From Erysipelotrichaceae bacterium (GTDB taxonomy: Bacteria > Bacillota_I > Bacilli_A > ML615J-28 > CAG-313): 64,000 nucleotides of DNA. The stretch covers positions 260,026-324,025 of the forward strand of contig SVBG01000001.1 in assembly GCA_015059015.1 (NCBI GenBank), written 5' to 3'. Position numbers and translations under genes: made by a program. Position 1 is the first letter of the stretch; every line of letters begins with the position of its first letter. Positions 1-64,000 of the stretch are shown here, piece by piece. The notes under the pieces are model-generated. The model did not search any database and was not told the origin of the DNA. It worked only from the letters and a program-made list of their open reading frames with translations.

Positions 1-912
1 GCAACATCAAAAGATATATCATATGAAGTATTAAAGAGTGAGAAAATAGATAAAGTGTATTATATTGAATGTTCTAAAATGAGTAAAAATATTAAGTCAT
101 ATGTTAAAAATTTAAAAGCATATAATAAAATAAAAAAGATTTTAAAAGAAGAAAAAGTTGAAATTGCGTATGGATTTGGTGGATATATTAGTGGAATAGG
201 AATACTTGCAGCAAAGTCTTTAAAGTTAAAAACATATTTACATGAACAAAATAGTGTAATGGGGAAAGCTAATAAATTATTATCTAAAATGGTTAATAAA
301 GTATTTTTATCATATCCAGTAAAGAAGATGAAAAAGAATTATTTATTAGTTGGTAATCCTGTTTATTTAAATGCGTTAAATGTAAAAAAAGATATATATA
401 AAATTAAGAAGAAAATTTTATTTACATCAGGTACTTTGGGTGCAAAAGTTATCAATGATTTGGCTGTTAATTTAATTAACAATGGATATTTAAAAGAATA
501 TGATATATATATTGTTACTGGTAAAAAATATTATGATAATATAAGAAACAGGGTTAATGGTCGTGTAGTTCATATATTTTCATTTAGTAATAATTTAATA
601 AATGAAATCGCATCTAGTGATATAGTAGTGTCACGTGCTGGTGCATCAACTTTATTTGAAATTATTGGAACTAGTACTCTTAGTATAATTATTCCATCTA
701 TTAATGTAACTAATAATCATCAGTATCATAATGCTGTGTATTTTAAAGAATTAGGTTGTATAGAAATGATTGAAGAAAAAGATCTAACAATGAGTAATTT
801 CATTCATAAATTAAATATGTTAAATTCAGATAAAGATATATATATAAATAATATGAAAAATTATCATTCAAATAAAATATATGATCATATGGTTGATGAG
901 GTACTGGCTTGA
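1..912 (+). CDS. murG: UDP-GlcNAc:lipid I transferase MurG, 5' end outside the window
   Basis: This enzyme adds GlcNAc to lipid I to make lipid II on the inner face of the membrane, the last cytoplasmic step of peptidoglycan precursor synthesis. The frame is open from the first base, so the gene is cut by the window edge; about 70 N-terminal residues, with the glycine-rich TGGTxGH region, are missing. Visible MurG features are an HEQNSVMGKANK segment, the GTLGA loop that opens the second Rossmann domain (classical GSxGA), and SRAGASTLFE, which fits the UDP-GlcNAc binding site. A GTG at 55 is an internal codon, not the start. The TGA stop overlaps the murB start, so the two genes are translationally coupled. 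TGA as stop also argues against a mycoplasma-type code. Confidence 0.93.
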   Translation, partial: ATSKDISYEVLKSEKIDKVYYIECSKMSKNIKSYVKNLKAYNKIKKILKEEKVEIAYGFGGYISGIGILAAKSLKLKTYLHEQNSVMGKANKLLSKMVNKVFLSYPVKKMKKNYLLVGNPVYLNALNVKKDIYKIKKKILFTSGTLGAKVINDLAVNLINNGYLKEYDIYIVTGKKYYDNIRNRVNGRVVHIFSFSNNLINEIASSDIVVSRAGASTLFEIIGTSTLSIIIPSINVTNNHQYHNAVYFKELGCIEMIEEKDLTMSNFIHKLNMLNSDKDIYINNMKNYHSNKIYDHMVDEVLA

Positions 913-1811
913 GTAAAGAGTATTTAGATTTCTATGAATATGTAAAACATAATAAGTTAGGTAGTGTTTTTAAAGATGAATCGTTAAAAAAATATTGTAC
1001 ATTAAAAATTGGTGGTAAGTGTTATATCTTATATAAGCCTAATAGTATTGATAGTTTAATTAAAGCGTATAAATTTATTTTAACAAATAAACTTGATTAT
1101 ATTGTTATTGGTAATGGATCTAATTTATTAATTAGCGATGAGTATCATTCAAAGATATTTATATGTTTGAAAAATTTAAATAAAATAATGTTAAATGAAA
1201 CTACTATTGTCTTGGAAACTGGTGTTATGGGAAATATAATATCTAAAAAGATGTCAGATTTATCTTTAAGTGGATTAGAATTTTTAGCTGGAATTCCTGG
1301 TACTATTGGTGGAATGATATATATGAATGCAGGTGCTTGGGGTAAACAAGTTAGTGATGTACTAGAGAGTATTACATATTTAGATGAGTTTGGTAAAGTG
1401 TGTGAAATGAAAAATATTAAAATCAAAGGGTTCTCTTATCGTAAGTCACCATTTATGAAAAGACATGTTATTATCTTATCCTGCACTATTAATTTAAAGT
1501 ATGATATAACATCTATTAATATTTATAATAATTATTTAGAAAAGAAAAAACTTACTCAACCACTTAATACTTATAATGCAGGTAGTACATTTAAAAATCC
1601 ACCAAATAATAGTGCGTGGAAGTTAATTAAAGATACAGTTGGAAATATAAGTGTAGAAGATGCTGGAGTAAGCACTATTCATGCAAATTTCTTAATTAAT
1701 AAAAAGAATGCAACATTTAACGATATGAAAACATTAATAACTACTATTCAAGATGAAGTGTTGAAAAAACATCATATTTTATTAGAACCTGAATGGGTGA
1801 TTATTGAATAG
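909..1811 (+). CDS. murB: UDP-N-acetylenolpyruvoylglucosamine reductase MurB
   Basis: FAD-dependent enzyme that reduces enolpyruvyl-UDP-GlcNAc with NADPH to UDP-MurNAc. At 300 residues it has the usual length of a type II (Gram-positive) MurB. Visible motifs are IGNGSNLLI (FAD pyrophosphate loop), GLEFLAGIPGTIGG with MNAGAWG, FSYRKSPF (catalytic and substrate region) and NAGSTFKNP near residue 220, followed by the VEDAGVSTIHANFLIN stretch typical of the third domain. The start is a TTG at 909 that overlaps the murG stop by four bases; translation probably depends on coupling because no good ribosome binding site precedes it. A murG-murB pair is a fragment of the dcw cell-wall cluster; murC lies 60 kb away in this genome. 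Confidence 0.93.
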   Translation: MSKEYLDFYEYVKHNKLGSVFKDESLKKYCTLKIGGKCYILYKPNSIDSLIKAYKFILTNKLDYIVIGNGSNLLISDEYHSKIFICLKNLNKIMLNETTIVLETGVMGNIISKKMSDLSLSGLEFLAGIPGTIGGMIYMNAGAWGKQVSDVLESITYLDEFGKVCEMKNIKIKGFSYRKSPFMKRHVIILSCTINLKYDITSINIYNNYLEKKKLTQPLNTYNAGSTFKNPPNNSAWKLIKDTVGNISVEDAGVSTIHANFLINKKNATFNDMKTLITTIQDEVLKKHHILLEPEWVIIE

Positions 1812-1821
1812 GTAAAAAAAC

Positions 1822-1855
1822 ATTCATAAGTTGTATATTTTCATATACTACTTAT
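1822..1855 (+). promoter_or_regulatory. Inverted repeat ahead of the cotJ operon
   Basis: CATAAGT at 1822 pairs with ACTTATG ending at 1855, with further pairing of GTATAT and ATATAC inside. It sits just upstream of the GAAGGAGG ribosome binding site and lacks a T-run, so it is not an ordinary terminator. CATATACT at 1842-1849 resembles the -10 of sporulation sigma-E promoters (CATACANT), but no convincing -35 was found. Either an operator or a 5' stem in the cotJ message is possible. Confidence 0.35.
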
Positions 1856-1870
1856 GAAGGAGGTTATGCT

Positions 1871-2248
1871 ATGTTTAATCATTATAATTATTTTGATAAT
1901 TATGGTAGTCGCGATACAAGATTTTATGTTGCGTTACAAGGATTATCAAAAGGTAATATGAGTCAAGGCTTATATGATAATTTTGGTAATTACGTTCCAA
2001 GAGAATTACCTTATACTGATGAAAATGCTTTAAGAGCATATGCATTTGCGATTGTTGATTTAGGACTATATTTAGATACACATCCAAATGAAGCTAATGT
2101 GAAAATACTTTATGATCAATATGTAGCTAAATACAATGAAATTGTAAAGAAAATGGAAAATAGTAATAAAATGTTAAATATTACTACACCTAATACTGAT
2201 AAAGTATGGACATGGCCTAAATGTTTTCCTTGGGAGGCGAAAAACTAA
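1871..2248 (+). CDS. cotJB: Spore coat protein, CotJB with a CotJA-like N-terminus
   Basis: CotJ proteins are spore coat components made in the mother cell. The C-terminal 75 residues are CotJB-like: an AYAFAIVDLGLYLDTHP helix segment and a WPKCFPWE end, with the FAIxDLxLYLDTHP pattern diagnostic for the family. The N-terminal 50 residues hold a segment GNMSQGLYDNFGNYVPRELP that resembles CotJA proteins, so this looks like a CotJA-CotJB fusion; normally these are two genes. A strong GAAGGAGG precedes the ATG. The stop codon overlaps the start of cotJC, as in the usual cotJA-cotJB-cotJC operon. The CotJB call is firm; the CotJA part is an inference from short similarity. Confidence 0.85.
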   Translation: MFNHYNYFDNYGSRDTRFYVALQGLSKGNMSQGLYDNFGNYVPRELPYTDENALRAYAFAIVDLGLYLDTHPNEANVKILYDQYVAKYNEIVKKMENSNKMLNITTPNTDKVWTWPKCFPWEAKN

Positions 2249-2805
2249 TGTGGCAGTATAATAAATTAATGCAGTACCCACTTAATATTACTAAGAAAGA
2301 CTTAAAAATGGCAAAAAATTTACTTAGCCAATATGGTGGTCCGCAAGGAGAACTTGGTGCAGCACTAAGATATCTTAATCAAAGAATTACTATGCCTGAT
2401 GATATGGGACGTGCAGTTTTAAATGATATCGGAACTGAAGAACTTGCTCATGTAGAAATGCTACAAACAATGATTTATTTACTAATGAAAGATGCAACAA
2501 TTGATGAACTTAAAAAAGAAGGATTAGATGGTTGGTTTACTGAACACGGAAAAGATATCTTCCCAGCAAACAATGAAGCAATTAGTTTTACTACTGATTA
2601 TATTTCATCAGTAGGAGATCCAATCGCAAATATTGTAGAAGATATGGCAGCAGAACAAAAAGCGCGTGCAGTATATGAACACTTAATTTTATTAACTGAT
2701 AATCAAGAAGTTATTCAACCATTATTATTCTTAAGACAACGTGAAGTAGTTCATTATGAAAGATTTAGAGAATTATTAGAACATTATCGTAAAATGGGTT
2801 ATTAA
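2248..2805 (+). CDS. cotJC: Spore coat protein CotJC, manganese catalase family
   Basis: CotJC is a ferritin-fold protein related to manganese catalase that is packed in the spore coat, probably protecting against peroxide. The 185-residue product shows the carboxylate/histidine pattern of that fold: GELGAALRYLNQR, IGTEELAHVEML (ExxH pair), a second EDMAAEQKARAVYEHL helix and LRQREVVHYERF. The start chosen is the ATG at 2248, which overlaps the cotJB stop (TAATG) and follows a GGGAGG site; an upstream ATG at 2221 lies inside cotJB and would give an N-terminus unlike the family (MWQYxKxxQYP is the usual start). A hairpin at 2805-2829 ends the operon. Confidence 0.95.
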   Translation: MWQYNKLMQYPLNITKKDLKMAKNLLSQYGGPQGELGAALRYLNQRITMPDDMGRAVLNDIGTEELAHVEMLQTMIYLLMKDATIDELKKEGLDGWFTEHGKDIFPANNEAISFTTDYISSVGDPIANIVEDMAAEQKARAVYEHLILLTDNQEVIQPLLFLRQREVVHYERFRELLEHYRKMGY

Positions 2806-2829
2806 AAATAGGGCTATATGCCCTATTTT
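2805..2829 (+). terminator. Terminator of the cotJ operon
   Basis: AAAATAGGG pairs with CCCTATTTT around a 7-base loop directly after the cotJC stop. The T-run is the 3' arm of the stem, so it may be a moderate terminator. Confidence 0.6.
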
Positions 2830-2855
2830 GTGTTATAATGAATTTGGGTGATAAA

Positions 2856-3374
2856 ATGAAAGTAATGGTTGTATCTGATATTCACGGAAATAGTGAAAAA
2901 TTTAAAATAGCAATCGATTTTATGAAAACAGAAGAAATTGATAAAATGATTATTTTAGGTGATATATTTAATAATTATTATGAATTAAATACATCCTCAA
3001 AAGATATTAGTAATATGATATGGAATATTGCAGATAAAGTAACAATTATTAGGGGAAATAATGATACTAGTTTTGATGAGTCTCTTCTTCCAGTAGGATT
3101 AATTAATTATTATGAAACAGTAATTAACGGAATGAGATGTTATTTTCATCATGGGCATTTAAGGTTAAGAAATAACAGTAGTGTTAAACTTTATGCAAGC
3201 GGTCATACACATGTATCTAGATTAAAAATAGTAGATGATGTAATATATTTAAATCCAGGATCAATCGGTAGACCAAGAGACTATACAGGTGGTAGTTTTG
3301 CGGTAATAAGTGAATATGCTATTACAGTGTTTGATTTGTCATTAAATGTAATATTTGAACATAAAATATACTAG
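2856..3374 (+). CDS. YfcE/MJ0936-type metallophosphodiesterase
   Basis: Small calcineurin-fold phosphodiesterase that binds two metal ions. All motifs are present in order: VSDIHGN near the start, LGDIFNN, RGNND, HHGH, SGHTHVS and NPGSIGRPR. The family hydrolyses model phosphodiesters and some members act on cyclic nucleotides, but the natural substrate here cannot be told. The ATG at 2856 is preferred because GGGTG lies seven bases before it; an in-frame ATG at 2838 overlaps a likely -10 (TATAAT, 2833-2838) and has no ribosome binding site. The gene stands alone between the cotJ terminator and the promoter of the next gene. Confidence 0.9.
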   Translation: MKVMVVSDIHGNSEKFKIAIDFMKTEEIDKMIILGDIFNNYYELNTSSKDISNMIWNIADKVTIIRGNNDTSFDESLLPVGLINYYETVINGMRCYFHHGHLRLRNNSSVKLYASGHTHVSRLKIVDDVIYLNPGSIGRPRDYTGGSFAVISEYAITVFDLSLNVIFEHKIY

Positions 3375-3399
3375 TTTAAATATTTTATTCTAATATTTG

Positions 3400-3428
3400 T
3401 TGATTTTAAACAATTATAGTTGTATAAT
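3400..3428 (+). promoter_or_regulatory. Vegetative promoter of the 3456 gene
   Basis: TTGATT at 3400-3405 and a perfect TATAAT at 3423-3428 with 17 bases between; the gene starts 27 bases downstream behind AAAGGAGG. Confidence 0.75.
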
Positions 3429-3455
3429 TAAATTACCAAAATAAAGGAGGAAATT

Positions 3456-3698
3456 ATGGATAATAGAGTTTTATTTGGTGTAATGTGTATTATTTTTAAT
3501 TCAATTGGTGTTCCTTGTTTTATGCAAGGTGAAATTAAAAAAGGAATCCTAAGAATTGTTTTAGGTATTATTACTTTTGGTATTATTGAAATTATTAATT
3601 TTGTTAAAGGTATTATTCTTGGCGTTCAAGTTTTAAAAATGACAGACGAAGAATATGCTGAAAAGAAATATACTTTATCAAGTGGTATTCCTGCGTAA
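3456..3698 (+). CDS. Small membrane protein, TM2-like
   Basis: The 80-residue product has two hydrophobic helices (about residues 6-24 and 30-53) linked by a short turn with QGEIKKGI, an arrangement like the TM2 domain, followed by a short charged tail. I do not recognise a specific function. It has its own promoter (3400-3428) and AAAGGAGG ribosome binding site and is followed by a strong hairpin at 3701-3741, so it is a single-gene unit. Good codon periodicity and expression signals support it as real. Confidence 0.75.
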   Translation: MDNRVLFGVMCIIFNSIGVPCFMQGEIKKGILRIVLGIITFGIIEIINFVKGIILGVQVLKMTDEEYAEKKYTLSSGIPA

Positions 3699-3700
3699 TT

Positions 3701-3741
3701 AAAAAATAGACTTCTACATTTTTTGTAGAAGTCTATTTTTT
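3701..3741. terminator. Bidirectional terminator
   Basis: A 17-base stem (AAATAGACTTCTAC / GTAGAAGTCTATTT) with A- and T-runs on both sides separates the convergent 3456 gene and the ABC exporter gene and can serve both. Confidence 0.88.
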
Positions 3742-5475
3742 TTATAGATTTTTAAATTGATATTGATATAGATTTTCATAAATTCCTTTTTTTGCGATTA
3801 GTTCTTCATGAGTACCTTCTTCAAGAATTCCTTCACTTGTGATTACAACAATTTTATCGGCATTTTTAACAGTTGAAAGTCTATGTGCTACTACTATTGT
3901 TGTTCTACCACTACTTAAGCGTTCTAGTGCTTGTTGAATTTGCATTTCTGTAACGTTATCTAGTGCTGATGTTGCTTCATCAAGAATTAGAATAGGTGGA
4001 TTTTTTAAGAATGCTCTTGCGATAGATACTCTTTGTTTTTGACCACCGGATAGTTTTACACCACGTTCTCCAACATAAGTATTGTAACCATCTTCTAGTG
4101 TCATAACGAAGTCATGAATATTAGCAAGGCGTGCTGCTTCGATAATTTCTTCATCTGTTGCGTCAAGATTACCATAAGCAATATTTTCTTTAATTGTTCC
4201 ACCAAATAAGAATACGTCTTGTGCAACAATTCCTATTTTTGTACGTAGTGAAGAAAGAGAAAATTCTCTTATATCTGTTCCATCAATTGTAATTGATCCA
4301 TCTAAGATTTCATAAAATCTTGGAAGTAAGTGACAAATTGTTGTTTTACCTCCACCTGTAGGACCAACTAGTGCAACAGTCTGTCCTTTTTTAATTGTAA
4401 GTGAAAGATTTTTTAAAATTAGTTTTTCTTCAGTATCATCTTTAACATTATATTTAAAAGATACGTCGTTGTATTTAATTTCTTCTTTAAAATCATCTAA
4501 AATAATAGGGTTTGTAGGTTCTAATTCATTCTCTAAATTTAAGATTTCTTGGAATCTTGCAAAACCTGTCATACCATTTTGAATTTGTTCAAATATAGCA
4601 ACTAATGTTCTTATTGGATTAATAATCATTGTGATATATAGAATTGCTGCTGCAAATCCATCAGCATTAATTCTACCAAAATACCAGAAGATACTTCCTG
4701 CTACAAGTGCAAGTAGATATAAGAAGTCATTGAAGAATGCCATTCCACTACCAAAGACACCCATTTGATGGTATGCTTTTTTTCTTGCAGCTTGATATTT
4801 AACGTTTGCTTTTTCAAATTTATCTATTTCATGGTTCATTGCAGTATAAGCTTTTGATACTCTAATTCCTGAAATACTTGATTCTACGCTTGCGTTTATT
4901 TCTCCTGTTTCAATACGGGTTTGTTTCCAAGCAGTAGTCATATGTTTTCTTCTTATTGCTGCGAATAATACAATGAATGGTACAGCTGCAAATATAATTG
5001 CAGTAAGTAATGGATCTACTCTTAAGCACATTAGAATACCTGCACCTATTAATGTAACAAAAGATAAGAAGATATCTTCTGGTCCATGGTGGGCAAGTTC
5101 TGTTATTTCTTGTAAGTCATTAACAATTCTTGACATTATTGTGCCTGTCTTATTATCATCAAAATAAGAAAATGGAAGTTGTTGTAATTTTTTAAATAAT
5201 TCAGTACGCATATCTGCTTGAATATATACACCTAACCAGTGTCCATAGTTTTGAATTATATAGTTTAGAATTGCTTTTAGTATATATATACTTAGTAAAA
5301 TAACGCCAGAGATGATTAGGGCATTAAGATTCTTGTTTGGTGCATAGTCATTAATAATATCTTGTGCTAAATATGGATAAACTAAATTACATAATGCGAC
5401 AAGTAATGCACAAAACATATCAAATATAAATAGTGGCATATGTGGTTTATAGTATTTACAAAATTTTTTTAGCAT
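3742..5475 (-). CDS. ABC exporter, fused membrane and ATPase domains
   Basis: Half-transporter of the MsbA/LmrA/BmrA type that works as a dimer. Residues 1-310 form a six-helix ABC type-1 transmembrane domain. The ATPase domain follows with Walker A GPTGGGKTT near residue 370, Q-loop VAQDVFLFGG, signature LSGGQKQR, Walker B ILILDEATSALD and the H-loop VAHRLST. The Walker A has Gly in place of the usual Ser/Cys before GGKT, which is tolerated. At 577 residues it has normal length. Start supported by AGGAGGT eight bases upstream. It is a lone gene with no partner half-transporter beside it; substrate (lipid, drug or peptide) cannot be predicted. Confidence 0.93.
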   Translation of the reverse strand: MLKKFCKYYKPHMPLFIFDMFCALLVALCNLVYPYLAQDIINDYAPNKNLNALIISGVILLSIYILKAILNYIIQNYGHWLGVYIQADMRTELFKKLQQLPFSYFDDNKTGTIMSRIVNDLQEITELAHHGPEDIFLSFVTLIGAGILMCLRVDPLLTAIIFAAVPFIVLFAAIRRKHMTTAWKQTRIETGEINASVESSISGIRVSKAYTAMNHEIDKFEKANVKYQAARKKAYHQMGVFGSGMAFFNDFLYLLALVAGSIFWYFGRINADGFAAAILYITMIINPIRTLVAIFEQIQNGMTGFARFQEILNLENELEPTNPIILDDFKEEIKYNDVSFKYNVKDDTEEKLILKNLSLTIKKGQTVALVGPTGGGKTTICHLLPRFYEILDGSITIDGTDIREFSLSSLRTKIGIVAQDVFLFGGTIKENIAYGNLDATDEEIIEAARLANIHDFVMTLEDGYNTYVGERGVKLSGGQKQRVSIARAFLKNPPILILDEATSALDNVTEMQIQQALERLSSGRTTIVVAHRLSTVKNADKIVVITSEGILEEGTHEELIAKKGIYENLYQYQFKNL

Positions 5476-5575
5476 ATTTACCTCCTCTTTTAATATGTAT
5501 TATATTTAATTTTTTATGTTTATTCAAGGAGAAAACTCTTTAAAAAATAGAGAAAAATAAAAACTTACATATCTT

Positions 5576-5604
5576 TTGAAAATAAATTAAAAATATGATA
5601 TAAT
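5576..5604 (+). promoter_or_regulatory. Promoter of ackA-ftsZ
   Basis: TTGAAA (5576-5581), 17-base spacer, TATAAT (5599-5604), 48 bases before ackA. No other promoter or terminator is visible between here and the end of ftsZ. Confidence 0.8.
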
Positions 5605-5652
5605 AAATATACTTTAAATTATCAAAATAAAATACATTGGAGGATTCGAAAA

Positions 5653-6870
5653 ATGAGTAAAATTATGGCAGTTAATGCTGGAAGTTCATCTTTAAAGTTT
5701 CAATTATTAGAAATGACTAAAACAAGTGAAGTTGTTTTAACAGAAGGGATTTTTGAAAAAATTGGTCAACCTGAACCTATCTTTACTATTAAATATGATG
5801 GTAAAAAAGATTCTAAATTTGTTCCTGAAGTTAGAAATCATGCAGATAGTGTTGCTATGTTACTTAAAGTTTTAGTTGAAAAAGGAATTGTTAAAGATTT
5901 AAATGAAATTAAAGGTGTTGGTCACCGTATTTTACACTGTGGTGAAAAGTATTCTGATTCAGTTATTATGAATGAAGAATCAATTGCAGTTGTTGAATCA
6001 GTTAATGACTTAGGTCCACTACATAATCCTGCAAACTTAACAGGTGTTCGTGCATTTATGAAAGCATTACCTGATGTTGTTAATGTTGGTGTATTTGATA
6101 CATCATTCCATTTAACTATGCCTGATGAAGCATATATGTATGCTTGTCCTTATGAATGGTATGAAAAATATCGTGTTCGTAAATATGGTTTCCATGGAAC
6201 ATCTCATAAATACGTTGCATATAGAACTGCTGAAATTTTAGGTAAACCACTTGAAGAATTAAGAATTATTACTTGTCATATTGGTAATGGTGCATCACTT
6301 GCTGCTATTAAATATGGTAAAGTTGTTGACACTTCAATGGGGCTTACACCACTTGATGGTTTAGTAATGGGTACAAGAAGTGGTACACTAGATCCTGCTG
6401 TTATTCAATTTATCTCAAATCATGAGGGTTTCACATCTAATAGAATTGTAGATATTTTAAATAAAAAATCTGGTTTCTATGGATTTACAGGTGGTCACAG
6501 TGATGCACGTGAAGTAAGAGCTCTTCAAGCTGAAGGTGATTATAAAGCAGATTTAATTTTAAGAATGCAAGAAAAGAGTATTGCTGATTATATTGGTCAA
6601 TACTTTGTATATATGGGTGGTGTTGATGTAATTGTCTTCACTGCAGGTATTGGTGAAAAATCTCCTGAATGTCGTTTACATGTAATTGATAGAATTAAAG
6701 AAGCATTACAAATTGAAATTGATGAAAAAGTAAACGAAATTAAGGGTGAAGAACTAGAAATTAGTACACCAAATTCAAAAGTTAAAGTTCTAGTTGTTCC
6801 TACAAATGAAGAATTAATGATTGCTCGTGATTGTATTAGAGTAGGGAAAATTGAATTAGAAGAAAAATAA
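5653..6870 (+). CDS. ackA: Acetate kinase
   Basis: Converts acetyl phosphate and ADP to acetate and ATP, the energy-yielding end of acetate fermentation. The 405-residue product has the standard length and the sugar-kinase-fold signatures: VNAGSSSLKFQL at the N-terminus, HRILHCGEKYSDS, FDTSFHLTMP, RKYGFHGTSHKYV (catalytic His/Arg region), HIGNGASLAAI, MGLTPLDGLVMGTRSG and FTAGIGE near the end. Ribosome binding site TTGGAGGA. It lies 35 bases upstream of ftsZ with no terminator between, so the two are probably co-transcribed from the promoter at 5576-5604. No pta gene is present in the window. Confidence 0.97.
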   Translation: MSKIMAVNAGSSSLKFQLLEMTKTSEVVLTEGIFEKIGQPEPIFTIKYDGKKDSKFVPEVRNHADSVAMLLKVLVEKGIVKDLNEIKGVGHRILHCGEKYSDSVIMNEESIAVVESVNDLGPLHNPANLTGVRAFMKALPDVVNVGVFDTSFHLTMPDEAYMYACPYEWYEKYRVRKYGFHGTSHKYVAYRTAEILGKPLEELRIITCHIGNGASLAAIKYGKVVDTSMGLTPLDGLVMGTRSGTLDPAVIQFISNHEGFTSNRIVDILNKKSGFYGFTGGHSDAREVRALQAEGDYKADLILRMQEKSIADYIGQYFVYMGGVDVIVFTAGIGEKSPECRLHVIDRIKEALQIEIDEKVNEIKGEELEISTPNSKVKVLVVPTNEELMIARDCIRVGKIELEEK

Positions 6871-6905
6871 GAATTATTTATAAATAAATTTAAGGAGGTC
6901 ATAAC

Positions 6906-8012
6906 ATGGATCAACATGAAGAAATGTTTAGTGCCAAACCGGTAATTAAAGTTGTCGGTGTTGGTGGTGGCGGTGGAAATGCCGTAAACAGAATGATCGA
7001 AAATGACTTAAAAGATGTTGAATATATCGTTATTAATACCGATTGTCAAGTTCTTCGTTTATCAAAAGCGGAAAATAGAATTCAAATTGGTCGTAAACTT
7101 ACTAAAGGTTTAGGTGCTGGTGCGGATCCTGAAATTGGTAAGGAAGCTGCTTTAGAAAATATTGAAGAGATTAAAGCTGCAATTGAAGGTGCTGATTTAG
7201 TATTTATTACTGCTGGTATGGGTGGTGGAACTGGTACTGGTGCTGCTCCAATTGTTGCTAAATGTGCAAAAGAAAATGGTGCTTTAGTTGTAGGTATTGT
7301 AACAAAACCATTTGGTTTTGAAGGTCGTAGAAGAATGCAACAAGCTATCAATGGTATTGAAGAAATGAAACCATATGTAGATACATTAGTAATAATTCCT
7401 AACGATAAATTATTAGAAATTATTGGTACTAATACTACTTATCTTGAAGCATTTAGTGAAGCTGATAATGTATTAAGACGTGGTGTTCAAGGTATTTCAG
7501 ATATAATCAATTTACCTGGTTTAGTTAATGTAGACTTTGCTGATGTACGTACAGTTCTTAAAAATAAAGGTACAGCACTAATGGGTATTGGTATTGCGAG
7601 TGGTCCAAATCGTGCAATTGAAGCTGCAAGAGAAGCTATTCAAAGTCCATTACTTGAAATTGATATTAATGGTGCTACTGATGCAATTGTTCAAATCACA
7701 AGTAATGAAGATATCACAATGCGTGAAATTGAAGAAATAGTTGCTGAAATTAGAAACGCGTCTTCATCAGAAATTGAAATCATTAATGGTACAGGATTCA
7801 ATTTAGATCTAAATGGTGAAGTTATTGTAACTGTTATCGCAACAGGTTTTGATAAACCTAAAAAAGAAGGAGACGAAAATCCTAACTATGTACAACCACC
7901 AAAAGCTCCAAAAGAGCCTGAACCACAAGTTTCAGGTGGTGCTACAAATGAAAAAGAACCAGAACGTAGTGAAACAAAAGTTCCAAGCTGGTTACAAAAT
8001 CGTTTTAGATAA
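6906..8012 (+). CDS. ftsZ: Cell division GTPase FtsZ
   Basis: Tubulin homologue that forms the Z ring. Key elements are [12 protein letters not shown] near residue 20, the tubulin signature [23 protein letters not shown], the NTDCQVL loop and the catalytic T7 region [11 protein letters not shown]. The core is followed by a linker rich in Pro, Glu and Lys (residues 315-355) and the conserved C-terminal peptide [10 protein letters not shown] that binds FtsA or SepF. Length 368 is normal. Ribosome binding site AAGGAGG. Unusually, the upstream neighbour is ackA rather than ftsA, and no other division gene is adjacent. Confidence 0.98.
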
Positions 8013-8014
8013 TT

Positions 8015-8046
8015 AAATATATGCAAATTCTTGCATATATTTTTTT
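8015..8046 (+). terminator. Terminator after ftsZ
   Basis: A 12-base stem (AAATATATGCAA / TTGCATATATTT) with a 4-base loop runs into a T-run directly after the ftsZ stop. Confidence 0.85.
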
Positions 8047-8072
8047 GTTTTTAGACTATATTACACAATTAG

Positions 8073-8101
8073 TTGACAATGTGTAAAAAAAGTGTGATAA
8101 T
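8073..8101 (+). promoter_or_regulatory. Promoter of the 8149 gene
   Basis: Consensus TTGACA (8073-8078), 17-base spacer and GATAAT (8096-8101), 48 bases before the start codon. Confidence 0.75.
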
Positions 8102-8148
8102 ATAAATAATAGAAAATAAAATATTTTTCTATTAAAGGAGGAAAAAAA

Positions 8149-9012
8149 ATGAAATTAGATGGAATCGCTGATGTAAGAAGAGAACTGTCCTCAATGTCTC
8201 CTTTGACTGATAATCCTTTAAATATTACAATGAGTTATAAGAATTTTGATGATGTTGTTGAAGTTTTAAATTTACTTTATGAAAAAGGATGGAATGATTT
8301 TTCAGACATTAGATGCAGTACTTTTGATAAAGTTGAAACTACAACTTATTCAGATGGATCTTCAAAGGAAACTGATCGCACAACATATTATAAAATTGAA
8401 GGAAAAGTTACTTCTAGCTTATCTTATGATGAACTTCGTGAATTTGAATCTTGGAAGGAAAAATACTACGATGCTGTAGATAAAGTTCATATGGCTCAAG
8501 CCGATTTAAAAGAAGCTAGTAAATATGAAGAATATTTAAACATTAGAAAAACACCTATCGCATCAATAATTTTATTATTATTTGGTATATTTGCTATCGT
8601 AGCTTCAGTTTTAGTAATTATTAAATTTAAAGATCCATTCTTAAATTTTCTTTTCTATTCAGAAGAAGGAAGTACAATGACATATGAAGAATTACTTGCT
8701 ATGTATGACCTACCTGCAGTTATGTATGATGCTGTATTCCCATTTACTTTATTATTTGTATTCTTAGGTCCTGTTGCATTATTCATATCATTAATGATTA
8801 AATTGCGTCGTGTAAAGAATATTAAGTATTCTATTAAGAATAGAGATCAATTAGAAGATGGTATTGCCGAAGCAAGACAACGTTTAGAAGCTGCATATAA
8901 TAATTTAGAAAAATATAAAAGAAGAATGCCAAATTGGTATAGCGCTGAAGCATTTACTAAAGTTGGACATTCAATATATTATTTTAATGAATTTCTTGTG
9001 AGTTTTGATTAG
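8149..9012 (+). CDS. Membrane protein of unknown function with coiled coil
   Basis: I do not recognise this 287-residue protein. Residues 1-85 are soluble with a Tyr/Ser/Thr-rich TTTYSDGSSKETDRTT strand region; about 95-128 and 235-265 are Lys/Glu/Ala-rich and likely helical or coiled-coil; two transmembrane helices lie at about 138-160 (ASIILLLFGIFAIVAS) and 194-220 (FPFTLLFVFLGPVALFIS), with a short acidic stretch between them that would face the outside. Ribosome binding site AAAGGAGG, own promoter (8073-8101) and terminator (9018-9044), so it is an independent, probably well-expressed unit. Confidence 0.75.
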   Translation: MKLDGIADVRRELSSMSPLTDNPLNITMSYKNFDDVVEVLNLLYEKGWNDFSDIRCSTFDKVETTTYSDGSSKETDRTTYYKIEGKVTSSLSYDELREFESWKEKYYDAVDKVHMAQADLKEASKYEEYLNIRKTPIASIILLLFGIFAIVASVLVIIKFKDPFLNFLFYSEEGSTMTYEELLAMYDLPAVMYDAVFPFTLLFVFLGPVALFISLMIKLRRVKNIKYSIKNRDQLEDGIAEARQRLEAAYNNLEKYKRRMPNWYSAEAFTKVGHSIYYFNEFLVSFD

Positions 9013-9017
9013 AGTAT

Positions 9018-9044
9018 AAAGCCACCTTTAGGTGGTTTTTTCTT
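9018..9044 (+). terminator. Terminator after the 8149 gene
   Basis: GCCACC-TTTA-GGTGGT stem followed by six T residues. Confidence 0.88.
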
Positions 9045-9063
9045 TAAAAAATAATTTATTTAT

Positions 9064-9092
9064 TTGAAAATTATATATATTAATAGTATAAT
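9064..9092 (+). promoter_or_regulatory. Promoter of the alcohol dehydrogenase gene
   Basis: TTGAAA (9064-9069), 17-base spacer and TATAAT (9087-9092), 30 bases before the start codon. Confidence 0.75.
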
Positions 9093-9121
9093 AATAACAT
9101 AAATACGAAAGGAATTTTATT

Positions 9122-10267
9122 ATGAATAGATTTGTCTTAAATGAAACTTCATATCATGGAAGTGGTGCTATTAATGCTATTGCCGATGAAATGAAAGCAA
9201 GAGGCTTTAAAAAAGCTTTTGTTGCTAGTGACCCTGATTTAATTAAATTTGGTGTTACTAAAAAAGTATTAGATGTTTTAGAAAATGCTAATTTAGAATA
9301 TGTAGTATTTTCTGATATTAAACCTAATCCAACAATTGAAAATGTTCAAGCTGGTGTTGAAGCATATAAAGCAAGTGGTGCAGAAGTAATTGTTGCTGTT
9401 GGTGGTGGATCAAGTATCGATACTGCTAAAGCTATTGGTATTATTATTACAAATCCTGAATTTGCTGATGTACGAAGTTTAGAAGGCGTTGCTCCTACTA
9501 AGAATAAATGTGTTCCAATTATTGCAGTTCCTACTACTGCTGGTACTGCAGCAGAGGTCACTATTAACTATGTTATTACAGATGTTGAAAACAATCGTAA
9601 AATGGTTTGTGTAGATGTACATGATATTCCAGTTGTTGCTGTAGTGGATCCTGACATGATGGAAACTATGCCTAAAGGTTTAACTGCTGCTACTGGTATG
9701 GATGCATTAACTCATGCTATTGAAGGCTATATTACTAAAGGTGCTTGGGAGCTTTCTGATATGTTCCATTTAAAAGCAATTGAAATTATTGCAAGAAGTC
9801 TTCGTGGTGCTGTAGAAAACACAAAAGAAGGTCGTCTTGATATGGCTCTTGGTCAATATGTTGCTGGTATGGGGTTCTCTAATGTAGGACTTGGTATTGT
9901 TCACTCAATGGCTCATCCACTTGGTGCTTTATATGATACACCACATGGTATTGCAAATGCTATTATTCTTCCAACTGTTATGGAATATAATGCTCCTGTT
10001 ACTGGTGATAAGTATAAATATATCGCAATTGCAATGGGTGTTAAAGGGGTTGATGCTATGACTCAAGAAGAATATCGTGTAGCTGCAATTGATGCTGTTA
10101 AAAAGCTTGCCAGTGATGTTGGTATCCCAGCAACTTTAAAAGGTATTGTTAAAGAAGAAGATATTCCATTCTTAGCTGAGTCTGCATATAATGATGCTTG
10201 TCGTCCTGGTAATCCTAAAGATACTAGTATTGAAGATATTACTGCATTATATAAATCTTTATTATAA
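9122..10267 (+). CDS. Iron-containing alcohol dehydrogenase, FucO-like
   Basis: Group III alcohol dehydrogenase of the lactaldehyde reductase (1,2-propanediol oxidoreductase) branch, reducing an aldehyde with NADH. The 381-residue length matches FucO. Visible are the cofactor motif VGGGSSIDTAKA, PTTAGTAAEVT, and the iron ligands in ATGMDALTHAIEGY (D/H) and GIVHSMAHPLGALYDTPHGIAN (two His). Ribosome binding site is GAAAGGAA. It is a single-gene unit with its own promoter and a hairpin behind it. The natural substrate (lactaldehyde, glycolaldehyde, short alcohols) cannot be fixed from sequence; no fucose or rhamnose genes are nearby. Confidence 0.93.
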   Translation: MNRFVLNETSYHGSGAINAIADEMKARGFKKAFVASDPDLIKFGVTKKVLDVLENANLEYVVFSDIKPNPTIENVQAGVEAYKASGAEVIVAVGGGSSIDTAKAIGIIITNPEFADVRSLEGVAPTKNKCVPIIAVPTTAGTAAEVTINYVITDVENNRKMVCVDVHDIPVVAVVDPDMMETMPKGLTAATGMDALTHAIEGYITKGAWELSDMFHLKAIEIIARSLRGAVENTKEGRLDMALGQYVAGMGFSNVGLGIVHSMAHPLGALYDTPHGIANAIILPTVMEYNAPVTGDKYKYIAIAMGVKGVDAMTQEEYRVAAIDAVKKLASDVGIPATLKGIVKEEDIPFLAESAYNDACRPGNPKDTSIEDITALYKSLL

Positions 10268-10270
10268 AAT

Positions 10271-10313
10271 AAAAAAGATGAAGAATGATATTAATCATTT
10301 TCTTCATCTTTTT
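10271..10313. terminator. Terminator shared by convergent genes
   Basis: AAAAGATGAAGA pairs with TCTTCATCTTTT just after the alcohol dehydrogenase stop; T-runs lie on both strands. The right arm is also the last codons of the small minus-strand gene that ends at 10291. Confidence 0.75.
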
Positions 10314-10440
10314 CTTTTATTTCGCTTTCAATTACAGGACGCATCATTTCTTGGTCACGATAGTAGTAATCATTATTTAATGTTTCGTTTTTATTTTGTT
10401 CAATAGGTTGTTCCTTTGTTTTTTTCTTATTTTTCTTCAT
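10291..10440 (-). CDS. Small highly charged protein, 49 residues
   Basis: A short minus-strand frame starts with ATG at 10440 behind a GGAAAG site and ends with TAA at 10291, inside the loop of the terminator hairpin. The product begins MKKNKKKTKEQP, has a DYYYRDQEMMRP middle and ends KEKDEEND: a Lys-rich head and an acidic tail with no hydrophobic core. Such small charged proteins are common among spore-associated products, but I recognise no family. It is supported by start context, position in an otherwise empty gap and convergence on a shared terminator; there is no homology evidence. Confidence 0.5.
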   Translation of the reverse strand: MKKNKKKTKEQPIEQNKNETLNNDYYYRDQEMMRPVIESEIKEKDEEND

Positions 10441-10553
10441 AAATTCTTTCCTTTTTTAAATAAATTTACATTATTATTATCTACAATTATTTAAAAATTA
10501 TACATTTATAAAAAAATATGTTATAATGTAATATAATAAAGTGAGGTAATGAT

Positions 10554-11639
10554 ATGATTTATAATGAATTTTGTGGAAAAAAGATTAGTAGACTTGGTTT
10601 TGGTTGTATGAGATTTCCGAAAACTTACGAAGAGACTAAAGAGTGTATTGATCTTGCGATGAAAACTGGAGTTAATTACTATGATACTGCATATGTTTAC
10701 AATAACTCAGAAGTTACTCTTGCAAAGTGTTTAGAAGGTTATGACAGAAGTAGTTACTATGTAACTTCTAAATTACCAATATATAAGTTAGAAACAAAAG
10801 ATGATGTATTAAAAATCTTTAATGAATCTTGTGAAAGATTACAAACTGATTATATTGATTTTTATTTATTACATGCTCTTAATGCAAATTCTGTTAAAAG
10901 AATTAAAGAACTTGGTGTTATTGATGAATTAAAGAAATTAATTGCTGAAGGTAGAATTAAACATTTGGGATTTTCTATTCATGCACCAAAAGAAGTATTA
11001 CTAGATGCACTTGAACTTTATGATTTTGATTTTGTTCAAATTCAACTTAATTATTTAGACATGATTCATGAACCAGGGTTTGAAGGTTATGAAATATTAA
11101 CTAAAAGAGGTATTCCTGTTGTTATTATGGAACCTGTTAAAGGTGGAATGCTTGCTAATATTCCTTATCCTTTAAATGAACCATTTATTAATTATAACAA
11201 AGATTTATCTAATGCGTCATATTGTTTTAGATTTTTAATGCAATTTCCTAATATTAAAATTATTTTATCAGGAATGTCTAGTTTAGAACAAGTAAAAGAT
11301 AATTTAAATACATTTAAAGAAGAACGAGAATTTACTAAAGAAATGGCTGATGCTGTTGAAAAGGTAAGACAAAATATTTTAAAGACAAAAAAAGTTGATT
11401 GTACAGGATGCAGATATTGTATGCCTTGTCCATTTGGTGTAAATATTCCAGAAAACTTTTCTGTTTATAATCGTCATGCAATGGGAAAGGTTTTAAATAA
11501 TGAGTGGTATATGAAAGCTGAATATCCAAAAGATGCTACTGCTACTAAATGTATGGAATGTGGGGCATGCATTAAGAAATGTCCACAAGGTATTAATATT
11601 CCAAAAGTATTAAAAGAAACATTAGAAGAACAAAAGTAA
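10554..11639 (+). CDS. Aldo/keto reductase with C-terminal 4Fe-4S domain
   Basis: Residues 1-265 are a TIM-barrel aldo/keto reductase: RLGFGCMRFP, NYYDTAYVYNNSE (catalytic Asp/Tyr), DFYLLHALN, LGFSIHAP, and MEPVKGGML. Residues 275-361 carry CxxCxxC motifs, CTGCRYCMPC and CMECGACIKKCP, which look like iron-sulfur ligands. This architecture is a widespread anaerobe family annotated as a 4Fe-4S oxidoreductase; physiological substrate unknown. The ATG follows GTGAGGTAATGAT. A ribosome binding site for the next gene lies within 30 bases of its stop, so it may be co-transcribed with the 11663 gene. Confidence 0.9.
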   Translation: MIYNEFCGKKISRLGFGCMRFPKTYEETKECIDLAMKTGVNYYDTAYVYNNSEVTLAKCLEGYDRSSYYVTSKLPIYKLETKDDVLKIFNESCERLQTDYIDFYLLHALNANSVKRIKELGVIDELKKLIAEGRIKHLGFSIHAPKEVLLDALELYDFDFVQIQLNYLDMIHEPGFEGYEILTKRGIPVVIMEPVKGGMLANIPYPLNEPFINYNKDLSNASYCFRFLMQFPNIKIILSGMSSLEQVKDNLNTFKEEREFTKEMADAVEKVRQNILKTKKVDCTGCRYCMPCPFGVNIPENFSVYNRHAMGKVLNNEWYMKAEYPKDATATKCMECGACIKKCPQGINIPKVLKETLEEQK

Positions 11640-11662
11640 CAGTATCTTAGAAAGGAGTATGT

Positions 11663-12208
11663 ATGAGTGATAATTTTAGTGAAACTAAAAATATGTTGAA
11701 AATGTTTTTTAAATATTTTCAAAGTTATTTAACAGCTGACTTAATTATTTTTATCATATATATTCTTATTATAGCTATAACAATATTAAGATATTCATTA
11801 AAGGGAATTATTATTAGTGCAATTGGAGTAACACTTGCATATACGGCATATTTGCTTGTATATGATGTTACATATATTCAGTATTTAATGTCACTTAGAC
11901 TTGATGAGGGATTTAGATTGCTGGTTGCTCAATATTTGCCATTATTTTCTCTTTCAAAACATGCTCCATCAAAGGCCTTACCTAGAATTGATTTAAGGCA
12001 AGCGAACATTTTAAAGATTAAGTTTGATGGATCATTTATAATGGATGCCTATTATGAATATAATAGCAAATTAAGAGATTATTTGATGGAGTATGGAAGA
12101 GTACTTGCGATAATAATTTCAATGGAAACTACTCCACAAGTATTAAAGAGTAAAAATACGAAAGTATTAAATAAAGATGTTTTATTTATTAAACTAGTTA
12201 AACAATAG
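11663..12208 (+). CDS. Unknown protein with two or three N-terminal membrane helices
   Basis: This 181-residue protein has hydrophobic helices at about residues 26-45 (TADLIIFIIYILIIAITI) and 48-72 (KGIIISAIGVTLAYTAYLLV), followed by a soluble domain with a LPRIDLRQANILKIKFDGSFIMD stretch and a strand IIISMETTPQVL. The membrane-anchor plus small alpha/beta domain layout superficially recalls diadenylate cyclases, but the DGA and RHR catalytic motifs are absent, so I do not assign that role. It opens a set of five closely spaced genes ending at 14860. Ribosome binding site AAAGGAG. Confidence 0.7.
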   Translation: MSDNFSETKNMLKMFFKYFQSYLTADLIIFIIYILIIAITILRYSLKGIIISAIGVTLAYTAYLLVYDVTYIQYLMSLRLDEGFRLLVAQYLPLFSLSKHAPSKALPRIDLRQANILKIKFDGSFIMDAYYEYNSKLRDYLMEYGRVLAIIISMETTPQVLKSKNTKVLNKDVLFIKLVKQ

Positions 12209-12252
12209 TTAATAATAAAATATTATAATGAATTAAATTAGAGGTGATTGTT

Positions 12253-12924
12253 ATGGAACAAGATAAAAATTATCTTCCATCTAATATAAAAGTTTTACGT
12301 GAAGAGGCAAGACTATCTGTAGAAGAGTTTGCAAAACTTTCAAACGTTAGTGTAGAAACAGTTCTTGGATGGGAAAAAGGAACTATTAAAGTGTATACAA
12401 AAGATTTAATAGTTATATGTCCGATTCTAAGAATAAGTGAAGAAGATATCAGAGTTCGTGATATTAAACAAGAAAGACTTGATGCCTATGAAAGAATGAA
12501 ACATGGCTCTAATAGAAGTAATTTTAATTGGTATTATGGGAGTCGTGCTAAAGTAATATTTTATTTATTACCGCTTATATTAATTCCTATTGCAGCATTA
12601 CTTGGATATTTAGTTTCACTTAGTATGACAGAGTATTATCAAGAATTAAATGATTTATGGGTAGAGGCAGGTAATTCTGCTCCAAATATGTTATATGAAT
12701 ATTATAATATAATTTATCCTGTTATTGCAGCATGTGCATGTGGTGGTGTATTTATTATAATAGAAGTAATACGAAGATTTAGACAATATTTTAGATGGTG
12801 GTATATTATGATTGCAATATCATTATCAAGTGTATTATTTGTAATTATAGGTATTGCAACAATTCCATATTATATATATTGTATATATCAAGTATTTGTT
12901 TTGAAAGGAAAAAACAGAAAGTAG
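12253..12924 (+). CDS. HTH_XRE protein with three membrane helices
   Basis: Residues 10-65 form a Cro/CI-type helix-turn-helix (IKVLREEARLSVEEFAKLSNVSVETVLGWEKG), followed by a basic segment and three predicted membrane helices (about 92-116, 150-172, 180-222). Such membrane-tethered XRE proteins probably sense an envelope state and bind DNA at the membrane; no target is apparent. The ATG at 12253 is preferred over the in-frame GTG at 12244 because GAGGTG is then placed eight bases upstream. The TAG stop is followed within ten bases by the start of the HAD gene. Confidence 0.8.
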   Translation: MEQDKNYLPSNIKVLREEARLSVEEFAKLSNVSVETVLGWEKGTIKVYTKDLIVICPILRISEEDIRVRDIKQERLDAYERMKHGSNRSNFNWYYGSRAKVIFYLLPLILIPIAALLGYLVSLSMTEYYQELNDLWVEAGNSAPNMLYEYYNIIYPVIAACACGGVFIIIEVIRRFRQYFRWWYIMIAISLSSVLFVIIGIATIPYYIYCIYQVFVLKGKNRK

Positions 12925-12933
12925 GTGTGTTAT

Positions 12934-13797
12934 ATGAAAAAACCAACTATTGCGTTATTATATGATTTTGATAAAACATTGTCAGGTAAAGATCAACAAG
13001 AATATACATTTATTCCAAGTTTAGGGATGACTGCTCCTGAGTTTTGGGGTGAAGCAGACCGTATATCTAGAGAAAACAATATGGATAAAATCTTAGCATA
13101 TATGTTTTTAATGATTAAACAAGCAAGAAAGAAAGATGTTGAAATTAATAGAAAAGCATTTGAAGCTTTAGGTAAAGATGTAGAACTTTTACCAGGTGTT
13201 AAAACATGGTTTAAACGTATTAATGAGTATGGTAAAAGTAAAGGTGTTAAAATTGAACATTATATTATTTCTTCAGGGCTAAAAGAAATAATGGAAGGTA
13301 CTCCAATTGCAGGATATTTTAAACGAATTTATGCTTGTGAATTCCATTATAATACAAATGGTAATGCAGACTGGCCTGCTCAAGTAGTTAACTATACAAC
13401 TAAAACACAATTTATTTTTAGAATATCAAAAGGGGCCCTTGATTTACAAGATGATTCGGTTGTTAACTCATATGTTCCTCAAACTTCTAGAAGTGTTCCA
13501 TATACTAATATGATATATATTGGTGATGGAATTACTGATGTTCCTTGTATGAAGCTAGTAAGAGATAGAGGTGGAGAATCTATTGCGCTTTATCATGGTA
13601 AAAATAAAGAACGTGTTCAAAAGTTATTATTAGAAAAACGTGTAGGATTTATTTGCCCTGCTAATTATTCAAAAAATACTGACCTAGATATAACTGTTAA
13701 GAAAATAATTGATAAAATGGTTATTGCAGATGAACTTGCAAGAGAACACGAAAAACAATATAATGAAGCTGTAGAACAAAAGGAGAATAATAAATAA
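12934..13797 (+). CDS. HAD-superfamily phosphatase
   Basis: Haloacid dehalogenase-fold phosphohydrolase of 287 residues. Motif I is LYDFDKTLS near residue 9 (two Asp), motif II is HYIISSGLKEIM, and motif III/IV is YIGDGITDVPCMKLV followed by a Lys. It resembles a conserved group of cytoplasmic HAD proteins annotated only as haloacid dehalogenase-like hydrolases; the substrate is unknown. ATG at 12934 follows AGGTGTG; the GTG at 12925 would place the start on top of that site. The stop overlaps the next start codon by one base, so it is coupled to the zinc-ribbon gene. Confidence 0.85.
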   Translation: MKKPTIALLYDFDKTLSGKDQQEYTFIPSLGMTAPEFWGEADRISRENNMDKILAYMFLMIKQARKKDVEINRKAFEALGKDVELLPGVKTWFKRINEYGKSKGVKIEHYIISSGLKEIMEGTPIAGYFKRIYACEFHYNTNGNADWPAQVVNYTTKTQFIFRISKGALDLQDDSVVNSYVPQTSRSVPYTNMIYIGDGITDVPCMKLVRDRGGESIALYHGKNKERVQKLLLEKRVGFICPANYSKNTDLDITVKKIIDKMVIADELAREHEKQYNEAVEQKENNK

Positions 13798-14126
13798 TGA
13801 ATAAAAAAGAATTACCTCTATTTATAGCAACCTTATCATATTTAATTTTATTAGTGTTATGTTTATTAATGTTATTTATTTGTATTCCGTTAAAAGTTAC
13901 TGGTGTTGAATATCTTGTCATTATCTTTATGGCAGTATTAATTATTGGTTATCTAGTAGTAGCACTTATTAGAATGAACACATTTGTTTATGAGTGCTCT
14001 CATTGTAAAGAAAAAAATAAAATGAATTATTTAGAAGTATTATTTTCTAAACGTGGTAATAATACAAGAAAGCTTAAATGTAAAAATTGTGGACGAATAG
14101 AATATATGGAAAGACATCTTAAATAA
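13797..14126 (+). CDS. Small membrane protein with C-terminal zinc ribbon
   Basis: The 109-residue product has two membrane helices (about residues 7-30 and 38-60) and a cytoplasmic tail with CSHCKEKN and CKNCGR, two CxxC knuckles 24 residues apart that should bind one zinc ion. Function unknown. AAGGAG precedes the ATG; both ends overlap neighbouring genes by one base, so it is firmly part of the 11663-14860 operon. Confidence 0.78.
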   Translation: MNKKELPLFIATLSYLILLVLCLLMLFICIPLKVTGVEYLVIIFMAVLIIGYLVVALIRMNTFVYECSHCKEKNKMNYLEVLFSKRGNNTRKLKCKNCGRIEYMERHLK

Positions 14127-14860
14127 TGGATGAAAATATTAAATTAAGTCTTGCGCTTGAAAAAGGTTTAAAAGATATTGAAAAAGATAAAATAGGATTA
14201 TTAAAAGAACATACACTACATCGAGTACTTAAATTTTATTTATCACTAGATTACGCAAATCATGAAATTAAAATAGGTAGAATGTATGCTGATGTTGTAT
14301 TAGATAATCATATATATGAAATTCAAACTAAATCTTTTAATTTAATGCGTAAGAAATTAGAATTCTTTTTAAAAGAACATGAAGTCACAATTGTTTATCC
14401 AATGGCTTTAAATAAAGTAATTTATTTAACTAATGACTATGGAGAACTTGTATCTGTTAAGAAAAGTCCAAAACATGCAAATCCACTTGAAATATTTTGG
14501 GAGTTATATAAGATTAAAAACTTTTTATTGGATGAAAATCTACACTTTAAAATTTTAATGCTTGATATTGATGAGTATAGAATAGAAAAAGAAATAACTT
14601 GGAAAAGAAGAAAAGGTTTTGAGCGTGATAATCAAGTTCCAAAGAAGATTAATCATATATATGATATTAATACTCCAAGTGACTTTAAAGATTTAGTATT
14701 AAAATATAATCTAAAAGAAGTTTTCACATCAAAAGATTTTTCAAAGAGTACTAAATTAAATATAAAAAAATCTACAACCGCTTTAAATGTGCTAACACAT
14801 TTAAATGTTGTAGAAAGAATTGGGAAAGAAAAAAATAGTTATTTATACAGGGTTGTATAG
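14126..14860 (+). CDS. Unknown protein, possible PD-(D/E)XK nuclease fold
   Basis: A 244-residue soluble protein. Residues 28-65 contain LHRVLKFYL, then a strand pair IGRMYADVVLDNHIYEIQTK with an Asp about ten residues before an E-x-Q-x-K motif, as in many restriction-like nucleases. The C-terminal 60 residues (FTSKDFSKSTKLNIKKSTTALNVL...VVERIG) look like a winged helix. A nuclease with a DNA-binding domain is therefore plausible but not proven. It ends the five-gene operon; a hairpin at 14831-14872 overlaps its last codons. Confidence 0.7.
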   Translation: MDENIKLSLALEKGLKDIEKDKIGLLKEHTLHRVLKFYLSLDYANHEIKIGRMYADVVLDNHIYEIQTKSFNLMRKKLEFFLKEHEVTIVYPMALNKVIYLTNDYGELVSVKKSPKHANPLEIFWELYKIKNFLLDENLHFKILMLDIDEYRIEKEITWKRRKGFERDNQVPKKINHIYDINTPSDFKDLVLKYNLKEVFTSKDFSKSTKLNIKKSTTALNVLTHLNVVERIGKEKNSYLYRVV

Positions 14861-14872
14861 GTAACTATTTTT
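14831..14872 (+). terminator. Terminator overlapping the end of the 14126 gene
   Basis: AAAAATAGTTA pairs with TAACTATTTTT; the left arm is inside the coding sequence and a T-rich tract follows. Confidence 0.7.
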
Positions 14873-14938
14873 ATTTTAAAAAAATTAGACATTTAAAAAA
14901 TTATATGGTATAATTTCTAAAAAAGGGAGTAATATTTT

Positions 14939-17797
14939 ATGAAAAAAAATACCTATAATATCTTTCTTATTGCAGTATTGATATTTTTATTAATTTCTTG
15001 TGAGCAGTCTCATAATCATATTACTAGTGAATATTTTATAGATCCTACATGTACAGAAGTTGGCTATCATGTAATAGAAACATGTTGTAGTGAAACCAAA
15101 CAAATCGTTATCCCAGCTCTTGGTCATATATATAACGAAGGAGTGTGTGAAAGATGCGGTGAAAAAGATTTAAATTATGTTACACCTCATATTCATGAAT
15201 ATATAAGTGGATTATGTGCTTGTGGCGAAAAAGAAATTATTAATATATATATTAATAATGGAAAATATAGTTATACTATTAGTGTTTATTATGGAGATAT
15301 AATTAGTATTGATGATTATGATTTTTTAAATATTGAAGATGAAGCATTTGATAATTGGTATCTTGATGATGTAGAATATGATTTTAATAATGTTGTAACT
15401 GAGTCTTTTTCTTTAAACGCGAAGTATTTTAATATATATACTGTTGCCTTTATTGATAGTGATGGAAGAGTTTTAGATACACAAAATGTTATTGAAGGTC
15501 ATAGTGCAATTGATATAGTTGCACCTGAAAAAGAATATTATGAATTTATTGGATGGGATAAGTCATTTGATAATATAACTAGTGATACTGTAATTAACGC
15601 AATTTATAATCTTACACAAACTGTTTTTAATATTGATTATGTTGTTGATGATTCTTTATTATATTATTCATCAAAAAGCGATTTGGTAAATGAATTTTTA
15701 AATGATTTTTATGAGTTTGTGAAACCAAATATTTCATATCGTAGCTTTGTATATGGAATTGAAGGAAGTGATCCTCTTTGGACATACTTTATTGGTGGTA
15801 GCTTTGGTGGAGTAAATTATTTAATTTATAATAATAGTATTGAAGAAAATAATGATGAATATTTCTTTAATAGTAGTAAGTATAAAGATAAATGGTATAA
15901 ACTATCAAGTTACGTAAGAAATAATATATGTAAATCAAATAAAAGATTTGGTTATGAAGAAGTTGAATATAATTATGGGGCGTTAGATTTTTATAGGTAT
16001 ATGACTAATAACCCTGATAAATATCTTAGTTCATATGGTGGTGAGGATTTATTTTATGGATATCCAAAAAACGATGTGAATTTAGTAAATCAATATGAGT
16101 ATAATAAGAATGATATAAATTTATATATTCCGAGCGATAAAAGTTTTGGTGGTTGGTATAAAGATGAAAAATTTACTGATGGACCATATACTGTGATAGA
16201 AAAAGACACAATAGGTGATGTTAAACTATACGCAAAAATTATTACTAATAATATATATACAATAAACTTTGAAACACTTTCTAGTGATGAACTTAAACCT
16301 CTTTATGCAAGTAAAGGTAGTGAGGTTAGTTTACCAATTCCTATAAAAGATGAATGTGATTTTTTAGGATGGTATATTGATTATGAAAAAGTGGAAAATG
16401 AATTTATATTTAATTATGAATGTGATATTACGTTAACTGCAAAGTGGGATGATCCTAATACAATAGATTATAATTATATTGTATATGAAGGTAAAACTAT
16501 TACTTATCGTAACAGTTATGTTGCGGTTGAAATACCTGAGGTTTATGTTGAAAAAGAAAGTGAACTTCGTGCTTGCTGGGTATCTTCATTTATTAAGAAT
16601 TTTATTCCTAATGCTGATAAAGAAGAAATGATTAAAGAACTAACCTATGTGCTTGATTTTTTAGAAAGTTATAATATGAACTGTATGATCTTTCATGTTA
16701 GAACACATAACAATGCTTTTTATAATACTGATCTTGCTCCAATACCAAGTGAATATGGAACTAAAGAATCGTTTGAAGAATGGGATTATTTAGAGTGGCT
16801 AATAGATGAATGTCATAAAAGGGGTATTGAGTTTCATGCATGGTTAAATCCTTATCGTATAAAACTTTATGGTGTAAAATATACTGATACAGCTGATGTT
16901 GTATCAAAAGAATATGAAAACTTTCCACTTAATCCTGCAAGTGTTCCAGATAATATTTTACTTACTTATTATACAAGCGCATCTGGTGGTGCAATTTTAA
17001 ATCCAGCAAAACAAGTAGTGCAAGATTATATCGTTAATGTATGTTTAGAACTTGCAAGTAAATATAATATTGACGCAATTCATTTTGATGATTATTTCTA
17101 TCAAAAGTTATCTAATAATTCTAGTATATTAGAAGAAGCGGATCAATTGGATTATATAGAATATATTAATAATAATCCTGGTTCATTTGATGTAAATAGT
17201 ATTACTGATAAAGAAGATTGGCGTAGAATGAATGTTAGTGAGTTAATTAGAAAAATACATTTAGGCTTAAGTGAATTTAATTTAAATAATAATCGAAATG
17301 TTAGGTTTGGTATTTCACCTACTGGTACATACAAAAGTGGTGATGGTAGTATAGAAAGTGGATCTAATACTGGTGGTGGAGGGCACTATAATAGACATTT
17401 GTATGCAGATACTGTAAAGTGGGTAAATGAAGAATGGATCGACTATATTATGCCACAATGTTATACGTCATTTAATTATAATAATTATAGTTTTCATGAG
17501 ATAACTACTTGGTGGAATAAAGTATTAGAAGGTAAAAAATGTGATTTATATATTGGACTTGGTCTTCATAATTCAATTAGTAGTGATTATACATATTCTT
17601 GGAAAACAGAACCTGATGAATTAATTAATCAGTTGCTATTCTTAAATACACTTGAAAATGTAAAAGGTGTATCAATGTTTAGTTTTAGTTCAATGAAAAT
17701 AATATATAATGATTCTACAATTATATCTTATAATAGTTTTATGAAATTAAAAAATGAATTATGGGTTCATAAAATAAAAATACCATATAATGATTAA
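14939..17797 (+). CDS. Large lipoprotein with GHL10 glycoside-hydrolase-like domain
   Basis: Secreted lipoprotein of 952 residues. A signal peptide ends in the lipobox LLISC, so Cys-21 is lipidated. Residues 30-100 hold cysteine pairs (CTEVG, CCSE, CERCGE, CACGE) with HEY/GH spacing typical of surface proteins in gut Firmicutes. Residues 100-530 include bacterial-repeat strands ending in FDNWYLDD, FIGWDKS, FGGWYKDE and FLGWYIDY. Residues 540-940 form a family-10-like TIM barrel (GHL10/DUF187): LRACWVSSF, CMIFHVRTHNNAFY, FHAWLNPYRI, IHFDDYFY and IMPQCYTSF. Members act on cell-surface or dietary glycans; substrate unknown. Ribosome binding site AAAGGGAG; TATAAT lies about 35 bases upstream. Monocistronic. 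Confidence 0.9.
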   Translation: MKKNTYNIFLIAVLIFLLISCEQSHNHITSEYFIDPTCTEVGYHVIETCCSETKQIVIPALGHIYNEGVCERCGEKDLNYVTPHIHEYISGLCACGEKEIINIYINNGKYSYTISVYYGDIISIDDYDFLNIEDEAFDNWYLDDVEYDFNNVVTESFSLNAKYFNIYTVAFIDSDGRVLDTQNVIEGHSAIDIVAPEKEYYEFIGWDKSFDNITSDTVINAIYNLTQTVFNIDYVVDDSLLYYSSKSDLVNEFLNDFYEFVKPNISYRSFVYGIEGSDPLWTYFIGGSFGGVNYLIYNNSIEENNDEYFFNSSKYKDKWYKLSSYVRNNICKSNKRFGYEEVEYNYGALDFYRYMTNNPDKYLSSYGGEDLFYGYPKNDVNLVNQYEYNKNDINLYIPSDKSFGGWYKDEKFTDGPYTVIEKDTIGDVKLYAKIITNNIYTINFETLSSDELKPLYASKGSEVSLPIPIKDECDFLGWYIDYEKVENEFIFNYECDITLTAKWDDPNTIDYNYIVYEGKTITYRNSYVAVEIPEVYVEKESELRACWVSSFIKNFIPNADKEEMIKELTYVLDFLESYNMNCMIFHVRTHNNAFYNTDLAPIPSEYGTKESFEEWDYLEWLIDECHKRGIEFHAWLNPYRIKLYGVKYTDTADVVSKEYENFPLNPASVPDNILLTYYTSASGGAILNPAKQVVQDYIVNVCLELASKYNIDAIHFDDYFYQKLSNNSSILEEADQLDYIEYINNNPGSFDVNSITDKEDWRRMNVSELIRKIHLGLSEFNLNNNRNVRFGISPTGTYKSGDGSIESGSNTGGGGHYNRHLYADTVKWVNEEWIDYIMPQCYTSFNYNNYSFHEITTWWNKVLEGKKCDLYIGLGLHNSISSDYTYSWKTEPDELINQLLFLNTLENVKGVSMFSFSSMKIIYNDSTIISYNSFMKLKNELWVHKIKIPYND

Positions 17798-17803
17798 AAA
17801 ATA

Positions 17804-17835
17804 AAATATCCAGAAGAAAATTCTTCTGGATATTT
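17804..17835. terminator. Bidirectional terminator
   Basis: A perfect 15-base stem (AAATATCCAGAAGAA / TTCTTCTGGATATTT) with a 2-base loop between the convergent lipoprotein and TSCPD genes. Confidence 0.85.
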
Positions 17836-17838
17836 GTG

Positions 17839-18111
17839 TTATTTAACTGAGTCTAATGCTTCTAAAATAGCTTTTGATAATTGGTCAGCACAACTTGTTT
17901 GACGTGGGCCACATTTGTTACCGTTAAGAATATTAGCTATTTCAAGTGCGTTTTTTCCTTCAACTAGTTTTGAGATTGCTCTTAAGTTTCCTGAACATCC
18001 TCCTAAGAAACCAAGATTATGAATGTTGTTGTTTTCGTCTAAATCAAAACTAATCATTCTTGCGCAAACTCCACTTGTTGTATATTCGACATGTCTTAAA
18101 TTTTCTTGCAT
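17839..18111 (-). CDS. TSCPD domain protein
   Basis: A 90-residue protein of the TSCPD family (TIGR03905). It shows YTTSGVCARMI, FLGGCSGNLRAISKLVEG and NGNKCGPRQTSCADQLSKAI, giving the conserved cysteines that recall the C-terminal zinc-binding end of vitamin B12-dependent ribonucleotide reductases. The stand-alone family is common in anaerobes and has no established role. Start supported by TAGGAGGA nine bases upstream. Confidence 0.88.
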   Translation of the reverse strand: MQENLRHVEYTTSGVCARMISFDLDENNNIHNLGFLGGCSGNLRAISKLVEGKNALEIANILNGNKCGPRQTSCADQLSKAILEALDSVK

Positions 18112-18181
18112 GTTAATCCTCCTAATCTTTTAGCATAAAGATTATACTAAATAAATGGAATTATTTCAAAATTATTGCAAC

Positions 18182-18208
18182 AAAAAAAGCTCTTAAAAAA
18201 GAGCTTTT
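18182..18208 (-). terminator. Terminator of the SASP gene
   Basis: AAAAGCTCTT pairs with AAGAGCTTTT; on the minus strand it is followed by a T-run just after the SASP stop codon. Confidence 0.85.
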
Positions 18209-18222
18209 CGTTATAATTTAGT

Positions 18223-18423
18223 TTATTTACCAGCCATATTACTTTGAGCCATTGAAACTAAACGACGAGTGATTTCACCACCAACGCTACCGTTTTGGCG
18301 TGCTGTAGCATCTGGACCAAGGTTTACACCAAGTTCATTTGCGATTTCATACTTCATGTTATTTAAAGCATTTTCAGCACCAGGTACAACTAATTTTTGT
18401 TTTCCTGAATAAGATGAGTTCAT
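18223..18423 (-). CDS. Alpha/beta-type small acid-soluble spore protein
   Basis: SASPs coat and protect spore DNA and are degraded at germination. The 66-residue product has the family's two DNA-binding helical segments, [13 protein letters not shown] and [16 protein letters not shown], with the GPR protease site region between (YEIANELG resembles the E(I/F)A cleavage motif). The ATG at 18423 is preferred to the GTG at 18432 because AGGAGGTG is then eight bases away; the extra residues MKT are not typical. It has its own promoter region and terminator. Its presence, with cotJ and ylbD, indicates a spore-forming host. Confidence 0.95.
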
Positions 18424-18444
18424 TGTTTTCACCTCCTGTAAAAA

Positions 18445-18451
18445 TAGTATG
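18445..18451 (-). promoter_or_regulatory. Possible sigma-G -10 element
   Basis: On the minus strand this reads CATACTA, matching the CATNNTA -10 of forespore sigma-G promoters, about 20 bases before the SASP start. The -35 region is not a clean match, so this rests on the -10 and on the known control of SASP genes. Confidence 0.45.
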
Positions 18452-18500
18452 TGTAGATTTTTGTAAATTAATCTAATAATTACATACCAATTTTTTACAA

Positions 18501-19721
18501 TTAAAAAATATCATCATTTTGATTGAATAAATCAAGGTGTTTTGAACTTTTAATAACTAGTGTGTTTGTTTCATTAACTGCTTTATCTATTAATTCATTA
18601 AATTCAAATTTATTTTCTTCTTCGAAAGCTTTTGTGTTAAGTGGTTTAATTTGTGGATGTTTAGGAACAAATACAGTACAGCAATCTTCATATGGTCGAA
18701 TTGAGATATCATATGTGTCAATAGAAGTTGCTATTTTAATGATTTCGCTTTTATCAAAAGTTGCAAGTGGTCTAATAACGGGCATAGATGTTACTTCACC
18801 AATTGTAGCCATACTTTCTAATGTTTGGCTTGCTACTTGTCCAATTGATTCACCGTTTAAAATTGCAAGACATTTATGTTTTTCTGCTAATTTTGTTGTT
18901 ATACGATACATCATTCTACGCATAATAGTAATACCATAATCTTCTCTACAACATTCATAAATTTTAGTTTGAATTTCTGTAAATGGAACAATATGTAAAT
19001 TAATTGATTGGTATTCTGTATATGGAGTAAGTTTTTCTAAAAGGTCTATTACTTTTTGAATTGCCAAATCAGATGTGTAAGGTGGTGCTGCAAAGTGTAC
19101 TGCTTCAACTGCCATTCCCTTTTTAATTGCTAAATAACCCGCAACAACACTGTCAATTCCTCCAGATACCATTAGCATTACTTTACCAATAGAACCTGAA
19201 GGCATTCCACCCATTCCCATAATGATATTTGTAAAGATAAAAGTTCCTTCGAATCGAACGTCTAAATGTAGTGTTAGTTCAGGGTTGTGAACATCTGCTT
19301 TTAATCCTTCAATACGTCTAAATAATTGTCTACTTACTTCTTTGGTAATATCTAAAGATGTCATTGGGAAGTGTTTATCACCACGATTAGTATCAACTTT
19401 GATGGTTTTCATACTTTGTTTAAATTCTTCTCTTAAAAGTTTTTCTGCAAGGTTTACAATGTCATCAATATTGGAGTTACATTTAGACACGACAGAGAAT
19501 GAATAGATTCCAGGGATCTTTTTTAGTATTTCAATTATTTCATCTAAGTATGGATTGTTATTTAAAATAATATAAAATCTAAGTCCTCTTGGATCAAATT
19601 CTAGATTTTCATATCCTTCTAATGCACGTTTAATACTTTTATTAATACGATTTATAAATTGTTTACGATTGCTTTTTTTAAGTGCAAGTTCACCGTATCT
19701 TATTAATATATGATCTGTCAT
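18501..19721 (-). CDS. thiI: tRNA 4-thiouridine synthase ThiI
   Basis: ThiI adenylates U8 of tRNA and transfers sulfur to make 4-thiouridine; in many bacteria it also feeds thiazole synthesis. Order of parts: N-terminal ferredoxin-like domain, THUMP domain (about 60-165), then a PP-loop ATPase with [16 protein letters not shown] near residue 185. [15 protein letters not shown] near 345 holds the conserved Cys pair. The C-terminal rhodanese domain of the E. coli enzyme is absent, as usual in Firmicutes. It starts ten bases after the cysteine desulfurase gene, its sulfur donor, behind AGGAGAAA. Confidence 0.96.
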
Positions 19722-19730
19722 AAATTTCTC

Positions 19731-20840
19731 CTAAATTTCTTTAATATGTTTAATCAGTAAATCTAACTCTTCATAAGTAGTATATGTAGATAAACTAATT
19801 CTAATCGTGTTAACTGCAAGAGTGGAATCTTCTAAAGTATAGATAAGTGTTTTTTCTTGATCTTTAGAATGTGAGTTACACGCTGAACCAGTTCCTACCA
19901 TTATATTATTTTTTTCTAATGTATGAAGTGCTGTTTCACCTTTTACTTTTTTAAATGTAATACTTAAAATATAAGGTGATGAATATTGTGATTTATTTAA
20001 GATGATATGTTGTTCGTTCATTAATGAGTTAACTAAATATTCATATTTCTTTTTTACATCAAGATATTTTTCATATATATTAATTGATGCTAATTGAATA
20101 GTTTTAGCCATTACAACACATCCAGCTAAATCAACTGTTCCAGGTCTAATTCCGTCTTGTTGATGTCCTCCTTTAATAAATGATAAATGAAGTTTATCAT
20201 TATAAATGAGTGCACCTGTTCCTTTTAATCCTTCTAGTTTATGGCCACTAAGAGTTAATAGGTCAACATCATTTAAATTAAAATTTGGAAGTATTTTTCC
20301 AAATCCTTGAACAGCATCAACGTGAAGTTTTATTCTTGGATGTTTTTTGATGATTTCAATTACTCTATCTAATTGTTGAATAGTACCAATTATATTATTT
20401 ACCCACATTACTGATACTAATATTGTATCGTTTGTAATATTTTTTTCTAAATCAATTGGATTTATAATACCATCTTTATTTGGAATAAGATATGTTACTT
20501 TAAAACCACGCTTTTCTAAGTCTTTATATACATTTAATACTGATGCGTGTTCAAGATATGTTGTTATAATATGCTTTGGTTCATTATAATGACCTGAACA
20601 TATACCGTAGATAGCTGTATTATTTGCTTCAGTTGCGCCTGATGTAAATAGTACTTTTTTATTTTTAAGTTTTAATGTATCAATTATAACTTGACTTGAT
20701 TTATCAAGTAACATATGTGCTTTTACGCCTTGGTTATACATTCCTTCTGTATTACACCAGTATTCTTGGTTTATACGAGTGTGTAATTCTAACAATTCTT
20801 TTTTTGGTTTAGTTGTTGCAGTATAATCAAAATAAATCAT
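19731..20840 (-). CDS. Cysteine desulfurase, NifZ/IscS-like partner of ThiI
   Basis: PLP enzyme that takes sulfur from cysteine and passes it on as a persulfide. Visible motifs: MIYFDYTATTKP start, FTSGATEANN, VDAVQGFGK, the PLP lysine in LTLSGHKLEGLKGTGAL, and the sulfur-carrying loop GTGSACNSHSK. Length 369. The start at 20840 has AGGTGAT at the right distance and matches the family N-terminus (IYFDxxATT); an upstream in-frame ATG at 20864 would add eight unrelated residues. It lies directly upstream of thiI in one operon, so it probably supplies sulfur for tRNA thiolation. No iscU or sufU gene is nearby. Confidence 0.93.
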   Translation of the reverse strand: MIYFDYTATTKPKKELLELHTRINQEYWCNTEGMYNQGVKAHMLLDKSSQVIIDTLKLKNKKVLFTSGATEANNTAIYGICSGHYNEPKHIITTYLEHASVLNVYKDLEKRGFKVTYLIPNKDGIINPIDLEKNITNDTILVSVMWVNNIIGTIQQLDRVIEIIKKHPRIKLHVDAVQGFGKILPNFNLNDVDLLTLSGHKLEGLKGTGALIYNDKLHLSFIKGGHQQDGIRPGTVDLAGCVVMAKTIQLASINIYEKYLDVKKKYEYLVNSLMNEQHIILNKSQYSSPYILSITFKKVKGETALHTLEKNNIMVGTGSACNSHSKDQEKTLIYTLEDSTLAVNTIRISLSTYTTYEELDLLIKHIKEI

Positions 20841-20971
20841 TTTATCACCTTTTCTTCTTATCAATTATACCATAAATCTAGTTATTCTTCAATTAAAAGA
20901 AAATGATAAAAAGTTTTTAATTGTATTTATTGATTAAATATGATATACTTATATAAAGAGGTGAAAATAAA

Positions 20972-21706
20972 ATGAGTGACTTTGAATATCAAATTCCGGA
21001 TACATATGAAGAAGCAGTAGAGAGAAAAGCATATGTATTAAAATTAATTAATGAGTATAATGAAGCGTTACTTCTTGGTAAAGAACTTCCATGTAGTGAT
21101 GAAGAGATTGATAAACTTCAAGAAGAATATCAAATCTTAAACGATCATTTAGCACTTACTGAAGAAGAACGTTTAAATAAATTAAATGATTTTGATAAAG
21201 AAGTTAATGAAGATGGTGTAATTGTTGAGAAAGTTTCAGTTCTTGATAAAATACACTGGAGTGTAATGTTATATTGTGTGTTTACATTTGTTTGTTTATG
21301 CTCAATGCCGTTTTTAACAAAGGCTGTTGGAAGTGCTTGTTTAGATTCTTTTATAGATAAATATTTTTACGATTTATTATGGAATAAATATGTTGATATG
21401 ATGGCTCTTCAAAATAGTGAATATATGTGGAGTGATATAGGTTTTTGGTTTAGAGTGTGTATTTCATATCTTTGGCTTCCACTTTTATTAATTCTAATAT
21501 CAGTTGGTGTATATTTTATCTTTAGAAAAAGAAAAGATCTCAATTCAAAAATTACTAAATGGTTAGTTTTTGTTAATATCTTTATTTTAGTATTATCAGT
21601 TGGTGTGGTACTTCTTCAAGGTGAATTAGCTGTATTAAAAGAACGTCTTGAATACTTATGGTATGAATATGCTGTATATTATTATAATGAAATAGGTACA
21701 AACTAA
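20972..21706 (+). CDS. Membrane protein of unknown function
   Basis: The 244-residue protein has an acidic, helical cytoplasmic head (residues 1-88, rich in Glu, Asp and Lys, likely coiled coil) and three membrane helices at about 95-116, 155-178 and 188-210. No recognisable family. GAGGTGAAAATAAA precedes the ATG. The stop is one base before the start of the rRNA methyltransferase gene, so the two are co-transcribed. Confidence 0.72.
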   Translation: MSDFEYQIPDTYEEAVERKAYVLKLINEYNEALLLGKELPCSDEEIDKLQEEYQILNDHLALTEEERLNKLNDFDKEVNEDGVIVEKVSVLDKIHWSVMLYCVFTFVCLCSMPFLTKAVGSACLDSFIDKYFYDLLWNKYVDMMALQNSEYMWSDIGFWFRVCISYLWLPLLLILISVGVYFIFRKRKDLNSKITKWLVFVNIFILVLSVGVVLLQGELAVLKERLEYLWYEYAVYYYNEIGTN

Positions 21707-21707
21707 A

Positions 21708-22463
21708 ATGATTAAAGAAATTACTTCGATAAATAATTCTTATATTAAATGGTTATTAACATTAAAAGATAAACAAGTAAGAATCGAATATAATTTATTC
21801 ATTGTTGAGGGATATCATTTAGTAGAAGAAGCTTTAAAACATAATACCTTAAAAGCTATTCTTTGTACAGATAAAGAAGTATTAGATAAAATTAATGTAG
21901 ATGAAAAATATTTAGTTAACGAACAAATTATTAAAAAAATATCTTCTACAAAAAGTCCTCAAAATATTATTGGGGTTGTAAATTCTATTACAAACCAAGA
22001 TTTTGAAAGTATTATTTCTAAAGATAATTTAAGAATACTAATTTTAGATGATGTAAATGATCCAGGTAACTTAGGGACAATTATTAGAACTAGTGCAGCA
22101 CTTGGAATAGATGCGGTAATATCAAGTTTAGAAACAGTTGATTATTATAATGAAAAAGTCCTTCGTGCTACACAAGGTGCAATCTTTAAAATACCTTTAT
22201 TTAAAGGTGATTTAATTAAAATAATAACAACATTAAAACAAAATGACATAACTATCTATGGAACTCATCTTGAATCATCAATAAGTGTCAAAGAAGTAGA
22301 AAAATTAAAAAAACTAGCTATCGTTGTTGGTAACGAAGCACAAGGTGTAAGCACTAAAGTATTAGAATTTTGTGATAAAAATATTATTTTACCAATGAAT
22401 AATGATGTAGAAAGTTTAAACGTTAGTATTGCAGCTGCACTTCTAATGTGGGAATTAAAATAA
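21708..22463 (+). CDS. SpoU/TrmH family RNA 2'-O-methyltransferase
   Basis: SAM-dependent ribose methyltransferase with a deep trefoil knot. Residues 1-95 form an L30e-like RNA-binding domain (YNLFIVEGYHLVEEAL). The SPOUT domain shows the three motifs: LDDVNDPGNLGTIIRTSAALG, IVVGNEAQGVS and LPMNNDVESLNVSIAAALLMWEL. Length 251 fits the YsgA/RlmB-like group of Firmicutes; the target (23S rRNA or tRNA) is not certain. A weak ribosome binding site (AGGTAC) and near overlap with the upstream gene suggest coupling. Confidence 0.92.
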   Translation: MIKEITSINNSYIKWLLTLKDKQVRIEYNLFIVEGYHLVEEALKHNTLKAILCTDKEVLDKINVDEKYLVNEQIIKKISSTKSPQNIIGVVNSITNQDFESIISKDNLRILILDDVNDPGNLGTIIRTSAALGIDAVISSLETVDYYNEKVLRATQGAIFKIPLFKGDLIKIITTLKQNDITIYGTHLESSISVKEVEKLKKLAIVVGNEAQGVSTKVLEFCDKNIILPMNNDVESLNVSIAAALLMWELK

Positions 22464-22500
22464 CCTATAATAGTTTAAGTCTATTATAGGTTTTATTTTT
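22462..22500 (+). terminator. Terminator after the methyltransferase gene
   Basis: AACCTATAATAG pairs with CTATTATAGGTT around TTTAAGT and is followed by a T-rich run. Confidence 0.85.
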
Positions 22501-22576
22501 TAGATTAAAATCGGCTAGATGCTATCTGTCCAAATTGTAAATATAGTCTTATTAGTAAATATTGTTATTTCAAATA

Positions 22577-22605
22577 AAATTGGGCAGTTAACGACTGCCC
22601 AATTT
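22577..22605 (-). terminator. Terminator of the nucleoside kinase gene
   Basis: AAATTGGGCAGT pairs with ACTGCCCAATTT around a 5-base loop; on the minus strand it lies 15 bases after the kinase stop and is followed by a short T-rich stretch. Confidence 0.8.
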
Positions 22606-22619
22606 AATTCTATTATTAG

Positions 22620-24281
22620 TTACACTTTAAAACATGATCCACCAATGAATTCTCTAATTAAGGAATTACATGGGATTGCTGATTCATCAGTTATGTCTTT
22701 AAAATATTTTAAATATTTTATTAGTCTATTTGCGGTAATATATGAAGGATCTGTTTGTGGTATGTTAGATAGTGCAGGAAGTGCATATTTTTTAAATACT
22801 GCAAGTTCATATGTTAGTTCACTATTAAATACAAAGTTAGCTCCTTCTTGGTTTGGATAAATCCATTTGAATTCACCGTTTCTTACGCTTTGCCACATTG
22901 AAATAGTTTCCTGTGGTGGACAGTTTCTAAACTGCATATCCCTTACTATTCTTCTGATTAATCTTAAATCAGTTGTAGAAAGTGGAGAATGATCATCAAT
23001 ATTGATTTGTATTTGTGGTGCAATATATACTTTATATTTTTGATGTTTAGGAATTGATGATGTAAGTAGTTCATTAAGGGCATGAATTCCTTCTATCATA
23101 ATAGGTGTAGAGTCATTAATTTTAAGTGTTTTGCCTGCTTCTCTTTTACCTGTTTTAAAGTTATATTTTGGAAGTGTTACTTCTTCACCATTGATTAAAT
23201 CAAATAAATTTTGATTAAAGAGTTCAATGTCTAAACAGTTGATATGCTCTAAGTCTAAATCTTTAATATCTGTTTTTCCTTGGATTTTTGCGATTTCAGG
23301 TTTTGTTAAATAATAGTCATCCATAGATATCATAATAGGAGTTATACCCCTTGACATAAGTTCTATTCTTAAACGATTGCAGAATGTTGTTTTACCACTT
23401 GATGAAGGTCCTGCTATACAGATAAGTCTAATATTTTCTATTTCTTTTTTTATATTACTTCCGAGTTCTGCAAGCATGTTATTGTGTTTCATTTCACATG
23501 TTTGAATAAAGTCAGTAATATTTTCACATTCTATTTTTTTATTGATTTTAACAATAGAATTTGTTTTGCTAATTTTTCCCCATTTACCTGCTTCTCTTAG
23601 TGTTCTTCCATATGTTGGCTCTTCTTGGAATTCTGGAATTTTGGCATCTAGTTCATATCTTGGATACTGAATTATTAATCCAGGACTATATGGTCTTATA
23701 CAATAGCTCTTAATAAAACCAGTTGATGGTAACATATAACAATACATATAATCATAATAGTTTTCACATTTATATAAGTGAACTATTTTGTCTGGACGAT
23801 ATTCTAAGATATTAAGTTTATCATCATGGCGAAGTTCTTTGTAGATTTCAATTGCTTCTTTAACAGTTAGTGTTACTCTTTCAATAGGTAAATCTAAATC
23901 GATTAATCTTTTAACTTCTTTTAATACTTCGTCAGTAATTTTACTCATTTTAATTCCTGGATTTAAAACTTCACAGAATATTGATCTACTTACATTGTAA
24001 TTAAATTTAATATCAATTTCTGGATATAGGTTTGCAAAAGCCATAGAAATTATATATCTAAGTGTTGCTTCATATGCTCTACCAGCTTCTTGATGTTCAA
24101 GTGTTAAAAGTGTAATTTCAGAGTTATTATGTTTTTCTGATAGAGGATATGTAAGTTCTTTAATCGTTTGATCAATTTTACAAACCATGTATTGTTTTAC
24201 TTCTTGTTTATCAATTAAGTCGAGTACTTTATTACCTGGTTTAAAGCTTATTATTTTGTCATTAAGTTTTAAATTATACAT
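22620..24281 (-). CDS. Uridine kinase-like nucleoside kinase with TGS-type N-terminus
   Basis: A 553-residue protein of the group annotated as nucleoside or uridine kinase in Firmicutes. The first 60 residues resemble a TGS domain, and the next 150 recall the editing region of threonyl-tRNA synthetase (EAGRAYEATLRYI). The kinase domain has Walker A CIAGPSSSGKTTFCNRL near residue 290, MISMDDYYL (the substrate Asp of uridine kinase) and IEGIHALN. The natural substrate has not been settled for this long form. It starts behind AAGGAGGT and is a single-gene unit with its own terminator. Confidence 0.87.
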   Translation of the reverse strand: MYNLKLNDKIISFKPGNKVLDLIDKQEVKQYMVCKIDQTIKELTYPLSEKHNNSEITLLTLEHQEAGRAYEATLRYIISMAFANLYPEIDIKFNYNVSRSIFCEVLNPGIKMSKITDEVLKEVKRLIDLDLPIERVTLTVKEAIEIYKELRHDDKLNILEYRPDKIVHLYKCENYYDYMYCYMLPSTGFIKSYCIRPYSPGLIIQYPRYELDAKIPEFQEEPTYGRTLREAGKWGKISKTNSIVKINKKIECENITDFIQTCEMKHNNMLAELGSNIKKEIENIRLICIAGPSSSGKTTFCNRLRIELMSRGITPIMISMDDYYLTKPEIAKIQGKTDIKDLDLEHINCLDIELFNQNLFDLINGEEVTLPKYNFKTGKREAGKTLKINDSTPIMIEGIHALNELLTSSIPKHQKYKVYIAPQIQINIDDHSPLSTTDLRLIRRIVRDMQFRNCPPQETISMWQSVRNGEFKWIYPNQEGANFVFNSELTYELAVFKKYALPALSNIPQTDPSYITANRLIKYLKYFKDITDESAIPCNSLIREFIGGSCFKV

Positions 24282-24396
24282 TTTTACCTCCTTAGTTTTT
24301 AATATATTTATTATATGTATTTTATCAAATATTTAAAACTTGAACAAGTAATTATATAAAAATGTTTATGGGATAAACTATTTAAAGATACATTAC

Positions 24397-24425
24397 TTGA
24401 CTATTTTGATAATTTATGGTATTAT
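24397..24425 (+). promoter_or_regulatory. Promoter of the rimP-nusA-infB operon
   Basis: TTGACT (24397-24402), 17-base spacer and TATTAT (24420-24425), about 95 bases before rimP. Confidence 0.75.
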
Positions 24426-24450
24426 ATATATGTAGTTATAAGACAAGAAG

Positions 24451-24480
24451 AGGTGAGCTAGAAATGGCTCACCCTTTGTT
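24451..24480 (+). ncRNA. Hairpin in the rimP leader
   Basis: GGTGAGC (24452-24458) pairs with GCTCACC (24467-24473) around the loop TAGAAATG, followed by CTTTGTT. It stands in the 5' leader of rimP-nusA-infB. A GC-rich hairpin at this place is common in Firmicutes and could act as an attenuator or NusA-responsive terminator; the weak T-run means read-through is likely. The structure is seen directly; the regulatory role is inferred. Confidence 0.6.
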
Positions 24481-24519
24481 ATGAAAAATAAGAATTTAAT
24501 AATGAAAGGTTAAGATATT

Positions 24520-24987
24520 ATGATTGGAAAGATTAATGAATTAAGTCTGCCTGTAGTTGAGAAATATCAGAAATCTCTAGTATCTGTAGAACATGTTAAT
24601 GAATATGGAATAGATATTATACGCATAACCATAGATGATCCAAATACTTTTGATATTGATATTGATGATGTAGCTAAAATAAATGAAGAAATCTTAGATT
24701 TAGTAAATGATTATTTACCTGATGGATATTATTTAGAAGTGACAACTGTAGGTATTGAAAGAGAATTAAAGTCTGATGATGATTTGGAAAAAGCACTTGG
24801 TAAGTATATATATCTTAAGACATATGAAAAGATTGAGAGTGCTTTCAATCAAAAAGAGATTTATGGATATTTAGAGTCATATACAAGTGATTTTATAAAT
24901 GTAAATGTAATAAATAAAACAAGAACAAAACTAGTAACTATTGAAAAATCAAAAATTGCAAAGCTACGCCTTGCGGTAAAGTTTTAG
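24520..24987 (+). CDS. rimP: Ribosome maturation factor RimP
   Basis: Assists 30S subunit assembly. The 155-residue product has the two-domain RimP pattern: an N-terminal alpha/beta domain with VEHVNEYGIDIIRITID and DDVAKINEEI, the strand LEVTTVGIERELKSDDD (the family signature is VSSPGxxRPL; here TTVGIERELK is a diverged form) and a C-terminal SH3-like domain. First gene of the rimP-nusA-rnpM-rplGA-infB-rbfA operon, in the standard order of Firmicutes. Confidence 0.93.
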   Translation: MIGKINELSLPVVEKYQKSLVSVEHVNEYGIDIIRITIDDPNTFDIDIDDVAKINEEILDLVNDYLPDGYYLEVTTVGIERELKSDDDLEKALGKYIYLKTYEKIESAFNQKEIYGYLESYTSDFINVNVINKTRTKLVTIEKSKIAKLRLAVKF

Positions 24988-25010
24988 AAAGGAATTAAGG
25001 GAGAAAGAAA

Positions 25011-26096
25011 ATGATTAGTAAAGGTTTTTATGAATATTTAGAAGTTATTGCAGAAGAACGTCGTTTAGAAAAAGAAGATGTTTTTAAAGCTGTTGAAATT
25101 GCGTTAATTAAAGCTGCTCAAGCAGAAGGATATACTGGTATTATTGAAGTAGAATTTAATGATGAACAAAAAAAGGTAAGAATTACTGAAACTTTTAATG
25201 TTGTTGAAGAAATTAATCCAGAACTTGAATTAGAAGGGCAAATTACTTTAGAACAAGCTAAAGAAATTAGAGCAAGAGTTAGAGTAGGTTCTGTTATTAA
25301 ACGTGAAATCCCATTTAATGAAATTGGTAGAAAAGGTGCTACACGTTTTAAAACTACATTTATTCAAAACTTAAAAGAGTTAGGTTATAAGCGTGCTTAT
25401 GAATATTTCAAATCTAAAGAAGGTGAAGTTGTTACAGCAACTGTTGATAAAGCAACAGATAAGGTTGTTATTTTAAATCTTGGTATGAATACTCAAACTT
25501 TTATGCCAATTGAAGAAGCATTATATGGTGAAAATTATGCTCCAGGCAAACAAATTAAAGTAACTATAACTAAAGTTGAAGAAACTACTAAGAGTCCTAA
25601 AGTATTTGTATCTCGTTCTAATAAAGAAATTATTAAACGTTTATTTGAACTTTATATTCCTGAAATTGCACAAGGTGTTATTGAAGTAATTAATATTGTA
25701 AGAGAACCTGGTAATCGTTCTAAGATTGGTATTAAGTCTAACAATATTAATGTTGATGCTAAAGGTGCATGTGTAGGTGTTGGTGGAGCTCGTATTAAAC
25801 AAATTAACCAAGCATTAAATGGCGAAAGAATTGATATCTTTGAATGGAATGACAATCCAATTTTATTAATTGCAGAAGCACTTACTCCTGCTAAAGTAAT
25901 TTCAGTATTAATTGATGAAGATACACATAAAGCTATCGTTATTGTACCAGATGAACAATTTAGTTTAGCAATTGGTAAAGGTGGTCAAAATGTACGTCTT
26001 GCATCGCAAGTTACTGGTTGGAGAATTGATATTAAGGATGAAACAACTGCTTATCGTGAAGAAATCCGTTTCAAACCTAATGTATATACTGCATAA
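25011..26096 (+). CDS. nusA: Transcription factor NusA
   Basis: Binds RNA polymerase and nascent RNA and affects pausing, termination and antitermination. The 361-residue protein has the short Firmicutes architecture: N-terminal polymerase-binding domain (1-125, with RKGATRFKTTFIQNLKE), S1 domain (about 130-200), then two KH domains with VGVGGARIKQIN and AIGKGGQNVRLASQVTGW. No C-terminal acidic repeats, as expected outside Gammaproteobacteria. Ribosome binding site AAGGGAGAAAG. Co-transcribed with rimP. Confidence 0.97.
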   Translation: MISKGFYEYLEVIAEERRLEKEDVFKAVEIALIKAAQAEGYTGIIEVEFNDEQKKVRITETFNVVEEINPELELEGQITLEQAKEIRARVRVGSVIKREIPFNEIGRKGATRFKTTFIQNLKELGYKRAYEYFKSKEGEVVTATVDKATDKVVILNLGMNTQTFMPIEEALYGENYAPGKQIKVTITKVEETTKSPKVFVSRSNKEIIKRLFELYIPEIAQGVIEVINIVREPGNRSKIGIKSNNINVDAKGACVGVGGARIKQINQALNGERIDIFEWNDNPILLIAEALTPAKVISVLIDEDTHKAIVIVPDEQFSLAIGKGGQNVRLASQVTGWRIDIKDETTAYREEIRFKPNVYTA

Positions 26097-26109
26097 ATAG
26101 GTGATATAT

Positions 26110-26388
26110 ATGAAAACACCTATTATTAAAAAAGTTCCAATGCGTAAGTGTGTTATTACAGGAAATCAATTTCCTAAAAAAGACTTACTACGTGTTGTAA
26201 GAGAACCAGATGGTAAAGTAACTATTGATGATACTGGTAAAGTTCGTGGACATGGTGTTTATTTATGTAAAGATTCAGATGTTATTAAAGCGGCTAAGAA
26301 AAAACATATATTAGATCGTTTTTTAGAAATACAAGTACCTGATGAAATATATGATGAACTTTTAAAGAAGGTGTCACAAGGTGAATAA
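26110..26388 (+). CDS. rnpM: RNase P modulator RnpM (YlxR)
   Basis: YlxR-family RNA-binding protein of 92 residues; in Bacillus subtilis the family member binds RNase P RNA and lowers its activity. Conserved PMRKCVITGNQFPKKDLLRVVR and GRGxYLC-like stretch GHGVYLCKDSDVIKAAKK are present. The ATG at 26110 is favoured over the GTG at 26101, which overlaps the AGGTG ribosome binding site. The 3' end overlaps rplGA by eight bases. Confidence 0.93.
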   Translation: MKTPIIKKVPMRKCVITGNQFPKKDLLRVVREPDGKVTIDDTGKVRGHGVYLCKDSDVIKAAKKKHILDRFLEIQVPDEIYDELLKKVSQGE

Positions 26389-26695
26389 AATATTATCTTT
26401 ATTAGGGCTAGCTAAAAGAGCTGGCAAGGTGATTGTAGGAACTGATGCAGTAATTAGTAAACTACAAGGGAATGATTTACATTTAATTTTAGTAGCTAAA
26501 GATGCTTCAATAGCTACAATAGATAAAATAGAGAAAAAAGCGTTTTATTATAACGTAAAGATTATAAAATCTTTTACAAGTGATGAATTGAGTGATGCAA
26601 TAGGATCTAATAATAATAAAGTGTTAGGTATTGCAGATTTAGGTTTTTCTAAAGCCATTCTTAAACATCATACTGTAGAAGTAGAAGGAGAGTAA
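26381..26695 (+). CDS. rplGA: L7Ae-like ribosomal protein YlxQ
   Basis: Small kink-turn RNA-binding protein of the L7Ae/L30e family (104 residues) with [19 protein letters not shown] and the LILVAKDAS strand. GTG start at 26381 overlaps the rnpM end and follows GAAGGTGTCACAAG. Its place between rnpM and infB is standard for Firmicutes. Confidence 0.92.
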
Positions 26696-26699
26696 AACT

Positions 26700-29201
26700 A
26701 TGAAAGTTAAAGAAGTAGCGGAATTCTTAAAAGTGTCAACTGCAGATTTATTAAAATTATTAAAAAATGTTGCGTTTACACAAGTGTATACAGAAGAAAG
26801 TGATCTTGATAAAAATTTAGAAAAGAAATTAGCTAAACATTATGGAGTACCTTATCCATTTAAAACTAAAAATAAACCAGCAGCACCTAAAGCTGCTCCT
26901 GGTAAGCCAGCTGTACCTGACAATTCTGGAAAAGCTGGTAAACCTGAAAGTAAACAATCTGTTGCTACTAATGGAAAACCAGAAAACAAACAATCTGGAA
27001 AACAAGAAAAACCAGAAAATAAACAACCTGGAAAACAAGGTAAACCAGAAAATAAACAACCTGCAAAACAAGGTAAACCAGAAAATAAACAACCTGGAAA
27101 ACAAGAAAAACCAGAAAACAAACAACCTGCAAAGCAAGGTAAACCAGAAAATAAACAACCTGCAAAACAAGGTAAACCAGAAAATAATAATAACAATAAT
27201 AATAAATCAAATTCTAAACCACGTCCTAGTGATATTCCATCTTATAAAGATGAAATCGTTGAAACATTAGTTGATGAAGAATTTTTAGATAAATATGATG
27301 AATTCTTAGAAGATGGTCAATATGAAGGTGGAGGAAACAATAGAATTAAACCTAAAATAAGCACTAGAGATAAAGTTGTTAGTAAGAAACCTAAACAACA
27401 TAAGAGTCGTGCTGAAAAATTAGCAGGTACTATTGAACAAAAGAAAGAAGAAAATGTTCTTTATTATGAACTAAATATGACTGTTATGGATGTTGCTGAA
27501 GAACTTGGAATTTCTGTAACTGATTTAGTTAAAAAGTTATTTACTTCAATGGGTATTTTTGCATCTGCAACTCAAACATTAGATAGAGATACTATTGAAC
27601 TTATCGCAATGGAATATAACTTTGAAGTAAAAGACAAACAAATTACTGATTTAATTAGATTTGATGAAATCGAAATTGAAGATAATCCAGAAGATCTTGA
27701 ACCTCGTCCTGCAATTGTTACTATAATGGGACACGTAGACCATGGTAAAACTACACTTCTAGATACAATTAGAAGTAGCCATGTTGTTCGTGGTGAAGCA
27801 GGTGGTATTACACAACATATCGGTGCTTATCAAGTTCAAAAAGATGGTCGTTTAATTACATTTATTGATACTCCAGGGCATGCTGCATTTACTGAAATGC
27901 GTGCTCGTGGTGCTCAAGTTACAGATATTGTTATTTTAGTAGTTGCTGCTGATGATGGAATGATGCCTCAAACAAAAGAAGCTATTGAACATGCCCAAGC
28001 TGCAGGTGTTCCAATTATTGTTGCAATTAATAAAATGGATAAACCTACTGCAAATCCTGATCGTGTAAAACAAGAATTAATGTCATATAACCTAATTGCT
28101 GAAGAATGGGGTGGGGATACTATCTTTGTTCCAATCTCAGCACTTACAGGCAAAGGTGTTGATGACTTACTTGAAATGGTCATTTTAACAAGTGATATGA
28201 ATGAATATAAAGCTAATCCTAAACGTTTAGCAATTGGTACTGTAATTGAAGCAAGACTTGATAAAGGTCGTGGTCCTGTTGCAACACTTCTTGTTCAAAA
28301 TGGTACTTTAAAAGTTGGTGACATGATTGTTGTAGGTACAACTTATGGTCGTGTACGTGCAATGCAAGATGAACTTGGTCGTCAAGTTAAAGTAGCTGGT
28401 CCTGCTAAACCAGTTGAAATTACTGGTATTGCAGAAGTTCCATTTGCAGGTGAAAAATTCATGGCATTAGATGATGAAAGAAAAGCAAGAGCTATTGCTG
28501 AAGTTCGTGCTCAAAATAAATTTAATGAAGAAATCGGTAATGCAAGAGCTGCTTCTTTAAATGAAATCATGTCTGAAGCAAATGGTGAATTAAAAGTACT
28601 AAACTTAATCATTAAGTGTGATGTTCAAGGTTCTATTGAAGCAATCAAAGGTTTAGTTGATAAGATTCAAATTGAAGGAACTAAGATTAATATTATTAGT
28701 GCTCGTGTTGGTGGTGTTACTGATAATGATATTAGTCTTGCTATCGCATCACATGCTATTATTGTTGGATTTAATATTCGTCCTACAAGTCAAATTAGTG
28801 ATCTTGCAAAAGAAAAGAATGTTGAAATTCGTTTATATAATATTATTTATAAACTTCAAGAAGATATTGAAAAAGCTGCTAAAGGTATGCTTGATCCAGT
28901 ATTTGAAGAAAAAATTACAGGTGAAGCAGAAGTTCGTGAATTATTTAAAATCTCTAGAATTGGTACAATTGCTGGTTCAATGGTAACTAGAGGATCAATC
29001 GTAAGAGGTGGAACAATTAGAGTAATTCGTGATAGTATTGTTATCTATACTGGTAAGATAGCAGGTCTTCGTCGTTTTAAAGAAGACGTTAAAGAAGTTA
29101 AAGAAGGATACGATTGTGGTATTACAATTGAACACTTTAATGACGTTAAAGTTGGAGACCGTTTAGAATGCTTCGTTATGGAAGAAACTGAGCGTGAATA
29201 A
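26700..29201 (+). CDS. infB: Translation initiation factor IF-2
   Basis: GTPase that brings fMet-tRNA to the 30S subunit. The 833-residue protein has an N-terminal IF2N domain (1-50), a Lys/Gln/Pro/Asn-rich linker built of tandem repeats (about residues 85-165), a second IF2N domain ([19 protein letters not shown] near 260), then the G domain with [20 protein letters not shown] and NKMD, and the IF2 beta-barrel and C2 tRNA-binding domains. GTPase motifs are intact. The repeat linker is the one unusual part. Start supported by GAAGGAGAG seven bases upstream. Confidence 0.98.
26968..27183 (+). repeat. Tandem 33-base repeat inside infB
   Basis: About six to seven imperfect in-frame units encode variants of [11 protein letters not shown] (alternating [11 protein letters not shown] and [11 protein letters not shown]). 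Units differ by few bases, which suggests recent expansion or gene conversion, and every unit keeps the frame. The linker between IF2N domains is known to vary greatly in length in this protein. Confidence 0.9.
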
Positions 29202-29203
29202 TT

Positions 29204-29542
29204 ATGGGATATCGTGTTCAACGTGTTGAAAAAATAATTGAAAGAGAACTTGCTAGCATTATCTTTAGTGAAGTTCATAATGAATTAATCAAATTTGTAT
29301 CGATTACAAAAGTAGCACTTAATAAAGATATGAGTGTAGCCATGGTGTGGTATACAGTACTTGGAAACGATGGTGAAATTGAAGCTACTAAAAAAGCTTT
29401 GGAACAAGCTAAAGGATTCTTAAGAAGTGAACTTGCTCACCGTTTAGATTTAAGAAAAACTCCAGAACTTCGTTTTAAATATGATGAATCTCTAACTTAT
29501 GGGAATCATATTAATGAAGTTATTGAAAATTTAAAGAAATAG
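29204..29542 (+). CDS. rbfA: Ribosome-binding factor A
   Basis: 30S maturation factor with a KH-like fold. The 112-residue protein shows RVQRVEKIIERELASII, DMSVAMVWYTVLG, FLRSELAHRLDLRKTPELRFKYDESL, all typical of RbfA. It starts two bases after the infB stop and closes the translation operon. Confidence 0.95.
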   Translation: MGYRVQRVEKIIERELASIIFSEVHNELIKFVSITKVALNKDMSVAMVWYTVLGNDGEIEATKKALEQAKGFLRSELAHRLDLRKTPELRFKYDESLTYGNHINEVIENLKK

Positions 29543-29554
29543 AGGAATATATAT

Positions 29555-31024
29555 ATGAGAACTAGTGGAATACTTTTACCAATATTCAGTCTTCCTAATT
29601 CATATGGTATTGGAACACTGGGAAAAGAGGCTTATGAGTTTGTTGATTTTTTGGAAAAATGTCATCAATCATATTGGCAAGTTCTACCAATCGGACCAAC
29701 GTCTTATGGAGATAGCCCATATCAATCATTTTCAGTATTTGCGGGAAATCCATATTTTATTGATTTTGATTTATTAAAAGAAGATGGGCTTTTAGAAGAG
29801 TCTGATTATGATTATTTATTAGATGAATCGCTAGTAATAGATTATGGTAAACTGTATAACACTAGGTATCTTGTATTAAAAAAAGCTTTTTCTAAGTTTG
29901 ATGTAAAACTTATGAAAAAGTTTGAAAAAGAGCATAAAGACTGGTTAGAAGATTTCTCTTTATTTATGACACTTAAAGACTATCATAATGGTGTATCATT
30001 TTTAGAGTGGGAAGACTCTTACAAATATCGTGATAAAAAAGCGTTAAATAGTTTTAAAAAAGAACATTTAAGTGATGCAAACTTTTGGAAATTTACACAA
30101 TATGTTTTCTTTAAACAATGGAATGCTTTAAGAGATTATGCTAATTCAAAAGGAATTAAAATAATAGGTGATATGCCAATATATACAGCACTTGATTCTT
30201 CAGATGTATGGGCAAATCCTAAATTTTTCCAATTAGGAAGTGACTTAGTGCCTTTAATGGTTGCAGGATGTCCTGCTGATGATTTTGCTCCACTTGGTCA
30301 ACTTTGGGGGAATCCTTTATATGATTATAAAGTGATGAAAGAAGATAATTATACTTGGTGGGTAAGACGTGTTGAAGTAGCAGCTAAGTTATTTGATACA
30401 ATTAGAATTGATCATTTTAGAGGATTTGAAGCATATTTTGCAATACCAGCTACTGATACTGACGCAATGCGTGGTAAATGGAAAAAAGGTCCTAATGTTA
30501 GTTTATTTAACGCAATTAAAAAAGCTTTAGGTGAAGTCGATATTATTGCTGAAAACTTAGGGTTTTTAACAGAAGGTGTTCATAAGATGCTTAAAAAATT
30601 AGGATATCCTGGTATGAAAATATTAGAATTTGGTTTTGATCCAAAAGGTGATTCAGAACATATGCCACACCATTTAACTGTTAATGATGTAGTATATACT
30701 GGTACTCATGATAATCCTCCTGTTAGAGGTTGGTATGATACTCTAGATGAAGAAGAAAAACTATTTGTGCATGAATATCTACATTTTGATAATCCTTATG
30801 AAGTAGGAAATGAACTTATTCGTGCAGCACTTTCATCTGTATGTGATTTAGCTATTATACCTTTTTGGGATTATTTACAAAAAGGTCTTGAGGCAAGAAT
30901 TAATACACCTTCAGTTTTAGGTGGAAATTGGACTTTTAGAATTGAAAAAAATGATATGAATAGTGATTTATGTGATTATATAAATAAATTAACTAAAGTC
31001 TATCGTAGAGATAATAATAAATAA
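29555..31024 (+). CDS. malQ: 4-alpha-glucanotransferase (amylomaltase)
   Basis: GH77 enzyme that moves alpha-1,4-glucan chains between maltodextrins or glycogen. The 489 residues have the expected length. Visible are RTSGILLPIFSLPNSYGIG at the N-terminus, IGDMPIYTALDSSDVWANP, the nucleophile Asp in TIRIDHFRGFEAYF, the acid/base Glu in IIAENLG and the third carboxylate in YTGTHDNPPV. It begins 12 bases after rbfA behind GAGGAATATAT, so it may read through from the translation operon. No other glycogen or maltose gene is nearby. Confidence 0.96.
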   Translation: MRTSGILLPIFSLPNSYGIGTLGKEAYEFVDFLEKCHQSYWQVLPIGPTSYGDSPYQSFSVFAGNPYFIDFDLLKEDGLLEESDYDYLLDESLVIDYGKLYNTRYLVLKKAFSKFDVKLMKKFEKEHKDWLEDFSLFMTLKDYHNGVSFLEWEDSYKYRDKKALNSFKKEHLSDANFWKFTQYVFFKQWNALRDYANSKGIKIIGDMPIYTALDSSDVWANPKFFQLGSDLVPLMVAGCPADDFAPLGQLWGNPLYDYKVMKEDNYTWWVRRVEVAAKLFDTIRIDHFRGFEAYFAIPATDTDAMRGKWKKGPNVSLFNAIKKALGEVDIIAENLGFLTEGVHKMLKKLGYPGMKILEFGFDPKGDSEHMPHHLTVNDVVYTGTHDNPPVRGWYDTLDEEEKLFVHEYLHFDNPYEVGNELIRAALSSVCDLAIIPFWDYLQKGLEARINTPSVLGGNWTFRIEKNDMNSDLCDYINKLTKVYRRDNNK

Positions 31025-31043
31025 TTTATTAATAGGTGTTTAA

Positions 31044-32840
31044 ATGGAAGATAAGATTTTAGAACATATTAAAGCAAAACTTTCACTTGTTCCACTTAAA
31101 CCTGGTTGCTACCAAATGTATAATAAAGATGGTGTCATTATTTATGTAGGTAAAGCAAAACTTCTTGCAAATAGACTTAAAAGTTATTTTACAGGAAGTC
31201 ATGACGCAAAAACTACACAAATGGTATCTGAAGTTGTTGATTTTGAGTATATTATTACACGAAGTGAAACAGAAGCATTTTTATTAGAACATAACTTTAT
31301 TAAAGAATACAGACCTCATTATAATATCCTACTTATGGATGATAAAACATACCCCTATATATGTTTAACAAAAGAAACACATCCAAGATTAATTGTTACA
31401 AGAGATGTAAAATTAGGTAATAAAAAAAATAGTGGTAAATTATTTGGTCCATATCCTAATGTTTCTGCATGTCGTGATACATGTGAAATATTAAATAAAG
31501 TATATCCGTTTAGAAAATGTAATCAAATACCTAAGAAACATTGTTTATATTATGATATGGGACAATGTCTTGCACCATGTGAAAATATTGTTACTAAAGA
31601 TGATTATGAAGAATATATTACGAGCGTTTCTAAATTCTTAAATGGAAACGATACTGAACTTTTAAATATTTTAAAAGAAAAGATGGAAATAGCTAGTGAA
31701 AATCTAGAATTTGAAAAAGCTATTGAGTATCGTAATATTATTACTAGTGTTACTAGTTTAATGGAAAAACAAACAATGACATTAAATGATGGTAAAACTA
31801 GAGATATATTTGGTTTTTATGTAGCTAATGAAACGGTATGTGTTCAAGTGTTACATATGAGAAGTGGTAGAATAATTGAACGTAGTGGAGAAGTGTTCGA
31901 TGTAGTAGATAATTTAGATGATTTACTTGTATCTTATATATATACTTTTTATGATTCAAAAGATGTTTTAGTTCCATCTGAAATTCTTACACCATATATA
32001 GAAGGTATTAATATAATAAGTGAATTATTAAATGTAAAAACATATGTTCCTGTAAGAGGAATAAAGAAGAAGTTAGTTGATTTAGTTTGTGAAAATGCGA
32101 AAAATAATTTAGATAACTTAGATAAATTAAGATTAATTAAATTATCTAAGACTAAAGAACCATTAATAGAACTATCTAATCTTCTTAATATTAGTTATCC
32201 AAAAGTAATTGAATTATTTGATAACTCTAATATTCAAGGTGCTAGTCCAATATCAGCTATGGTTACATATATTGATGGGATTAGATCTCCTAAAGATTAT
32301 AGGAAGTATAATATAAAAACAGTTATTGGTGCCGATGATTATCACACAATGCAAGAAGTCCTAACAAGAAGATATACAAGAGTTTTAAAAGATAATTTAA
32401 GAAAACCTAATCTTGTAATTGTTGATGGAGGTATTCCTCAAGTAAGAGCAGCTAAAGTGGTATTTGAAAAATTAGGTATTGATGATATATATCTAATGGG
32501 ACTTGAAAAAGATGATCGACACCGTACAAAAGCTATTGTTACAAAAGATTTAGTAGAAATAGAAATTGATAAACATTCTAATTTATTTTTGTTATTAGAG
32601 GCAATGCAAGATGAAGTTCATAGATTTGCGATAACATTCTTTAAAGAAACTCATACTAAAAATACTTTTAATAGTAGTCTAGATGAAGTTGAAGGAATTG
32701 GTAAAAGAAGAAAAATGACACTTTTAAAAGCATTTAATTCAATTGAAGAAATAGCTTCTAGTAGTGTAGAAAAGTTAGTTTCACTTGGAATTCCTAAAAA
32801 AATTGCTGAAGAATTATTAAATAAACTAAATACTAAATAA
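31044..32840 (+). CDS. uvrC: Excinuclease ABC subunit C
   Basis: Makes the dual incisions in nucleotide excision repair with UvrB. Order: GIY-YIG nuclease domain (PGCYQMYNKDGVIIYVGKAK, residues 19-38), Cys-rich segment (CNQIPKKHCLYYDMGQC), UvrB-binding UVR motif (about 205-240), RNase H-like nuclease domain with IVDGGIPQVRAA, and a helix-hairpin-helix end (LDEVEGIGKRRKMTLLKAF). Length 598 is standard. Weak ATAGGTGTTTAA site before the ATG; 20 bases after malQ. Confidence 0.97.
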   Translation: MEDKILEHIKAKLSLVPLKPGCYQMYNKDGVIIYVGKAKLLANRLKSYFTGSHDAKTTQMVSEVVDFEYIITRSETEAFLLEHNFIKEYRPHYNILLMDDKTYPYICLTKETHPRLIVTRDVKLGNKKNSGKLFGPYPNVSACRDTCEILNKVYPFRKCNQIPKKHCLYYDMGQCLAPCENIVTKDDYEEYITSVSKFLNGNDTELLNILKEKMEIASENLEFEKAIEYRNIITSVTSLMEKQTMTLNDGKTRDIFGFYVANETVCVQVLHMRSGRIIERSGEVFDVVDNLDDLLVSYIYTFYDSKDVLVPSEILTPYIEGINIISELLNVKTYVPVRGIKKKLVDLVCENAKNNLDNLDKLRLIKLSKTKEPLIELSNLLNISYPKVIELFDNSNIQGASPISAMVTYIDGIRSPKDYRKYNIKTVIGADDYHTMQEVLTRRYTRVLKDNLRKPNLVIVDGGIPQVRAAKVVFEKLGIDDIYLMGLEKDDRHRTKAIVTKDLVEIEIDKHSNLFLLLEAMQDEVHRFAITFFKETHTKNTFNSSLDEVEGIGKRRKMTLLKAFNSIEEIASSSVEKLVSLGIPKKIAEELLNKLNTK

Positions 32841-32898
32841 AGAGGTAACAAATATACTTTTTTCTTCATAAAATAAATAGAAGGAAAAGGTGATTAAA

Positions 32899-33105
32899 AT
32901 GAATAATAATTTTCTAACACCAAGAGAGCGTCAAATATTTGAACTTTTAGTAAAACAATATGATACAGAAATGATTGCAGAAAAATTAGATATTACATCT
33001 AAAACTGTCAGAAATCATATATCTAATGTTATACAAAAACTTGGTGTAAAAGGAAGAAGTCAAGCCATTTTAGAATTAATTAAAATGGATGAAATTAAAT
33101 TTTAG
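32899..33105 (+). CDS. Stand-alone LuxR/GerE-type helix-turn-helix protein
   Basis: The 68-residue product is only the DNA-binding domain: LTPRERQIFELLVKQY, MIAEKLDITSKTVRNHISNVIQKLGVKGRSQAILEL. Such minimal regulators include GerE, a late mother-cell regulator in sporulation, and this protein could be its counterpart, but similarity is to the general fold. The ATG at 32899 is favoured because AAAAGGTG precedes it; an in-frame GTG at 32890 lies in that site. It sits between uvrC and an exonuclease gene and is likely co-transcribed with the latter. Confidence 0.85.
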   Translation: MNNNFLTPRERQIFELLVKQYDTEMIAEKLDITSKTVRNHISNVIQKLGVKGRSQAILELIKMDEIKF

Positions 33106-33120
33106 AAAGGACAAACGTTT

Positions 33121-33987
33121 ATGCAAACCTTTTGTGGTAGAATAAGAAATGTTTACGAAGATGACAGAATCTTTGAAATCTTATATAAAAAACGTATCTA
33201 TCATTTTCGTCTAACAAGAAGCCAAATGAAAAAGTTTCAGCCTTATTTACAAGAAGGTTTGTATGTCTTTTTTAAAGCTTTTGATGAAGAGAAAAAATAT
33301 GGTCGTTTTATAGCATACGATGTTATTAACTTTATTAAGTTAGTTCGTCATGTGGGTAGAAAAACTATTGTATATTATGATATTCAAACAATTAAAGAAG
33401 GAGTTAGGAAACTCCTTAAAAAAGATGGATATCGTTTATTTATTGATTTAGAATTTACAATGCCACCATATAATTATAATCATTCTAGTGGTGAGGTTTT
33501 CTATTCAGAAATTGTTCAATATGGAATGTATATAGAAGATTCAAGTGGTAATATTATTGATTCTGCTGTGGGACTAATTAGACCTAAATGTAAACTAGGT
33601 ATAAGTGATAGAATGATGGAGTTTATTCATGTATCAAAAGAAAAGTTAGAACATGCTCCATATTATTCAAAGTTTTATAATAAGTTAAAAGACTATATGA
33701 TGTTTTATCAACCTACAATTTATGTATGGGGTAAAAATGATTATTTAATGATTGATAAGTCATATAAGTTACATAATGTTAAACCAGTTACAGAACGTAA
33801 GAATTTTGTTAACTTAATGCAAATTATTAAAAATTATTATGGGATTAAAAATGATATTGGACTATATGCTGCATTTGAACTTTTAGGTGCAAAACCTCCA
33901 ATGGAAATTCAAGATCATAATGCATTACATGATGCAGAAGCTACACTAGAAGTATTTCACTTATTTGAAAATGAAATAAATAAATAA
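33121..33987 (+). CDS. DnaQ-like 3'-5' exonuclease with N-terminal domain
   Basis: A 288-residue protein. Residues 1-95 form a small beta-rich domain with many basic residues, possibly OB-like and nucleic-acid binding. From residue 105 a DEDDh exonuclease domain starts with LFIDLEFTMPPYNYN (first Asp and Glu), continues with YVWGKNDYLMID (second Asp) and ends with QDHNALHDAEATLEVFHLF (His and last Asp). The fold is shared by KapD, a sporulation-related exonuclease of Bacillus, and by RNA-processing enzymes; target unknown. Ribosome binding site GAAAGGACAAACG. Confidence 0.85.
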   Translation: MQTFCGRIRNVYEDDRIFEILYKKRIYHFRLTRSQMKKFQPYLQEGLYVFFKAFDEEKKYGRFIAYDVINFIKLVRHVGRKTIVYYDIQTIKEGVRKLLKKDGYRLFIDLEFTMPPYNYNHSSGEVFYSEIVQYGMYIEDSSGNIIDSAVGLIRPKCKLGISDRMMEFIHVSKEKLEHAPYYSKFYNKLKDYMMFYQPTIYVWGKNDYLMIDKSYKLHNVKPVTERKNFVNLMQIIKNYYGIKNDIGLYAAFELLGAKPPMEIQDHNALHDAEATLEVFHLFENEINK

Positions 33988-34031
33988 AAAAATTTATTAA
34001 AATATAAAATTATGAGGAAAGGAGGAAACGA

Positions 34032-35873
34032 ATGGAAAATAAACAACCTAATAGTTCTAATAAACCAAAAAAATATTATAAGAAGAAAAAACCTACTAAT
34101 AATAAACCAGTTAATGAACCTAATAATGAAGTTGTAACTGATGTTTCTAGTGAACCTAAAAAAGTTGTTAAATATAAACCAAGAAAAGAATTAGGAAGAA
34201 AACCAGTTGTTAAAGAACAAAATGTAAAGGTTTATTCACTAGGTGGTTTAGGTGTTGTTGGAATGAACATGTATGTTGTAGAAGTAGATGATGAAATCAT
34301 CGTTATTGATGCGGGAGTATTGTTTGCTGATGATGATGTTCATGGTGTAAACTATATCATTCCTGATTTTACGCATCTAGTTGAAAATGAAAGTCGTATT
34401 GCAGGTTTATTTATAACACATGGACATGAAGATCATATTGGTGGATTACCATTTTTACTTCAAAAAGTAAAAATTCCAACTATTTATGCTGCTGGTATTG
34501 CGGTACCTTTAATTCAAAATAAATTAGCAGAATTTCCTGATATTGAATATAACTTAAAAGAATTTACAAGTGATGATGTAATAGAATATAAAAACACAAG
34601 TGTTTCATTTTTTAGAACAAATCACTCAATTCCAGATTCATATGGGATGGCAATAAAAACTAAGTATGGTTATGTTGTAAATAGTGGTGACTTTAAGTTT
34701 GACTTTAGTCCACTTGGTCATATGTCTGATTTTCATAAGATGACTAGACTTGGTGAAGAAGGCGTTGTATGTTTGTTATCAGAAAGTACTAACGCTAACA
34801 TTGACGAATTTTCGTCAAGTGAAAGAAAGATTGCAGAAACACTAGATAGTTTATTCCATCAAATTGAAGGTAGAATTATTGTAGCAACTTTTGCATCTAA
34901 TGTATATCGTGTACAACAAATAATTGCTTCTTCGATTGAATGTGGTAGAAAAGTTATTGTATTTGGTCATAGTATGGAAAAAACAATAGAAGCAGCTATT
35001 AAACTTAATTATATAGAAGCTCCAAAAGGTTGGATTCTTAGAGCTAGAGAGTTAAAGAAAATTGAAACTGAGCATGTTACAATTCTTTGTACTGGATCTC
35101 AAGGTGAACCTCTTGCAGCTTTATCAAGAATTGCTGCAGGTACTCATAAACAAATTAAGTTACTACCTGATGATACAATTATTTACTCCTCAAAACCAAT
35201 TCCAGGTAATGAACAATTTATTAATAGAAATATTAATAAATTAGTTCATGCAGGGGCGCACGTTATAAAAAATAACCCACTTACTGATACACATACAACG
35301 GGACATGCATCACAAAATGAGTTACGAATGATGTTATCATTTATGAAACCTAAATATTTTGTTCCAGTACATGGTGAATATTTTATGTTAAGAAAACATG
35401 TTAAAATTGCCCTTGGGCTTGGACTAAAAAAGGAAAACTGTTTTGTACTTGCACCTGGAGATGTTTTAAACATTAATAATAATGGTGCTACTGTTATAAA
35501 AGATGCAGTTAAAGCATCCGATGTATATTTAGATGGATCATTATCTGATGTTGACAGTAATGTTCTAAAAGAAAGAAGAAAGATGGCAGATGAAGGATTA
35601 GTTAGTGCAACTTTCTTTATTAATAAGAAAAAAGAGATTATTAATAAACCGATAGTAACACTTAATGGTTTTTCAACTCCAGATAAGGCAGATGAATTAA
35701 TTTTAATGTTATCAAACAAGTGTGTTGAAATATATAATAATTTAAATAAAGATAATTCTAATATTTCATTTAGTGCATTAGAACGTCAAATAGCAAATCA
35801 AATGTATCAATTTATATATAATAAAATGGACCGTAAACCATTAATTGTTGTTTCCATTAAAAAGATAAGATAG
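34032..35873 (+). CDS. rnj: Ribonuclease J
   Basis: Metallo-beta-lactamase nuclease with endo- and 5' exonuclease activity, central to mRNA decay and rRNA maturation in Firmicutes. After a 60-residue basic, Asn/Lys/Pro-rich extension (KKYYKKKKPTNN) the core begins at VKVYSLGGLGVVGMNMYVVE. Metal ligands are in FITHGHEDHIGGLP, and later VNSGDFKFD, beta-CASP motifs FGHSMEKT and SSKPIPGNE, and FVPVHGEY. The C-terminal J domain follows. Length 613 with the extension. The start at 34032 is fixed by AAAGGAGGAAACGA. The HAD gene begins two bases after its stop. Confidence 0.96.
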   Translation: MENKQPNSSNKPKKYYKKKKPTNNKPVNEPNNEVVTDVSSEPKKVVKYKPRKELGRKPVVKEQNVKVYSLGGLGVVGMNMYVVEVDDEIIVIDAGVLFADDDVHGVNYIIPDFTHLVENESRIAGLFITHGHEDHIGGLPFLLQKVKIPTIYAAGIAVPLIQNKLAEFPDIEYNLKEFTSDDVIEYKNTSVSFFRTNHSIPDSYGMAIKTKYGYVVNSGDFKFDFSPLGHMSDFHKMTRLGEEGVVCLLSESTNANIDEFSSSERKIAETLDSLFHQIEGRIIVATFASNVYRVQQIIASSIECGRKVIVFGHSMEKTIEAAIKLNYIEAPKGWILRARELKKIETEHVTILCTGSQGEPLAALSRIAAGTHKQIKLLPDDTIIYSSKPIPGNEQFINRNINKLVHAGAHVIKNNPLTDTHTTGHASQNELRMMLSFMKPKYFVPVHGEYFMLRKHVKIALGLGLKKENCFVLAPGDVLNINNNGATVIKDAVKASDVYLDGSLSDVDSNVLKERRKMADEGLVSATFFINKKKEIINKPIVTLNGFSTPDKADELILMLSNKCVEIYNNLNKDNSNISFSALERQIANQMYQFIYNKMDRKPLIVVSIKKIR

Positions 35874-35874
35874 T

Positions 35875-36660
35875 ATGAAAAAAGTATTATTTTTTGATGT
35901 TGATGGGACACTATTAACACCTAAAAAAAGAATTGTAGAACCTGCTACTTTAGAGGTATTAAAAGAGTTATCAACTAATTCAAATATTGATTTATATTTA
36001 TCTAGTGGTAGAGGCCTTGATACATTAAATGATGTTGAACATATTGTTTCTTATTTTACAGGACTTAATCTTGCGAATGGTGGTTATATTATTATTGGTG
36101 ATAAAACTTATTATAATTTTATAGATAAAGATCTTGTAAAAAATGTTGTTACATTTATGATTAAAAATAAAATATCTTTTTCAGCATCTACATTACATGG
36201 AAACTTAAGAATGTATTTTAATGATGAAATTAAAGCATCATTTGATAGAAATGTACCTGGACCATATATATTATTAAAAGAAGAAGATGATTTTTATTTT
36301 AGTGAAGTAATTCAATTTTGGTTACTTGGAAATAATGATGAAATTGATAAAACAAGCAAGAATTTTAAAGAATTAACATTCTTTAAATGGGGTGTATTTG
36401 GAGCTGACGTAATACCTGCATCTCGAAATAAAGCAACAGGAATTAAAAAAATTATAGAAATTATGAATTATGATATTAAAAATACATATGCATTTGGCGA
36501 TTCTGATAATGATGTTCCAATGTTTAAATTATGTAATACGAGCATTGTAATGGGTAAATGTACTCCTGCTGCTAAATCTGCTGCAAAATATATCACTGGA
36601 CTAATTGAAGAAGGTGGCCTTGCAGATGCTGTTAGAAAATATGTTTTAAATGAAAAATAA
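35875..36660 (+). CDS. Cof-type HAD phosphatase
   Basis: C2B-cap HAD hydrolase of 261 residues. Motif I FFDVDGTLLTP at residue 6, motif II LYLSSGR, Lys in the ASRNKATGIKKI stretch, and motif IV YAFGDSDNDVPMF. The family dephosphorylates sugar phosphates, flavin or other small phosphates; no specific substrate can be named. It starts a base after the RNase J stop, so it is co-transcribed; a hairpin at 36660-36692 ends the unit. Confidence 0.9.
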   Translation: MKKVLFFDVDGTLLTPKKRIVEPATLEVLKELSTNSNIDLYLSSGRGLDTLNDVEHIVSYFTGLNLANGGYIIIGDKTYYNFIDKDLVKNVVTFMIKNKISFSASTLHGNLRMYFNDEIKASFDRNVPGPYILLKEEDDFYFSEVIQFWLLGNNDEIDKTSKNFKELTFFKWGVFGADVIPASRNKATGIKKIIEIMNYDIKNTYAFGDSDNDVPMFKLCNTSIVMGKCTPAAKSAAKYITGLIEEGGLADAVRKYVLNEK

Positions 36661-36692
36661 AAGATAGAAAGTTCGAAACTTTCTATCTTTTT
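36660..36692. terminator. Bidirectional terminator
   Basis: AAGATAGAAAGTT pairs with AACTTTCTATCTT, with T-runs on both strands, between the HAD gene and the convergent def gene. Confidence 0.85.
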
Positions 36693-36693
36693 T

Positions 36694-37272
36694 CTATTCT
36701 TCATTAAATTTAATTGGTTTAGAATTTTCTGGAATATAATATGGATTTTCTTTATTTTCACGGTCCACAAATAAAATACCATTTAAATGATCATACTCAT
36801 GTTGGAATACTACTGCTAAGTACCCTTTTAGTCTCATTCGTTTTTTCTCTAATTTGCCTGTATCTAAATCATAGAAGTATGCTTCAAAAGTTACTCTTGC
36901 AGGACGGTGAATTAATGAATTGCATGCTCTATCAACAGATAAGCATCCTTCACCACCTTCTAAGTATGTAAGTTCATCTGAATAACTAATTAGTTTAGGA
37001 TTAATAAGTGCAAATTCATGTTCAACGCCATTTTCATCTGGTGCTACAATTGCAATCATTTTCTTTAAAATACCAAGTTGTGGTGCAGCAAGTCCAACAG
37101 CAGGACGTAAGTCATATTTTTCATTTAGTTCTGGATCACATGAGTTATACACATATTCCATCATACTAATCATCAACTCTTCATCTTCTTTAGATAAAGG
37201 AATCTTAACATCAATTGATTTTTCTTTTAATACAGGGTTTCCTTCTCTAATAACATCTTTCATTGTAATCAT
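36694..37272 (-). CDS. def: Peptide deformylase
   Basis: Metal enzyme that removes the formyl group from new proteins. The three family motifs are present: VGLAAPQLG, EGCLSV (metal Cys) and QHEYDHLNGILF (two metal His and catalytic Glu). Length 192 and the insertion between motifs fit the longer type II enzymes of Gram-positive bacteria. The ATG at 37272 with GAGGT nine bases upstream is chosen; a second ATG lies three codons downstream. Confidence 0.96.
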   Translation of the reverse strand: MITMKDVIREGNPVLKEKSIDVKIPLSKEDEELMISMMEYVYNSCDPELNEKYDLRPAVGLAAPQLGILKKMIAIVAPDENGVEHEFALINPKLISYSDELTYLEGGEGCLSVDRACNSLIHRPARVTFEAYFYDLDTGKLEKKRMRLKGYLAVVFQHEYDHLNGILFVDRENKENPYYIPENSKPIKFNEE

Positions 37273-37325
37273 AATAACTATACCTCACATATTTTAATTA
37301 TACTATAATTATATGAATTTATCAA

Positions 37326-37357
37326 GAAAAAAACTACGAACCAAAATGATTCGTAGT
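37326..37357 (-). terminator. Terminator of mscL
   Basis: ACTACGAA pairs with TTCGTAGT; on the minus strand a seven-T run follows, ten bases after the mscL stop. Confidence 0.85.
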
Positions 37358-37367
37358 CAAATTCTAA

Positions 37368-37958
37368 TTACTTATTAAGTAAATTAATAATTTCTACTAG
37401 TAAAGCATTAGTTGAAGTTTCTTCTGCTTTTGCTTTGTCAGCAAGTGCTTTTTCAGCTGCAGCTTTTTCTGCTTCAATAGCAGCGATTCTTGCAGCTTCT
37501 TCCTCTTCAGCTTTCTTAGCAGCAAGTTCATCTTCATTAGCTTTAGCTTTAATTGCATCAAGTTTTTTACGTGTTTGGTTAATTGCTTTAACAATAATAA
37601 AGATAATAGCAGCAATTAAAATAAAGTTTACGATTGCTTCAATAACAACACTCCAGTTAATAAAAATACATTCTGGATTAACAGATGTTGTTACAACACC
37701 TTCTGCATCTGTAGATTCTAATAGATATGGTTGTCCGTTTAATACTGAAATTAATAAAATTTCTTTTCCACCTGTAATTAGATATACTAAGTAGTTTACT
37801 AGTGGTAAGAATACGTTATTTGTAAGTGATGTTACAATTTTAGTAAAAGCACTTGCAACAATAACCCCAGTTGCCATATCAACAACATTACCACGTGTAA
37901 TGAATTGTTTGAATTCTGCTAGAATTCCTGGTTTTTTAACTTTTTTATTTTTTGCCAT
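37368..37958 (-). CDS. mscL: Large-conductance mechanosensitive channel
   Basis: Homopentameric channel that opens under osmotic down-shock. The N-terminal EFKQFITRGNVVDMATGVIVASAFTKIV contains the conserved first helix; the second helix (about residues 110-135) is VIEAIVNFILIAAIIFIIVK. The periplasmic loop is long (QPYLLESTDAEGVVTTSVNP) and the C-terminal tail is a long Ala/Glu/Lys coiled coil (residues 150-185), making the protein 196 residues, well above the 130-150 typical. The start at 37958 follows GAGGTGATTT; an upstream in-frame ATG would add three residues. Confidence 0.95.
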   Translation of the reverse strand: MAKNKKVKKPGILAEFKQFITRGNVVDMATGVIVASAFTKIVTSLTNNVFLPLVNYLVYLITGGKEILLISVLNGQPYLLESTDAEGVVTTSVNPECIFINWSVVIEAIVNFILIAAIIFIIVKAINQTRKKLDAIKAKANEDELAAKKAEEEEAARIAAIEAEKAAAEKALADKAKAEETSTNALLVEIINLLNK

Positions 37959-38022
37959 ATAAATCACCTCTTTATGGATATATTATATCATATTATTATT
38001 AATTTGTAAAAAAAAATAACAA

Positions 38023-38047
38023 AAAAAAGGAGCAACTGCTCCTTTTT
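38023..38047 (-). terminator. Terminator left behind with the YjcZ-like remnant
   Basis: AAAAAGGAGCA pairs with TGCTCCTTTTT. The same type of hairpin follows the intact gene copy at 39841-39868, so it was duplicated with the gene. Confidence 0.75.
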
Positions 38048-38054
38048 AATTAAA

Positions 38055-38139
38055 TTAATAGCATCTTGCAGTACCGATAATTACTAATATAATGAATAAT
38101 ACTAGAATTAAAGCGTAGCCATAGTTAGGTTGAAAACAT
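38055..38139 (-). pseudogene. Broken copy of the YjcZ-like sporulation gene
   Basis: Matches the intact gene at 39877-40017 closely over the C-terminal part (YALILVLF and VIIGTAR) and over the N-terminal QPNYGY, but the middle 20 codons are deleted in frame and one extra T after the ATG (38137-38139) shifts the start out of frame. The ribosome binding site present before the intact copy is missing, and similarity stops at the ATG. A longer minus-strand frame through this region (from 38264) is therefore an accident of the frameshift and not a real gene. Confidence 0.85.
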
Positions 38140-38246
38140 TTTATTGATAAAAATAGAATACCTAGTTTTATTTTTATAAGAGAGAAGTTAGCAATTGTCA
38201 AATTTAAAGTAGATGTATTAAATGATAAAAAATTAATACATAAGGG

Positions 38247-38274
38247 AATTTGCGAAAAACGCAAATTGCAAATT
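38247..38274. promoter_or_regulatory. Inverted repeat, possible operator
   Basis: AATTTGCG (38247-38254) and CGCAAATT (38260-38267) form a perfect inverted repeat with five A between; a third half-site GCAAATT follows at 38268-38274. It lies about 150 bases before the HTH gene, in an otherwise empty gap. Could be an operator for the HTH protein, or a boundary feature of the island. Confidence 0.4.
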
Positions 38275-38426
38275 TATATAAGTTAGTATATTTTTATGAT
38301 CAGGAAATTTTTTTAGTATATTAGGTTAAATTACATATCCATATCTAAGTTAGATTTTTTAATACAATGAAATAAAAATGTTGCGAAGAGTGTAAAGATA
38401 TGATTCTATACAATTGAGGTGTAAGT

Positions 38427-38744
38427 ATGAAAAATTTAAATAAAGTGTTAGAAATTTACAATCATAATGAATTAAAAGAAATGGCAATCGAAGAACAAGA
38501 ACTATGGCTTAGAGCTAAAATAGTAATGCAATTTATATTTTTAAGAGAAAAATCTGGTTACACTCAACAAGAGATTGCTGAAAAAATGGGTGTAATGCGT
38601 CAACAAATTACTAGATTTGAAAACATGAGTAATTCACCAACTATATTCTTTTTAGTTAAATATGCAAGTGCGTTAAATACTGAATTAGATGTTATTTTAA
38701 GAGGGGTAGAATTAATGGAGGGAACACATGAAGGAAATTTATGA
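38427..38744 (+). CDS. XRE-family helix-turn-helix protein, antitoxin-like
   Basis: The 105-residue protein has an N-terminal helical segment (residues 1-35) and a Cro/CI domain FLREKSGYTQQEIAEKMGVMRQQITRFEN followed by the LVKYASALNTELDVIL helices typical of HigA-like antitoxins. GAGGTGTAAGT precedes the ATG. Its 3' end overlaps the RhuM gene by 17 bases, so the two are an operon. No RelE/HigB toxin gene is adjacent. A likely role is repressor of its own operon. Confidence 0.82.
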   Translation: MKNLNKVLEIYNHNELKEMAIEEQELWLRAKIVMQFIFLREKSGYTQQEIAEKMGVMRQQITRFENMSNSPTIFFLVKYASALNTELDVILRGVELMEGTHEGNL

Positions 38745-39624
38745 AATAATAAAGTTTAATAATAATAATTTGGAAATAGATGTTAAGGTATCTCCTCTTG
38801 AAAATACGATATGGCTTTCAATAGATCAAATTGCTTTGTTGTTTGAGAGAGATAAATCTGTTATTTCAAGACATATAAAAAATATATTTCAAATAAATGA
38901 ATTAGATGAAAATAGCTGTGTTGCATTTTTTGCAACTGAGCTAAATAAATATGATCCACGTACTGGAAAGATGAGAAAAACAAAAGTAGACATAAAATTA
39001 TTTAATTTAGATGTAATTATTTCGGTTGGATATAGAGTTAACTCAATAATGGGAGTAATATTTAGAAAATGGGCTAATAATGTATTAAAGGAATATCTAT
39101 TAAAAGGTTATGTTATAAATGAAGAAAGATCATTAGTTACTAATGAAAATTATGTTAAATTGATTAATAAAGTCGAATCTTTAGATGAAAGAGTTAGTTG
39201 TATTGAAAAAGAGTACAAGCCTCAAGAATTTAAAAATTCACAATTATTTTTTGATGGAGAGATTTATGATGCGTATGCATTTGTACAGTCACTAATTGAA
39301 AAAGCCAATAACGAAATTATAATAATTGATAATTATGTAGATAGAACAATACTTGATAGATTAGTAGTAAAGAAAAACAATGTTCAAGTTATTATTTATA
39401 CTAGTATAAATTCAAGATTGTTAGGTATTGATATTAATGCGTTTAACAGTCAGTATGGGGGTTTGAACGTTAGATATACTACTAAAGTTCATGATAGATA
39501 TATTATAATAGATCAAAATAGTTTATATCATTTAGGACATTCAATTAAAGATTTAGGAAAAAAAATTTTTTCGATAAGTGAATCAGATAGTAATTTAATA
39601 CAAGTTCTTTTAAACAATATTTAG
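38728..39624 (+). CDS. RhuM-type DNA-binding protein with PLD-like C-terminal domain
   Basis: Two-part protein of 298 residues. Residues 1-150 are the RhuM (virulence/phage antirepressor-like) domain: WLSIDQIALLFERDKSVISRHI, FFATELNKYDPRTGKMRK, VISVGYRVNSIMGVIFRKWA, LLKGYVINEER. Residues 170-298 resemble a phospholipase D-like half domain: FFDGEIYDAYAFVQSLIEKA, IIIDNYVDRTILD, VHDRYIIID and LGHSIKDLGKKIF, where HDR replaces the classical HxK. This architecture is known as a family in mobile and defence regions, without a settled function. GGAGGGAACAC precedes the ATG, inside the HTH gene. Confidence 0.85.
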   Translation: MKEIYEIIKFNNNNLEIDVKVSPLENTIWLSIDQIALLFERDKSVISRHIKNIFQINELDENSCVAFFATELNKYDPRTGKMRKTKVDIKLFNLDVIISVGYRVNSIMGVIFRKWANNVLKEYLLKGYVINEERSLVTNENYVKLINKVESLDERVSCIEKEYKPQEFKNSQLFFDGEIYDAYAFVQSLIEKANNEIIIIDNYVDRTILDRLVVKKNNVQVIIYTSINSRLLGIDINAFNSQYGGLNVRYTTKVHDRYIIIDQNSLYHLGHSIKDLGKKIFSISESDSNLIQVLLNNI

Positions 39625-39741
39625 ATATGATTTATATCAGTTAAATATTAATTATTTTAATTGTAAAACTAAATATAAATGTTAAAATAAAAGTTCATAA
39701 ATATGATGATTTATTTTAATATTTATGATATGATAAAATAT

Positions 39742-39820
39742 ATAAATGTAATATTACTTTTTGGGCTGGCCGGAAGGTCTTGGTCCACCGAAAGGCGGGG
39801 AATTTCCCTGCCACTTTTTT
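39742..39820 (+). ncRNA. GC-rich small RNA candidate behind the RhuM gene
   Basis: Bases 39763-39817 are strongly GC-rich inside very AT-rich DNA. GGGCUGGCC, a GGAA tetraloop and GGUCUUGGUCC form one hairpin (39763-39785, with G-U pairs and a UU bulge). CC-GAAA-GG at 39788-39795 can form a second small GNRA hairpin. GGCGGGGA / UUCCCUGCC (39794-39812) followed by ACTTTTTT is a strong terminator for + strand transcription. TATGAT at 39729-39734 could be the -10 for a transcript of about 80 bases. No frame is open across it and the next gene is on the other strand, so it is not a leader. It matches no RNA family I recognise. Confidence 0.65.
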
Positions 39821-39840
39821 AAATACTTAAATTAATTATT

Positions 39841-39868
39841 AAAAAAAAGGAGCATAAAGCTCCCTTTT
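39841..39868 (-). terminator. Terminator of the YjcZ-like gene
   Basis: AAAAGGGAGC-type stem on the minus strand (GGAGC / GCTCC with flanking A/T pairs) nine bases after the stop, ending in a T-run. Confidence 0.75.
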
Positions 39869-39876
39869 AAATTTTA

Positions 39877-40017
39877 TTACCATCTTGCAGTACCGATAAT
39901 TACTAATAAAATGAATAATACTAGAATTAAAGCGTAGCCATAACCGCCAAAGTTACTATTAGAACCACCGCATGTAGTTTGTTGACAACATCCATATCCA
40001 TAGTTAGGTTGATACAT
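39877..40017 (-). CDS. YjcZ-like small sporulation membrane protein, 46 residues
   Basis: Too short for automated calls but clear: ATG at 40017 behind AAAGGAGGTGGAACT, stop at 39877. The product begins MYQPNYGYGCCQQ, has a Gly/Asn/Tyr-rich middle and ends with a single membrane helix YALILVLFILLVIIGTARW. The GYG(F/Y)ALIxVLFILLxIIG pattern is that of YjcZ-family small sporulation proteins of Bacilli. Function unknown; the family is expressed in sporulation. A broken second copy lies at 38055-38139 on the other side of the HTH-RhuM island. Confidence 0.88.
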   Translation of the reverse strand: MYQPNYGYGCCQQTTCGGSNSNFGGYGYALILVLFILLVIIGTARW

Positions 40018-40127
40018 AGTTCCACCTCCTTTACTTTATAGTATTCATAAAATTTAACAATGTATCTTATTTTAGCCCATTGCTTGAAAATTTATGAATT
40101 ATTTGATATACTTTAATGGGTGATAAT

Positions 40128-40397
40128 ATGAAAGCAAAAATAGAAGAACAAATTGCAATTGATATTGATTATGAAACATTTACAACTGATGAGATTATTA
40201 AAATATTTGATTTCTTTAACTTAATTACTTTACACGCAAAAGGTGGTAAAGTTAAGAAAGCTGATTTAATTAATGCTTATCATACATATCGTACAGTGTT
40301 AAATAGTATATCTTTTGAAAAACGTTATAATAAGATGTTTGAAGATAAAACAGGTATTAAGATTTATCAAACAATGAGGGAATTAGAGAAGAAATAA
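40128..40397 (+). CDS. UPF0223-like small protein
   Basis: The 89-residue protein contains WxTEEIxKVxxFF-type sequence FTTDEIIKIFDFFNLIT, a KADLINAYHTYRTVLNSISFEK helix and a GIKIYQTMREL end, which matches the UPF0223 (YktA) family of Bacilli, whose role is not known. ATG at 40128 has GGGTGATAAT upstream; the earlier ATG at 40116 overlaps that site. Confidence 0.8.
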   Translation: MKAKIEEQIAIDIDYETFTTDEIIKIFDFFNLITLHAKGGKVKKADLINAYHTYRTVLNSISFEKRYNKMFEDKTGIKIYQTMRELEKK

Positions 40398-40410
40398 TCT
40401 AATTCTTTTT

Positions 40411-40647
40411 TTATTGATAATTACTTGCATCTGATTCAGTTCTTATTCCTAAATAGTTTTCAATACGATTGATTCGTTTTAATAGTTCATTATTCATTCT
40501 TTTTAGTTCATTTATTTGTTCATCAAAACGTGATAAGTCATATTGATTATAATTTGGGTATTCCATCATATTATAAGGTTGTTGGTAATATTGGTTTTGA
40601 TTTTGATAGGTATTCGGATTAAATAATCTATTTTTATTATTAAACAT
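40411..40647 (-). CDS. Asn/Tyr/Gln-rich small protein with coiled coil
   Basis: The 78-residue product has a low-complexity head rich in Asn, Gln and Tyr (residues 1-38) and a helical DEQINELKRMNNELLKRINRIENYLG segment that should form a coiled coil. This composition is common for spore coat or outer spore proteins, and spore genes lie on both sides, but no family is recognised. AGGGAGGGT precedes the ATG. Confidence 0.7.
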   Translation of the reverse strand: MFNNKNRLFNPNTYQNQNQYYQQPYNMMEYPNYNQYDLSRFDEQINELKRMNNELLKRINRIENYLGIRTESDASNYQ

Positions 40648-40761
40648 TTTTACCCTCCCTTTGTTTTGTCTTTACTTTAAGATATGAAATTAATAAAAAA
40701 GTGTTACAAAAAAGAGTAACAAGAAATTAATTATTTCATATTTTAATAATGAGGTGATAAA

Positions 40762-41130
40762 GTGGAAAGTCGTATTGATGAATTTAGAACTTTTGTTAGA
40801 AAGTATCCTAGAATTAAAGATGATGTTAAAAATGGTTTAAAGACTTGGCAATCGCTATATGAAGATTGGGTGTTATTAGGGGAAGAAGATAGTGTATGGG
40901 ATATATATAAAGATGTTAAAAAAGATAGTGATTTAGGGAATAAAAAATTAGATGATTTGTTAACTACATCTAATATTAAAAATATTGTGGAGTATGTGAA
41001 AAAGATTAATCCTGATTCAATTAGTAAGACTTTAAATACAATTCAAAAGGTTTTACAAATAACACAAAGTTTTGGAAACAAGCCTAGTCCTGGTCTTTAT
41101 AATGCAAATTATAATAGTTGGTGGGATTAA
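40762..41130 (+). CDS. ylbD: YlbD-like spore coat protein
   Basis: The 122-residue product matches the YlbD coat protein family: RIDEFRTFVRKYPRI, VKNGLKTWQSLYEDWVLLGEEDSVWDIY. It starts with GTG at 40762, seven bases after GAGGTG. The stop overlaps the next ATG by one base. Partner ylbE follows, as in Bacillus. Confidence 0.87.
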   Translation: MESRIDEFRTFVRKYPRIKDDVKNGLKTWQSLYEDWVLLGEEDSVWDIYKDVKKDSDLGNKKLDDLLTTSNIKNIVEYVKKINPDSISKTLNTIQKVLQITQSFGNKPSPGLYNANYNSWWD

Positions 41131-41354
41131 TGAGAAGAGATATTTTAAATAAGATTTATGCTAATGATTTGTACTTAACATATCTTAGATATCATCCTCA
41201 TTGGTATCAAATATTAAATAGTAATCCCAATCTATATAGTAATTTTGAAAAAGAAGTTAAAACAACTTTAAAGATTACAACTGCTGATAAGATAGATAAT
41301 TTTAGGAAACAGGTTGATTTTGTAAATGGTATTATTAAATATTTATCGCATTAG
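41130..41354 (+). CDS. ylbE: YlbE-like protein
   Basis: Small 74-residue protein of the YlbE-like family, with LYLTYLRYHPHWYQILNSNP (the family pattern is an aromatic-rich RxxPxWYRxLxRxP). Function unknown. The ATG at 41130 overlaps the ylbD stop (TAATG) and follows GGTGGG; it is a two-gene unit with ylbD. Confidence 0.83.
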   Translation: MRRDILNKIYANDLYLTYLRYHPHWYQILNSNPNLYSNFEKEVKTTLKITTADKIDNFRKQVDFVNGIIKYLSH

Positions 41355-41374
41355 AAAGTGTTAAGGTAAATTAC

Positions 41375-41403
41375 TTGACAGTACTTGTGTAAAGTGATAT
41401 AAT
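41375..41403 (+). promoter_or_regulatory. Promoter of rpsP-khpA
   Basis: Perfect TTGACA (41375-41380), 17-base spacer and perfect TATAAT (41398-41403), 33 bases before rpsP: the strongest promoter in the window. Confidence 0.9.
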
Positions 41404-41435
41404 ATTATAGAATTAATTATGGAGGTACTAATATT

Positions 41436-41699
41436 ATGGTTAAATTAAGATCACAAAGATTTGGTTCTAAAAAGAGTCCTTTCTATCGTATCGTTGCTAC
41501 AGATTCACGCAACCCAAGAGATGGTCGTTTTATTGAAGTTGTAGGTACTTACAATCCTTTAACAAACCCAGCTACTGTAAGCTTTGATGTTGAAAAAGTT
41601 CAAAAATGGTTAGCTGTTGGTGCTAAACCTACTGACACAGTAAAATCATTCTTAAAACAACAAGGGCTTTTAGCTGCTGATAAGAAAGAATCTAAATAG
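41436..41699 (+). CDS. rpsP: 30S ribosomal protein S16
   Basis: The 87-residue protein is a standard S16: [40 protein letters not shown] at the N-terminus (RxGxKxxPFYRIVxxDSR). Ribosome binding site ATGGAGGT. It opens the operon that in most Firmicutes continues khpA-rimM-trmD-rplS. Confidence 0.98.
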
Positions 41700-41707
41700 G
41701 TGGCAAT

Positions 41708-41962
41708 ATGGGCTCAGTTGATTATGCTGTTTTAATTGCAGGATTAATCAAGCCTTTAGTAACTCACCCTGAAGCAGTTGTTGTTAATGTAGAAGTTAAT
41801 GAAGATGCTATTAAAGCTGTTGCTTTAGTACATCCAGATGATTTAGGTCGTGTTATTGGTAAAAAGGGCCGTGTTGCTGGAGCAATTAGAACTTTAGCGC
41901 ATGCTGCTGCAATTAGAAACAAAGAAACTGTTGAAATTGAATTCAATAGCTTAGAAGACTAA
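41708..41962 (+). CDS. khpA: KH-domain RNA-binding protein KhpA
   Basis: Single KH domain of 84 residues with the GxxG loop VIGKKGRVAGAIRTLAHAAA. KhpA with KhpB binds RNA and affects cell elongation in streptococci and relatives. AGGTGGCAAT precedes the ATG, nine bases after rpsP. Confidence 0.94.
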   Translation: MGSVDYAVLIAGLIKPLVTHPEAVVVNVEVNEDAIKAVALVHPDDLGRVIGKKGRVAGAIRTLAHAAAIRNKETVEIEFNSLED

Positions 41963-41965
41963 AAA

Positions 41966-41998
41966 TTAGATGCTATTTATTTAGCATCTTTTTTTTCT
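41966..41998 (+). terminator. Terminator after khpA
   Basis: AGATGCTA pairs with TAGCATCT and runs into eight T residues. It cuts rpsP-khpA off from rimM-trmD, which lie 3.8 kb further on. Confidence 0.87.
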
Positions 41999-42004
41999 AT
42001 TTTT

Positions 42005-42033
42005 TTGTATTTTATCATATAATGTAGTATAAT
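42005..42033 (+). promoter_or_regulatory. Promoter of the DUF805-arsR-cadA unit
   Basis: TTGTAT (42005-42010), 17-base spacer and TATAAT (42028-42033), 40 bases before the DUF805 gene. Confidence 0.7.
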
Positions 42034-42073
42034 ATAAACGTATCTAAATATGTAGATATGTTAGGAGAAAAAT

Positions 42074-43075
42074 ATGAAGAAAATTATTTATTTTAGATCA
42101 TATAGTAATATTTTAGATTATATGGGGAAAACCAAAAGATCAGATTTTTGGATTGATTTTTTAATTCATACTTTTTTACTAATTGTCTCAATTTTTTTTG
42201 AAAATTATTTTTTAAATGGCGACTTGTTAGTTTTTGCAATTTTCACTTCTATATTGGTATATTATTTATATATCTTACCCTTACTGACAAGAAGATTGAG
42301 AGATGTTGGAATAGAACCGTGTTTAAGTTTTTTAAGTTTACTCGTTGTGCCTATTATTTTAATTTTGATATTTTGTATTTATAGATCAAAAGATTTAATG
42401 ACTGAAGAAAGATTTAATAGAGTAAGACGAATAAGAATTCTTATTCCAATACTTGTTATTGCTAATATATTATTACTAATTGTTTTTCTTCCTGGATTTT
42501 TAATAGTTGGTTCTTTATTTTATGATATTGTTATTTTGTCTGATACTCCAAAGACTACATATCTAAATACAAATATAGAGGATTACCAAAGTGAAGTAAG
42601 TGAATTATGTAATGCTGAGGATATGTTACCTTCATTAAGTAGTTTAACAGAATATGAAGAAATTAAATATTCATATAAAGAATGTTTATATTCAACGTTT
42701 TTAGGCTTTTATTCAGAAGGAATTTCTTTGTATGTTACGTATGATGACAATTATCTAGAAAAGAAAACTGAAGTTTTGAATACCTATGATTTTTTAGAAG
42801 AACCTATTATGCGTAGTGATGAATATATTATTCCATTAACAGAATTTGTTCATAATGGTTATACTTATCAAATTGTTATGGATTATTCATATACTTATAA
42901 TAACACCGGTACTTGCAAATCATTTATGCTTATTGGATATAGTGATGAAAAACAAGAAATTGCATATCATTATTTTTATGATTTTGATTTAGATTTTATA
43001 TGTTATACAACAGATGATTTAGGTAATAAGATGAACGAATTTATGGATGATTTTTTTTATTATTTTGAAGATTGA
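42074..43075 (+). CDS. DUF805-type membrane protein with unknown C-terminal domain
   Basis: Residues 1-110 fit DUF805: YMGKTKRSDFWIDFLIHTF, three membrane helices and the conserved LLTRRLRDVGIEP loop. A further helix pair lies at about 120-155. The C-terminal 175 residues (ending EFMDDFFYYFED) are acidic and Tyr-rich and should lie outside the membrane; I recognise no domain there. The protein is 333 residues, more than twice a plain DUF805 protein. ArsR follows ten bases later behind GAGGAGG, so the gene may share its message with the metal-exporter genes. Confidence 0.8.
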   Translation: MKKIIYFRSYSNILDYMGKTKRSDFWIDFLIHTFLLIVSIFFENYFLNGDLLVFAIFTSILVYYLYILPLLTRRLRDVGIEPCLSFLSLLVVPIILILIFCIYRSKDLMTEERFNRVRRIRILIPILVIANILLLIVFLPGFLIVGSLFYDIVILSDTPKTTYLNTNIEDYQSEVSELCNAEDMLPSLSSLTEYEEIKYSYKECLYSTFLGFYSEGISLYVTYDDNYLEKKTEVLNTYDFLEEPIMRSDEYIIPLTEFVHNGYTYQIVMDYSYTYNNTGTCKSFMLIGYSDEKQEIAYHYFYDFDLDFICYTTDDLGNKMNEFMDDFFYYFED

Positions 43076-43085
43076 GGAGGAATTT

Positions 43086-43376
43086 ATGGAGATATCAAAT
43101 AAACTTAACATTAATGATCTTACGATGATTTATTCTGCATTAGGTGAAGAAAATAGACTTACAATAGCAATTTATTTATTAGAAAATCCTTCTAGTGTAA
43201 ATGATATTAGTAAGAATTTAAATTTAAGTCAACCTAAAGTATCACATCATTTAAGAATCTTAAAAGATAGTAAAGTAGTTAAAGCTACTAAAAATGGTAA
43301 GAATGTGATCTATGATATTGATGATAAACACATTGAAGAAATTATTAAGCTTGGCTTAGTTCATATGGAGTGTTAG
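43086..43376 (+). CDS. ArsR/SmtB-family metal-sensing repressor
   Basis: Winged-helix repressor of 96 residues: IYSALGEENRLTIAIYLLENP, ISKNLNLSQPKVSHHLRILKDSKVVKATKNGKNVIYDI. The alpha-5 metal site of CzrA/SmtB (D-x-H, H 13 residues on, H/C 16 on) is visible as DKH...H..C in the C-terminal helix, with Cys as the last residue in place of the second His. The N-terminal CadC Cys site (ELCVCDL) is absent. It therefore likely senses Zn or Co, possibly Cd, and represses the exporter gene two bases downstream. Confidence 0.88.
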   Translation: MEISNKLNINDLTMIYSALGEENRLTIAIYLLENPSSVNDISKNLNLSQPKVSHHLRILKDSKVVKATKNGKNVIYDIDDKHIEEIIKLGLVHMEC

Positions 43377-43377
43377 T

Positions 43378-45828
43378 ATGGAAGTTAAGAAATATCAGAT
43401 AACAAAGATGAATTCGGTTAAAGGTATTAACCGTATTGTTAATGAAATTAAAAAGATTGATACAATCTTTAATGCTTCAATTGATAGAACAACTAAGATT
43501 TTAATTATAGAGTGTAATGCTCCTGAACAAGAGTTTAAACAAGAGAATTACTATAAGAAATTAGAAGATAAAATTTTAAAAGCAATTAGGATGTATGAAA
43601 AACATGCAAAACTTGTTAGTATTGATAATGTTGAAGTATATCGTAAAGTTCTTTATTTAAATGGACTAGATTGTGCTTATTGTGGAACACGTATTGAAAA
43701 CATTGCAAAGAAAGAGTTAAATCATCAACGTATTGTTGTTGATTATCCTACATATCGTTTTATTATTGAAACAACTGATAAAGCACTTGTTGATAACTTG
43801 GAATCTCGTGTCACTGAAATTGCTCATAAGGTTGATGAAAGAATTAAAGTTCAAAGTGCAGAAAAAGGTAAACCACGTGAGAGTGAAATTGAAAAGACAT
43901 TTAAAAAACCTCAAGTTATTGTGATATGGATTGGTATTGCTATCTTTTTAATAGGGATACTTATTGCTCATGTTTTAAAATCTAATAATATTTTAGGTGT
44001 CATTCTTATTATTATTGGATACTTTATGATTGGTCATCAAATTATACTACGATTTTGTAAGAATTTATTAAAGGGTAGAATATTTGATGAAAACTTTTTA
44101 ATGACTGTTGCAAGTATTGGTGCTTTAATCACTAAACATTATGAAGAAGCAGCTGTTGTTATGCTTTTATATCAATTTGGTGAATTTTTACAAAATGTTG
44201 CGGTAAATAGAACGAGAAAATCAATCGCTGATTTACTTAGTTATGAAGTTCAAACAGTAAAATTAAAACTTGGTGAAGAAGTATCTGAAGTTGGTGTTGA
44301 AGGGGTTTTACCTGATGATGTAATTGTTGTATCTAAAGGTGAAATGATTCCAGTTGATGGAAAAGTATGTAAAGGTAAGACATATCTTGATACTAAAAAT
44401 ATTACTGGTGAGTCACGTGCAAGAAGTGTTGATGTTGGTGATGAAGTTTTATCTGGAAGTTTAAATATTGGTAATATTATTGAAGTTAGAGTTACTAGAA
44501 CTTATAATAACTCAATGATGACTAGAATTTTGGATTTAGTTGAAAATGCTACAATTAATAAATCTAAAGCTGAAAATTTTATTACAAAGTTTAGTCGTTA
44601 CTATACACCTATTGTTGTGTTTATTGCAGCACTTATATTAACTTGTGGTGTTGTTGCTTCGTTTATTAATAAATCAGTTGATTGGACTGATTGGGTATAT
44701 GTAGCGATGGAATTTTTGGTAATTTCTTGTCCTTGTGCTTTAGTAATTTCAGTACCTTTATCGTTTTTCTGTGCAATTGGTGTTGCAAGTAAAAGAGGTA
44801 TTTTAATAAGGGGAAGTAACTATCTTGAAGCAATGTACCATGTTGAGAATATTGTATTTGATAAAACTGGTACCCTTACTAAGGGTGAGTTTAATATTAC
44901 TGAAATTGTGCCAGCTGAAGGATATCGCATGGAAGATGTTAAGAGATTATTTATTTATACTGAGTATTATTCAGAACATCCAATTGGTAAGTCTGTTGTT
45001 GAAGCATATGGAAAAGATAATGTGTTAACAGAAATTATTTCTGAGTTCCAACCACTTCAAGGTGGTGCACGTGCTGTTATTAATGGTAGTCATATTCTAA
45101 TTGCAACAGCTAAACTTGCAAGACGTGAAAAACTTACATTCCCTGAGGTATTAGATCCAAATTTAGTTGTTTATGTTTTTAAAGAAAAAACTTATATTGG
45201 TTATGTTATAGTTGGTGATACAATTAGAGAAGAAGCATTTGATACATTAAGTAGTCTTCGTCAAGGTGGCATATCTAAAACATATATGTTGACAGGTGAT
45301 ACTAAAGCGATTGCAGAAAATGTTGCGAATATGCTTCAAATTGATGAAGTGTTCTCGGATTTATTACCTGACCAAAAAGTAGAATATATGGATAAGATTA
45401 AGGAAAGTACAAAAAGTAAACTTGGTACTACTGCTTATGTTGGTGATGGTATAAATGATGCTCCAGTTATTGCATCTAGTGATGTAGGTATTGCAATGGG
45501 AGATACGGCTAGTGATGCTACAATTTCTATTTCTGATATTGTTATAATGACTAATGATTTAAATAAACTTGTTGAATTACAACATATCGCAAAGAAAACA
45601 AGACATAAAGTAGTCGAAAATATTGTATTTGCACTTGGTATAAAAGTAATAGTTATGATTATTGCTTTAGTATTACATGGAGATGCATATACAATGTCGC
45701 TTTGGCTTGCAATATTTTCAGATGTTGGTGTATCGCTACTTGCTATATTAAATTCACTACGTTTAATGAGAATGTTTGGTAAACAATCAAAAATTGATCA
45801 AGGAGAAAAAGAAGATGACGAAGAATGA
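43378..45828 (+). CDS. cadA: Zinc/cadmium-type P1B ATPase exporter
   Basis: ATP-driven exporter of soft divalent metals. Two N-terminal HMA-like folds: the first (residues 1-70) has lost its CxxC, the second has NGLDCAYCGTRIE near 98. Then membrane helices, the actuator TGES loop (ITGESRARSV), the CPC metal site SCPCALVIS near 450, the phosphorylation motif DKTGTLTKGEF near 495, HPIGKSV and GDGINDAPVIASSDVGIAMG. The CPC motif and the final helices fit the Zn/Cd/Pb group. 816 residues. Directly behind the ArsR gene; its end overlaps rimM by 14 bases, so rimM and trmD are expressed with it. Confidence 0.93.
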   Translation: MEVKKYQITKMNSVKGINRIVNEIKKIDTIFNASIDRTTKILIIECNAPEQEFKQENYYKKLEDKILKAIRMYEKHAKLVSIDNVEVYRKVLYLNGLDCAYCGTRIENIAKKELNHQRIVVDYPTYRFIIETTDKALVDNLESRVTEIAHKVDERIKVQSAEKGKPRESEIEKTFKKPQVIVIWIGIAIFLIGILIAHVLKSNNILGVILIIIGYFMIGHQIILRFCKNLLKGRIFDENFLMTVASIGALITKHYEEAAVVMLLYQFGEFLQNVAVNRTRKSIADLLSYEVQTVKLKLGEEVSEVGVEGVLPDDVIVVSKGEMIPVDGKVCKGKTYLDTKNITGESRARSVDVGDEVLSGSLNIGNIIEVRVTRTYNNSMMTRILDLVENATINKSKAENFITKFSRYYTPIVVFIAALILTCGVVASFINKSVDWTDWVYVAMEFLVISCPCALVISVPLSFFCAIGVASKRGILIRGSNYLEAMYHVENIVFDKTGTLTKGEFNITEIVPAEGYRMEDVKRLFIYTEYYSEHPIGKSVVEAYGKDNVLTEIISEFQPLQGGARAVINGSHILIATAKLARREKLTFPEVLDPNLVVYVFKEKTYIGYVIVGDTIREEAFDTLSSLRQGGISKTYMLTGDTKAIAENVANMLQIDEVFSDLLPDQKVEYMDKIKESTKSKLGTTAYVGDGINDAPVIASSDVGIAMGDTASDATISISDIVIMTNDLNKLVELQHIAKKTRHKVVENIVFALGIKVIVMIIALVLHGDAYTMSLWLAIFSDVGVSLLAILNSLRLMRMFGKQSKIDQGEKEDDEE

Positions 45829-46327
45829 TTATATTGAAATAGGTAAAGTTGTTAATACGTTTGGTATTAAAGGAGAACTTAAAATTGTAAGTGAGAGTGA
45901 TTTTGTTGATTATAGATATGCTGTTGGTAAAACAATTTTTCTTAAATTAAGAAATACTATTAAAGAAGTGCGTGTTAGTAGTTATAGAGTTCATAAAGGG
46001 AATATTTTAATTACAATTGATAAAATATATGATATAAATGAAGTTGAAAAATATATTGGTGCAGATGTTCTTGCGGATAAATTGGACGTTCCACCACTAG
46101 AAGATGGAGAGTTTTATATTGATGATGTTGTAGGACTTGATGTATATAATGAAACTGGTGAAAAAATAGGTAAAGTCGTTGATGTCATTTTAATTCCTGC
46201 AAATGATTTAATTGAAATAGAGTTATTAAATGGGAAAAAAGAACTTATTCCATATGTTGATGAATATATATTAGAAATTACTGAAGACAAGATTGTGGTT
46301 AGACTTTTAGAGGTTGATCATGATTAG
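45815..46327 (+). CDS. rimM: 16S rRNA processing factor RimM
   Basis: Assists 30S head maturation with S19. The 170-residue protein begins YIEIGKVVNTFGIKGELKI and has the PRC-barrel region DVVGLDVYNETGEKIGKVVDV and ELIPYVDEYILEI. The start at 45815 is chosen because AAGGAG lies upstream and the sequence then begins like other RimM proteins; it overlaps the end of cadA. The stop overlaps the start of trmD. Confidence 0.95.
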   Translation: MTKNDYIEIGKVVNTFGIKGELKIVSESDFVDYRYAVGKTIFLKLRNTIKEVRVSSYRVHKGNILITIDKIYDINEVEKYIGADVLADKLDVPPLEDGEFYIDDVVGLDVYNETGEKIGKVVDVILIPANDLIEIELLNGKKELIPYVDEYILEITEDKIVVRLLEVDHD

Positions 46328-47051
46328 ATTTGATATTTTAACATTATTTCCTGAAATTATTGAAGGAATGGTATCAAGTTCTATTCTTAAACGCGCTATT
46401 GAAAAAAGTTTAATAGAAATCAATATTATAGATTTTAGAGAGTATGCTGGTAATAAACATTCTACTGTTGATGATTACGCATATGGTGGTGGTGCTGGGA
46501 TGTTAATCCGTGTTGATCCAATTTATCGAGCACTTAATACAATTGAAGGACTTAGTGGTGCACATAAGGTTCTTACATCACCTAGTGGTAATGTTTGGAG
46601 CCAAAAGAAAGCTGAAGAGTTTTCTAAGTTAAACCATATTGTAATTGTATGCGGTCATTATGAAGGAATAGATGCAAGAGTTCTTAATTATATTGATGAA
46701 GAAGTATCTATTGGTGATTATGTTCTAACAGGTGGTGAAATACCTGCTGGTGTAATTATTGATTCTGTATCAAGACTAATTAGTGGTGTTATTGCGGATG
46801 ATTCTACTGTTAATGAATCATTTTCGATGGGGTTATTAGAATATCCTCAATATACTCGTCCACAAGAATTTGATGGATACAAAGTTCCGGATATCTTGTT
46901 ATCAGGACACCATGCTAATATTAAAAAATGGCAACGTTATGAAGCATTAAAAAAGACGTATATAATGCGTCCTGAGTTGCTTAATCAAATAGAGCTATCT
47001 AAAGATGATTTAAAGATGATTGAAGAGATTAAACTAGAGGTGAATAAATAA
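46320..47051 (+). CDS. trmD: tRNA (guanine-37-N1)-methyltransferase TrmD
   Basis: SPOUT knot methyltransferase that makes m1G37, needed to prevent frameshifting. Visible: MIRFDILTLFPEI, DDYAYGGGAGMLIRVDP, CGHYEGIDARV, SIGDYVLTGGEIPAGVI and EYPQYTRPQEF. 243 residues. GAGGTTGATC precedes the ATG at 46320, which overlaps rimM. A lipoprotein gene starts at its stop codon. Confidence 0.97.
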   Translation: MIRFDILTLFPEIIEGMVSSSILKRAIEKSLIEINIIDFREYAGNKHSTVDDYAYGGGAGMLIRVDPIYRALNTIEGLSGAHKVLTSPSGNVWSQKKAEEFSKLNHIVIVCGHYEGIDARVLNYIDEEVSIGDYVLTGGEIPAGVIIDSVSRLISGVIADDSTVNESFSMGLLEYPQYTRPQEFDGYKVPDILLSGHHANIKKWQRYEALKKTYIMRPELLNQIELSKDDLKMIEEIKLEVNK

Positions 47052-47509
47052 TGAAGAAAATAATTTTATTATTAGTAATTTGTCTTTTATTCATTAGTAG
47101 CGGTTGTAATTGTAATAAAAATAGTGAAGTAAAGATATATAATGATTCTACTTCTTGGAAAGAGTATTTAGATGATTTTTATGAAGCGATTAATACTGAA
47201 GGTGCTAAATATGCAGCATTTGATTTAAGAAGTAAAGTTTCTTATGAAATAGAACATTTACGTCACTTTCAAAATTATGATTTAAATAAAGGGAATATAG
47301 AGGAATTTAATAGTTATTTAACTAAAAATTATGCAAGTAAATATACAATTTATATATATATAGAAACATTAGATAATTTAGAATATTTTGATGATTTACT
47401 TAATACATATAAAGAAGTCCATATATATATAGGAGATTATGAATCATTTAGAAGTTTGGGTGAAGAATTATTCATCTTTGATTCAGGAGAATATGATTGT
47501 AATTGTTAG
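47051..47509 (+). CDS. Small lipoprotein of unknown function
   Basis: The 152-residue product has a signal peptide (KKIILLLVICLLFISSGC) with a lipobox ending at Cys-19 and a second Cys pair just after (CNCNK). The rest is a small soluble domain rich in Tyr and Glu with DSTSWKEYLDDFYEAINTEG and a C-terminal CNC. No family recognised. It overlaps the trmD stop by one base and is followed closely by another lipoprotein gene. Confidence 0.72.
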   Translation: MKKIILLLVICLLFISSGCNCNKNSEVKIYNDSTSWKEYLDDFYEAINTEGAKYAAFDLRSKVSYEIEHLRHFQNYDLNKGNIEEFNSYLTKNYASKYTIYIYIETLDNLEYFDDLLNTYKEVHIYIGDYESFRSLGEELFIFDSGEYDCNC

Positions 47510-47518
47510 GTGAAAAAT

Positions 47519-49636
47519 ATGAAGAAAATATATTTAATAATAATATTTATGTTGTGCTTATTAATAGGTAGTTGTGACTATACTCCTAGTAATAACAATA
47601 GTAATAATGATTTGTTTAACGCCTTAAAGAGTAATAATAATTATACATATTTTATAGAATATGATGATGGTGTTAATAAGTATCAAAAAGAAGTTTTATA
47701 TGATAATGGAACATTTCAAGTAATTGTTGATGATAGTAATGTTAAGATGGTTACTTTATGTTATGAAGAAAAAAGTGATTCTAGTTATATTATAAAAACT
47801 TTAAATGATGATAAATCAATCGAAATTTTAGAAAACGAAAAAGAATTTACTGAATTAAAAGAAAAATATTTAGATGAAGTTTATTTAAATGTATTAAGTG
47901 TAGTTGATTTTGAATTTATTTCATCAAAATATGTATTAAAAGATGATAGATTAGATATTGTTAAAGATAAGTTATTTGATTTAACAATTGATGGTGAAGT
48001 ATCAAATCTTTATATTAGTTTAAATAATGGTTGTGTTGGTAATTTATCTTGTGAAATTACTACTTTAGAAAAAGCATATACTGTTTTGGTTGAATTTTAT
48101 AAGTATGGTAATACGAATGTTGAAATTCCAGTTATTAGTGAAGAAAATCCTATTGTAAGAATTGTTCCATCATCTAAATTAATAAAAGTTGAAAGTGGTA
48201 CTACTTTAAGTGATGCGATATCTACTCTTTATTTAACAGTTATGTATGAAGATGGATCAAGTGATACGATTAATGTAGAAGACTTAAGTTATACATCAAG
48301 TGATTATAATAGTGAAGTTCCTGGCACATATGAAGTTCTAATAAATGCATTTGAACAAGAAGTAATAATTAATATTGAAGTTGTTAATAATAGTTATTAT
48401 TTACCTGAAGATTTAGAAACATTAAATCAGTATGCTGATAAAAATGGTGTGTCTTATGGTCTTCCTTCAACAGGAAACTCTAAAGCTTTAGTAATACCAG
48501 TTGAATTTACTGATGCTAAAGCAAAATTAGGTATGAAAGAAAATCTTGAAAAAGCATTCTTTGGTACTAGTGAGGATACTGGTTGGGAAAGTTTAACTAG
48601 CTATTATAATAAATCATCTTATGGTAAACTTAATATTGAAGGCACAGTTTTAGATGTTTATAATACAAACAAGACTTCATCTTATTATAATAGAAAGTAT
48701 AAAGCAGGAGAAGATGCTGACTATTTAATTATTAAGAGTGCTTTAGAATATTATGATAGTGTGATTAATTATGATGAATATGATTCAAATAATGATGGAT
48801 ATATTGATGCGTTATATATTGTTTATACTGCACCAATTGATTATGTTGATGATAATTCAATGTGGTGGGCGTATACTTATGAATACTATACTGATGATTA
48901 TGAATTTTATGATAATGTAGAAGTAGATTATTATTGTTTCTTTGGATATGATTTCTTATTTGAAATTCCTGCTTGTGAAAAAAGTTTAACTCTTAATACA
49001 GAAACAATTATTCATGAAACTGGACATTTATTAGGTCTAGATGATTATTATGATTATGATGATTCTAAAGGACCAGATGGTGGACTTGGTGGTGGAGATA
49101 TGATGGATTATAATGTTGGAGACCATAATCCTTTCTCTAAAATATTACTTGGTTGGGCTACTCCTTATATTGTTACAAATTCTTGTGAAATTGTTTTGGA
49201 TCCATTCTACTTATCTGGAAAATGTATTTTATTAATTGATGAGTTTAACTCTATATTTGATGAATACTACTTAATTGATTATTATTGTCCTGATGGATTA
49301 AATAAATTAGAAGCAGGTTATAACGGTTTATTTAGCACTTCTGGAATTAGAATTTATCATGTAGATGCAACACTTTCTGATGAAGAAGTATATGGTGCTT
49401 ATGAAATCTATAAATATAATAATACTGATACAGCACATAAATTAATTAAACTAGTTCAAGCATCAGGTAAAAATACAATTGAAAAAAATGAATTAAGTTG
49501 TGATGATGATTTATTTAGTTTAAATAAAAACTATACCCTTAATAGTTGGTATAATAATAAAAATTTAAGTTTTACATTTAATGCTGCAATGATATATGGT
49601 TCTTCATCTGTTGAAATTAAAATTAATTTATCATAA
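47519..49636 (+). CDS. Lipoprotein M6-type metalloprotease
   Basis: Secreted, lipid-anchored protease of 705 residues. Signal peptide ends in LLIGSC. Residues 30-200 are an unrecognised head; about 215-295 is an Ig-like bacterial domain (SGTTLSDAISTLYLTVMYEDGS...VPGTYEV). The catalytic domain begins near 300 with SKALVIPVEFTDAKA; a DSNNDGYIDALYIVY segment looks like a Ca-binding loop, and IIHETGHLLGLDDYYDY near 498 is the zinc HExxH motif, followed by GGGDMMDY as expected for the met-turn region. These fit the immune-inhibitor-A (M6) family. Start at 47519 follows AGGTGAAAAAT; the in-frame GTG at 47510 overlaps it. Confidence 0.87.
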   Translation: MKKIYLIIIFMLCLLIGSCDYTPSNNNSNNDLFNALKSNNNYTYFIEYDDGVNKYQKEVLYDNGTFQVIVDDSNVKMVTLCYEEKSDSSYIIKTLNDDKSIEILENEKEFTELKEKYLDEVYLNVLSVVDFEFISSKYVLKDDRLDIVKDKLFDLTIDGEVSNLYISLNNGCVGNLSCEITTLEKAYTVLVEFYKYGNTNVEIPVISEENPIVRIVPSSKLIKVESGTTLSDAISTLYLTVMYEDGSSDTINVEDLSYTSSDYNSEVPGTYEVLINAFEQEVIINIEVVNNSYYLPEDLETLNQYADKNGVSYGLPSTGNSKALVIPVEFTDAKAKLGMKENLEKAFFGTSEDTGWESLTSYYNKSSYGKLNIEGTVLDVYNTNKTSSYYNRKYKAGEDADYLIIKSALEYYDSVINYDEYDSNNDGYIDALYIVYTAPIDYVDDNSMWWAYTYEYYTDDYEFYDNVEVDYYCFFGYDFLFEIPACEKSLTLNTETIIHETGHLLGLDDYYDYDDSKGPDGGLGGGDMMDYNVGDHNPFSKILLGWATPYIVTNSCEIVLDPFYLSGKCILLIDEFNSIFDEYYLIDYYCPDGLNKLEAGYNGLFSTSGIRIYHVDATLSDEEVYGAYEIYKYNNTDTAHKLIKLVQASGKNTIEKNELSCDDDLFSLNKNYTLNSWYNNKNLSFTFNAAMIYGSSSVEIKINLS

Positions 49637-49654
49637 GCTAAGTTGGTGCAATAT

Positions 49655-51034
49655 ATGAATAAGAAATTAAAAGAATATATTGAAAACATAAATGGTGTAG
49701 TTCACACAACATTTAATCCTAAAGGACCTGGTGTTGTGAGACTTCATTTAATTCCTCCTAAAAAGATAAAACTTGGTATTCCTTGGGTAGTAATAATTAA
49801 TGGGCAGGATATTCTACCTATTAGTTGTGGTTGGGCGATTCTTTTAAAAATCTTTATTGAAAATATTAATAAGACATATGGTAAAGTTATTAGTGATGAA
49901 GAAATGGAAAGCATTATCGAAATAACTATTAGTAAAATGTCAAAACTATTTCCTAAAACTGATAAAGAATTGTTTAAAGAAGATTTAAGTGATATTATTA
50001 AAACATTTGAAAAAATTGCAATTGGTGAGACTCCTGATATTGTAACAGGTTTTATGAGCTTAAAAGATTACGCAAAATATATGAGAGCACCCCATAGAAT
50101 GGATTTAATGGTTAGCTCAATGTGTGAAAAAGGTCAGTGGCATTGTAATCAAAAATGCCTTCACTGTTATGCAGGACATCAAGAATATGCAATTAAAGAA
50201 GAACTTTCAACTGATGAATGGAAACATATTATTGATGAATGTAAAAATGCATGTATCCCACAACTTACATTTACTGGTGGAGAACCAACTCTTAGAAGTG
50301 ATTTAGTAGAACTTGTAGAATACGCATCTTGGTTTGTCACTAGAGTTAATACTAATGGTATTTTACTTACAAAAGAATTATGTGCATCTTTATATGAAGC
50401 ATCTCTTGATAGTGTTCAAGTAACTCTTTATTCACATGAAGAACATATTCATAATTTACTTGTTGGTGCTAATACTTTCAATAAAACGATTGAAGGTATT
50501 AAAAATGCAATATGTGCAGGACTTAATGTAAGTATTAATACTCCTTTATGCTCGTTAAATAAAGATTATTTAGAACTTGTTAAATTTGCTCATGAAAAAC
50601 TAGGTATTGATTACTTTACATGTTCTGGTATTATTATTACTGGTAATGCTACAAAAGAAGAAGCTATTGATACACAACTATCTAAAGAAGAAATAACTAG
50701 TATTTTAAAGAATGTTACGGAATATGCTCACGCTAATGAACTAGGACTTAATTTCACATCACCTGGTTGGGTTGACACAATGCAGTTAAAAGAATTTAAT
50801 CTAAACGTTCCTTCATGTGGTGCATGTTTATCTAATATGGCTATTGCACCTGATGGTACAGTTGTGCCTTGTCAAAGTTGGTTAAATAATCATCAACTTG
50901 GTAACTTACTACATGATGATTTTAAAACAATTTGGAATAGTAAACTTGTTAAACAAATTAGAAAATCACATTTAAAATATTATAATGTATGTCCACTTAA
51001 TGAAAAAACTAAACAAGGAGAATGTAGTATATGA
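49655..51034 (+). CDS. Radical SAM/SPASM enzyme, probable peptide or protein maturase
   Basis: Iron-sulfur enzyme of 459 residues. Residues 1-150 hold a PqqD-like or otherwise unassigned N-terminal region (PWVVIINGQDILPISCGWAI). The radical SAM cluster motif WHCNQKCLHCYAG (CxxxCxxC) is near 164, then TFTGGEPTLRSDLVELVEYA (GGEP) and VNTNGILL. A SPASM end has PSCGACLSNMAIAPDGTVVPCQSWL and further Cys at CPLNEKTKQGEC, which would bind auxiliary clusters. SPASM enzymes usually modify ribosomal peptides or proteins. The gene overlaps the next one, whose product ends in a Cys-Ala repeat; that protein is the obvious candidate substrate. ATG at 49655 has a weak GGTG site. Confidence 0.9.
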   Translation: MNKKLKEYIENINGVVHTTFNPKGPGVVRLHLIPPKKIKLGIPWVVIINGQDILPISCGWAILLKIFIENINKTYGKVISDEEMESIIEITISKMSKLFPKTDKELFKEDLSDIIKTFEKIAIGETPDIVTGFMSLKDYAKYMRAPHRMDLMVSSMCEKGQWHCNQKCLHCYAGHQEYAIKEELSTDEWKHIIDECKNACIPQLTFTGGEPTLRSDLVELVEYASWFVTRVNTNGILLTKELCASLYEASLDSVQVTLYSHEEHIHNLLVGANTFNKTIEGIKNAICAGLNVSINTPLCSLNKDYLELVKFAHEKLGIDYFTCSGIIITGNATKEEAIDTQLSKEEITSILKNVTEYAHANELGLNFTSPGWVDTMQLKEFNLNVPSCGACLSNMAIAPDGTVVPCQSWLNNHQLGNLLHDDFKTIWNSKLVKQIRKSHLKYYNVCPLNEKTKQGECSI

Positions 51035-52017
51035 GAAAAATAATTACATTTTTAACTTTGTTGTTAGTTATAATTTCTTCTTCGTTTTTAAATGTTAAGG
51101 CTAAATCTAATGGATATTTAGATAGAATTGATTATTATGAAATAACAATTGATCCTAATAAAGATGGAACACTAGATATGGAATTTAATATTATTTGGAC
51201 TGTTCTTGATTCTACAACTGATGGTCCACTGACTTGGGTAAAGATAGGTATTCCAAATAAGTATGCTAGTAATATTCAAGCAACTACTTCTAATATTTCT
51301 AAAATTAGTTATTATTCTGATAGTGGTTCATATATTAAAATAGATTTAAATAGAGAGTATTTTGCGGGAGAAACATTAGAGATTGGTTTTACATATATTC
51401 AAGCGAGAATGTATATGTTAAAAGGTAGTGATTGTTATTATAATTATAAACCTGGTTGGTTTGATGAAATCCCAGTAACAAGTGCAGTTGTTAAATGGAA
51501 TAAATCAGGTATAATTGATTCTAATTATATGACTCTTGAAGGTGACTATTATATTTGGAGTAACGCTTTAAATCCTAGAGAAACACTTGATATTAATATT
51601 AAATATGATCAAAGCTATTTTAGAGTTTTAAATCCAGATCTTCAATATACTGATGCATATTTAACAACAAAAGATATTGTAGCAATTATTATAATTGTTT
51701 GTGTATTTGCTGTATCGATTACGGTGTTAATAATATCTATTGTTTCGCAACAAGATCCGTATTTACATGAACGAGGATTTGTTGGCAGAAGTTATTATTT
51801 CCACAGAAGAAGATATTATCATGCAGGATATTATTCAACAGGTAGAAAAATTAGAAAACCAGTCACAGTAAATTCAAGTGGTTTTAGAGGTAGTAACGGA
51901 AGTTCCTGTGCTTGTGCGTGTGCTTGTGCATGTGCAGGTGGTGGTAGAGCGGGATGCTCGATGAAAGACTTTTATAAACATCCAAAACTTGAACAAATTA
52001 AAAAAGCACTAAAGTAA
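51031..52017 (+). CDS. Membrane protein with (Cys-Ala)5 tail, probable substrate of the radical SAM enzyme
   Basis: The 328-residue protein has a signal peptide (1-24), an extracellular beta-rich domain (25-205, with TLDMEFNIIWTVLD and FTYIQARMYML), one membrane helix (about 213-240) and a basic cytoplasmic tail rich in Arg, Tyr and His. The tail contains five Cys-Ala units at residues 293-302, then GGGRAGC with a sixth Cys at 309, and ends in KDFYKHPKLEQIKKALK. The topology puts the cysteines on the inside, where the radical SAM enzyme works. The ATG overlaps that enzyme's stop codon (ATGA) and AAGGAG precedes it. The extracellular domain recalls DUF2207-like proteins, without certainty. Confidence 0.85.
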   Translation: MRKIITFLTLLLVIISSSFLNVKAKSNGYLDRIDYYEITIDPNKDGTLDMEFNIIWTVLDSTTDGPLTWVKIGIPNKYASNIQATTSNISKISYYSDSGSYIKIDLNREYFAGETLEIGFTYIQARMYMLKGSDCYYNYKPGWFDEIPVTSAVVKWNKSGIIDSNYMTLEGDYYIWSNALNPRETLDINIKYDQSYFRVLNPDLQYTDAYLTTKDIVAIIIIVCVFAVSITVLIISIVSQQDPYLHERGFVGRSYYFHRRRYYHAGYYSTGRKIRKPVTVNSSGFRGSNGSSCACACACACAGGGRAGCSMKDFYKHPKLEQIKKALK

Positions 52018-52031
52018 TTTTTAGTGCTTTT
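52001..52031. terminator. Bidirectional terminator
   Basis: AAAAAGCACTA pairs with TAGTGCTTTT between the convergent Cys-tail and cvfB genes; the left arm is in the last codons of the former. Confidence 0.8.
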
Positions 52032-52032
52032 C

Positions 52033-52878
52033 TTATTTTAATATAATGCGATAATCTTCAATTTCAATTAATCTTTCTTTATATAGTGCTCCTACTGCTC
52101 GTTTAAATGCACTTTTACTTAAAGTAAATATTTTAGAAATATCTTCAGGTGTTGATAAATTTCCAAGAGGGATGACTCCACCCATTTCTTTTAAGTAATT
52201 AAGTAACATTTCGCTATCTGAAAGTCTCATTGTTTCTTTTTGTGTAATGGTAGAACCATTGTATTCTCCTTTACTATTTATATTAATAATAGTAAGAATG
52301 ATTTCTTCACCAATACGGTATTTTTTTCTAATCATACTTTTGTGAACATATATTACATTAAATTCTTCATCTATTGCAAGTAGACCTGTTGATGTAAATG
52401 ATGTAACATATGCAGATGTTGTATCGTTAATTTTTAAGGAAGCATTTTTAACTGTTATGTCATCACGTGAAATAATTTTGCAAATTAGTGAGTCTTTCTT
52501 TACTTTTAAAATACAAGGTAACATATCGTTAGGACGTGGCCATGCTTTAGTATTAGTTGGCAAAATATCTTTTGATAATAAAATATCTTTAGCTATACCA
52601 ATATTCATAAAGCAACCAACGTTTTCTTTAACGGAAACACATTTAACAAAACCATATTTTTTTGTAGTAATAATTGGATCTTCCATTGTTGCGCAAAGAC
52701 GATGTTTGTTATCATAATATAAAAATACTTCAACTAATTCATTTTCTACTAAGTGTCTTGTTGATTGGTTAAAGTGCATAAATACTTCCACTGGTTCAGT
52801 ATCGTTTACTAAAATATAACTAATATCTGTTTCTCTTTTAACACGTAATTTATTAATTTCTCCGATAAGTAAAGGCAT
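52033..52878 (-). CDS. cvfB: CvfB-like S1-domain RNA-binding protein
   Basis: The 281-residue protein fits CvfB/YitL: tandem S1-like OB folds (residues 1-210, with EVFMHFNQSTRHLVENE, YGFVKCVSVKENVGCFMNIG and YVTSFTSTGLLAID) and a C-terminal winged helix (TPEDISKIFTLSKSAFKRAVGALYKERLI). Staphylococcal CvfB binds RNA and affects virulence gene expression; here a general RNA-related role is likely. GAGGAGAAAA precedes the ATG. It lies on the opposite strand from rplS. Confidence 0.92.
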   Translation of the reverse strand: MPLLIGEINKLRVKRETDISYILVNDTEPVEVFMHFNQSTRHLVENELVEVFLYYDNKHRLCATMEDPIITTKKYGFVKCVSVKENVGCFMNIGIAKDILLSKDILPTNTKAWPRPNDMLPCILKVKKDSLICKIISRDDITVKNASLKINDTTSAYVTSFTSTGLLAIDEEFNVIYVHKSMIRKKYRIGEEIILTIININSKGEYNGSTITQKETMRLSDSEMLLNYLKEMGGVIPLGNLSTPEDISKIFTLSKSAFKRAVGALYKERLIEIEDYRIILK

Positions 52879-52966
52879 AATTTTCTCCTCATATAATATA
52901 TGTTTATTATATCATAAAATACTTTAAAAAAAGATATATTAACTTATAAAAATAAATGTTTAGTAT

Positions 52967-52995
52967 TTGCAATAGATGTAAAAATGTGGTATAAT
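52967..52995 (+). promoter_or_regulatory. Promoter of rplS
   Basis: TTGCAA (52967-52972), 17-base spacer and TATAAT (52990-52995). It gives a leader of about 95 bases before rplS. Confidence 0.8.
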
Positions 52996-53001
52996 ATAAA
53001 A

Positions 53002-53075
53002 GCTGTAAGAACGCTTACAGTAAAGCACGGTGTTCCGCTGACTACAAATTTGACTTTTATGTAGTGAATGAACAT
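53002..53075 (+). ncRNA. L19 ribosomal protein leader
   Basis: The leader between the promoter and rplS has a hairpin CTGTAAG-AA-CGCTTACAG (53003-53020), a GGTGTTCCGCTG segment and a second paired region built from GACTACA and TGTAGTG. Position, length and layout fit the L19 leader of Firmicutes, to which L19 is thought to bind to repress its own synthesis. Assigned from layout and recall of the motif; not checked against a covariance model. Confidence 0.6.
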
Positions 53076-53098
53076 TGGAAGATAAGGAGTGTAGAATT

Positions 53099-53446
53099 AT
53101 GAGTCAACAATTAATTAATGCGGTAACTAAAGGCTACATGAAAAATGATGTTCCTGAATTCCGTCCTGGTGACACTTTAAGAGTACACGTTAGAATCAAA
53201 GAAGGCGGCAAAGAAAGAATCCAAATTTTCGAAGGATTAGTTATGGGTCGTCATGGTGGTGGAATTAGCGAAACTTATACAGTTCGTAAAATTTCTTCTG
53301 GCGTTGGTGTTGAAAGAACTTTCCCAGTTCACAGCCCTCTTGTTGCTAAGATTGAAGTAGTACGTCGCGGTGTTGTACGTCGTGCTAAGATTAATTACAT
53401 CCGTAATTTATCTGCTAAAGCAGCTCGTATCAAAGAACGTAGATAG
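53099..53446 (+). CDS. rplS: 50S ribosomal protein L19
   Basis: The 115-residue protein is a clear L19: [69 protein letters not shown]. The ATG at 53099 (AAGGAG nine bases upstream) is preferred to the TTG at 53075, which lies in the leader. Separated here from trmD by about 6 kb of unrelated genes, so it needs its own promoter. Confidence 0.98.
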
Positions 53447-53455
53447 TTACAAACT

Positions 53456-53486
53456 AAAGATGGATTTTATATCCATCTTTTTTCTT
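53456..53486 (+). terminator. Terminator of rplS
   Basis: AAAGATGGAT pairs with ATCCATCTTT and runs into a T-run. Confidence 0.87.
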
Positions 53487-53595
53487 TTTTCTTAGTTTAA
53501 TTAAATTTTAACTTTTTTAAATGAATTATGTTATAATAATATAAAATTTGTTAATAGTTAATTTATAAAATAAATGTATAATAAGTGAGAACTAT

Positions 53596-54957
53596 ATGGA
53601 AAATAATAAAGAATTTTTAGGAAAAGAGAATGTTGGTAAGTTACTTTTGAAACTTGCAATTCCATCAGTTATTGCACAACTTGTAAATATGCTTTATAAT
53701 ATTATTGATAGAGTTTATATTGGGCATATGAAAGATGTTGGCAGTATTGCTTTAACTGGTGTGGGAGTTTGTTTACCACTTATATTAATAGTTTCTGCAT
53801 TTGCTGCATTAATATCTTCAGGTGGAGCACCTCGTGCTTCTATTAAGATGGGAGAGAAGAATTATGATGGTGCAGAAGAAATTTTAGGTAATTGTTTTAC
53901 TTTACAAATTATTATATCGGTTATTTTAACTGTTGTATTGCTTGCTTTTAATGAACCATTATTAATGGCTTTTGGAGGAAGTAGTGAAACTATTGCATAT
54001 TCAACTAGTTATATGAATATATATGCAATAGGAACAATATTTGTACAACTTACACTTGGAATGAATGGATTTATTTCTTGTCAAGGTTTTACAAAGCATA
54101 GTATGATTAGTGTTGCTATAGGTGCAATAGTTAATATTATATTAGATCCTATATTTATCTTTGTATTTAATATGGGAGTTAGTGGTGCAGCACTTGCTAC
54201 TATTATTGCACAAGGCGTTTCTACAATATGGGTGCTAAGTTTTTTAAGAGGAAGAAAGACGCTTATTAAGTTAAAACCTTCACTTATGAAATTAAAAGCA
54301 AATGTTATCATCCCTTGTATATTACTTGGTCTTGCAACATTTATTATGCAAGCTAGTGAAAGTGTAATTGCAATTTGTTTTAATTCTTCACTTCAACATT
54401 ATGGTGGTGATTTAGAAGTAGGTGCGATGACAATTCTTTCTAGTGTTATGCAATTTGCGATGATGCCAATGCAAGGCGTTGCTCAAGGAGCACAACCAAT
54501 TATTAGTTATAATTATGGTGCTAAAAATAGAGAAAGAGTAAAATCAATATTTAAACTATTAACAATTGTATGTTTAACATATTCATTAATGTTGTGGTTA
54601 TCAATTATGTTATTCCCAACAGGTTTTGCAAGTATATTTACTAATGATGAATTACTCGTTCCATTTACTGCTAGGATGCTTAGGATATATTGTGGTGGGT
54701 TATGTTTATTTGGTGTTCAAGTTGCTTGTCAAATGACGTTTGTATCAATTGGTAGTTCACTAAGTTCAATTAGTGTTGCAGTATTTAGAAAAATTATTGT
54801 TTTGATACCACTTATTTATATAATTCCATATTTAGTAGAAGATCCTGTAAAAGGTGTTTATCTTGCGGAACCGATTGCTGATATTACAGCTGTTTTATTT
54901 ACTATTTGTTTATTTAGCTTTAAGTTTAAAAAAGCTTTAAATAAAATTTCAAATTAA
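53596..54957 (+). CDS. MATE family efflux transporter
   Basis: Cation-coupled multidrug exporter with twelve predicted helices in 453 residues. Typical stretches: LLLKLAIPSVIAQLVNMLYNIIDRVYIGHM at the N-terminus, GGAPRASIKMGEKN, QGVAQGAQPIISYNYGAKN in the second half (family pattern G.QPiisyNyGA). It belongs to the NorM/MepA-like Firmicutes group; substrates unknown. A weak AAGTGAGAACT site precedes the ATG. A small membrane protein gene follows 17 bases behind. Confidence 0.94.
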   Translation: MENNKEFLGKENVGKLLLKLAIPSVIAQLVNMLYNIIDRVYIGHMKDVGSIALTGVGVCLPLILIVSAFAALISSGGAPRASIKMGEKNYDGAEEILGNCFTLQIIISVILTVVLLAFNEPLLMAFGGSSETIAYSTSYMNIYAIGTIFVQLTLGMNGFISCQGFTKHSMISVAIGAIVNIILDPIFIFVFNMGVSGAALATIIAQGVSTIWVLSFLRGRKTLIKLKPSLMKLKANVIIPCILLGLATFIMQASESVIAICFNSSLQHYGGDLEVGAMTILSSVMQFAMMPMQGVAQGAQPIISYNYGAKNRERVKSIFKLLTIVCLTYSLMLWLSIMLFPTGFASIFTNDELLVPFTARMLRIYCGGLCLFGVQVACQMTFVSIGSSLSSISVAVFRKIIVLIPLIYIIPYLVEDPVKGVYLAEPIADITAVLFTICLFSFKFKKALNKISN

Positions 54958-54973
54958 TGAAAGGAGAAAAAAG

Positions 54974-55219
54974 ATGGATTTATTAAAGAAATTATTTCCA
55001 ATATCATTTAACTGCAAAGATGAAGCATCTAGATTAGTCATTGGTATTATCATTTATGTAGTAATTGGTATTATTGGTGGTGTTATACTTGCACTTACAA
55101 ATTTAATCAATTTACCACTAATTGGAGTACTTTGTAGTTTACTTGGCGGATTACTTGAGTTATATACTACTGCTGGTATTGTTCTTGCAATTTTAGTATT
55201 TTGTAAGGTTCTTAAATAA
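54974..55219 (+). CDS. Small membrane protein with two helices
   Basis: An 81-residue protein with a short charged head and two hydrophobic helices (about residues 22-42 and 50-75). The pattern CKDEASRLVIGIIIYVVIGIIGG...LLELYTTAGIVLAIL is seen in small unnamed proteins of gut Firmicutes; function unknown. AAAGGAG lies eight bases before the ATG, and it is co-transcribed with the MATE gene. Confidence 0.75.
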   Translation: MDLLKKLFPISFNCKDEASRLVIGIIIYVVIGIIGGVILALTNLINLPLIGVLCSLLGGLLELYTTAGIVLAILVFCKVLK

Positions 55220-55225
55220 AAATAA

Positions 55226-55276
55226 AAAAATGTCTTTTTGATTTTTATAAATAAATCATTAGACATTTTTTACTTT
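55226..55276 (+). terminator. Terminator after the small membrane protein gene
   Basis: AAAAATGTCT pairs with AGACATTTTT; the long loop can fold further (TGATTT/AAATCA). A second T-run follows. Confidence 0.72.
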
Positions 55277-55438
55277 TTTGTAAATATAATATATAAAAAT
55301 TAATTTATTTTTTGAAATAAATATTGGATTATGGTAAACTAAAAGTAGAGTTTAGTATCATAAGATATGTTAAGAGAGTTTTTATTTGGTTTTAATTATA
55401 AGATGAAAAAAGATTGTTTAGAAAGAGGTTAATTAATT

Positions 55439-56899
55439 ATGAGATTATTTTTAACTGGTGGTGAATCAAGTTGGGATTTTACAATGGCTAATTATGATCA
55501 AGTATGGTCATTTATGGTTCAACTTGGACTATTATTAATGTTCTTAATGTTAGGTAATGTCTTGCGCCGTAAGATTCCTTTGTTTAGAAAAATTTTAATT
55601 CCTTCTGCACTTTTAGGTGGTGCATTATTGTTAGTTGTTGATATTTTTTGTAAACAAGTATTAAATTTTGTTTTAGTTGATAATCGTTTAATGCAAGTAA
55701 TTACTTACCACTGTTTAGCAATAGGCTTTGCGGCAATGAGTTTAAAAACAGAAAAAGCTACGCATAAAACGAATAAAACTCAAGTATTAGAGTTTGGTGC
55801 TTTGCAAGGTGCTACGTATATGTTACAAGCTTTTGTTGGGCTTGGAATTACGATTGGATTATTCTTATTGACTAGATATGGTGATAATGTGATTTCATAT
55901 ATTTGTGGTTTAATTTTACCTTTAGGTTTTGGACAAGGACCAGGGAACGCACTAAGTTGGGATATTAATTATACTAATACAGCTGCTGCACAATTTGCGG
56001 GTAATGGTAGTTTTGGTTTATCACTTGCGTCAATTGGTTTTGTTGCAGCATCTGTCTTTGGTGTTCTTTATATTAATGTTCAAAAGAAACGTGGTAATTT
56101 AAAACTTAGAGAAAGTATTGCCTATAATCCTGCTATTGATAGTGTTGATGCATCAAATGTTGAAATTCCTGATAATGAATCAGTAGATAAGTTCACTATT
56201 CAAGCTGGATTTGTTGCAATAGCATATGCTTTATCATTTGGATTTATGTATTTACTTGGTATTATTTCTGATTTTACTAATAGTATTGCATGGAAATTTA
56301 ACTTCTTATGGGCATCACTTTTTGCGATGTTAATTAAGTTTATTGTTAAGTATCTTCGTAAAGGTAAATTAATGAATCGTGTATATATTAACAACTACCA
56401 AATGGATAGAATATCTGGGTTTGCCTTTGATATAATGATTGTTGCGGGGGTATCTGCAATTGAAATTAATGATATTAAAAATTATATTTTACCAATTATA
56501 ATTTTAAGTATTGTTGGAACATTAGTAACTCACTTATATATTAGAAAAGTTTCTAAAGAATGTTTCAAAGGATTTGAACATGAATTCTTCTTAATGAGTT
56601 TTGGTACTTTAACAGGAACTGCTTCTAATGGAATGATTCTTATGAAAGATGTAGATCCAGGGCTTAAAACTCCAACTTCAAGTTTATATATTCTATCAAA
56701 CCTCCCTGCAATGGTTATGATTGCACCACTTTTATTCTTACTTGGATTTGCAGGAAAATCATTAACTAATGCAATAATAGCATGCTCAATTTTCTTTGTT
56801 TTATGGCTAGTATATAGTATCTTCTTATTTAGAAGAAGAATATTTAAAAAGCATTATAAAGATAAAACTGTTGAAGTTTGGGTTGAGGATTCTAAATAG
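55439..56899 (+). CDS. gltS: Sodium/glutamate symporter, GltS family
   Basis: Membrane carrier of 486 residues with about ten helices. Features of the family are MFLMLGNVLRRKIPLFRKILIPSALLGG near the start, the two pore regions GLILPLGFGQGPGNALSWD (GxGQGPGxA motif) and FGTLTGTASNGMILMKDVDP (GTxTGTxxxGMxLLR). Glutamate uptake is the known function for close members, although more distant ones carry other carboxylates. GAAAGAGGTTAATTAATT precedes the ATG. The gene has its own terminator and is the last core gene before the toxin island. Confidence 0.9.
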   Translation: MRLFLTGGESSWDFTMANYDQVWSFMVQLGLLLMFLMLGNVLRRKIPLFRKILIPSALLGGALLLVVDIFCKQVLNFVLVDNRLMQVITYHCLAIGFAAMSLKTEKATHKTNKTQVLEFGALQGATYMLQAFVGLGITIGLFLLTRYGDNVISYICGLILPLGFGQGPGNALSWDINYTNTAAAQFAGNGSFGLSLASIGFVAASVFGVLYINVQKKRGNLKLRESIAYNPAIDSVDASNVEIPDNESVDKFTIQAGFVAIAYALSFGFMYLLGIISDFTNSIAWKFNFLWASLFAMLIKFIVKYLRKGKLMNRVYINNYQMDRISGFAFDIMIVAGVSAIEINDIKNYILPIIILSIVGTLVTHLYIRKVSKECFKGFEHEFFLMSFGTLTGTASNGMILMKDVDPGLKTPTSSLYILSNLPAMVMIAPLLFLLGFAGKSLTNAIIACSIFFVLWLVYSIFLFRRRIFKKHYKDKTVEVWVEDSK

Positions 56900-56917
56900 A
56901 TATAGATTAGTATGATA

Positions 56918-56950
56918 GTCACTACTCTTATATGAGTAGTGATTTTTTTT
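56918..56950 (+). terminator. Terminator of gltS
   Basis: TCACTACTC pairs with GAGTAGTGA and runs into eight T residues. Confidence 0.88.
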
Positions 56951-56962
56951 AATTTATCATTT

Positions 56963-56996
56963 AAACTTATAATACGCATATGCGTATTATAAGTTT
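56963..56996. promoter_or_regulatory. Perfect 34-base palindrome at the ART operon promoter
   Basis: The arms (AAACTTATAATACGCAT and its exact complement) meet without a spacer. The right end covers the first two bases of the -35 box at 56995. A perfect palindrome of this length next to a promoter is a likely operator, and the operon encodes an HTH protein that could bind it. It may also form a cruciform or, if transcribed, a hairpin. Confidence 0.8.
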
Positions 56997-57023
56997 GACA
57001 AATTTATAAATTTGTGGTACAAT
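56995..57023 (+). promoter_or_regulatory. Promoter of the ART toxin operon with operator in the spacer
   Basis: TTGACA (56995-57000), 17-base spacer and TACAAT (57018-57023). The spacer is itself the core of a second perfect palindrome (56998-57015, ACAAATTTA and its complement). A repressor bound at either site would block polymerase. Confidence 0.85.
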
Positions 57024-57045
57024 ATTATTGGTAGGTGGTGATATA

Positions 57046-57897
57046 ATGCGAATTGAAAAAGATATTAAAGTTGTGCGTGAACTTTTAAATTTAGAACAAA
57101 AGGAACTTGCTGAACTTTTAGGTGTCTCTATTGACTCAATTGTAAGGTGGGAACAAAATCTTGTTCAAATCGATGAAAAAAATCTTGAAGTATTTTTTAA
57201 CTTTGCATATAATAAAGGGATAAAAATTAATAAAATTTATGAACAACTATTATATGAAGATTGTGAGAATAATGATTTAAAACTTTTATTTCATGGAGCA
57301 AAAAGTGTTATTAAATTTCCTGTTGATTTAAAACACTCTAAAGAAAATAATGATTTTGGGATTGGTTTTTATTTAGGAGAGAATTTTGAACAAGCTTCTA
57401 CATATATTACTAACACTATTTCAAATTATGTTTATGCTTTTTCAATTGATATTAAGAACTTGAATGTAATTAAATTTAATGTTGATACTGAATGGATGCT
57501 TGCTGTTGCATATTACAGAGGATGGATAACAAAGTATAAGAAAAATGAAATAGTTAAAAAAATAATAGAGAAAGTGGCTAAAGCTGATATTATTATTGCG
57601 CCAATTGCTGATAATAGAATGTTTGACTTAATATCTGACTTTGTAGATGGAAGTATTACTAATGAACAATGTGAACATGCTCTTTCTGCTACTAATCTTG
57701 GAAATCAATATGTAATAAAAACAACAAATGGATTAAATAATTTAAATTTTATAAAATTATTCTATTTATCAAGTAAAGAAAAAGAAGAGTATAAAAATAA
57801 AAGATTAGAAAATAATATTATTAATTTAGATAAAGTTAAGGTTGCAAGAATAGAATATCGTGGAAAGGGTCTATATATAGATGAAATGTTAACATGA
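57046..57897 (+). CDS. HTH plus DUF3990-type ADP-ribosyltransferase-like toxin
   Basis: Residues 1-60 are an XRE helix-turn-helix (KVVRELLNLEQKELAELLGVSIDSIVRWE). From residue 82 a DUF3990-type domain starts: LLFHGAKSVIKFPVD, NNDFGIGFYLGENFEQASTYI, VAYYRGWI, DIIIAPIADNRMFDLI, and LGNQYVIKTTNGLNNL. The HG...GxGFY...A pattern is that of the ADP-ribosyltransferase superfamily; DUF3990 proteins are usually found as toxins beside small antitoxins. Target and active-site residues cannot be fixed here. The ATG at 57046 follows AGGTGGTGATATA; an in-frame TTG at 57028 is ignored. The next gene overlaps by four bases. Confidence 0.82.
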   Translation: MRIEKDIKVVRELLNLEQKELAELLGVSIDSIVRWEQNLVQIDEKNLEVFFNFAYNKGIKINKIYEQLLYEDCENNDLKLLFHGAKSVIKFPVDLKHSKENNDFGIGFYLGENFEQASTYITNTISNYVYAFSIDIKNLNVIKFNVDTEWMLAVAYYRGWITKYKKNEIVKKIIEKVAKADIIIAPIADNRMFDLISDFVDGSITNEQCEHALSATNLGNQYVIKTTNGLNNLNFIKLFYLSSKEKEEYKNKRLENNIINLDKVKVARIEYRGKGLYIDEMLT

Positions 57898-58706
57898 AAA
57901 AACTAGATTTTAATGAAAGAAAACTATGTCAAATTCAAGGCAAAATCTTTGAGGAGTCTTTAAATAAAGTAGAATGTAGTTCTTTAATATTTATAAGAAG
58001 GTTTATGAAGTCTGAGTTGTCAAGATTATTTGATAATTATAGTTATTTAGTGACATCACTTGATATAAATGATTGCTTTTATGAAATAGAAAAAGAATAT
58101 GGTAAATCATCTTATGGTAAGATAAAATATTCTAATAATGAAATGTTTTGGATTGGTTATATTTATAGAGCAATATCCATAATATACAAATTATCAAGTA
58201 AGAAAGTATTTAATTTATTTTCTGCAAGAGAAATTGTTACATATTATAAAATTTATCATACGTTTGATATTGAAGATGCAGCTGAAAGAATGATGGAAAC
58301 TATTAATTATCATGAGCCTGATTTAGAAAAAGATGCATATAATCTTTTTAAAAAATATTATATAAGAGAAAAATTAGAAGATTTGATTGGAAAAAATGTA
58401 GAAGTGTATATTGATAGACCAGTAGGTTCTGTTCATCCAAAATATAGTGATATGATATATCCTATAAATTATGGTTATATAAAAGAAATAACTGCAGCAG
58501 ATAGTGAATATCAAGATGTATATGTTTTAGGAGAAGAATCCAAAATAGATTATTGCGTTGGAAAGGTTATTGCGATTGTAGAAAGGAAAAATGATCTTGA
58601 AGATAAGTTAGTAGTCTCAACGAAAGATAAAGAATATACTATTGATGAGATAAAAGAATTAATTAATTTTCAAGAAAAATATTTTAAATATAAAATTTAT
58701 AAATAA
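57894..58706 (+). CDS. Antitoxin-like region fused to an inorganic pyrophosphatase-like domain
   Basis: A 270-residue protein. The first 145 residues (SSLIFIRRFMKSELSRLFDN, FWIGYIYRAISIIYKLSSKK, YKIYHTFDIEDAAERMME) resemble the partner proteins that follow DUF3990 toxins. From about residue 160 the sequence turns into a family I pyrophosphatase-like domain: NVEVYIDRPVGSVHPKYSDM, IYPINYGYI (PPase YPxNYG), DSEYQDVYVLG in place of DGDPxDVLV, GKVIAIVERKNDLEDKLVV and FQEKYFK. Several acidic metal ligands are kept, one is Glu for Asp. It overlaps the toxin gene by four bases, fitting neutraliser and toxin in fixed ratio. What the enzyme-like half does is unknown. Confidence 0.78.
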   Translation: MKKLDFNERKLCQIQGKIFEESLNKVECSSLIFIRRFMKSELSRLFDNYSYLVTSLDINDCFYEIEKEYGKSSYGKIKYSNNEMFWIGYIYRAISIIYKLSSKKVFNLFSAREIVTYYKIYHTFDIEDAAERMMETINYHEPDLEKDAYNLFKKYYIREKLEDLIGKNVEVYIDRPVGSVHPKYSDMIYPINYGYIKEITAADSEYQDVYVLGEESKIDYCVGKVIAIVERKNDLEDKLVVSTKDKEYTIDEIKELINFQEKYFKYKIYK

Positions 58707-58769
58707 GGTGCAAAATAAGGTGCAATATTGCACTTTATATTTGCACTTTAATTTTTTTTATGGTACAAT
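58705..58769 (+). promoter_or_regulatory. Nested terminator, inverted repeat and fic promoter
   Basis: A 45-base inverted repeat (58705-58749) holds two AAGGTGCAA units and their complements TTGCACTTT; two pairs are G-U in RNA and one base is bulged. It begins at the stop codon of the preceding gene and is followed by AATTTTTTTT, so it can end that transcript. Its right arm supplies the -35 TTGCAC (58741-58746) of a promoter with 17-base spacer and TACAAT (58764-58769) for fic, so a bound repressor would also control fic. Confidence 0.78.
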
Positions 58770-58792
58770 ATACATATAAAGGAGATATTATT

Positions 58793-59797
58793 ATGGATTT
58801 TGATAAATATAAAAAAGAATCTCCCGAAAAGTATAAAAAAATATACGCTTGGGAAACAGCGATTGGGTTACAAAAAGTAGATGATTTAACACCATCTGAG
58901 TACTTATATGAAATTGCAGAAAGAAATATAAATGATGAGTTATCATTCGAAGAAGCACAAAATTTTTTAAATTCTTATTATTTAGAAAAGCCAAAAGATT
59001 ATGAACGAACAGAAGAAGCGGATAAGGTTAGTATAAGGATTGCAGAACTTATTTCATCTAATAGTTTTGTGTTTTCTTTAATAGAATATATAAATATACA
59101 TAAACAGTTGTTTGAAGGAATTTATGATCATGCTGGTCAAATAAGAACTTATAATATTTCAAAAAAAGAATGGGTTTTAAATGGTAATAGTGTTGCTTAT
59201 GGGAATTCTTATAATTTAGAAGATTTATTAGAATATGACTTTAAAAAAGAAAAAGAATTTAAGTATAGTAATTTAACAAAAGAAGAATTTATAAAACATA
59301 TTGCAGAGTTTATAAGCAATTTATGGCAAATACACGCATTTAGTGAAGGGAATACTAGAACTACTGCTGTCTTTTTAATAAAATATTTAAATACTAAAGG
59401 TTTTGAAATAAACAATGATCTTTTTGCAAAACATTCATGGTATTTTAGAAATGCTTTAGTAAGAGCAAATTACTCGAATTTTATGCTGGGTATTGATGAA
59501 TCAACTAAATACTTAGAAATGTTTTTAGAAAATTTATTATTTAATACTGAACATATCTTAAGTAATAAAATGTTACATATATTATATAAAGAATCAAGCA
59601 ATAAACAACTAGATTTAACTGAAATTGAAAAGAAAGTAATAAATATAATAAAAGAAAATCAAAATATTACTATTGAAGAATGTTCAATAAAGATTAATAA
59701 ATCATTAAGAACAACAAAAAATATTTTTAAGAATTTAAAAGAAAAAAATATTCTTAAAAGAATTGGATCAAATAAAACTGGATATTGGGAAGTATAA
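58793..59797 (+). CDS. Fic-domain protein with C-terminal winged helix
   Basis: Fic proteins attach AMP or other phosphate-linked groups to target proteins. In this 334-residue protein residues 1-70 are a helical head (KKIYAWETAIGLQKVDDLTPSEYLYEIA...INDELSFEEAQNFL) that resembles antitoxin-like segments fused to some Fic proteins. The Fic core (75-270) has FEGIYDHAGQIRTYNI (flap) and the active loop HAFSEGNTRTTAVFLIKY, with the catalytic His, acidic residue, GN and Arg kept and Ala for the usual Pro. The end (LTEIEKKVINIIKENQNITIEE...NILKRIG) is a winged helix. Start at 58793 follows AAAGGAGAT. Own promoter and terminator. Confidence 0.9.
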   Translation: MDFDKYKKESPEKYKKIYAWETAIGLQKVDDLTPSEYLYEIAERNINDELSFEEAQNFLNSYYLEKPKDYERTEEADKVSIRIAELISSNSFVFSLIEYINIHKQLFEGIYDHAGQIRTYNISKKEWVLNGNSVAYGNSYNLEDLLEYDFKKEKEFKYSNLTKEEFIKHIAEFISNLWQIHAFSEGNTRTTAVFLIKYLNTKGFEINNDLFAKHSWYFRNALVRANYSNFMLGIDESTKYLEMFLENLLFNTEHILSNKMLHILYKESSNKQLDLTEIEKKVINIIKENQNITIEECSIKINKSLRTTKNIFKNLKEKNILKRIGSNKTGYWEV

Positions 59798-59823
59798 ATC
59801 ATATTTAATTAAATATTAATATC

Positions 59824-59857
59824 ATCACCTGCATATAATGTAGTGGTGATTTTTTTT
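59824..59857 (+). terminator. Terminator after fic, part of the duplicated murC leader
   Basis: ATCACC pairs with GGTGAT, followed by eight T residues. The segment GCATATAATGTAGTGGTGATTT is shared with the leader of murC at 61899-61920, so it belongs to the duplicated piece. Confidence 0.75.
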
Positions 59858-59915
59858 ATGAAGTATTATTTAGTTGGAATTAAAGGGTCAGATATGACGT
59901 GATGACTAGCAAGTA
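59858..59915 (+). pseudogene. Broken copy of the murC 5' end
   Basis: Starts MKYYLVGIKGSDMT and stops at a TGA (59900-59902); intact murC starts MKYFLVGIKGTGMS. Of the first 40 bases, 31 match. Several of the nine differences are silent third-position changes, so this was once coding. Similarity continues faintly for about a dozen bases beyond the stop (ACTAGCA against TCTTGCA), then ends. It lies at the left edge of the AbiE segment, whose right edge is intact murC. Confidence 0.85.
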
Positions 59916-60086
59916 TATATATAAAGATGAATATTATCACTATGCAGATAGTATTCTTTTTTTTATAATAGGATAAATTATTATTTTTATGTTTTTTAGA
60001 CTTTTTTGTAAGAAAAAAAGTTTAAAATTTATGCTTAATATATATATATATAACTAAACATTTAGCAAAAAACTTAAACATTTTAT
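59916..60086. other. AT-rich gap without a gene
   Basis: Only short T- and A-runs and a TATATA tract are seen; ACTTTTTTGTAAGAAAAAAAGT could form a hairpin. No open frame with a ribosome binding site was found on either strand. Confidence 0.6.
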
Positions 60087-60115
60087 TTGATTAATTTTAT
60101 AATAAATTGTATAAT
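60087..60115 (+). promoter_or_regulatory. Promoter of the AbiE pair
   Basis: TTGATT (60087-60092), 17-base spacer and TATAAT (60110-60115), 18 bases before the start at 60134. Confidence 0.78.
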
Positions 60116-60133
60116 ATTCTTGAGGTTAAATAT

Positions 60134-60862
60134 ATGAAATATATAAAAGAATTATCAAGTTTAAAATTATTTAATAAAAAAGATGTAATATATATTTGTG
60201 GAAGTGTTAGTAATGCTAATTATATTTTAAAATCATATATAGAAAAGGGATATATTACAAAAATTAAAAAAGATTATTATGTTATTAATGATTTAGTTAA
60301 TGATATGCCTGCTGCAAATAAATATGAAATTGCATGTGGATATGATAAGAATGACTTTATATCACATCATAGTGTTTTTGAATTTTATGGTTTTAATAAT
60401 CAAGTTTATAATACTATTGATATTACAACTGATACATTTAAACGTGACTTTGTTTTTGATAATAATTTATATAAATATCATAAAAGTAGCAATTGTATAC
60501 AAGTGAATAATATATCTGGCATTAAGATTAGTACCATTGAAAGAGCAATTGTAGATTGTATTAATGATAGTGCTAATTTTGAATATTATGAGTTATTAGA
60601 ATGTATAAATAGTATTAATGTAATTGATGAATCAAGAGTATTGAATTATTTAGAAAGTTTAAATAATAAGTTATTATATAAAAAAGTTGGTTTTGTTTTA
60701 GAAAAATATCAAGATGAATTTAATATTAGTAATGATTTTTTCTTTGAATGTAAAAAAAGAAGTGAAAATATTGTAGGATATTATAATTTACAAGCAAAAG
60801 AATCATTAGTATTCAATGCAAAATGGCGCTTATTTGTTTATAAAGATATGGGGGAAGTTTAA
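60134..60862 (+). CDS. AbiEi-type antitoxin
   Basis: The 242-residue protein has an N-terminal winged helix (FNKKDVIYICGSVSNANYILKSYIEKGYITKIKKDYYVI), then the AbiEi core with SHHSVFEFYGF, TTDTFKRDFVF and ISTIERAIVDCI. In studied type IV systems AbiEi represses its operon and counters AbiEii without binding it. ATG at 60134 follows GAGGTTAAATAT. An in-frame upstream TTG start at 60107 would overlap the promoter. Its last bases overlap the start of the next gene. Confidence 0.87.
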   Translation: MKYIKELSSLKLFNKKDVIYICGSVSNANYILKSYIEKGYITKIKKDYYVINDLVNDMPAANKYEIACGYDKNDFISHHSVFEFYGFNNQVYNTIDITTDTFKRDFVFDNNLYKYHKSSNCIQVNNISGIKISTIERAIVDCINDSANFEYYELLECINSINVIDESRVLNYLESLNNKLLYKKVGFVLEKYQDEFNISNDFFFECKKRSENIVGYYNLQAKESLVFNAKWRLFVYKDMGEV

Positions 60863-61818
60863 TGTTTTTATACACAAAAAAAGAAGTTGTTATGCTAGCA
60901 CAAGAATTAAATGTGCAAAAACAAACACTTGAAAGAGTGCTTAGATTAATTGACGTTTTAAAATTTATTAATACAGATGAATATTTAAAAGAAAAACTTG
61001 CATTAAAAGGAGGGATTGCAATTAATCTAGTCTTTTATAATTGTACTAGATTAAGTGTTGATATTGATTTTGATTATATTGGTTCAATTGAAAGAGAACA
61101 GATGATATCGGATAGAGCATTAATTGAAGCGAAATTGTTAAGTTATATGCAGGAATCTAATATTCAATATCGCAGTGATAAAACAAAGAAAACGCATGCG
61201 TTAGATTCATTTGTTTTTAATTACTTAAATATGTTTAATGCGATAGATATGATAAAAGTAGAAATTAACTATATGAATAGAATTCATTTGTTTGAGTGTA
61301 AAAAAAGAACTATAACTTTACAATTAAAAGATAAAGTAGAAGTTTTAGTATTAAATAAATTTGACTTGTTTGCATCAAAAGTGAATGCTTTAATAAATAG
61401 AACAACTATAAGGGATATTTATGATGTGAATAATATGATTATAAATAAAACTATTGAAAATGATGAATTTAATTTGTTTAAAAAGTGTGTTATTTTCTAT
61501 TCATTGTTATCTTCTGAGGATAAAGCTAATATAAAAGTATTATTTGAAGAATGTAAAAATCGAATGAATGCTTATATAGGTAAGAGAATTCCTCAATATT
61601 TAACTGCAACGTTAAAACAAAACGAAGAGTTTGATATTAACAATGCAGTAAATAATATTAGTGACTTATTAGATAACATTTTGAAAAGTCTTACTGAGAA
61701 TGAAATTACTTTTATAAAGAGTTTTCCTAAGGTAATAGTGGATCTTTTTGATAATGATTTAATTGATGAAAAAGTAGAAAAACACCCTATGATTATATGG
61801 AAACAATCTTTGATATAA
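60862..61818 (+). CDS. AbiEii-type nucleotidyltransferase toxin
   Basis: The 318-residue protein is a MNT-like nucleotidyltransferase of the AbiEii/COG2253 group: LKEKLALKGGIAINLVFYN, then RLSVDIDFDYIG, the GG...SxDxD motif that binds metal and NTP, and VLVLNKFDLFASKVNALINRTTIRDIYDV, the conserved second-domain stretch. Family members block phage infection or slow growth by modifying tRNA or other targets. It overlaps AbiEi by one base and is the last gene of the insert. Confidence 0.88.
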   Translation: MFLYTKKEVVMLAQELNVQKQTLERVLRLIDVLKFINTDEYLKEKLALKGGIAINLVFYNCTRLSVDIDFDYIGSIEREQMISDRALIEAKLLSYMQESNIQYRSDKTKKTHALDSFVFNYLNMFNAIDMIKVEINYMNRIHLFECKKRTITLQLKDKVEVLVLNKFDLFASKVNALINRTTIRDIYDVNNMIINKTIENDEFNLFKKCVIFYSLLSSEDKANIKVLFEECKNRMNAYIGKRIPQYLTATLKQNEEFDINNAVNNISDLLDNILKSLTENEITFIKSFPKVIVDLFDNDLIDEKVEKHPMIIWKQSLI

Positions 61819-61888
61819 TAACCATCATAGTTATATTTATAATTTTATATAATAAGTTATTAATAAATTATAATATTAAATAATTTTC

Positions 61889-61920
61889 TCACCACTTGCA
61901 TATAATGTAGTGGTGATTTT
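61889..61920 (+). terminator. Hairpin in front of murC
   Basis: TCACCACT pairs with AGTGGTGA, followed by seven T residues that run to the murC start codon. It ends the AbiE transcript, and since it abuts the murC ATG it may also regulate murC. The same segment is duplicated at 59824-59857. Confidence 0.8.
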
Positions 61921-61925
61921 TTTAT

Positions 61926-63197
61926 ATGAAATACTTTTTAGTTGGCATTAAAGGAACTGGAATGAGTGGTCTTGCAATATTCTTAAAAGAGGCAGGACAT
62001 GAAGTAGTAGGTAGTGATAATAGTAATTATTATTTTACTGTTGATGAGTTAAACAATAATGATATTGAAATTAAAGAATATAATAAGAATAATATTAAGA
62101 ATGATTGTATATATATAATTGGTCTATCTATAAAGAAAGATAATGTAGAGTTTAGTGAGATTTTAAATCGTGATTTAGAATATTATTATTATAATGATTT
62201 TATTGGAGAGTTTATTGATAAGAAAATGATTGCGGTAAGTGGAACACATGGAAAGACTACTACTTGTCATATTATAAAAGAGTTATCTAATATTTCATAT
62301 ATTATTGGATGTGGAAATGGTGGATGTAATGAAAGTGAGTATTTTGTGTTAGAAGCTTGTGAATATAAGAATCATTTTCATAGTTATTCTCCAGAGCTAT
62401 TATTAATCCTTAATATGGATATAGATCATCCTGATTTCTTTAAGAATAAGAAAGATGTAATTAATAGTTATCAAGGAATGTGTGATAGATCTAAAGTAGT
62501 ACTTGTAAATGGTGATGATAAATTAAGTAAATATTTAGTGCATTCTAATATATATACATATGGTTTTAGTGAAGGTGTAGATTATCAAATTAAATTAATA
62601 GAATCTAGTGTTAATGGATATAAGTTTTTGTTAAAAGGTAAAGGACTTTGTAGATTTTTAAAATGTAATTTAGTTGGTATACATAATTTATATAATTATG
62701 TTGGCGCTTATTTAGCTTGTTTATTAAGTTATTTAAAAATTAATCAATATGTAAATATTACACTTCCTAAAAGAAGAATGACTTCATATAAATATGGCAA
62801 TAGTGTTTTAATAGATGATTATGCACATCATCCAACTGAGATTAATGCATTGCTTGAGAGTTTAAAGATTAAATATGATGGATATAAAATAAATTGTATT
62901 TTTCAAAGTCATACATATTCTAGGACAATTAAGTATCGTAATGAGTTTAAAAAGGTATTGAAGAAATTTGATGATGTGTATTTACTTGATGTATTTTCTT
63001 CTGCAAGAGAAAAAGAAGGTGTTTTGATGCAAAAAAGAGTCAATAGATATTTTAGAAAGTTTAAAAAATACGATAGTTCCATACTAGAAAGTATATGTGA
63101 ATCAAATAAAGAAGTATGGGTTTTTCTTGGAGCAGGTACAAGTAACGAGTTATTAGAAACATTTAAAAAAGAACATTTTAATGCAATGAAAATGTAA
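61926..63197 (+). CDS. murC: UDP-N-acetylmuramate-L-alanine ligase
   Basis: First amino-acid-adding ligase of peptidoglycan synthesis; joins L-Ala to UDP-MurNAc with ATP. Visible: FLVGIKGTGMSGLAIFLKEAGHEV (N-terminal Rossmann-like domain), VSGTHGKTTTCHIIK (ATP loop), NMDIDHPDFFKN, and YDDYAHHPTEI-like VLIDDYAHHPTEINALLE in the C-terminal domain. Length 423 is normal. No clear ribosome binding site: the ATG lies five bases after the T-run of the hairpin, so translation may be leaderless or depend on a site not recognised. Its 5' end is duplicated as a broken copy at 59858. Confidence 0.95.
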   Translation: MKYFLVGIKGTGMSGLAIFLKEAGHEVVGSDNSNYYFTVDELNNNDIEIKEYNKNNIKNDCIYIIGLSIKKDNVEFSEILNRDLEYYYYNDFIGEFIDKKMIAVSGTHGKTTTCHIIKELSNISYIIGCGNGGCNESEYFVLEACEYKNHFHSYSPELLLILNMDIDHPDFFKNKKDVINSYQGMCDRSKVVLVNGDDKLSKYLVHSNIYTYGFSEGVDYQIKLIESSVNGYKFLLKGKGLCRFLKCNLVGIHNLYNYVGAYLACLLSYLKINQYVNITLPKRRMTSYKYGNSVLIDDYAHHPTEINALLESLKIKYDGYKINCIFQSHTYSRTIKYRNEFKKVLKKFDDVYLLDVFSSAREKEGVLMQKRVNRYFRKFKKYDSSILESICESNKEVWVFLGAGTSNELLETFKKEHFNAMKM

Positions 63198-63228
63198 TGA
63201 AAAATTTTCATAAAATGGAATATATTAC

Positions 63229-63257
63229 TTGATAAACATTCCTCTTTATGCTATAAT
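63229..63257 (+). promoter_or_regulatory. Promoter of the LacI-type regulator gene
   Basis: TTGATA (63229-63234), 17-base spacer and TATAAT (63252-63257). Downstream, AACTATAG occurs at 63264-63271 and again at 63281-63288, 17 bases apart, which could be sites for a regulator. Confidence 0.75.
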
Positions 63258-63314
63258 TTTAGTAACTATAGCATTTTGTCAACTATAGAATATTTAAGAA
63301 AGCGAGGAATGTTT

Positions 63315-64000
63315 ATGAAGCCTGATCGTCGTGCAAGCCAAGCTACTATTATGGAAGTTGCGATTGCTGCTGGAGTAAGTTTAGCTACAGTTTCTAGAAC
63401 AACTAATCATCCGGATAAAGTTAAACCAGAAACACGTGAAAAGATTTTACGTATCATTAAAGAAAAAGGTTATAAACCTAATCTTAATGCAAAAAGCCTT
63501 GCGAGTAGTAAATCTACCACTGTTGCGGTTGTTGTTCCTGAACTTACGCGTAGTTCAATTGCTGGTTTAGTTGATGGCATTGCTGATTGTGCAAATCGTC
63601 GTGGTTATTTTGTTAGATTGTTTGTTAATAACAAATTAAAAGATGGTGATGTTGAAAGTCTAAAAGACTTTTGGTCTACACTTATGGCATCTGTTGTTGA
63701 TGGTGTTTTATATATTAATGATGAAATGACTGAAGAAAGTATTGAACTTATTAAAAACTCAAGTATTCCTGTTGTCTTAACAAATATTGTATGTGGTGAT
63801 CCAGAAATTCCATATGTATCAATTGACTATTATAAAGCTGCGTATGAAATGACTAAAGAAATGATTAAACGTGGTAATAAGAAAATTTGGATGATTAATA
63901 CAATTAGAAAGTATGTAGTTAATGATTTAAAAGTTGCCGGTTATTCTAAAGCAATGACTGAAGCAGGGTTAGAGCCTATTGTTAAAAATGTTCCAGGTAA
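63315..64000 (+). CDS. LacI/GalR-family regulator, 3' end outside the window
   Basis: The frame is open to the end of the window (228 codons seen). Residues 10-62 are a LacI helix-turn-helix: TIMEVAIAAGVSLATVSRTTN, VKPETREKILRIIKEKGYKPN, with the hinge NLNAKSLASSKS. The periplasmic-binding-like effector domain follows (VAVVVPELTRSSIAGLVDGIADCANRRGYFV, SVVDGVLYIN). It resembles sugar-responsive repressors or CcpA; the missing half carries residues needed to tell. The ATG at 63315 is preferred to one at 63309 because GCGAGG is then eight bases away. Confidence 0.9.
   Translation, partial: MKPDRRASQATIMEVAIAAGVSLATVSRTTNHPDKVKPETREKILRIIKEKGYKPNLNAKSLASSKSTTVAVVVPELTRSSIAGLVDGIADCANRRGYFVRLFVNNKLKDGDVESLKDFWSTLMASVVDGVLYINDEMTEESIELIKNSSIPVVLTNIVCGDPEIPYVSIDYYKAAYEMTKEMIKRGNKKIWMINTIRKYVVNDLKVAGYSKAMTEAGLEPIVKNVPG

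Follow-up and report, generated by a model that had tools for sequence, protein, structure and literature searches.

The window, by which we mean the whole stretch of DNA analysed here (64,000 nt, from an Erysipelotrichaceae bacterium), carries a small-RNA gene that, judged from its sequence, is near certain to belong to the DUF3800-XI family. The Rfam model of this family, RF02975, matches the RNA over its full length (model positions 1-48 of 48) with 58.1 bits and an E value of 2.9e-10, the gathering cut-off being 37.8 bits, and our own covariance model R1, which comprises the two hairpins P1 and P2 and was built from 15 RNAs, scores it 72.8 bits. A preliminary description of the locus had proposed a structured small-RNA gene, which both the RF02975 match and the fold bear out, but it had also called the gene undescribed, and this claim falls because RF02975 matches; a match to a known RNA family was what that description itself had named as evidence against it. 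The window copy shares with the RF02975 RNA the bulged P1 hairpin, the conserved TGGGCTG...GGTCCACC and a GC-rich 3' hairpin. Whereas the RF02975 RNA usually adjoins a DUF3800 gene, to which it owes its name, the window copy has no neighbouring DUF3800; its membership of the family by sequence and structure stands all the same, because adjacency is a tendency and the Rfam model does not require it. No second copy of the RNA was found in the window's genome.

Structure and covariation of the RNA

The segment had been singled out for its composition, and rightly so: 39762-39814 has a GC content of 64% against 27.6% for the window overall, and it is the richest 53-nt GC stretch of the entire window. 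The window has one other GC-rich spot, at 51031-52017, which encodes a membrane protein with a C-terminal cysteine/alanine repeat (SCACACACACACAGGGRAGCS). The RNA segment has a minimum free energy (MFE) of -27.2 kcal/mol (z = -2.25 versus shuffles), and its parts lie in order on the + strand. P1 (39762-39787), identified by RF02975, R1 and covariation, is a conserved bulged hairpin of 6 bp, a 2-nt bulge, 4 bp and a GGAA loop (TGGGCT-GGCC-GGAA-GGTC-TT-GGTCCA), and the GGAA-capped hairpin noted earlier is confirmed. The linker CCGAAA (39788-39793) leads to P2, a terminator hairpin (39794-39812) that ends with its T-run at 39820 (GGCGGGGAATTTCCCTGCC ACTTTTTT); the strong terminator read there at the outset is supported by covariation among 41 RNAs and by a terminator scan, which found two terminator-like sites in a 300-nt region where 0.1 were expected. 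A separate GAAA hairpin had been described as well, and this was rejected, as CCGAAA is an inter-stem linker that stays unpaired in the MFE fold and differs among relatives according to the RNA/DUF3800 subtype (CCAAAA, TCTA, AACCTA). Upstream of the RNA, a candidate extended -10 (TGATAAAAT, 39731-39739, + strand) was read from the sequence, and the transcript would start at about 39746. The earlier proposal of a -10 is plausible in this form but does not rise above chance in scans, and the promoter scans gave no -35/-10 pair above chance at the window locus. In relatives, a TTGACA/TATAAT pair is often present at the promoter position, where the best match averages 9.6/12 versus 7.9 in shuffles.

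In an alignment of 41 RNAs, standard pairing holds in 97% of the cells of the 17 pairs, and both sides change in 13 of these; pairing as good was reached in 0 of 500 shuffles, and slid versions of the structure fail. All seven pairs of P2 covary, and this is a difference from the Rfam model, in which the 3' part (P2/terminator) is unpaired. The lower stem of P1 is compensated among subtypes (TGGGCT/GGTCCA, TGGTCT/GGACCA, TGAACT/GGTTCA, TGATCT/GGATCA, TTGGCT/GGTCAA). The C-G and U.G pairs of P1 beside the bulge are almost invariant, and because they hardly vary, recognition of these pairs by a protein is suggested. The window RNA keeps 17/17 pairs, including all 10 of P1, and its subtype, CCGAAA-GGCGGGGA, is also present in units of Treponema and Lachnospiraceae. 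Another subtype, with the P2 loop GGGTAAGACACCC (L006, L009, L011, L069, L070, L071 and L117), recurs in Lachnospiraceae and Bacilli; most of its copies have no DUF3800, their neighbours vary, and it is possibly an established lineage of solitary RNAs. The cow-rumen-3 RNA (RF03083) differs from the window RNA in its extra 5' stems and scores 23.6 bits over 39692-39789, below its cut-off of 86.7; because its 3' hairpin resembles P1, the RF03083 and DUF3800-XI families may be related.

Linkage with DUF3800 genes in other genomes

In a pattern scan covering 84,980 species genomes, ten loci came up, which belong to Treponema/Spirochaetaceae, Lachnospiraceae, Olsenella and one further bacterium. 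A DUF3800 gene directly follows the RNA and its terminator at four of these ten loci and also in G011, a genome of the window organism's own family. The complete unit in other genomes consists of promoter, RNA, terminator and DUF3800 gene, and the gap between the terminator and the start codon leaves no room for another promoter. When 17 RNA-bearing genomes were searched with R1, 27 RNAs were obtained, and 15 of the 16 same-subtype DUF3800 copies in these genomes had the RNA 15-40 nt upstream; the sixteenth, L080, whose protein is 33% identical, shows at the same position a hairpin and terminator that have diverged (12.6 bits). Because this sample had been chosen by RNA, we also started from the protein: a DUF3800 query run against 295 genomes from the order to which G505 belongs hit 15 additional loci spread over 14 genomes, and the RNA with its terminator lay 15-40 nt upstream at every one of them (15/15; default filters sufficed for 14, and the remaining one needed the filters switched off). 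The distances among the RNAs correlate with those among the proteins (Mantel r 0.75, p 0.0001, n 17), which shows that the two are co-inherited as a unit; contact between them is not proven by this correlation alone. We infer that the unit moves horizontally, since Lachnospiraceae and Treponema are intermixed in the DUF3800 protein tree and each of two Treponema genomes has four units.

All DUF3800 sequences examined (18/18) belong to PF12686 and share the invariant residues D11/E12, D144 and D182. The structure was predicted with a pLDDT of 94, the best solved folds matching the model are RNase HII enzymes (E 7e-5, TM 0.4), and an RNase HII-like fold is thus predicted, which agrees with an RNase H-type fold reported earlier (PMC10910872). 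PADLOC has no listing for the RNA-linked DUF3800. A distant DUF3800 (31%), split across two annotated ORFs, was seen in Collinsella aerofaciens (L135; NZ_OY725717.1, 259533-264186) just downstream of brxL in a BREX defence cluster; the place of the RNA is taken there by a hairpin and terminator.

The RNA is also found without an intact gene. At nine loci (G505:C12, G502:C46, G511:C22, G508:C61, G653, G594, G671, G742 and G777) stops or internal deletions disrupt DUF3800 beside an intact RNA; some of the genomes behind this count had been selected because they contain the RNA. L012 retains the RNA and the first DUF3800 codons only, and L009 has a DUF3800 fragment. Entirely solitary copies were seen in the window and in G003, G007, G238, G326, G481, G503 and others.

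A DUF3800-XI RNA was further observed in the tRNA array of a 138.8-kb phage contig (IMGVR_UViG_3300018495_000082; L016:7894-7950 and L015:2661-2718), directly 5' of a tRNA-Glu(ctc) gene. This contig carries phage tail-type and phrog_850 genes, and the copy in L016 has lost the T-run of P2 and keeps the pairing via swapped G-C pairs. No DUF3800 was found in that 138.8-kb record, and the phage RNA is possibly a phage-borne antidote. A blastn search found no named phages or plasmids carrying the RNA. A looser viral scan gave 19 contigs, among which, besides L015 and L016, L060 reached 27 bits and the others stayed below 20 bits with R1; in view of these low scores the additional contigs were treated as chance.

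The window locus and its HTH-RhuM neighbours

No DUF3800 gene or remnant was found beside the window RNA. The one weak tblastn match (L013 query, -3..56) was rejected as a DUF3800 remnant, as the ORF behind it is over-extended and includes a translation of the RNA. In the window's genome a single DUF3800 was found; it is of another subtype and has no DUF3800-XI RNA.

Upstream of the RNA and on the same (+) strand lie an HTH_3 (Xre-type) gene (38427-38744; PF01381) and a gene for a RhuM N-domain protein (38728-39624; PF13310), which PADLOC lists as the candidate defence protein PDC-S05 and whose C-terminal part is PLD-like as judged by eye, Pfam making no such call. Neither gene is a regular partner of the RNA. 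RhuM homologues occur in 117 of 346 genomes of the class, and the preliminary description had placed the RNA within the HTH-RhuM island, as a possible part of that system, and advised looking for it downstream of RhuM-PLD homologues. This was done, and the RNA is absent from all 28 other RhuM loci fetched (identities from 72% downwards); among the RhuM homologues examined, only the window genome and its near-identical sister species G003 have it, the latter in the same HTH-RhuM-RNA block (97.8% identical over 1.76 kb, RNA included). An RNA-family search of 100 relatives likewise returned the window genome and one sister species, besides weak matches in two others, at sites away from RhuM. RhuM was therefore rejected as the partner; since the RNA has DUF3800 partners elsewhere and the 28 RhuM loci are RNA-free, RNA and RhuM appear to be neighbours by chance or by shared insertion, and the RhuM genes beside the RNA are probably a coincidence. 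The HTH-RhuM-RNA block is flanked by a direct repeat of 89% identity (38022-38123 and 39841-39942), which is the end of a yjcZ-like gene with its terminator; the upstream copy is truncated, and this suggests a duplication or insertion at the site.

Discussion

We found no paper on the function of the DUF3800-XI or cow-rumen-3 RNA in the searchable literature, which, as far as it shows, assigns no function to DUF3800 RNA motifs. The explanation that we favour, although we would give it slightly less than an even chance, is that the RNA is a trans-acting, antitoxin-like inhibitor that binds and restrains the DUF3800 nuclease, the window copy being a solitary one. The window RNA gene is about 75 nt long, with a candidate promoter of its own and its own intrinsic terminator. 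In a complete unit, most transcripts would end at P2 and supply an excess of RNA, and rare read-through of the terminator would yield a little DUF3800. The RNA would bind DUF3800 through P1 and hold the nuclease inactive, in the manner of type III toxin-antitoxins and of AbiF/RCd22. The solitary window RNA would neutralise incoming DUF3800 units, or it would be a relic on its way out. The idea of an RNA antitoxin, raised before this analysis, is sensible for the RNA family but not as a part of the RhuM system, whose 28 other loci fetched lack the RNA.

The type III systems (ToxIN, AbiQ, TenpIN) have the same layout as the DUF3800 units, with an RNA gene, an intrinsic terminator and a nuclease gene in order on one strand (PMC5086642), although this one-operon layout is seen in the DUF3800-bearing relatives and not at the window locus. 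Type III antitoxins are classically tandem repeats, whereas DUF3800-XI has one P1-P2 unit per locus, and the type III toxin is of the ToxN/AbiQ type, whereas the DUF3800 model resembles RNase HII and not ToxN. A phage mimic of an antitoxin RNA is known in the pseudo-ToxI of PhiTE (PMC3475682). AbiF/RCd22 of Clostridioides difficile (RF03085) is comparable in layout, with an ncRNA of about 100 nt that has a SigA promoter and a terminator and lies upstream of a toxic protein gene, whose product this RNA neutralises both in cis and in trans (PMC12373285); the system differs in its unrelated protein (Abi_2, Cas13-like) and in having another RNA motif, which is present twice. Because the repeats are missing, the fold is different and neutralisation by the RNA is a proposal, we do not claim membership of type III for DUF3800-XI.

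Omega-RNA is a cofactor of TnpB, and on this model the DUF3800-XI RNA could be a required guide or scaffold of the DUF3800 nuclease, solitary copies being left-overs or serving DUF3800 in trans. We consider this unlikely, but it is a serious rival to inhibition, as the RNA is tightly linked and co-inherited with an RNase H-fold protein, and a TPR-fused DUF3800 accompanies some Cas12a2 systems, for which the authors suggest an interference or crRNA-processing role (PMC10910872). However, a terminator stands between the RNA and the gene, the RNA outlasts a broken DUF3800 at at least nine loci, and this short, fully structured RNA has no variable guide segment.

Whatever the family does, the window copy could be a decaying, functionless relic, given that it has no DUF3800 partner and that the window and sister RNAs differ at 4 of 53 positions; with the surrounding 1.76-kb block 97.8% identical, strong selection on the window copy is not evident. 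One P1 pair is lost in the sister, but two of the four differences replace a G.U by a Watson-Crick pair, the window keeps its full set of pairs, and the R1 scores remain high (70.9 bits in the sister), so that complete decay seems rather improbable. The window copy may be either a standing antidote against incoming DUF3800 units or a relic.

A purely cis-acting leader or attenuator that controls DUF3800 by regulated termination would suit the position of the RNA and terminator within the DUF3800 leader, where a second promoter has no space before the start codon. This is quite improbable, in that solitary terminator-bearing copies exist without a downstream partner (the window, L002, L003, L006, L011 and L069-L071) and the phage tRNA-array copy maintains P2 by compensated changes without a T-run. 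Finally, a functional part of the HTH-RhuM-PLD system, such as an RNA antitoxin or guide, is suggested by adjacency on the same strand in two sister species, but it is largely refuted by the RNA-free RhuM loci and by the DUF3800 or varied neighbours of the RNA elsewhere, and we regard it as extremely improbable.

The DUF3800-XI RNA and DUF3800 could together form a new, mobile, RNA-controlled toxin or defence module whose solitary RNAs act as antidotes that protect their carriers. This wider proposal, which spans the RNase HII-fold nuclease, its occurrence in gut Lachnospiraceae, Spirochaetota and Bacilli, and solitary RNAs in bacterial islands and a large-phage tRNA array, is possible but doubtful. 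As far as the window is concerned, the outcome is modest, namely a solitary copy of an already catalogued RNA type. The RNA family was already known, and the new lead concerns what the DUF3800-XI family does: the order of RNA, terminator and DUF3800, the persistence of the RNA beside broken genes and the copy in a phage tRNA array lead to the testable question of whether this RNA is an antidote to the DUF3800 nuclease.
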